A stretch of DNA of 22,014 bases from contig DAHVAE010000001.1 in assembly GCA_027314795.1 (NCBI GenBank), positions 1 through 22,014 of the forward strand, written 5' to 3'. The DNA is from Candidatus Saccharimonadota bacterium. Lineage in GTDB: Bacteria; Patescibacteriota; Saccharimonadia; Saccharimonadales; UBA4665. The translations under genes were made by a program, and so were the position numbers. The number at the start of each line of letters is the position of its first letter. The first letter of the stretch is position 1. Of this stretch, positions 1-22,014 are shown piece by piece. The notes under the pieces were generated by a model that searched no databases, was not told the origin of the DNA, and worked only from the letters and a program-made list of their open reading frames with translations.

Positions 1-263
1 CGCTTAATCAAAGTTACCCAACCTTAAGTCAGTTAAATTCTTCGACTTTTAGTGCTTTTGCACCGTCTCTTAACTATGTTAAATTTAAAGACCCAAGTTC
101 TACTAGTGTTAAGTTGGTATCAAACCCTACGGCATCTAACTATGCCTATGAGGTCTCACCGGCTAATTGCAACAACACTTCTATAAAGTGCTCTGGCTTT
201 AAGTTGGTTGCAACACTGTCTAATGGTAGCCAATACATTGTCTTAAGTCCCGCACATAAGTAA
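1..263 (+). CDS. Type IV pilin/pseudopilin-like protein, C-terminal part only
   Basis: An open frame runs from the left edge (first full codon at base 3) to a TAA at 261-263, giving about 86 residues; the N terminus lies outside the window. The visible part is rich in Ser, Asn and Thr. It ends in two cysteines about seven residues apart (AANC-like then IKCSGF), followed by a strand-like stretch KLVATLSNGSQYIVLSP. This Cys...Cys plus 'L-A-T-L-x-N/D-G-S-x-Y' ending is common in pilin and pseudopilin globular domains of Gram-positive and CPR bacteria, where the cysteines may form a disulfide outside the cell. The diagnostic prepilin N terminus (peptidase site plus hydrophobic helix) is not visible, so this is a family-level guess; it could be another secreted protein. 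Confidence 0.5.
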   Translation, partial: LNQSYPTLSQLNSSTFSAFAPSLNYVKFKDPSSTSVKLVSNPTASNYAYEVSPANCNNTSIKCSGFKLVATLSNGSQYIVLSPAHK

Positions 264-273
264 AACGACCTGT

Positions 274-279
274 TACAAT
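274..279 (+). promoter_or_regulatory. Putative -10 box (TACAAT) before the nuclease gene
   Basis: TACAAT differs from consensus at one base and ends 11 nt before the ATG at 291. A start site about 7 nt downstream would leave a leader of only a few bases. There is no Shine-Dalgarno-like sequence and no convincing -35. The spacing is slightly longer than at serS, folP and ftsE. Confidence 0.4.
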
Positions 280-290
280 ATAGCTAAGTA

Positions 291-1064
291 ATGGCAGTTC
301 AAAGAAGAAATACATTGCCCTACACTCCCGGGCAAAAAACAGAGTATAAAATTAGCCGATCTAAAATCGAGCTATTCATGCAGTGTCCACGTTGTTTTTG
401 GCTTGATGCTAGGTTGAAAATAAAACGACCTGATGGGCCACCATTTAGTCTTAATAAAGCCGTTGATGAACTCTTAAAGAAAGAATTTGATAGCTACCGC
501 AAAGTATCTAAACCACATCCAATAATGACAGATAACCAAATTAAGGCTGTGCCTTACCAACATGAAGACCTAAATAAGTGGCGACAGAACTTTGTAGGTG
601 TAGGCGTTTTACACAAGCCCACTAATCTCTATGTGTATGGAGCAGTTGATGATATTTGGGAAACTGAGGATGGTGAGCTGCTGGTTGTTGATTACAAAGC
701 TACCGCAAAAAATAGTGAGGTATCACTAGATGCTGACTGGCAGGTTAGTTATAAGCGCCAAGTTGAAGTTTATCAGTGGCTACTAAGACAAAACGGCTTT
801 AAGGTAAATGATACGGCCATATTTATATACACAAATGGGAGAATGGAGCTTGATGGCTTTAATGACCGCTTGGAATTTATAACCAAATTAATTGAATACG
901 AGGGTGATGACTCATGGATTAGCGGGACGCTGACTAAAATGAAAGCCTGTCTTGAAGGCTATATCCCGGCAGTTGGCGTAGCGGCTATGGGTGGAATTTG
1001 TGATTACTGTGCCTATGCTAAAGCTCGAACCGAACTAACTCTTAAAGCTCTTAAGAATGGATAA
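291..1064 (+). CDS. PD-(D/E)XK superfamily nuclease, Cas4/RecB-like
   Basis: Predicted cytoplasmic DNA nuclease of 257 residues. The N terminus has the family signature SRSKIELFMQCPRCFWLD (about residues 22-39). The core shows GAVDD (Asp120), VVDYKA with the D-x-K pair Asp134/Lys136, and Q-x-x-x-Y (Gln157/Tyr161), matching motifs II, III and IV of RecB/Cas4-type nucleases. Cysteines sit at 32 and 35 near the N terminus and at 220, 237 and 240 near the C terminus (CDYC), as in Cas4/AddB proteins that hold an iron-sulfur cluster. Cluster binding is inferred. There is no helicase domain, no CRISPR array and no other cas gene nearby, so a repair or DNA-end-processing role is more likely than adaptation. 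It lies 27 bp after the pilin-like gene and 15 bp before serS. The exact substrate cannot be read from the sequence. Confidence 0.78.
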   Translation: MAVQRRNTLPYTPGQKTEYKISRSKIELFMQCPRCFWLDARLKIKRPDGPPFSLNKAVDELLKKEFDSYRKVSKPHPIMTDNQIKAVPYQHEDLNKWRQNFVGVGVLHKPTNLYVYGAVDDIWETEDGELLVVDYKATAKNSEVSLDADWQVSYKRQVEVYQWLLRQNGFKVNDTAIFIYTNGRMELDGFNDRLEFITKLIEYEGDDSWISGTLTKMKACLEGYIPAVGVAAMGGICDYCAYAKARTELTLKALKNG

Positions 1065-1066
1065 TA

Positions 1067-1072
1067 TATAAT
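1067..1072 (+). promoter_or_regulatory. Consensus -10 box of serS, leaderless layout
   Basis: A perfect TATAAT ends 7 nt before the serS ATG, which places the expected transcription start on or next to the A of the start codon. No -35 match lies at 16-18 bp, and there is no room for a Shine-Dalgarno. The box also sits just past the stop codon of the upstream nuclease gene. Confidence 0.65.
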
Positions 1073-1079
1073 AGGCGTC

Positions 1080-2378
1080 ATGATAGATATCCAGCTCATC
1101 AGAGATAATCCGAAACTAGTAGAGCAGAAGTCTAAAGAAAAAGGCTATGAAGTAGCTATTGAAGAGATTTTAGGTTTCGATAAAGAACGTAGACAACTAA
1201 GTGTAGTTGTTGAGAATCTCAGACAGAAACGAAACCAGCTAGCAAGTGATGCAAAAGGTAGCAAACCATCAGAAGCTCAGTTAGCAGAGGGCCGTAAAGT
1301 AAAGGATGAACTTTTAGATAATGAACATCGGCTAACCTCAATTGAGAAGTCTTTAGAGAAGCTGTTAAAGGCAGTACCGAATATGCCGACTAAAGACGTT
1401 CCAGTCGGTAAAAGTGAAGATGAAAACCAGGTCGTTAAAGAAGTAGGTAATAAACCAGAGTTTAACTTCAAGGTTAAAAATCACGCTTTAATTGCTAAAG
1501 ACAGAGATTGGCTAGATAGCGTTCGAGCAGCCAAAGTAGCTGGTAGTCGCTTCGTGTACTTAAAGGGCGACTTAGTCAATCTCCAGTTTGCTATCGTTCA
1601 GTTCACACTCGATACCATAGGCGATCAATCAATTATCCAAAAAATGATAGACGATAATAAGTTAGAGCTAAGCCCTAAGCCATTTATTCCAGTTATCCCG
1701 CCAGCACTTATTAAAACAGATATTTATGAAGACTCCGGCAGGTTAGATGCTGAGAATGTAACTTACAAGATCGAGCAAGATGAGCTTTGGCTTAATGCCT
1801 CAGCCGAGCATAGCCTTTGTACGATGTACGCAGATGAGATCATACCGGAGAGTGAGCTACCAATAAGGTACATTGGTTATAGTACATCTTTTCGTAGAGA
1901 GGCCGGTAGCTACGGTAAAGATATGGAAGGGATGTTTAGAACTCACCAGTTCGATAAGCTGGAAATGGAAGTATTTTCAACACCGGAAACCTCTTTTAAT
2001 GAGCACTTGCTACTTATTGCCGTTGAAGAATACCTAATGACACAGCTTGAACTGCCGTATCAGTTGATCATGAAGTGTACTGCCGATATTGGTTTTCCTA
2101 ATGCCCGCGGGGTAGATATTAATACTTGGTTGCCTGGCCAAAATAAGTACCGTGAAACTCACTCGGCTGATTACATTACAGACTTTCAAACCAGAAGACT
2201 TAAAACACGCATCAAAAGGCTAGATGGTTCTATCGTGCTTGCTCATACTAACGACGCTACTGCATTTGCATTAAGTCGTATCCCAATTGCTATAATAGAG
2301 AATAACCAGACAGAAAATGGTCATGTAAGGATTCCGAAAGTACTAAGAAAGTACTTAAATGACCGAGAGATTATTTAA
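1080..2378 (+). CDS. serS: Serine--tRNA ligase (SerRS)
   Basis: Class II aminoacyl-tRNA synthetase that activates serine and charges tRNASer (and tRNASec where present). Its 432 residues match the family length. Residues about 1-110 form the charged antiparallel coiled-coil arm that grips the long variable arm of tRNASer. The core shows motif 2 TSFRREAGSYGKDMEGMFR (269 onward, with Arg272 contacting ATP/serine), WLPGQNKYRETHSAD, TDFQTRRLKTR, and motif 3 with Arg400 in ALSRIPIAIIENNQ. Two places are unusual. The serine-binding T-x-E loop reads SAE in NASAEHSLC, and the glycine-rich start of motif 3 (usually NGSGLAVGR) reads NDATAFALSR. The essential Arg is kept, so the enzyme should work. The ATG at 1080 is supported by a -10 box 7 nt upstream. 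hpf follows after 14 bp and is probably co-transcribed. Confidence 0.96.
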   Translation: MIDIQLIRDNPKLVEQKSKEKGYEVAIEEILGFDKERRQLSVVVENLRQKRNQLASDAKGSKPSEAQLAEGRKVKDELLDNEHRLTSIEKSLEKLLKAVPNMPTKDVPVGKSEDENQVVKEVGNKPEFNFKVKNHALIAKDRDWLDSVRAAKVAGSRFVYLKGDLVNLQFAIVQFTLDTIGDQSIIQKMIDDNKLELSPKPFIPVIPPALIKTDIYEDSGRLDAENVTYKIEQDELWLNASAEHSLCTMYADEIIPESELPIRYIGYSTSFRREAGSYGKDMEGMFRTHQFDKLEMEVFSTPETSFNEHLLLIAVEEYLMTQLELPYQLIMKCTADIGFPNARGVDINTWLPGQNKYRETHSADYITDFQTRRLKTRIKRLDGSIVLAHTNDATAFALSRIPIAIIENNQTENGHVRIPKVLRKYLNDREII

Positions 2379-2392
2379 CTAAACAAAAGGCT

Positions 2393-2761
2393 ATGATAGA
2401 GAAGATAGAGATAGAAGGCGTACATATGGAAGTTGACGATAATATTCGTCGCTATGTGCTAAAGAAGATTGCCAAACTAGACAAGTATTTGCCAAAGCAG
2501 GCTAAAGAGTCTGCCCATGCTGAAGTTATTCTAAAAAGCAAGGAATCAAAAGGCAATCGTTCTACCTGTGAAGTAACCCTATTTTTACCAAAAGAGACAA
2601 TCAATGTTAAAGAGTCAACTCAAAACATTTATGCAGCTATCGATATCGTTGAGGCTAAGCTTAAACATCAAATAGAAAAGTACAAAGAACTACACGCAAG
2701 CTATAAGCTGAGACGTCACCTAGTTGCTAAATTCCGTAAAAAAGCTGCTCAAAAACGTTGA
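2393..2761 (+). CDS. hpf: Ribosome hibernation-promoting factor, short form (HPF/RaiA/YfiA)
   Basis: Small protein of 122 residues that binds the decoding centre of the 30S subunit and silences ribosomes under stress or starvation. The sequence follows the family pattern: a first strand IEKIEIEGVHMEV, helix DDNIRRYVLKKIAKLDKYL, strands including HAEVILKS and TCEVTLFLP, and a second helix YAAIDIVEAKLKHQIEKYKEL. It ends in a very basic tail KFRKKAAQKR. The C-terminal dimerisation domain of long HPF is absent, so it should not form 100S dimers in the long-HPF way. The ATG at 2393 aligns with normal family starts; an internal ATG at codon 12 would remove the first strand. The gene ends in TGA. 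It lies between serS and secA; hpf next to secA is a known bacterial arrangement. Confidence 0.9.
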   Translation: MIEKIEIEGVHMEVDDNIRRYVLKKIAKLDKYLPKQAKESAHAEVILKSKESKGNRSTCEVTLFLPKETINVKESTQNIYAAIDIVEAKLKHQIEKYKELHASYKLRRHLVAKFRKKAAQKR

Positions 2762-2767
2762 AGCAGG

Positions 2768-2819
2768 TATAATATTTATCAATAGTTTAACTAAAGACTT
2801 TTATACAGTTCAGAAGGTG
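2768..2819 (+). promoter_or_regulatory. secA promoter and ribosome binding site
   Basis: A perfect TATAAT (2768-2773) begins just after the hpf stop. An AAGGTG Shine-Dalgarno at 2814-2819 sits 8 nt before the secA ATG at 2828. This gene therefore has a normal leader of roughly 45-50 nt, in contrast to the leaderless layout at serS, folP and ftsE. A second weaker -10-like TATACA lies at 2802-2807. Confidence 0.5.
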
Positions 2820-2827
2820 TTCGTTTA

Positions 2828-5434
2828 ATGAATATTGTTGTTAAGAAAATCCTTGGAGATCCTCAGGCTAGAACTCTGAAAAGGCTTAGAAAAAAGGTCA
2901 TTACCATTAACGACCTAGCCAAGAGGTATGAGAAATTAAGTAATAAGGAACTCAAAGGTCAAACTGAAGCTCTAAAGAATAGGCTAAAAAAAGAATCTCT
3001 AGATGACATTTTAGTCGATGCTTTTGCTGTTGTGCGGGAGGCCTCAACTAGAACGTTAGGTCAAAGGCATTTTGATGTTCAATTAATTGGCGGTATGGTC
3101 CTTCATGAAGGTAGCGTGTCAGAAATGAAAACTGGTGAGGGTAAAACTTTAGTTGCGACGTTAGCTGTTTATCTCAATGCTTTATCCGAGAAAGGTGTAC
3201 ATGTCGTGACGGTTAACGACTATCTAGCTCAACGAGATGCTGGCTGGATGGGCCAGATATATAGCTTTTTGGGGCTATCCGTAGGAGTAATAATTGCTGA
3301 TCATAGTTACACTTATGATCCTGATTATACTAATAACGATCACGAGGATGAGCGCTTTAGACACCTCAAGCCATGTAGTCGCCATGATGCTTACCAAGCA
3401 GACATAACTTATGGTACGAACAATGAGTTTGGTTTTGATTACCTTAGAGACAACATGGTGCGTGAGGTTGATCAACTTAGGCAAAGAGACCTAAATTACG
3501 CCATCGTCGACGAAGTTGATTCTATTTTAATAGACGAGGCCAGGACACCGCTAATTATTAGTGCTCCAAGTGCTACTAGTGGGACGTCATATGCTCAGTT
3601 TGCAAAAGTAGTTAGACAATTGGTTAAAGACAAAGACTTTGAAACTGACGAAAAGCGGAAAACTGTCATCTTGACAGATAAAGGGATAGCTAAGATAGAA
3701 AAGATTCTCTCATTGCCTAATCTTTATGATTCGGAGAATATCCGAACAATCTATCACCTGCAGCAAGCTTTAAGAGCCCAGGCCTTATTCCACCGAGATA
3801 AAGATTATGTTGTCACAAAAGATGGTGAAGTAGTTATTGTCGATGAATTTACGGGTAGACTACTGGCTGGCAGGAGATATAACGAAGGGCTGCATCAAGC
3901 AATTGAAGCCAAGGAAGACGTTGAAGTTCAAGAAGAAAGCATGACCTTAGCTACGATATCCTTTCAAAATTACTTTAGACTTTACAACAAACTGGCCGGC
4001 ATGACAGGCACAGCCTCGACAGAAGCTGAAGAGTTTCATCAGATATATAAGTTAGGTGTCGTAGAAATACCTCCTAACAAGCCAATTGTTAGAATTGACC
4101 GCTCTGATCGCATTTATCGATCTGAAAGAGGTAAGTTTAATGCCATAGCTAAAGAGGTCAAAAGGCTGCACACTAAAGGCCAACCAGTACTACTCGGTAC
4201 GGTATCAATTGAAAAGAATGAGCTACTCGGTAGTTTACTAACCAAAGCCGGTATCCCACATCAGGTATTGAATGCTAAGAATAACGAACGAGAAGCTACA
4301 ATTATTGCGAAAGCCGGGCAACCCGGGGCCGTAACCCTAGCCACCAATATTGCTGGTCGAGGTACGGACATCGTACTTAGTGATGAGGTTAAAGAATTAG
4401 GCGGGCTGTTTGTGCTAGGCAGTGAAAGACATGAGTCAAGGCGTATAGATAACCAGTTACGTGGTAGGTCCGGAAGGCAAGGTGATCCGGGTGTGACCCA
4501 ATTCTTTGTGAGTACCGAAGACGATCTAATGCGTATTTTTGGCGGCGATCGTATAGCAACAGTTATGGAACGTCTCAAGGTTGACGATGAAACACCAATT
4601 GAGAATAGAATAATCTCTAAATCTCTAGAAGGAGCTCAGAAAAAGGTTGAAGGTTTTCATTTTGATCAACGTAAGAACGTTGTCCAATACGACGACGTTA
4701 TGAACAGACACCGTAAAGCTACTTACGCTATGCGTCACGAGATATTGAAGGCAGATGATATTTCTAAACGTATTAATATTTTCGTTGATGAAGAAGCCAA
4801 GTCTCTTGCTATCTCCCCCGAAGTAACTTCAGACATCTTTGAGGACATGATTAAAGAAATATTCCCATTTGATGAAAAGACGCTAGACAAACTTTTTGAT
4901 AGCGACGCAGAAAAGTTTGAAGAAGTCTTAAAGACCAATGCCAGAGAGCTTTATACGGCAAAGGAGAAGCAGTTTACCAAAGATATTATGCGTCAAGTTG
5001 AGCGCGAAGTATATTTACAAGTTTTGGATAATCTATGGATGCAACATCTAGAAAACATGGATCATCTTCGGGAAGGTATTCACTGGATTAGCGTTGGTCA
5101 ACAAGACCCACTTGTTGAATATAGAAGGAGGGGGCAACTCCTTTTTGAAGATATGCAGAATAATCTACGGCATGAGGTATTAAGGGCTATTTTCCATGCT
5201 GAACCTCTTAGTCAAGAACAGCTAGATCGAGCTATGGAAACCGATTTAACCATTGCGGCCAGAAGCTCAGTTGAAAACGCGGGTGAGATCATTGAAAATC
5301 AAAACGAATTTGAAGAAGAAGACTTTAATAAACAACCACCGAAGCCAAAAAAGAAACAATCCCAAAACATTAAGAAAGCTAGGAAAAACGAAAGGAAGAG
5401 GAAGACCGCAGCAAAGAAGAGGCAACGAAGATAA
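2828..5434 (+). CDS. secA: Preprotein translocase ATPase SecA
   Basis: The motor ATPase that pushes unfolded preproteins through SecYEG; 868 residues. Walker A is TGEGKT (Lys106), DEAD-box-like Walker B is DEVDSILIDEARTPL (Asp228), and the second motor half has GRGTDIV (about 510) and QLRGRSGRQGDPG. The preprotein cross-linking domain, helical scaffold and C-terminal helical-wing regions follow (YLQVLDNLWMQHLENMDHLREGI). There are two departures from model SecAs. An extra acidic/His-rich stretch of about 25-30 residues lies before the DITYGTNNEFGFDYLRDN motif (HSYTYDPDYTNNDHEDERF region). The C terminus is a Lys/Arg-rich tail without the CxC...CH zinc motif used to bind SecB and lipids. The last A of the TAA stop is the first base of the next start codon. 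Confidence 0.97.
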   Translation: MNIVVKKILGDPQARTLKRLRKKVITINDLAKRYEKLSNKELKGQTEALKNRLKKESLDDILVDAFAVVREASTRTLGQRHFDVQLIGGMVLHEGSVSEMKTGEGKTLVATLAVYLNALSEKGVHVVTVNDYLAQRDAGWMGQIYSFLGLSVGVIIADHSYTYDPDYTNNDHEDERFRHLKPCSRHDAYQADITYGTNNEFGFDYLRDNMVREVDQLRQRDLNYAIVDEVDSILIDEARTPLIISAPSATSGTSYAQFAKVVRQLVKDKDFETDEKRKTVILTDKGIAKIEKILSLPNLYDSENIRTIYHLQQALRAQALFHRDKDYVVTKDGEVVIVDEFTGRLLAGRRYNEGLHQAIEAKEDVEVQEESMTLATISFQNYFRLYNKLAGMTGTASTEAEEFHQIYKLGVVEIPPNKPIVRIDRSDRIYRSERGKFNAIAKEVKRLHTKGQPVLLGTVSIEKNELLGSLLTKAGIPHQVLNAKNNEREATIIAKAGQPGAVTLATNIAGRGTDIVLSDEVKELGGLFVLGSERHESRRIDNQLRGRSGRQGDPGVTQFFVSTEDDLMRIFGGDRIATVMERLKVDDETPIENRIISKSLEGAQKKVEGFHFDQRKNVVQYDDVMNRHRKATYAMRHEILKADDISKRINIFVDEEAKSLAISPEVTSDIFEDMIKEIFPFDEKTLDKLFDSDAEKFEEVLKTNARELYTAKEKQFTKDIMRQVEREVYLQVLDNLWMQHLENMDHLREGIHWISVGQQDPLVEYRRRGQLLFEDMQNNLRHEVLRAIFHAEPLSQEQLDRAMETDLTIAARSSVENAGEIIENQNEFEEEDFNKQPPKPKKKQSQNIKKARKNERKRKTAAKKRQRR

Positions 5435-6717
5435 TGAAGCACACAGTTGCAGAAGTTAAGCTCAAGAATGGGGCAAAAGGACTGGTAATTCATGTACCAG
5501 ATGCTTCAGTGATGACTTATGATATTAACTTCAGAGCCGGAGAATATCTAGTAAAGCCAGATAAATGGGAAGTGCCTCATCTCATGGAGCATGTCCTTTT
5601 AGGGGCTAACGAACTAATACCGAAAGCCAGAGACTTTCATGCAGAACTTGAAAAAAACGGCGCTTATTCAAATGCCTCAACAGGAGTTTATGACGTAACT
5701 TATGAAGCTGAATGTGCTGAATTTGAATGGCTTAGAGTACTAGAGCTCATGTTAATTGCAATCGCTAAGCCACTCTTTTTAGAAGATGAATTTAATGCTG
5801 AGTTTGGTAATGTCCAGGAAGAGATGACGGCTAGAGCCAACAATCATTTCAGAAGATTGTCTTTAGAAATGAGAAAAGCCATTGGTTTTATAGCCAAAAC
5901 AGATAATGAGCGATTAAAACTTATGCATAATGTTACAGTCGATAATGTCAGGGAGCATCATAAACGGACTCACTTTACATCCAATATGAGGTTTGTTGTA
6001 GCTGGCAACTTTACACCAGGTAGGATGAAAGCTCTAAAGTCTTGTTTGGAAAGCATTGAGCTACCTAGAGGTACAAAACGCTTCCCATTGCCTGCTGAAA
6101 AACCAAAGATTCTAGATAAACCGCTTTACGTTAGTAATGATACTGTTGAGAACCTATATTTTTACATAGATACCTTTAAACGTAGTCGTCTGACAGAGAG
6201 TGAGGCCGATGCTCTAAACTTGCTTAACACCTACCTGACCGAAACTCTTTATTCAAAAATTTTAGGAACTGCCAGGGAGAGAGGTCTGTTATACGACATG
6301 AATTCAGGACTATCTCAAACCAAAGATGCCTCAAACTGGTGGTTTGGTGCTCAAGTCTCTGAAAAAAACTCCAAGGCCCTAGCAGACATCTTTATTAGCG
6401 AATTATCTAAGGTTTGTAGGGCTGATCTCAAACAAGACGATATTGATGCCACTAAACAATATGCTCTTGGTAGATTTCAAAGATCTGCCCAAACAGTCGG
6501 CGGCACAGCCAATGGGTATTCTAATCGTTATTTCTTTGATGGTGTTATTGAAGATTACTATCGAATACCAGAGAGAATAAAGGATGTCACTAAGGAAGAA
6601 ATGGTTAAAGTGGCGAACATGATGTTTGATGAGAGGGTTTGGATACTTGGGGTATTAGGCAACTGCGGCCAGGATCTAGTTAATGACCTATATAAGCAAC
6701 TATCTGTTCTTTGGTAA
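5434..6717 (+). CDS. M16-family zinc metallopeptidase (insulinase/processing-peptidase type)
   Basis: Predicted zinc protease of 427 residues. The inverted zinc motif HxxEH is present as HLMEH (His49, Glu52, His53), and the third ligand is expected at Glu129 or Glu130 in NVQEEM, about 76 residues later as usual. The length fits the single-chain, two-lobe M16B/M16C subunit, and the C-terminal lobe holds a conserved-looking R...Y region (RFQRSAQTVGG to NRYFFDG). Partner and substrate cannot be told; relatives degrade short peptides or process targeting signals. There is no signal peptide, so it is probably cytoplasmic. The start overlaps the secA stop as TAATG, suggesting translational coupling, and prfB follows after 9 bp. 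Placement between secA and prfB is unusual relative to Firmicutes, where those two are adjacent or nearly so. Confidence 0.85.
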   Translation: MKHTVAEVKLKNGAKGLVIHVPDASVMTYDINFRAGEYLVKPDKWEVPHLMEHVLLGANELIPKARDFHAELEKNGAYSNASTGVYDVTYEAECAEFEWLRVLELMLIAIAKPLFLEDEFNAEFGNVQEEMTARANNHFRRLSLEMRKAIGFIAKTDNERLKLMHNVTVDNVREHHKRTHFTSNMRFVVAGNFTPGRMKALKSCLESIELPRGTKRFPLPAEKPKILDKPLYVSNDTVENLYFYIDTFKRSRLTESEADALNLLNTYLTETLYSKILGTARERGLLYDMNSGLSQTKDASNWWFGAQVSEKNSKALADIFISELSKVCRADLKQDDIDATKQYALGRFQRSAQTVGGTANGYSNRYFFDGVIEDYYRIPERIKDVTKEEMVKVANMMFDERVWILGVLGNCGQDLVNDLYKQLSVLW

Positions 6718-6726
6718 GCTATCTTT

Positions 6727-7809
6727 ATGATGTCTAAAAAATTAACCGAATTAGAAACGGAATATTCAGACTTAGCTGAAAGATTAAAGCTAGATCATGC
6801 AGAGAATGAATTAAATGATCTTATTGAAGAATCTAAAGCCCTGGAATTTTGGACGGATAATCTTAAAGCCCAAAAAACAATGAAACAAATAGCTAAACTG
6901 AAAAATAGACTTGGTCCTTGGTTTGAGGTCCGAGATTCTCTAGCTGAGCTTAAAGAACTTGCCGACCTAGAAGATAAACAGATGGCAAGTGAGATATCTG
7001 AGCAGGTTGATCTTTTATCGCAAAAGTTAGCAAGACTTAAGGATGAGCTCAAGTTATCTGGCCCCTACGACGATCACGACGCTATTTTAAGCATTTATGC
7101 TGGCGCTGGCGGTACTGACGCTCAAGACTGGGCTCAAATGCTATATCGAATGTACAATCGTTGGGCAGAGAAGAACAGCTACGGAGTTAGCCTAGTAGAT
7201 CAAGCCATGGGTGAAGAAGCGGGCATAAAGAGCGTCTCAGTTGATATAACTGGACCCTTTGCATATGGTAAGTTAAAAGGTGAGCACGGAGTACATCGTT
7301 TAGTAAGGTTAAGCCCATTTAATGCCGACAATAATAGGCAAACCAGTTTTGCTAAAGTAGAAATCTATCCAAAAATTGAACAGCCTGACGAGGTCCAAAT
7401 TAATGATAAGGATCTAAAAATCGATGTCTTTAGGAGCGGTGGTCATGGTGGTCAAAGTGTAAATACCACTGATTCTGCTGTCAGGATAACCCATTTACCA
7501 ACAAATTTGTCAGTGACCATTCAAAACGAAAGGTCACAATTGCAAAACAAGGAACTTGCCATGACGATACTTAGATCTAGACTTGCAAGCTTACAAATAG
7601 ATCAGCATGCTGAAAAACTATCTGAATTAAAAGGGCCTAATGTCTCGGCAGAGTGGGGCAACCAAATACGTTCCTATGTTCTACATCCCTATAAACAAGT
7701 TAAGGACCTAAGGACAAACTATGAGTCAAAAGAACCGGACAAAGTCTTAGATGGTGATATCACGCCGCTAATAGACGCTTATCTTAGTTATAGCGCAACA
7801 TTAAATTAA
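6727..7809 (+). CDS. prfB: Peptide chain release factor 2 (RF2)
   Basis: Recognises UAA and UGA stop codons and triggers peptide release. The stop-codon-reading tripeptide SPF is present (196-198, in RLVRLSPF), which separates RF2 from RF1. The catalytic GGQ loop reads GGHGGQSVN (239-246) and is followed by TTDSAVRITHLPT. AGAGGTDAQDWAQMLYRMY marks the conserved middle domain. Length is 360 residues, against about 365 for E. coli RF2. Many bacteria autoregulate prfB by a +1 frameshift at CTTTGA near codon 25. Here the matching stretch reads CTAGAT in frame with no TGA, so no frameshift is needed. Two ATGs are in tandem (6727 and 6730); either may be used. The stop overlaps the convergent folP stop. 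Confidence 0.96.
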   Translation: MMSKKLTELETEYSDLAERLKLDHAENELNDLIEESKALEFWTDNLKAQKTMKQIAKLKNRLGPWFEVRDSLAELKELADLEDKQMASEISEQVDLLSQKLARLKDELKLSGPYDDHDAILSIYAGAGGTDAQDWAQMLYRMYNRWAEKNSYGVSLVDQAMGEEAGIKSVSVDITGPFAYGKLKGEHGVHRLVRLSPFNADNNRQTSFAKVEIYPKIEQPDEVQINDKDLKIDVFRSGGHGGQSVNTTDSAVRITHLPTNLSVTIQNERSQLQNKELAMTILRSRLASLQIDQHAEKLSELKGPNVSAEWGNQIRSYVLHPYKQVKDLRTNYESKEPDKVLDGDITPLIDAYLSYSATLN

Positions 7810-8568
7810 TAGCCTTTTGTGGCTGTTAATAAGGTCTGAATGTAGCCTAAGATATCTAGCACCTGATTTAGAGGCTATCTCACCAGATTGTAAATTTCGC
7901 TTAGTGCTCATTCTATGGTTGCCCATAAAGGACTTTTTTGAGTAACCGATGAGCACCTCTATACCCGGTAGGCTTTCTGCAAACGTCAAAAGTTTTTCGT
8001 TTAACTCAACTGTTTTCCCGAAGCCAATTCCCGGATCAAGAATTATATCTTTTGGGTTAACACCACGGTCGATTAAATCTTGACGCTGTTTTAGGAGCTC
8101 TGTCTTAACTTGCTCAAAAGAGTCAATTTTATTCTCTTTTATATGACCAGCTTGGATATTCGTTCCTAAGGATTTCGGGAAGTGGCTGATTATTACCTTT
8201 AGTTTGTTTTTTATGACTAATTTCTTAATGTTGTCGTTATTTAATCCAGTTACATCATTTAGAATAAAACCTTTACTTATTTTGAGTGCTTTAGCAAAAG
8301 TTTCAGGGTGATAACTATCTAGAGATATGCGGTTTGGATATTTTCTGACAAGGAAAGTAAATACTGGCTCCAGTCTATCCCACTCTTCTTTAGCGGAGAT
8401 TATAGCTGCACCCGGTCGAGTTGATTCTGCACCGATGTCAACTATAGCTACGCCGTCATTAAGCATATGTTCTGCTTGAGATATTGCCGATTTGGGATCA
8501 ATTAGCCCATCACCACTAAAGCTATCTGGCGTAAGGTTAAGTACGCCTACAAAGTCTAGTCTTTTCAT
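7801..8568 (-). CDS. folP: Dihydropteroate synthase
   Basis: Condenses p-aminobenzoate with dihydropterin pyrophosphate to give dihydropteroate, the precursor of folate. The TIM-barrel signatures are present in order: VGVLNLTPDSFSGDG near the N terminus, DIGAESTRPGA, LNDVTG, ILDPGIGFGKT and GYSKKSFMG. Length is 255 residues, slightly short for the family. The C-terminal barrel motif usually read as RVHDV is LRLHS, keeping Arg and His but losing the Asp. The ATG is supported by a TATAAT 7 nt upstream on the minus strand. The gene is divergent from ftsE and convergent with prfB, with a 9-bp overlap of the 3' ends. No other folate gene is in the window, so the source of pterin and pABA is unknown. 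Confidence 0.93.
   Translation of the reverse strand: MKRLDFVGVLNLTPDSFSGDGLIDPKSAISQAEHMLNDGVAIVDIGAESTRPGAAIISAKEEWDRLEPVFTFLVRKYPNRISLDSYHPETFAKALKISKGFILNDVTGLNNDNIKKLVIKNKLKVIISHFPKSLGTNIQAGHIKENKIDSFEQVKTELLKQRQDLIDRGVNPKDIILDPGIGFGKTVELNEKLLTFAESLPGIEVLIGYSKKSFMGNHRMSTKRNLQSGEIASKSGARYLRLHSDLINSHKRLLI
7806..7829. terminator. Hairpin at the prfB/folP convergent junction
   Basis: TTAATAGCC (7806-7814) and GGCTGTTAA (7821-7829) form a 9-bp stem with the 6-nt loop TTTTGT. In the plus-strand RNA all nine positions can pair (one U-G wobble). In the minus-strand RNA there is one C-A mismatch, but a short U-rich stretch follows. It covers the prfB stop codon and lies at the folP 3' end. It is a plausible bidirectional terminator, although the U-tract is weak. 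Confidence 0.45.
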
Positions 8569-8627
8569 TTAAGTTATTATACATACAGGGTTATAAAGCG
8601 TTCACTAATCCGATATAATAAAAGTAG
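8569..8627. promoter_or_regulatory. Divergent folP/ftsE promoter region with two leaderless -10 boxes
   Basis: This 59-bp gap holds two perfect TATAAT boxes on opposite strands. The folP box (minus strand, 8581 to 8576) ends 7 nt before the folP ATG. The ftsE box (plus strand, 8614-8619) ends 8 nt before the ftsE ATG. Neither has a convincing -35 at 16-18 bp or a TG extension, and no Shine-Dalgarno fits in either leader. Confidence 0.65.
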
Positions 8628-9311
8628 ATGATACTTCTTGATCGGGTAACAAAAACCTATTCTAAGGCTATGGGCCCGGCTCTTAACCGCGTGAGCTTGC
8701 ACATTGAACCAAAAGAGTTTGTTATTGTAGTTGGGCAAAGTGGCGCCGGTAAGACGACATTACTTCGATTACTTACCAGGGAGGAGATGCCGAGCTCTGG
8801 GAAGATAATTATTGGAGGTATAGATTACGATAAGCTCAAAGACAAGGATATCCCGCTGGTTAGGCGTAAGATAGGCGTTGTCTTTCAGGATTTTAAGCTA
8901 CTTCCCAATAGGAGCGTATTTGAAAACGTGTCTTTTGCGCTAGAGATCGTTGGAGCTAGCAGTCATGAAATAAAAAACATGGTACCAAGAGTTTTAGAGA
9001 TAGTTAACCTCAAAGGTAAGGATAAGAATATGCCTCTAGAGCTTAGTGGCGGAGAGAGACAAAGAGTAGCTATCGCTAGAGCTATAGTCAGGCAGCCTAG
9101 GATACTTATAGCCGATGAGCCAACCGGTAATCTAGACCCTAAACACGCCTGGGATGTCATAAAAGTACTAGAAAAAATCAATAGATTTGGTACGACAGTA
9201 CTACTAACTACGCATAATGTTGCTATAGTAAACAAGTTAAAAAGGCGAGTGGTTACATTAGAGCATGGTAAACTCACATCTGATAGAGCACACGCAAGTT
9301 ACAAACTATGA
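8628..9311 (+). CDS. ftsE: Cell division ATP-binding protein FtsE
   Basis: ABC ATPase that pairs with FtsX at the division site and drives peptidoglycan hydrolase activation rather than transport. The 227 residues show Walker A GQSGAGKTT (Lys42), the Q-loop in VVFQDFKLLPNRSVFENV, signature LSGGERQR (139 onward), Walker B LIADEPTGNLD (Asp163/Glu164) and the H-loop His196 in TTHN. The AxxGPALxxVSL start and overall length are typical of FtsE. The ATG is placed by a -10 box 8 nt upstream. It ends in TGA, and ftsX follows after 44 bp. Confidence 0.95.
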   Translation: MILLDRVTKTYSKAMGPALNRVSLHIEPKEFVIVVGQSGAGKTTLLRLLTREEMPSSGKIIIGGIDYDKLKDKDIPLVRRKIGVVFQDFKLLPNRSVFENVSFALEIVGASSHEIKNMVPRVLEIVNLKGKDKNMPLELSGGERQRVAIARAIVRQPRILIADEPTGNLDPKHAWDVIKVLEKINRFGTTVLLTTHNVAIVNKLKRRVVTLEHGKLTSDRAHASYKL

Positions 9312-9355
9312 ATGGGACAAGTGAACACAATATTTATTCATAATTGGTATAAACG

Positions 9356-10297
9356 ATGAAGAGACGGCTGATAACTTTCGGCAGAATAATCCAAACAGGC
9401 GTATTGAACTTTATGCGCAATGTTGGGATTGCCGCTGCTGCAATAGCTGTAATGGTTGTTACGCTGACGATATTATTAATGTCGGTCGTAATAAATTCGA
9501 CATTTTCTAACACCATTGCTCAGATAACTTCTAAAATAGATATATCTGTCTATCTTAAAGACAGCGATAGTCAAACTCAGGTTAACAAACTACTGAGCGA
9601 TCTCAAGGCGTTGCCAAACACTCAGTCGGTCCAGTATCTAAATAAACAACAGGTTTTAGCTCAGTATGAGCAGCAAAATGCCGGCAACCAGCAACTTCAG
9701 CTAGCCATCAATGAAACGTCTAATCCTTTACCAGCCACGATTCATATAAAAACAAAAAATCTTAACGAGATAGCTGGTATTAAATCCTTTTTAGTTAAGC
9801 CCGATATTGCCGCTCTTCAATCAAACCCGCCTTCATATTCAGGTAGTCTAGAGAAGGCCATAAACAACATCACTCATGCAACTAACATTTTAAGGGAGCT
9901 GGGTGTCATAGCTGTAATTGTGTTTGCGGTTATTTGTGCACTGATAATTTTCAATACTATTCAAATGGCTATATTTAACCGACGAGATGAAATTCAGATT
10001 ATGCGCTTGCTTGGGGCAAGTACTAGCTATATTAGGGGACCGTTCGTAGTGGAAAGTGCGATTTATGGTATTTTAGCTGCCGTGGCTTCAATTCTGATTA
10101 TTAATTTTCTATTTGTTACTGCTAGCTCAACACTTCAAGCAACGACTTTAGGCCTTCTCAATATTGGCTATGCTAACAACTATTTTGATGATCATTTCTG
10201 GTTATTTTTGACAATGCAAATTGTTATTGGCATAATGATTGGAGCCGTTTCAGCGACCATAGCGACCAGGCGATATCTAAAATTTAAGATTAAATAG
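9356..10297 (+). CDS. ftsX: Cell division permease-like protein FtsX
   Basis: Membrane partner of FtsE; 313 residues. A first membrane helix lies at about 20-47 (VGIAAAAIAVMVVTLTILLM), followed by an extracellular domain of about 130 residues (Gln/Asn-rich, 50-180). Three more helices follow at about 184-207, 230-256 and 282-306. MAIFNRRDEIQIMRLLGAS between helices 2 and 3 is the classic FtsX/MacB-type cytoplasmic loop motif. In Streptococcus the extracellular loop docks PcsB, and here a PcsB-like gene follows 11 bp downstream, so the same partnership is inferred. A CATAAT at 9340-9345 ends 10 nt before the ATG and could be a secondary promoter; otherwise it is read from the ftsE promoter. 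Confidence 0.93.
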   Translation: MKRRLITFGRIIQTGVLNFMRNVGIAAAAIAVMVVTLTILLMSVVINSTFSNTIAQITSKIDISVYLKDSDSQTQVNKLLSDLKALPNTQSVQYLNKQQVLAQYEQQNAGNQQLQLAINETSNPLPATIHIKTKNLNEIAGIKSFLVKPDIAALQSNPPSYSGSLEKAINNITHATNILRELGVIAVIVFAVICALIIFNTIQMAIFNRRDEIQIMRLLGASTSYIRGPFVVESAIYGILAAVASILIINFLFVTASSTLQATTLGLLNIGYANNYFDDHFWLFLTMQIVIGIMIGAVSATIATRRYLKFKIK

Positions 10298-10308
10298 TCA
10301 ATTAAAAT

Positions 10309-11610
10309 TTGCTAGACAGGGTAGTTTTGAGGTTGTTTCGTTTTATTGGGGGTAGAGATTTAGCAGCCAAGGTGTTTACTTATGGTAATAACGGGCGTAT
10401 ATTACTAATTGCAAGATCAAAACATAAAAACATGCTTAAAGACTCGCCTCACACTAATAAACTATTGGTACGTTTAAGATCAACGCCAGTTTTGGCAGTA
10501 ATTAGTATTATTGTTGTTGGTGTTGGATTTATTATCACGCCGATTATAGTAAGAGCTGATACATATCAGGCACAGATCAATTCGTTAAGTCAACAAAATG
10601 CCACTGCTCAAAACTCAATTAATACTCTTGCGGGTCAAGCATCAAATTATCAGCAAGTCATAAATAACTTACAGGCACAAATTAGCGGTATGCAGTCGGC
10701 TATTGCCATGAACCAAACCAAGCAGTCTAGTTTGGAAACGCAGATAGCCAATAATCAAGTCGAACTAGCTCAAGAGAAAAGTGTTTTAGCTGACGATATA
10801 AAAACCATGTATGTCAATGGTCAATTAACTCCCGTAGAGATGTTGGCGACCAGCAATAATCTTAGTGAATTTGTTGATCAACAAGCTGCATATAACTCTG
10901 TCCAGCAAAAAATCCAAGACACAGTCGATCAAGTTAATAGTTTGCAAGCTCAGCTTCAGCAGCAGAAGCAGCAACTGACAATTGTACTTAACACTGAGCA
11001 GCAGCAAGAAAGTCAACTAACCAGTGCTCAGAACCAACAACAACAACTGCTTTCGTATAATCAGGGTCAGCAGGCAACATATAACCAGCAAATTCAGAGT
11101 AATAATAGTCAGATAGCTGTTTTAAGGGCTGAACAAATTGCAGCTAACCGAAAATTAGTCGGCACAGGTACGATTGACTTTAGTGGTTCATGTGGCGGCA
11201 GTTATCCGGCTACAGCATCTGGTCCTAATGGCAATTGGGGTTGTGATTATCCTTTGGATAATACTCTAGACAATTGGGGGATGTACAACCGAGAGTGTGT
11301 AAGCTACACGGCTTGGATGGTCTATGAAACTTATGGCTATATGCCCTATTGGGGCGGTAGTGGCGATGCTAATCAATGGCCGGCCAACGCTGAGGCTGCA
11401 GGAATTCCTGTTGGCTCTACTCCTAAAGTAGGTTCGGTAGCTATATATATGGGTGGCGCTAGTGACCCATGGGGTCACGCTATGTGGGTGAAGAGCGTAA
11501 ACGGCGATGGGACTATAACTGTTGATCAGTACAATCTTTACTATGACGGTAACTTTTATGAGACTACAATTCCATCTTCCGGACTGACGTATATATATTT
11601 TGGTGGTTAA
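10309..11610 (+). CDS. PcsB-like secreted peptidoglycan hydrolase: coiled coil plus CHAP domain
   Basis: Predicted FtsEX-controlled murein hydrolase. From the TTG at 10309 it is 433 residues. A membrane/signal segment lies at about 62-83 (VLAVISIIVVGVGFIITPIIVRA, possible cleavage after VRA). A long Gln/Asn-rich coiled coil (about 88-285) follows, including the PcsB-like DDIKTMYVNGQLTPVEML and LSEFVDQQAAYNSVQQK. The C-terminal CHAP domain (about 300-433) has catalytic Cys330 in NRECVSYTAW, His390 in WGHAMWV and a third polar residue at Asn409 in VDQYN. CHAP enzymes cut peptidoglycan as amidases or endopeptidases. The start is uncertain: the ATG at 10432 would give a more ordinary 42-residue signal peptide (MLKDSPHTNKLLVRLR...). 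Neither start has a clear ribosome binding site. It sits between ftsX and a Ctp protease. Confidence 0.85.
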   Translation: MLDRVVLRLFRFIGGRDLAAKVFTYGNNGRILLIARSKHKNMLKDSPHTNKLLVRLRSTPVLAVISIIVVGVGFIITPIIVRADTYQAQINSLSQQNATAQNSINTLAGQASNYQQVINNLQAQISGMQSAIAMNQTKQSSLETQIANNQVELAQEKSVLADDIKTMYVNGQLTPVEMLATSNNLSEFVDQQAAYNSVQQKIQDTVDQVNSLQAQLQQQKQQLTIVLNTEQQQESQLTSAQNQQQQLLSYNQGQQATYNQQIQSNNSQIAVLRAEQIAANRKLVGTGTIDFSGSCGGSYPATASGPNGNWGCDYPLDNTLDNWGMYNRECVSYTAWMVYETYGYMPYWGGSGDANQWPANAEAAGIPVGSTPKVGSVAIYMGGASDPWGHAMWVKSVNGDGTITVDQYNLYYDGNFYETTIPSSGLTYIYFGG

Positions 11611-11646
11611 TATTCTCTAAAGTTCGTATGCTTTAATTGTTTGCTA

Positions 11647-11652
11647 TATAAT
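11647..11652 (+). promoter_or_regulatory. -10 box of the S41 protease gene
   Basis: A perfect TATAAT ends 11 nt before the ATG at 11664, leaving at most about 4-5 nt of leader. No Shine-Dalgarno or clear -35 is present. It would allow the protease to be made apart from the ftsEX transcript. Confidence 0.5.
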
Positions 11653-11663
11653 ATGCGAGACAT

Positions 11664-12896
11664 ATGAAGGAACAACTTAGCGGTGGTGAGCGAAGTAATG
11701 TCTCTTCGCAAAAACGATTTAAACCAATACTGATGGTCAAGATTGTGATTGGGCTAGCTGTTGCTGCTGGCATGCTAGTTTTGGGTATTAATATTGGTAA
11801 TGGCAATATTAATATGTCTGGTAGTGGTATAACTGGGCTGCCGGCAAAGCTAGATTACTCGACGGTGAATCAGGTATATAATTCCTTAAGGGAAAACTAC
11901 GACGGCAAACTAACTGCAACTCAAGTATTAAACGGCATCAAAGAGGGTATAGCGGCCTCAACAAATGACCCCTACACCGAATACTTTACTCCAGCTCAAG
12001 CTACTGCTTTTAGTAATGAGTTAAATAACTCATTTAGTGGTATTGGTGCTGAACTAGGTGAGAATAGTAGTGGAGTTCTACAGATTATAGCCCCGATTAG
12101 CGGTACGCCTGCGGCTAAAGCAGGGCTACAAGCCGGGGATTTGATCACTTCAATTAATGGCCAAACGACAAATGGGATGACTGTTGATCAAGCCGTTAAT
12201 TTAATTCGTGGTAAATCTGGCACGAAAGTTACCTTAGGCATACTTAGGGGTAGTCAAGATCTAACCTTCAATATTACGAGAGCAAACATAACAGTGCCTA
12301 GTGTAAATATGAAAATCCTTAGCAATAATATTGGTTATATACAAATATCAACCTTCGCAAATGACACTTCATCATTAGCCCAAAAGGATGCCCAGCAACT
12401 GGTTAATGATCACGTAAAAGGTATAGTGCTAGATCTCAGAAATGATCCAGGCGGACTATTAACTGCCGCCATCAATGTTTCCAGTCTATGGGTGCCAAAC
12501 GGGAAAACTATACTGACAGAAAGACGCGGCAATACCATCATTGATACATATTATGCAGAAGGGGGAGACATATTGCATGGAATTCCGACCGTAGTACTAA
12601 TTAACGGTGGCAGTGCCTCAGCATCAGAAATCACTACCGGCGCCTTGCATGATAATGGTGACGCTTACGTCATAGGTGAAAAAAGCTACGGTAAGGGGGT
12701 AGTCCAGCAACTAATAAACTTCGGGGACGGTTCAGAGCTGAAAGTAACTGTAGCTAGCTGGTACAGGCCAGACGGTCAGAATATTAACCATAAAGGGATT
12801 ATGCCAGATGAAACAGTCAACTTAACATCTCAAGATGCTGCTAGTAATAACGATACTCAACTTAATGCAGCTCTAAATTATCTCGCTAGCCATTAA
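11664..12896 (+). CDS. S41 family C-terminal processing protease (CtpA/CtpB-like) with PDZ domain
   Basis: Membrane-anchored extracytoplasmic serine protease of 410 residues. A single membrane helix lies at about 23-45 (ILMVKIVIGLAVAAGMLVLGI). A PDZ domain follows at about 125-205 (GIGAELGENSSGVLQII, GTPAAKAGLQAGDLITSINGQ), then the S41 core (GYIQISTFAND, GIVLDLRNDPGGLL). The Ser/Lys dyad is Ser319 in GGSASASEI and Lys344 in EKSYGKGVVQ, with the 25-residue spacing of E. coli Tsp/Prc. The C-terminal piece has SWYRPDGQNINHKGIMPDE. It directly follows the hydrolase gene after 53 bp; Ctp proteases elsewhere trim or degrade envelope hydrolases, so it may control the CHAP enzyme. B. subtilis also has ctpB next to ftsEX. 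Confidence 0.93.
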   Translation: MKEQLSGGERSNVSSQKRFKPILMVKIVIGLAVAAGMLVLGINIGNGNINMSGSGITGLPAKLDYSTVNQVYNSLRENYDGKLTATQVLNGIKEGIAASTNDPYTEYFTPAQATAFSNELNNSFSGIGAELGENSSGVLQIIAPISGTPAAKAGLQAGDLITSINGQTTNGMTVDQAVNLIRGKSGTKVTLGILRGSQDLTFNITRANITVPSVNMKILSNNIGYIQISTFANDTSSLAQKDAQQLVNDHVKGIVLDLRNDPGGLLTAAINVSSLWVPNGKTILTERRGNTIIDTYYAEGGDILHGIPTVVLINGGSASASEITTGALHDNGDAYVIGEKSYGKGVVQQLINFGDGSELKVTVASWYRPDGQNINHKGIMPDETVNLTSQDAASNNDTQLNAALNYLASH

Positions 12897-12950
12897 GAAC
12901 TTTTTACACCTTGATCTTATCAGATATCCGATGTAGCATTAGGGAATTAA

Positions 12951-12956
12951 TATAAA
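12951..12956 (+). promoter_or_regulatory. -10-like box (TATAAA) deciding the pyrG start
   Basis: TATAAA ends 6 nt before the ATG at 12963, the same short distance seen at serS and folP. It ends only 3 nt before the in-frame GTG at 12960, which argues for the ATG as the real start. The AGAGG next to it is too close to act as a Shine-Dalgarno. Confidence 0.45.
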
Positions 12957-12962
12957 GAGGTG

Positions 12963-14573
12963 ATGGTGGCCAAGAAGCCGACCAAGTATATTTTTGTAAC
13001 TGGCGGGGTGATATCCGGATTGGGCAAAGGGATAACCGCGGCCTCTATCGCCAACCTCTTAAAAGCTCGTGGATTCAAGGTTAATTTACAGAAATGCGAT
13101 CCCTATCTTAATGTTGATGCGGGCACCTTAAATCCCCGGGAACATGGTGAGTGTTTCGTAACTTGGGATGGTGCAGAAACAGATTTAGATCTAGGCCACT
13201 ATGAACGCTTTTTAGATGATGAACTAAGTCAAGCCAGTTCACTAATGGCTGGAAGGGTCTTACTAAAAGTAATCCAAGATGAAAGAGCTGGTAAGTATGA
13301 GGGTGATGATGTTCAGATAATTCCGCACCTTACAGCTGCTATTCAACAGTACATCATTAAGGCTGCAGAGGGCTACGATGTCCATATCGTTGAGATTGGG
13401 GGTACGGTTGGCGACTATGAGTCACTTAGTTTCATTGAATCTATTCGTGAACTTGGTCTCCGTGTTGGACTGGATAATTGTCTATACGTACATTTGGTTT
13501 ACTTGCCATTTCTTAGTGCTTCTCAGGAAACTAAGACTAAACCAGCGCAAAATTCAGTTAGAGACCTTAGGGGCTTAGGCATAAAGCCTGACGTTCTAGT
13601 AGCTAGGAGCGAGAAGATTGCTAATGATTCTGTTATTAAAAAACTAAGTTTATTTACTGGAGTTGAAGAAGATGCTATTGTACTACTTCCTAATGCGACT
13701 TCAATCTATCAAGTGCCGTTAACTCTCGAAGATTCCGGCATAGCTAACGTTATTACTAAACATCTAGGCTTGCCAACAAAGAAGCCCAATCTTAAGCAAT
13801 GGCAAGAGGTTGTGAAACTAGCTACTACTAATTTTGACAAGACTGTTAATATTGCTGTGGTAGCTAAGTATATGGATAATACCGATACTTATTTATCCGT
13901 GTTTGAGGCCCTTAAAGCAGCTGCTTGGTGGAATAATACCAATTTAAAAATTAGCTGGGTTAAGGCGGAAGATTTTGACGCTGAGAATGCGGATATAAGC
14001 ACTGACCTGGCTAAATTTGAAGGTATAGTTGTTCCAGGTGGTTTTGGTGTCCGTGGGCTTGAAGGCAAGATTAAGGCTGCTCAGTATGCCTTGAAGCAGA
14101 AAGTACCGTATTTGGGTCTATGCCTCGGTTTACAGATGGGCGTTATAGCTGCTGCCAGAAATGCCGGGCTTAGCGATGCAACGACTTTTGAGCTAAACCC
14201 TCAATCTAAGTTTTTAGTTATCAATACTATGGCCGATCAGGTTGGCAAAGAAATGACCGGTGGAACGATGAGGCTAGGTAACTATAACTGTCATCTAGAA
14301 AAAGATTCATTAGCGTATAAGGTATACGGTAAATTAGACATTGTTGAGAGACACAGGCATCGTGGTGAATGTAATAATGACTTTATAGATAAGTTCAAGG
14401 ATTGGGGGATTAAGGCTTCTGGCATTAATCCTGACAACCATTTAGTAGAAGTTATTGAAGGAATAGACCAGCCGTTTTTCTTGGCTAGCCAATTTCATCC
14501 TGAGTTTAAGGCTAGGCCGAATCGAGCCCATCCAATGTTTGATGGCTTTATCAAGGCGGCATTAAATAGATAG
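12963..14573 (+). CDS. pyrG: CTP synthase (glutamine-hydrolysing)
   Basis: Converts UTP to CTP using ATP and ammonia from glutamine. The synthetase half begins TKYIFVTGGVISGLGKGI (P-loop) and continues with KCDPYLNVDAGTLNP, HGECFVTWDGAETDLDLGHYERF and HIVEIGGTVGDYESL. The class I glutamine amidotransferase half has VPGGFGVRG, the nucleophile Cys387 in YLGLCLGLQMG, and the His512/Glu514 pair in FHPEFK. Length is 536 residues from the ATG (E. coli 545), with all catalytic parts present. An in-frame GTG lies 3 nt earlier and a GTG 3 nt later; the ATG fits the -10 spacing best. It has its own promoter after the S41 gene and is followed by a response regulator. Confidence 0.97.
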   Translation: MVAKKPTKYIFVTGGVISGLGKGITAASIANLLKARGFKVNLQKCDPYLNVDAGTLNPREHGECFVTWDGAETDLDLGHYERFLDDELSQASSLMAGRVLLKVIQDERAGKYEGDDVQIIPHLTAAIQQYIIKAAEGYDVHIVEIGGTVGDYESLSFIESIRELGLRVGLDNCLYVHLVYLPFLSASQETKTKPAQNSVRDLRGLGIKPDVLVARSEKIANDSVIKKLSLFTGVEEDAIVLLPNATSIYQVPLTLEDSGIANVITKHLGLPTKKPNLKQWQEVVKLATTNFDKTVNIAVVAKYMDNTDTYLSVFEALKAAAWWNNTNLKISWVKAEDFDAENADISTDLAKFEGIVVPGGFGVRGLEGKIKAAQYALKQKVPYLGLCLGLQMGVIAAARNAGLSDATTFELNPQSKFLVINTMADQVGKEMTGGTMRLGNYNCHLEKDSLAYKVYGKLDIVERHRHRGECNNDFIDKFKDWGIKASGINPDNHLVEVIEGIDQPFFLASQFHPEFKARPNRAHPMFDGFIKAALNR

Positions 14574-14599
14574 CACTTGATAATTAGTTAATATCTAGT

Positions 14600-14605
14600 T
14601 ACCAT
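14600..14605 (+). promoter_or_regulatory. Weak -10 candidate (TACCAT) of the response regulator gene
   Basis: TACCAT matches TATAAT at four of six bases and ends 7 nt before the ATG at 14613, the common leaderless distance in this window. There is no Shine-Dalgarno in the 39-bp gap after pyrG. On its own the match is weak. Confidence 0.3.
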
Positions 14606-14612
14606 AGGCATA

Positions 14613-15029
14613 ATGGATCTTGATCAAAACTCGGATACTGAAGTAAATTCAGCCGCTCCAAAGCGGGTTCTGCTTGTCGAAGATGACGACTCGCTAGCAA
14701 ATGTATACATCACTCGTTTACAAGCTGAAGGGCTAGATGTCCGGAGAGTAAATAACGGTGAAGATGCCTTGGCTGCAGCTCTAAATTACCAGCCAAATCT
14801 AGTGGTACTTGATGTCATGATGCCTAAAGTCAGTGGTTTTGATGTACTAGATATCCTCAGAAACACACCAGAAACAGCCAACCTAAAGATTATTATGTTA
14901 ACTGCGTTAAGCCAGGATAGCGACAAAGAGAGAGCCGAGACATTGGGCGTAGATGAATATCTTGTTAAGTCTCAGGTTGTAATAGCTGACGTCATCGAAC
15001 GCATTAAGCATCAGTTGAACATTGCTTAA
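14613..15029 (+). CDS. Single-domain response regulator (receiver only)
   Basis: A 138-residue protein with a 16-residue polar N-terminal extension and one receiver domain, with no output domain. All phosphorylation residues are present: acidic pocket Asp24/Asp25 (LLVEDDDS), phosphoacceptor Asp67 (VVLDVMMPKVSGFD), Thr97 (IIMLTAL) and Lys119 (EYLVKS). The usual K-P after the lysine is K-S. It is expected to be a CheY/Spo0F-like phosphorylated switch or phosphorelay intermediate that acts by protein contacts. No intact histidine kinase is nearby; the only kinase-like gene in the window (20642-21358) lacks its His. The 3' end is 5 bp from the convergent rpmA gene. Confidence 0.9.
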   Translation: MDLDQNSDTEVNSAAPKRVLLVEDDDSLANVYITRLQAEGLDVRRVNNGEDALAAALNYQPNLVVLDVMMPKVSGFDVLDILRNTPETANLKIIMLTALSQDSDKERAETLGVDEYLVKSQVVIADVIERIKHQLNIA

Positions 15030-15056
15030 AAAATCTAGACAACTGAAACTTCAGTT
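15028..15056 (-). terminator. Possible weak terminator at the rpmA 3' end
   Basis: On the minus strand AACTGA-AGTT-TCAGTT (15056 to 15041) forms a 6-bp stem inside the last codons of rpmA, followed after 7 nt by six T residues (15033-15028). The stem is short and AT-rich and the T-run is offset, so this is only a candidate. Confidence 0.25.
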
Positions 15057-15307
15057 CGACGAACACTTTTGCCGCTAAAGGTTCTAACCTTACGTATTTT
15101 AAACTGGACTATGCCATCTTTTGCTGCATGAATTGTATAATTTCGGCTCATTTTAGTGCCATCACCAGGCCTTTTAGTCATGCCGACCTGACGGATTATT
15201 ACTTGTCCGATCTTTACTTTTTGACCACCGTATAGCTTAACGCCTAATCTTTGGCCAGGAGAGTCGTGAACATTTTTAGCTGTACCGCCAGCCTTAACGT
15301 GTGACAT
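15035..15307 (-). CDS. rpmA: 50S ribosomal protein L27
   Basis: Large-subunit protein whose flexible N terminus reaches the peptidyl transferase centre. The 90 residues begin MSHVKAGGTAKNVHDSPGQRLGVK, aligning with the family MAHKKAGGS...RDS...RLGVK, and continue with YGGQKVKIGQVIIRQVG, RPG and NYTIHAAKDGIVQF, as in L27. There is no N-terminal cleavable extension of the Firmicutes type. An AAGGA Shine-Dalgarno lies 6 nt before the ATG, inside the end of the upstream methyltransferase gene, and only one base separates that gene's TAA from this ATG, so the two are co-transcribed. It is not next to rplU (L21), its usual partner. Confidence 0.94.
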   Translation of the reverse strand: MSHVKAGGTAKNVHDSPGQRLGVKLYGGQKVKIGQVIIRQVGMTKRPGDGTKMSRNYTIHAAKDGIVQFKIRKVRTFSGKSVRRTEVSVV

Positions 15308-15308
15308 G

Positions 15309-16535
15309 TTAATTCCTTATTAGTGTAAGCAGCTCACGAGCAACGATTTGCTCTGGTCTGTAATATATCAGCCGCTTAGACTCATTATACTTAAAATCCA
15401 AGAAATTATACCCGAGATTTGCAATCTGGTCAATCAGTGGTAGATGTTTAAACTTATTTTTAGATACCTGCCAGGCTGGTACCGCCAGACAAATTCTTGT
15501 TCCAGGTTGGCTTTGCTTAGCTAGGTTAGCTAGAAAAGTGCTAATCAATCTATTTAGCTGATTGACGTCATTATTAAGTTGTTTTTCATTGGGTAATTTA
15601 GTTAGTGGTTGGCCTAGGGTGGTCTCAGAGGCCACAAAATCAAAATGCGGCCAATTGTTTGTCTGAGCATCACTCATGACTAGGTTAGTTAAATCAGGTT
15701 TTAGTTTATATTTTTCAGCTATCCATACAAGATTCTTTTTTGTAAATTCTACCATTTTTAAATTAATATCACTGCCAATTAGGTCATAGCCCATTAACAT
15801 GGCTTCTTGGAGGATAACACCACTACCGACAAATGGGTCAAGTACAGATTTATCCAACTTGGTTATTGTGTTATCCGGGGTCTCACAAATAGAGCTAAAT
15901 GTTTCTTGATCTAATGGGCCAGCTGCTAAGTTGATTATTATTTGGGCTAGCTTTGGAGGCAACATGCCCATTTTACTATCTCTGTATGGTCTATTTTGAT
16001 CTCGTTGAGCATATCCTTCAATATCTTGTGCCTTAACTGTCTGGGCTAGGTATGTTTGATCTTTTGAGTGTATAAGTAACAGTTCCCAGGAGCGTTCGTC
16101 AGTTAGTTTGTTGTGGATTACCTGGGCAGCGTTAAGCTGCTGGCTTATGTTGGGAACGATTCGTACGCTTCTACCTGTGGCTTGAATAGCCCGTTTTATT
16201 TTAAGCGCACTTTTACTAATAGTTTTAATGTCTGTATTAAAGCCGTAGAGGCTTAGGCCAAAAGTCATTTTCCCTGTCGGCATATTAAGTACATGTTTTG
16301 GTGCTGATTTGACTAAGTAATTTTCGACATCTTGCCAGTTAGCTGACGGGATAACTGTTAGGAGTTTAGCGAATTTTAGACTACCACCCAGTCGATTAAA
16401 AGCTAAGTAACAAGGGTCAATGTCGACAATTACGGCCTGATTTGAAATTGGCTTTAATTTATACTGCCCATATAGACTCTCGAGCTCAGCTAGGCCTAAT
16501 TCTGGTTGCCGGCCAAGTATTAATAAACTTTGCAT
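15309..16535 (-). CDS. TRM11/THUMP-type RNA methyltransferase-like protein
   Basis: Predicted SAM-dependent nucleic-acid methyltransferase of 408 residues, resembling the Trm11 tRNA-guanosine family. The N-terminal half (about 1-150) looks like the THUMP-associated substrate-binding region (LILGRQPELGLAELESLYG, TFGLSLYG). It is followed by RPYRDSKMGMLPPKLAQIIINLA, which matches the R-P...K-M-G-x-L-x-P-x-L-A-x-x-M-x-N-L-A pattern of this family. SAM motif I is LDPFVGSGVILQEA (Asp233 onward) with GSDIN as motif II. The catalytic motif IV, normally (N/D)PPY, reads FVASETTLGQP (299-310), so the activity or target base may differ. The ATG at 16535 is preferred: a longer start at 16589 would run into the divergent gene, and a -10 plus AAGGA lie just before 16535. 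rpmA follows after 1 bp. Confidence 0.78.
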   Translation of the reverse strand: MQSLLILGRQPELGLAELESLYGQYKLKPISNQAVIVDIDPCYLAFNRLGGSLKFAKLLTVIPSANWQDVENYLVKSAPKHVLNMPTGKMTFGLSLYGFNTDIKTISKSALKIKRAIQATGRSVRIVPNISQQLNAAQVIHNKLTDERSWELLLIHSKDQTYLAQTVKAQDIEGYAQRDQNRPYRDSKMGMLPPKLAQIIINLAAGPLDQETFSSICETPDNTITKLDKSVLDPFVGSGVILQEAMLMGYDLIGSDINLKMVEFTKKNLVWIAEKYKLKPDLTNLVMSDAQTNNWPHFDFVASETTLGQPLTKLPNEKQLNNDVNQLNRLISTFLANLAKQSQPGTRICLAVPAWQVSKNKFKHLPLIDQIANLGYNFLDFKYNESKRLIYYRPEQIVARELLTLIRN

Positions 16536-16559
16536 ACGATCCTTGTATAATAGTTGAAT
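16536..16559. promoter_or_regulatory. 24-bp divergent promoter with overlapping -10 boxes
   Basis: Only 24 bp separate the two start codons. On the plus strand TATAAT (16546-16551) ends 8 nt before the ATG at 16560. On the minus strand TATTAT (16552 to 16547) and TATACA (16549 to 16544) overlap it, ending 11 and 8 nt before the ATG at 16535. The plus-strand mRNA should be leaderless; the minus-strand one could start just before its ATG. The boxes overlap, so polymerase can occupy only one direction at a time. Confidence 0.6.
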
Positions 16560-17612
16560 ATGTCTGAGAAATCGATTCTTAGAAGACATTGGAAGCTAAT
16601 ATTAAACATTGCCACGATTTTGGCGCTTGTTGTCTTAATTTATGTCACTCGTCATGAGATTGGCTCAACCATTAAGAACTTTACGCGTATAGATGGTTGG
16701 TTTTTGCTGTTAATTGTACCGGTTGAAATCATTGACTATCATGCTCAGGCAAAGTTGTACCAAAAGTTGTTTTTAGCATTAGGTAATAAACTGAAATATG
16801 GGTATTTATACGCTACTGCGCTAGAGTTAAATCTAGTTAACCATCTCTTTCCTAGTGGTGGCGTTACGGGTATATCTTATTTTGGTATTAGAGTTAGTGA
16901 CAAGGAAGGTATTAGTGGTGGCAAAGCTACCTTAATACAGCTAATGAAGTTAGCATTAACGTTAATTTCGTTTGAGCTGTTACTTATTATCGGCGTCTTT
17001 AGCTTGGCTATAGTTGGCCGGGTGAATGAGCTGACACTTTTAGTTGCCGGTACGCTGTCTACTTTATTCGTAGTGTTAACAATATTGTTTGCCTATATTG
17101 TTGGGAGTAGAAGTCGTATAAACTCATTCTTTGGTTCAATAACTAAAGCCGTCAACTGGGTTTTACACAAAGTGTTACATAAGAATCCTGAAACCATCAA
17201 CGTAGCGCTAGCTAGGAAAGTATTTGATGACTTTCATGATAATTATCAACTAATAATGAGCCACATCAGCGAACTTAAGGCGCCGTTCTTTTACGCGTTG
17301 CTTGCAAACTTTACAGAGATTATGGCGGTGTATGTGGTGTTCCTGGCTTTTGGTAGAGCTGCTAATTTTGGCGCGATTATTCTTGCTTATGGAGTAGCTA
17401 ATTTTGCAGGGCTGATATCTGTTCTTCCTGGAGGAGTCGGTATTTATGAGGGCCTGATGATTGCTGTACTTGCTATAGCTGGTGTGCCAGCTGATATTAG
17501 TCTACCGGCTGTCATAATGTACCGTGTAGTTAATACTTTAATCCAGCTGCCACCAGGTTATTACTTCTATCATAAATCTTTAAATAGAGAGAAAGTTAGC
17601 ATTAAAGGGTAA
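16560..17612 (+). CDS. Flippase-like / lysylphosphatidylglycerol synthase TM-region protein (UPF0104)
   Basis: Polytopic membrane protein of 350 residues with about seven or eight hydrophobic segments; the first is at about 13-31. The family landmarks are NHLFPSGGVTGISYF (94 onward) and YGVANFAGLISVLPGGVGIYEG (with PGGxGxxE at 290-297), followed by MYRVVNTLIQLPPGYYFY. This family includes the membrane part of MprF, which flips lysyl-PG, and many unassigned lipid or glycolipid flippase-like proteins. There is no soluble synthase domain, so it is not a full MprF. The exact lipid cannot be told. The ATG at 16560 is chosen over the in-frame TTG at 16554 because a TATAAT ends 8 nt before it. xseA follows after 4 bp. 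Confidence 0.85.
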   Translation: MSEKSILRRHWKLILNIATILALVVLIYVTRHEIGSTIKNFTRIDGWFLLLIVPVEIIDYHAQAKLYQKLFLALGNKLKYGYLYATALELNLVNHLFPSGGVTGISYFGIRVSDKEGISGGKATLIQLMKLALTLISFELLLIIGVFSLAIVGRVNELTLLVAGTLSTLFVVLTILFAYIVGSRSRINSFFGSITKAVNWVLHKVLHKNPETINVALARKVFDDFHDNYQLIMSHISELKAPFFYALLANFTEIMAVYVVFLAFGRAANFGAIILAYGVANFAGLISVLPGGVGIYEGLMIAVLAIAGVPADISLPAVIMYRVVNTLIQLPPGYYFYHKSLNREKVSIKG

Positions 17613-17616
17613 GATC

Positions 17617-18738
17617 ATGTTTGGCGACGAAAGCCTAACCGTTAGTGAGTTTATAGACCTAGTCAATCAGACCTATGAATTAGCTTACCCAATAGTTAGT
17701 GTTGTCGGTGAACTTGCTAATTTTAAAATAAGTAAAAATAAATGGATATATTTTGACTTAAAAGACGAGTTGGCTAACTTGAAATTTTTTGGCACGGTCT
17801 ACCAACTGAACAGCCCGCTAGAAGACGGCATGCTCCTAAAAGTTACTTGTAATCCTAGAATGCATAGGACTTATGGCTTTAGTATGCAGGTTCAGCAAAT
17901 TGAGTTAGTGGGTGAGGGCAGTTTGAAAAGAGCAGCTGAATTGCTGCAAATAAAACTCTCTAAAGAAGGTATTTTTGATATGGATAAGAAAAGACTTCTA
18001 CCTTATCCACCAACCAGGGTTGCGCTAATCACCTCGGCCCAATCAGCTGCATATCATGATTTTGTTAACATTATTAATAATCGTTGGCGAGGCCTTAGTG
18101 TTAATCTGATTGATGTCCAGGTTCAAGGAGAGATAGCTGTTTCTCAGATAGTTAAGGCTATAGATGACTTCAATAGTCAACCAGATCAATATGATGTTTT
18201 GGTGATAATCAGAGGGGGTGGCAGCCCTGAAGATCTGTCTGCTTTTAATTCAGAAGCTGTGACTAGAATGGTAGCTGCCAGTAACATACCAACCTTAGTC
18301 GCCATTGGGCATGAAATAGATATTAGTTTAGCTGAACTGGCGGCAGACAGAAGGGCTTCAACCCCAAGTCATGCTGCTGAACTGCTAGTCCCAGATAAAC
18401 GAGCTGTGCTAAGTAGCTTAAAGGTGAGCAGACAAACTCTCAATAAAAAGCTTGAGCATACTTTAGAAGTTATGAGCTATGAGATCCATAGAAAATCCGA
18501 GCACCTGCAAACGTTAATCGACCATATAATTAATCAGTTTTTTCAGGATGTCCTGCACAAAAAAGAACTGTTATTTGCCTACGACCCAGATAATGTCCTT
18601 CAAAGAGGTTATTCAATTGTTAGAAAACAAGGTAAAGTCATGCGATCGTCTAGTTATATTAACTTAAATGATATATTGGATATAAAGTTAGCAAAAGGTA
18701 GCGTAACTAGTGAGGTTAAGTCGGTAGACAAGGGTTAA
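17617..18738 (+). CDS. xseA: Exodeoxyribonuclease VII large subunit
   Basis: Catalytic subunit of ExoVII, which cuts single-stranded DNA to oligonucleotides from either end. The N-terminal OB-fold binds DNA (about 5-100, with VSVVGELANFKISKNKWIYFDLKD). The nuclease core shows ALITSAQSAAYHDF, RGGGSPEDLSAFN (199 onward) and AIGHEIDISLAELAADRRASTPSHAAE with GHE at 231-233, all hallmark motifs. A shortened coiled-coil region and VLQRGYSIVRKQGKV complete it. Its 373 residues are fewer than the 400-450 typical, the loss falling in the C-terminal coiled coil that binds XseB. It is tightly linked to xseB with one base between. Confidence 0.95.
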   Translation: MFGDESLTVSEFIDLVNQTYELAYPIVSVVGELANFKISKNKWIYFDLKDELANLKFFGTVYQLNSPLEDGMLLKVTCNPRMHRTYGFSMQVQQIELVGEGSLKRAAELLQIKLSKEGIFDMDKKRLLPYPPTRVALITSAQSAAYHDFVNIINNRWRGLSVNLIDVQVQGEIAVSQIVKAIDDFNSQPDQYDVLVIIRGGGSPEDLSAFNSEAVTRMVAASNIPTLVAIGHEIDISLAELAADRRASTPSHAAELLVPDKRAVLSSLKVSRQTLNKKLEHTLEVMSYEIHRKSEHLQTLIDHIINQFFQDVLHKKELLFAYDPDNVLQRGYSIVRKQGKVMRSSSYINLNDILDIKLAKGSVTSEVKSVDKG

Positions 18739-18739
18739 T

Positions 18740-18946
18740 ATGAGTGAGACAAATAATTATAGAAAGCTTAATCAAGAACTTGAAGCAATTCTTGGGCGCC
18801 TACAGTCAAGCAACCTAGATATAGACCAAACAATTAAAGAGTATGAAAAAGGGGTTATGATTGTTGACCAACTAGAAAAGTATCTTAAATCCGCTAGAAA
18901 TAAAGTCACTAAAATAACTCAACGGCAATCAAAGCCGAAAAAGTAA
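18740..18946 (+). CDS. xseB: Exodeoxyribonuclease VII small subunit
   Basis: Small helical partner of XseA; 68 residues, normal for the family. The pattern YRKLNQELEAILGRLQSSNLDIDQTIKEYEKGVMIV is the XseB two-helix signature (F/Y...L..I...L......L...L..YE.G). It ends in a basic tail QRQSKPKK. It starts one base after the xseA stop, and its TAA shares the A with the ATG of the next gene (TAATG), so translation is probably coupled across all three. Confidence 0.92.
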   Translation: MSETNNYRKLNQELEAILGRLQSSNLDIDQTIKEYEKGVMIVDQLEKYLKSARNKVTKITQRQSKPKK

Positions 18947-19434
18947 TGCTATTTTTGTGGTTTATTCTAGTTTTTGTATTAGTCTGCTTTTTAATGGGCG
19001 TTATTCTAGGAGCGCCATATCTGCCAACTTTAAACAAGCAAATTGAGACTGCTCTTGATCTTGCTGAACTTAGTAAAGATCAAGTACTTATAGAATTAGG
19101 TAGTGGTGATGGTAGAGTCTTAATTGCGGCGGCAAAACTAGGGATAAAATCTGTTGGTTATGAGCTTAACCCAATTCTAGTAATTATTAGTTATTTGCGA
19201 ACCGTACGTTATAGAGGTTCCATAAGAATCATTTGGGCAAACTATTGGCGAGCGGATTGGCCACAGGCTGATGCAGTCTTCGTGTTTTTAATTGAGAGGT
19301 ACATGAAGAAGTTAGACAGCTATCTTTTAAAGTATAAATACAGGCCTGTTAAGTTAATAAGTTTTGCATTTAAAATCCCAGGTAAAACCCCTACTCAGTC
19401 AAAAGCAGGAGTCTACATCTATCAATATAAATAA
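18946..19434 (+). CDS. Membrane-anchored class I methyltransferase, FAM173-like
   Basis: A 162-residue protein with an N-terminal membrane helix (about 2-22) directly followed by GAPYLPT (22-28), then a compact SAM-binding core LIELGSGDGRVLIAAAKLG (48-66) and VGYELNP (70-76). Later pieces are ANYWRADWPQADAVFVFL and ISFAFKIPG. Helix, then P-Y-x-P-T, then (D/E)LGSGDGR, then GYELNP is the arrangement of the FAM173 family, whose human members ANTKMT and ATPSCKMT methylate lysines of the ADP/ATP carrier and ATP synthase subunit c. A lysine methyltransferase acting on a membrane protein is inferred from that resemblance; the substrate here is unknown. It overlaps xseB by one base. It could instead be another small Rossmann methyltransferase. 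Confidence 0.75.
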   Translation: MLFLWFILVFVLVCFLMGVILGAPYLPTLNKQIETALDLAELSKDQVLIELGSGDGRVLIAAAKLGIKSVGYELNPILVIISYLRTVRYRGSIRIIWANYWRADWPQADAVFVFLIERYMKKLDSYLLKYKYRPVKLISFAFKIPGKTPTQSKAGVYIYQYK

Positions 19435-19444
19435 AAAAGTGATT

Positions 19445-19471
19445 TTGACTATTTTTAGTTAATGTGATAGT
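19445..19471 (+). promoter_or_regulatory. Candidate promoter of the disordered-protein gene
   Basis: TTGACT (19445-19450, five of six to consensus) lies 15 bp before GATAGT (19466-19471), which is preceded by a TG extension (TGTGATAGT). The -10 ends 9 nt before the ATG at 19481. The spacer is shorter than the usual 17 bp. No Shine-Dalgarno is visible. Confidence 0.4.
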
Positions 19472-19480
19472 GTTTAACGT

Positions 19481-19879
19481 ATGGACGATCAAAATCAAAA
19501 CAATCAACAACCATTAAACGACGCTCAACAGGGAGATAGTCAGTTAAATCCTGTATCAGGATTGAGTGATAACCCTGCTGGTGTGCCAGCTACTCCTAGC
19601 AGCGACGCTACTAGCGATCAAAGTAGTCTAAATGTTGGTGGGCTTAGCTCAGAACCAAGCGCTGCTCCGGAGGTAACGCCTCCTGAACCTGTAGCGCCTT
19701 CTGCTAGTGAACCTGCTGTTAGCGTAATGCCAGAAGCAGATGCCCAATCGCCAGCAACTCCAACTAGCTCTATGGAAGACAGCCCAACTGTTACAGAGAC
19801 TAGTGAGCCATCTAGTAGCGATTCTTCAGAATCAGATGGTGGTTCATCAGCTGGTCCACTGGGATCAAGCTCAGTTTAA
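19481..19879 (+). CDS. Unrecognised acidic, low-complexity (disordered) protein
   Basis: A 132-residue protein made almost wholly of Ser, Pro, Glu, Asp, Gln, Ala and Thr, with no Lys or Arg, no Cys, no aromatic residues and no membrane segment. It starts Asn/Gln-rich (MDDQNQNNQQPLNDAQQGD), turns Pro/Glu-rich (PEVTPPEPVAPSASEP) and ends Ser-rich (SSSDSSESDGGSSAGPLGSSSV). It is expected to be intrinsically disordered and strongly negatively charged. No family is recognised and no export signal is seen. It sits between the FAM173-like gene and a membrane-anchored protein gene 35 bp downstream, each with its own putative promoter. Real coding is supported by an ATG with a promoter-like region upstream and by an uninterrupted frame with consistent composition; function is unknown. 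Confidence 0.6.
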   Translation: MDDQNQNNQQPLNDAQQGDSQLNPVSGLSDNPAGVPATPSSDATSDQSSLNVGGLSSEPSAAPEVTPPEPVAPSASEPAVSVMPEADAQSPATPTSSMEDSPTVTETSEPSSSDSSESDGGSSAGPLGSSSV

Positions 19880-19908
19880 TTGAAATTTTATAGCATCTTC
19901 GCTACGAT
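19880..19908 (+). promoter_or_regulatory. Promoter with both -35 and -10, leaderless spacing
   Basis: TTGAAA (19880-19885, five of six) is followed by a 17-bp spacer and TACGAT (19903-19908, four of six), which ends 6 nt before the ATG at 19915. This is the best -35/-10 pair in the window and again leaves no room for a Shine-Dalgarno. Confidence 0.5.
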
Positions 19909-19914
19909 TATTGA

Positions 19915-20580
19915 ATGAAGCTTAACCAGCATGGAGCAATAAGCGCCGTTACTCTTGGCTTAGTAGCAGTAACAATAGTACTAATTGCCAGCTTAGTGTT
20001 CGGTTTTTGGGCATTTTCTGGGAGACAAAAATATAAAGACAACACCCAGCAGCTAATTAATTCAGCTGTGGCAAGCGCTAAGCAACAACAGCTCAGTGCA
20101 GACACGGCTAACTTCTTCGTGCAGGCTCAAAAGCCACTTACAGAATATGTCGGGCCTCAGACGCAAGGGACAATAACCTTGTTTTATCCCAAGAACTGGA
20201 GTTCTTATGTAGATACATCTGGAACTAACGGCTACCCACTAGACGGATATTTTTATCCAGCTACGCTACCTTCAGTAAACGATAATGGTCAAACTAATTT
20301 CGCCCTTAGGCTTCAAGTAGAAAACCAACCCTATACAACGGTACTGCAGAATTTTGAAGGTTTAGTTCAACAGAATCTAGTGACAATTAAAGCCTATTCT
20401 TTGCCTAAGTTACCTAGCGTTGTCGGCGTGGAAGTGGTCGGACAGTTAAAAAGTAGTGTTAAAGGTACTTTAGTAATCTTACCGCTTAGAAGTGCCGCTC
20501 TAGAGGTCTGGACAGAAGGAACAGCCTATCTTAGTGAGTTCAATAGTGACATTTTACCTAATTTAAGCTTCTCGCCATAA
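19915..20580 (+). CDS. Membrane-anchored extracytoplasmic protein of unknown function
   Basis: A 221-residue protein beginning MKLNQHGAISAVTLGLVA, a short basic N terminus and one hydrophobic helix (about 10-34), then GRQKYKDNTQQLINSAVASAKQQQ, a helical linker, and a globular part of about 150 residues outside the membrane. The QHG followed by a long hydrophobic run recalls a prepilin-type or class III signal, but the residue five positions after the Gly is not the usual Glu, so this is uncertain. The ectodomain has strand-like segments (GTITLFYPKNWSSYVD, TNFALRLQVENQPY, VVGVEVVGQLKSSVKGTLVILPL). YPKNWSSYVD resembles the 'P-x-x-W' opening of small secreted beta domains. I do not recognise the family. 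It has its own promoter. Confidence 0.7.
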   Translation: MKLNQHGAISAVTLGLVAVTIVLIASLVFGFWAFSGRQKYKDNTQQLINSAVASAKQQQLSADTANFFVQAQKPLTEYVGPQTQGTITLFYPKNWSSYVDTSGTNGYPLDGYFYPATLPSVNDNGQTNFALRLQVENQPYTTVLQNFEGLVQQNLVTIKAYSLPKLPSVVGVEVVGQLKSSVKGTLVILPLRSAALEVWTEGTAYLSEFNSDILPNLSFSP

Positions 20581-20599
20581 ATTTCTAATAGCTAATTGG

Positions 20600-20635
20600 T
20601 GGTATAATACGTCTTAGATTAGAGAAAAAAGAGGG
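20600..20635 (+). promoter_or_regulatory. Extended -10 promoter and Shine-Dalgarno of the HK/RR/recO operon
   Basis: TGGTATAAT (20600-20608) is a perfect extended -10. An AGAGGG-type Shine-Dalgarno (about 20630-20635) lies 6 nt before the ATG at 20642. The leader would be about 25 nt, so this operon starts with a conventional ribosome binding site, unlike most genes in the window. Confidence 0.6.
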
Positions 20636-20641
20636 CAGCAA

Positions 20642-21358
20642 ATGGATAAATTAGATGATGCAGATTATACTGCGTCTTCATATTTGTTAATGGTGAATCT
20701 TGCCGAGCAACTTAAGCTACCTTTTATGCAAATCCAAAAGCAGGCAGAGTTATTGTCTCGGGTAAAAGTCAAAGACCTATCATCAATTGAAAACTCGGCC
20801 AGTTATGCTTTGCAGCTTATAGATAACTATCTTCTTGGGTTAAAGTTGAATCAACAAAAACTGGCATTAGAACAGGAACCGGTGTCGGTTGCTGCCGTAC
20901 TTTATGATAGCGGGCAGTTACTTAGCAGCTTAGCTAAGGAATACGGCGTTAAATTAGAACTTAATATAACAGGTAAATATGAGCCGGTTATGGCCCATAG
21001 ACAAGGGCTGGAATCAGCAATTGTTAGCCTTGGTTCATCACTAATTGAAGCCATAAGTGCCCAAGATAAGTCTAAATATACTTTGCAGTTAGCTACACAT
21101 CGGTGTAGGTATGGCATAGTAGCAGGTGTTTACGCAGATAACCCAGAGCTTACAGCTAACTTATTAAGGCAGGGCAGGAGGTTAATAGGGCGAGCCAGGC
21201 AGCCCTTAGTTAATTTAACTTATTCGGCAGGTGCAGGCATTTTTGTGGCCGACAGCATTCTTAATGCTATGAGCTTAAGCCTAAAGGCTTCTAGACATCA
21301 CCGGCTATATGGTCTTGGAGCGGTAATGAGGGGTAGTAGCCAACTACAATTAGTCTAA
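20642..21358 (+). CDS. Degenerate histidine kinase-like protein (no phosphoacceptor His)
   Basis: A 238-residue soluble protein laid out like the DHp plus ATPase core of a histidine kinase. The helix LAEQLKLPFMQIQKQAELL (20-38) aligns with the H-box pattern SHELRTPLTAI, but the phosphoacceptor His is Glu22. The second DHp helix (about 47-72) includes SASYALQLIDNYL. The ATPase-like part has ESAIVSLGSSLIEA (124-137), where the N-box Asn is Ser133, no DxGxG box (VYADNP instead), and GAGIFVADSILNAMSL as a worn G2 box. Autophosphorylation is therefore unlikely; it may be a scaffold or sensor. There is no membrane segment or PAS domain. It is followed after 1 bp by an equally degenerate receiver gene, suggesting that the two proteins work together. 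The assignment rests on motif spacing alone. Confidence 0.65.
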   Translation: MDKLDDADYTASSYLLMVNLAEQLKLPFMQIQKQAELLSRVKVKDLSSIENSASYALQLIDNYLLGLKLNQQKLALEQEPVSVAAVLYDSGQLLSSLAKEYGVKLELNITGKYEPVMAHRQGLESAIVSLGSSLIEAISAQDKSKYTLQLATHRCRYGIVAGVYADNPELTANLLRQGRRLIGRARQPLVNLTYSAGAGIFVADSILNAMSLSLKASRHHRLYGLGAVMRGSSQLQLV

Positions 21359-21359
21359 G

Positions 21360-21743
21360 ATGAGCCAAGTATTACTGATTGAGCCGGATAAGCCACTTGC
21401 CAAAACCTACCAGGCAGCTTTAAGAAAGGCTGGGCATAAAGTTAAGCTTGCTTCAACATCACAGGGCGCAATAAATAAAGCCGACGCTCAAACTCCTGAA
21501 GTTATCGTACTCGAGCTGCAGCTAGTCGGACATTCAGGGATTGAATTTCTTTACGAGTTTAGGTCATACCCAGAGTGGCAAGATGTGCCGGTACTCATTC
21601 ATACTGGCGTGCCATATATCGAGCTTAAGGACAGTTGGGACTTACTCAGTGATCACTTAGGGGTGTCTGATTATACATATAAGCCAGATACAAGCTTAGA
21701 TAAGCTTATAAATAGCGTTCGTCAACTAACTAGGTCTAAGTGA
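21360..21743 (+). CDS. Degenerate response-regulator receiver domain (Asp to Glu)
   Basis: A 127-residue stand-alone receiver. The fold signature is clear: LLIEPDK (5-11) for the first strand, VIVLELQLVGHSGIEFL (48-64), PVLIHTGV (77-84) and DYTYKPD (104-110). The Thr (82) and Lys-Pro (108-109) of the switch are kept. The phosphoacceptor Asp is replaced by Glu52 (codon GAG), and the acidic pocket is Glu8/Pro9/Asp10 instead of two adjacent acids. Asp to Glu often mimics the phosphorylated state, so it could be locked on; this is inference. There is no output domain. Its TGA stop overlaps the GTG start of recO (GTGA), so recO is translationally coupled to this pair. Confidence 0.8.
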   Translation: MSQVLLIEPDKPLAKTYQAALRKAGHKVKLASTSQGAINKADAQTPEVIVLELQLVGHSGIEFLYEFRSYPEWQDVPVLIHTGVPYIELKDSWDLLSDHLGVSDYTYKPDTSLDKLINSVRQLTRSK

Positions 21744-22014
21744 ATAAGAAGACTACTAAGGCAATAGTCTTAAAAAGACTCAACTATGGGGATAGTGATC
21801 GTATCATTACTATCTTAACGCCCGAGTTCGGCAAGCTAAGCTTGCTTGCTCAAGGTGTCAGAAAAGTTAAGTCAAAACTTGCTGGCGGCATTGAATTATT
21901 TTCAGTGTTTGACGCTGGTTTCATTACTGGCAGGGGTGAAGTTGGTAGGCTAACATCAGCTCGACTAGATGAGTTTTATGGCAATATCATAAATGATATA
22001 ACTCGAGTTCAATT
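21740..22014 (+). CDS. recO: DNA repair protein RecO, N-terminal part (runs off the window)
   Basis: The first 91 codons of a frame that is open to the right edge. It begins MNKKTTKAIVLKRLNYGDSD and continues RIITILTPEFGKLSLLAQGVRKVKSKLAGGIELFSVFDAGF, which is the RecO OB-fold N terminus (KAIVL+RxYGExDRLLTLFTPExGKL...ARGxR+xKSxLAG). RecO loads RecA onto SSB-coated single-stranded DNA together with RecR and anneals complementary strands. The start is a GTG overlapping the upstream TGA by 3 nt. The zinc-binding and helical C-terminal part is outside the window, so this is a window-edge truncation, not a broken gene. Confidence 0.9.
   Translation, partial: MNKKTTKAIVLKRLNYGDSDRIITILTPEFGKLSLLAQGVRKVKSKLAGGIELFSVFDAGFITGRGEVGRLTSARLDEFYGNIINDITRVQ

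Follow-up and report, generated by a model that had tools for sequence, protein, structure and literature searches.

Loss of both phosphorylation sites in an adjacent kinase-receiver pair of Saccharimonadales suggests a putative phosphorylation-independent binding module

Pseudokinases and aspartate-less receivers have each been described singly. One such kinase relative, DivL of Caulobacter crescentus (PDB 4q20), acts through binding; it carries a tyrosine at the histidine site, and the receiver to which it binds is intact and obtains its phosphate elsewhere. RcsD-type kinase relatives have no H-box histidine, and RcsD carries an active HPt domain. The atypical receivers include ChxR, with glutamate at the aspartate site, FrzS, and HP1043; these are orphans, or regulators that bind DNA or have several domains. 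Glutamate is not always a mimic of phospho-aspartate.

The window, a 22,014-nucleotide stretch of a Candidatus Saccharimonadota genome, contains a kinase-like gene and a receiver gene in which both sites have been replaced (Table 1). A sequence-only reading had placed Glu22 and an N-box serine in the first protein and Glu52 in the second, in intact and tightly linked frames. The codons at these sites and the two open frames, 1 nt apart, bear this out. The stop codon of the receiver gene, TGA (21741-21743), overlaps the GTG start of recO (21740) as GTGA. Two further features had been overlooked: Pro9 of the receiver, at a position that we take to be the metal-binding acid of canonical receivers, and the absence of the G1 "DxG" motif from the CA domain, where Ala165 and Asn167 are found. 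A scan for transcription signals returned 5 promoter-like sites (4.6 expected) and 3 terminator-like sites (1.7 expected), numbers that carry no information on transcription.

Table 1. Coordinates of the genes and diagnostic codons of the locus in the window
Feature	Coordinates	Strand	Description
Upstream membrane protein	19915..20580	+	One TM helix leading into an extended coiled coil, followed by a PsbP/Mog1-like beta domain
Pseudo-histidine kinase	20642..21358	+	238 aa; DHp and CA; own TM helix and sensor domain absent
Codon 22 of kinase	20705..20707	+	GAG; Glu replaces the H-box His
Codon 133 of kinase	21038..21040	+	TCA; Ser replaces the N-box Asn
Pseudo-receiver	21360..21743	+	127 aa; single domain, no output domain attached; Pfam Response_reg, E 7.7e-10
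Codon 9 of receiver	21384..21386	+	CCG, Pro at the metal-binding Asp position of canonical receivers
Codon 52 of receiver	21513..21515	+	GAG; Glu replaces the phosphoacceptor Asp
Codon 108 of receiver	21681..21683	+	Conserved pocket Lys, kept; K in 131/137 non-His rows
recO (start only, runs off the window)	21740..22014	+	Pfam RecO_N, E 6.5e-20

In working mode, here proposed from sequence, the pair would be nearest to DivL-type pseudokinases and aspartate-less receivers. DivL is the nearest pseudokinase counterpart, but here the adjoining partner receiver is also without its site and the kinase has no sensor region. Like ChxR, FrzS, and HP1043, the receiver retains its fold without the phosphoacceptor aspartate, and for it too a glutamate replacement and a locked conformation are proposed; unlike them, it is a single domain encoded together with its own pseudokinase. 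With RcsD-type relatives the first protein shares a transmitter-like part lacking the phosphoacceptor histidine, but the HPt domain of RcsD is absent, and the NCBIfam RcsD match (E 8e-4) reaches 17.4 bits against a cut-off of 634. What seems distinctive is that kinase and receiver of one operonic pair have both been converted and kept, the non-His state occurring in 27 of the 34 family groups read. We consider it rather probable that an ordinary two-component system gave up phosphotransfer on both sides and became a phosphorylation-independent, putative binding module with its receiver locked by Glu52. The folds, the replaced residues, the co-occurring losses, the gene order, and purifying selection are direct observations, and the binding role, the locked receiver, and the output are predictions.

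For the first protein (20642-21358), a confident DHp-CA fold was obtained, consisting of a two-helix DHp and an alpha/beta CA sandwich; a structure without a DHp/ATPase fold would have spoken against the sequence-only reading. In hhalign, the profile of 44 Glu-type kinases aligned "slAEqLKlPL" on "giAHeLKTPL" of the intact orthologue L085, and the H-box register was identical against a CpxA sequence from the PDB. The proposed profile searches came out for one partner only. Response_reg (PF00072) matched the receiver at 39.4 bits (cut-off 30.2), while HisKA (PF00512), the sole Pfam match of the kinase, stayed below its cut-off at 12.8 bits versus 26.9 (E 0.13). At a threshold of 0.01, HisKA was matched in 5 of 55 kinase relatives and Response_reg in 51 of 51 aligned receiver relatives. 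The weak HisKA score is what might suggest that the ORF is unrelated to kinases and that Glu falls on the His site only by an accident of alignment, an idea already contradicted by the confident fold and the H-box register and, in our view, next to impossible.

The window kinase has Glu22 in place of the phosphoacceptor His of the H-box. The N-box Asn and G1 Asp-x-Gly of HATPase_c (PF02518) are absent from it and are replaced in most relatives whose kinase lacks His22 (non-His rows), and the G2-box glycine at position 199 is retained in 89 of 99 such rows. With the usual site gone, a Glu-type kinase is unable to take up phosphate there, and it has very probably lost normal ATP binding. The CpxA chain of PDB 4biz, the top-scoring PDB sequence for the Glu-type profile, itself reads Glu at the H-box position, perhaps as an engineered variant, and this structure could serve as a model for the Glu-type DHp.

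The receiver lacks part of the functional residue set (Glu52, Pro9) and keeps E8, D10, T82, and K108. Given that the defining residues were tested and found absent, the kinase falls outside the canonical HisKA/HATPase_c proteins and the receiver outside the functional receivers. With a receiver fold, a missing phosphoacceptor Asp, and conservation in relatives, the latter belongs with the atypical receivers. Its pocket is well kept across the 137 non-His rows (E8 in 134, D10 in 127, S/T82 in 132, and K108 in 131). The beta3/alpha3 face, HSGIEFLYEFRSYxEW, is also conserved: His58 is present in 82 of 95 non-His rows versus 7 of 34 His rows, Tyr70 in 94 of 95 versus 19 of 34, and Trp73 in 85 of 95 versus 2 of 34, the His set in this comparison being mostly family f34. 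In the non-His set, Glu22 ranks 46th of 236 kinase columns in conservation, and Glu52 and position 9 rank 23rd and 19th of 126 receiver columns; these are conserved sites, yet not the top-ranked ones.

Co-occurrence of the losses was counted in pairs deduplicated by identical kinase C-terminus, which reduced 266 pairs to 183. L088, a stray kinase plus a receiver from another locus, was left out of the pair counts, as were two rows without the kinase N-terminus, and three gapped rows were left out of the four-position count. Among the resulting 180 non-duplicate pairs, His22, Asn133, acid 9, and Asp52 are all kept in 41, all lost in 121, and mixed in 18, in keeping with the earlier proposal that both halves of the chemistry, and not one decaying gene, were affected. 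For kinase site 22 and receiver site 52, the states in the 183 pairs are Glu/Glu in 102, His/Asp in 43, and others in 38. His occurs with Asp52 in 43 pairs and with another residue in one, and non-His kinases have a non-Asp partner in 123 and an Asp partner in 13. The association with position 9 is tighter still: His occurs with the acid in 42 pairs and without it in two (L086 with Gly9, L170 with Pro9), and none of the 137 non-His kinases has a partner receiver with acid 9. L170 retains His22, and its remaining catalytic positions are degenerate.

The replacements at the two sites are not random. In the 137 non-His rows, an uneven sample with 60 rows from the window's own family f1, site 22 is Glu in 107 and Asp in 13, and site 52 is Glu in 117 and Asp in 13. 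Conservation of E22 and E52 across homologues therefore stands as a rule and fails as an invariant, since Asp, Gln, Asn, Tyr, Leu, Lys, Ser, Gly, Arg, and Val are also found at site 22, and Asp, Asn, Ala, and Ser at site 52. Glu is thus the usual replacement at both sites and not an essential one. In L174, L311, L333, and L351, Glu52 has itself been replaced (by Ala, Ser, Ala, and Asn, respectively), possibly as a second stage of change; L174, L333, and L351 all belong to one genus (g60) of f1.

Group f36 (L161-L169), which lies within the Glu/Glu clade, is Asp/Asp in 6 of 10 non-His rows, with Thr, Ser, Ala, or Pro in place of acid 9, and a coupled change from Glu/Glu to Asp/Asp is possible there. 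Since f36 receivers mostly have Asp52, with acid 9 lost, phosphorylation would still be conceivable in this group. This bears on the idea that one half of the pair is still used enzymatically, the receiver through another kinase or a small-molecule phosphodonor, or the kinase by binding nucleotide in an altered way. The widely retained G2-box glycine would fit such use, as would the eight intact kinases and nine intact receivers read elsewhere in the window's genome. The Glu-type pair, by contrast, is without a phosphoacceptor and a full metal site, and its N-box Asn and G1 Asp-x-Gly are mostly replaced, and we regard continued enzymatic use as quite improbable.

Those intact genes also show how local the change is. 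Ten Response_reg matches were found in the window's own genome, and the nine others all have Asp52 and Asp9. The eight other kinases readable in alignments all carry the H-box His, a ninth HATPase_c match (L097) having yielded no kinase alignment. There is therefore no general loss of phosphosignaling in this genome. The window itself contains a canonical single-domain receiver (14613-15029) between the genes for CTP synthase and ribosomal protein L27, with no partner kinase adjacent to it in the window. The suggestion that it might interact with the pair found no backing. For 36 of the 40 genomes searched, the own genome included, a close orthologue is listed (63-87% identical in the other genomes), whatever the state of the pair; as the intact-pair genomes G037 and G049 also have it, this receiver does not track the loss. 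All 40 genomes match at E 1e-30, but the match in G010, G039, and G044 is solely to a more distant receiver (54-57%), and that in G023 is to such a receiver plus an end-of-contig fragment.

Of 60 genomes, with that of the window counted, 57 have a homologue of the kinase-like protein (unmatched were G027, which is 59% complete, G033, and G054), and all 60 give some receiver match, with paralogues also picked up. In the whole order, the kinase alignment matches 390 of 392 genomes, paralogous kinases included. Because these genome-wide searches also catch paralogues, we relied on loci read singly. Among the 34 family groups read, many of them comprising only one or two genomes, 25 have only the non-His state, seven only His (f3, f15, f23, f25, f26, f35, and f39 of the outgroup order), and two both (f34 with 34 His and 2 non-His rows, f36 with 1 and 11); Glu22 is present in 20 of the 27 groups having the non-His state. 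The loss is typical of families and not of all genomes, since f34, the family with the most rows in the order search, is intact in 34 of 36 rows.

The gene upstream of the kinase is a cleaner marker than either search. A PsbP/Mog1-like fold match was found for the extracytoplasmic domain of its product, and this coiled-coil membrane protein is a candidate sensor of the module. It was detected in 39 of 41 genomes of f34 and in 33 of 286 genomes drawn phylum-wide, 24 of the 33 in the same class. Outside the class, the six loci read (L225, L227-L231) have the upstream protein without an adjoining kinase or receiver of this type, and the same applies to L223 of the same class and L220 of f34. In L226, also of the same class, the receiver is intact and recO is present, but the kinase is missing. 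In four loci of genus g2 (L006, L112, L114, and L122) the PsbP-like gene was not found next to the kinase, which may mean that the putative sensor was relocated or lost there.

The intact His/Asp state is found in f34, f3, f15, f23, f25, f26, f35 (L219), and the outgroup order (L216). These orthologues are alignable over their full length and differ in having His22, Asn133, acid 9, and Asp52 (41 rows); where readable, their partners are the same, in the common order PsbP-like membrane protein, kinase, receiver, and recO (the gene-order count omits 40 loci fetched later). Given its presence in several families and an outgroup order with the same gene order, the intact state is most simply ancestral, and the shared order indicates that phosphochemistry disappeared from both partners of what was an ordinary two-component system. 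A recent strain mutation, one of the objections anticipated in the sequence-only reading, was rejected: L002 of the same genus, 73% identical, has Glu/Glu, and His/Asp was read only in other families.

We built a tree from the upstream protein and recO by a quick search (147 rows, 462 columns), in which 42 of 144 inner branches are starred, outgroup rows are scattered, and some branches are long (e.g., L226, L224, L216, and L219). The non-His rows fall mostly in one starred branch (96, 98 rows), which includes the His-bearing L170, and f36 is nested in the Glu clade. L185 and L207 are isolated losses within f34, and L074 and L087 are unplaced, on an open fork outside the large non-His clade. 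The fewest changes on the tree are 6 for His, 7 for Asp52, and 6 for acid 9. Among four supported independent pairs, the second trait changed in the same direction in 2.0 pairs on average for Asp52 and in 2.8 for acid 9, and in the opposite direction in 0.1 and 0.0. States of L214-L226 in this test were read by motif search and, for the pair counts, re-read by alignment, the kinase-less L226 aside. Because most losses go back to one clade, independent events are few, and for that reason the sign tests are not significant (median p 0.5 for Asp52 and 0.25 for acid 9). L185 has Arg22 and Pro9 with Asn133 and Asp52 kept, and L207 has Gln22, Ser9, and Ser52 with Asn133 kept. Both are candidate early intermediates, and these two cases suggest that His and acid 9 may be lost before the N-box Asn.

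Selection was assessed by Nei-Gojobori dN/dS in seven pairs, the distinct non-His ones among 20 rows listed, many of which duplicate one genome under two loci. They comprise five Glu/Glu, one Tyr/Glu, and one Asp/Asp pair. Kinase values are 0.031, 0.047, 0.057, 0.079, 0.084, 0.115, and 0.122, and those of recO in the same order are 0.121, 0.036, 0.063, 0.091, none, 0.353, and 0.135; the pseudokinase is below recO in five of six pairs. With dS high, several values being above 1 and rough, these ratios are to be taken solely as strong constraint. The His pair L198/L214 gave 0.238 and the mixed pair L183/L185 gave 0.300. No listed kinase match has an internal stop. If the pair were decaying and its conservation reflected recent common ancestry, further degeneration of the kind seen in L174, L311, L333, and L351 and the three genomes of 60 without a kinase match would be expected. 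The open frames, the low kinase dN/dS, the conserved pocket, and the spread of the non-His state over 27 family groups contradict decay, however, leaving it very improbable. A loss that affects both genes, is old, spans many families, and is kept by selection is neither decay nor a recent mutation.

Under the favored reading of a phosphorylation-independent binding module, the DHp/CA protein would now be a non-catalytic, probably dimeric, putative scaffold that binds the receiver. In the receiver, Glu52 would pair with Lys108, and the Pro9 pocket would no longer bind Mg2+ normally; the Glu52-Lys108 contact may fix the receiver in one shape, probably an active-like one. The signal would probably come from the upstream coiled-coil membrane protein and be relayed by changed binding partners instead of phosphate, with the beta3/alpha3 face of the receiver as the predicted output surface. 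Co-loss and joint retention are compatible with a continued joint working of kinase and receiver, as far as sequences can tell. In a bolder version, the whole system has been turned into a phosphate-free relay in which fixed acids (Glu/Glu, or mostly Asp/Asp in one family) take the place of the transferred phosphate, and this relay is a standard component, coupled to a PsbP-like surface sensor, in most Saccharibacteria family groups read; this we put forward tentatively, as a quite possible extension.

Alternatively, the kinase and receiver might no longer cooperate, each having been repurposed separately after loss of the signal, with adjacency simply inherited. The receiver could then, for instance, bind its targets on its own, and the kinase could have joined some other complex. 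The gene order with recO is older than the loss, so linkage alone proves no interaction, and covariation between the partners is not demonstrable either. With interface columns that we took, on our own assumption, from HK853-RR468, the top-50 pairs placed 4 in DHp x interface for Glu/Glu (4.4 expected) and 11 for all non-His rows (4.4 expected); the latter excess may be clade signal, as it is also seen outside the interface (18 versus 10.6). The His/Asp positive control failed (6, with 4.3 expected), and the test is therefore without power at the present depth. Against separate repurposing, the losses on both sides coincide in the main clade and again in L185 and L207, isolated rows of an otherwise intact family, and we consider this alternative unlikely.

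The intact orthologues at the same place in sister families offer a natural before-and-after series, and the mixed rows (L170, L185, L207, and f36) bear on the order in which residues are lost and on the route from phosphorelay to binding switch. For annotation, two-component counts in these small genomes include a pair unable to transfer phosphate in the usual way. Directly before the upstream membrane protein gene, the window has a short, low-complexity ORF rich in Ser, Pro, and Glu (19481-19879), for which a Pfam search gave no match. Two f34 genomes carry two copies of the PsbP-like gene in tandem (L224 at G135:C7:4118-5525, and G361:C36:7906-9224).
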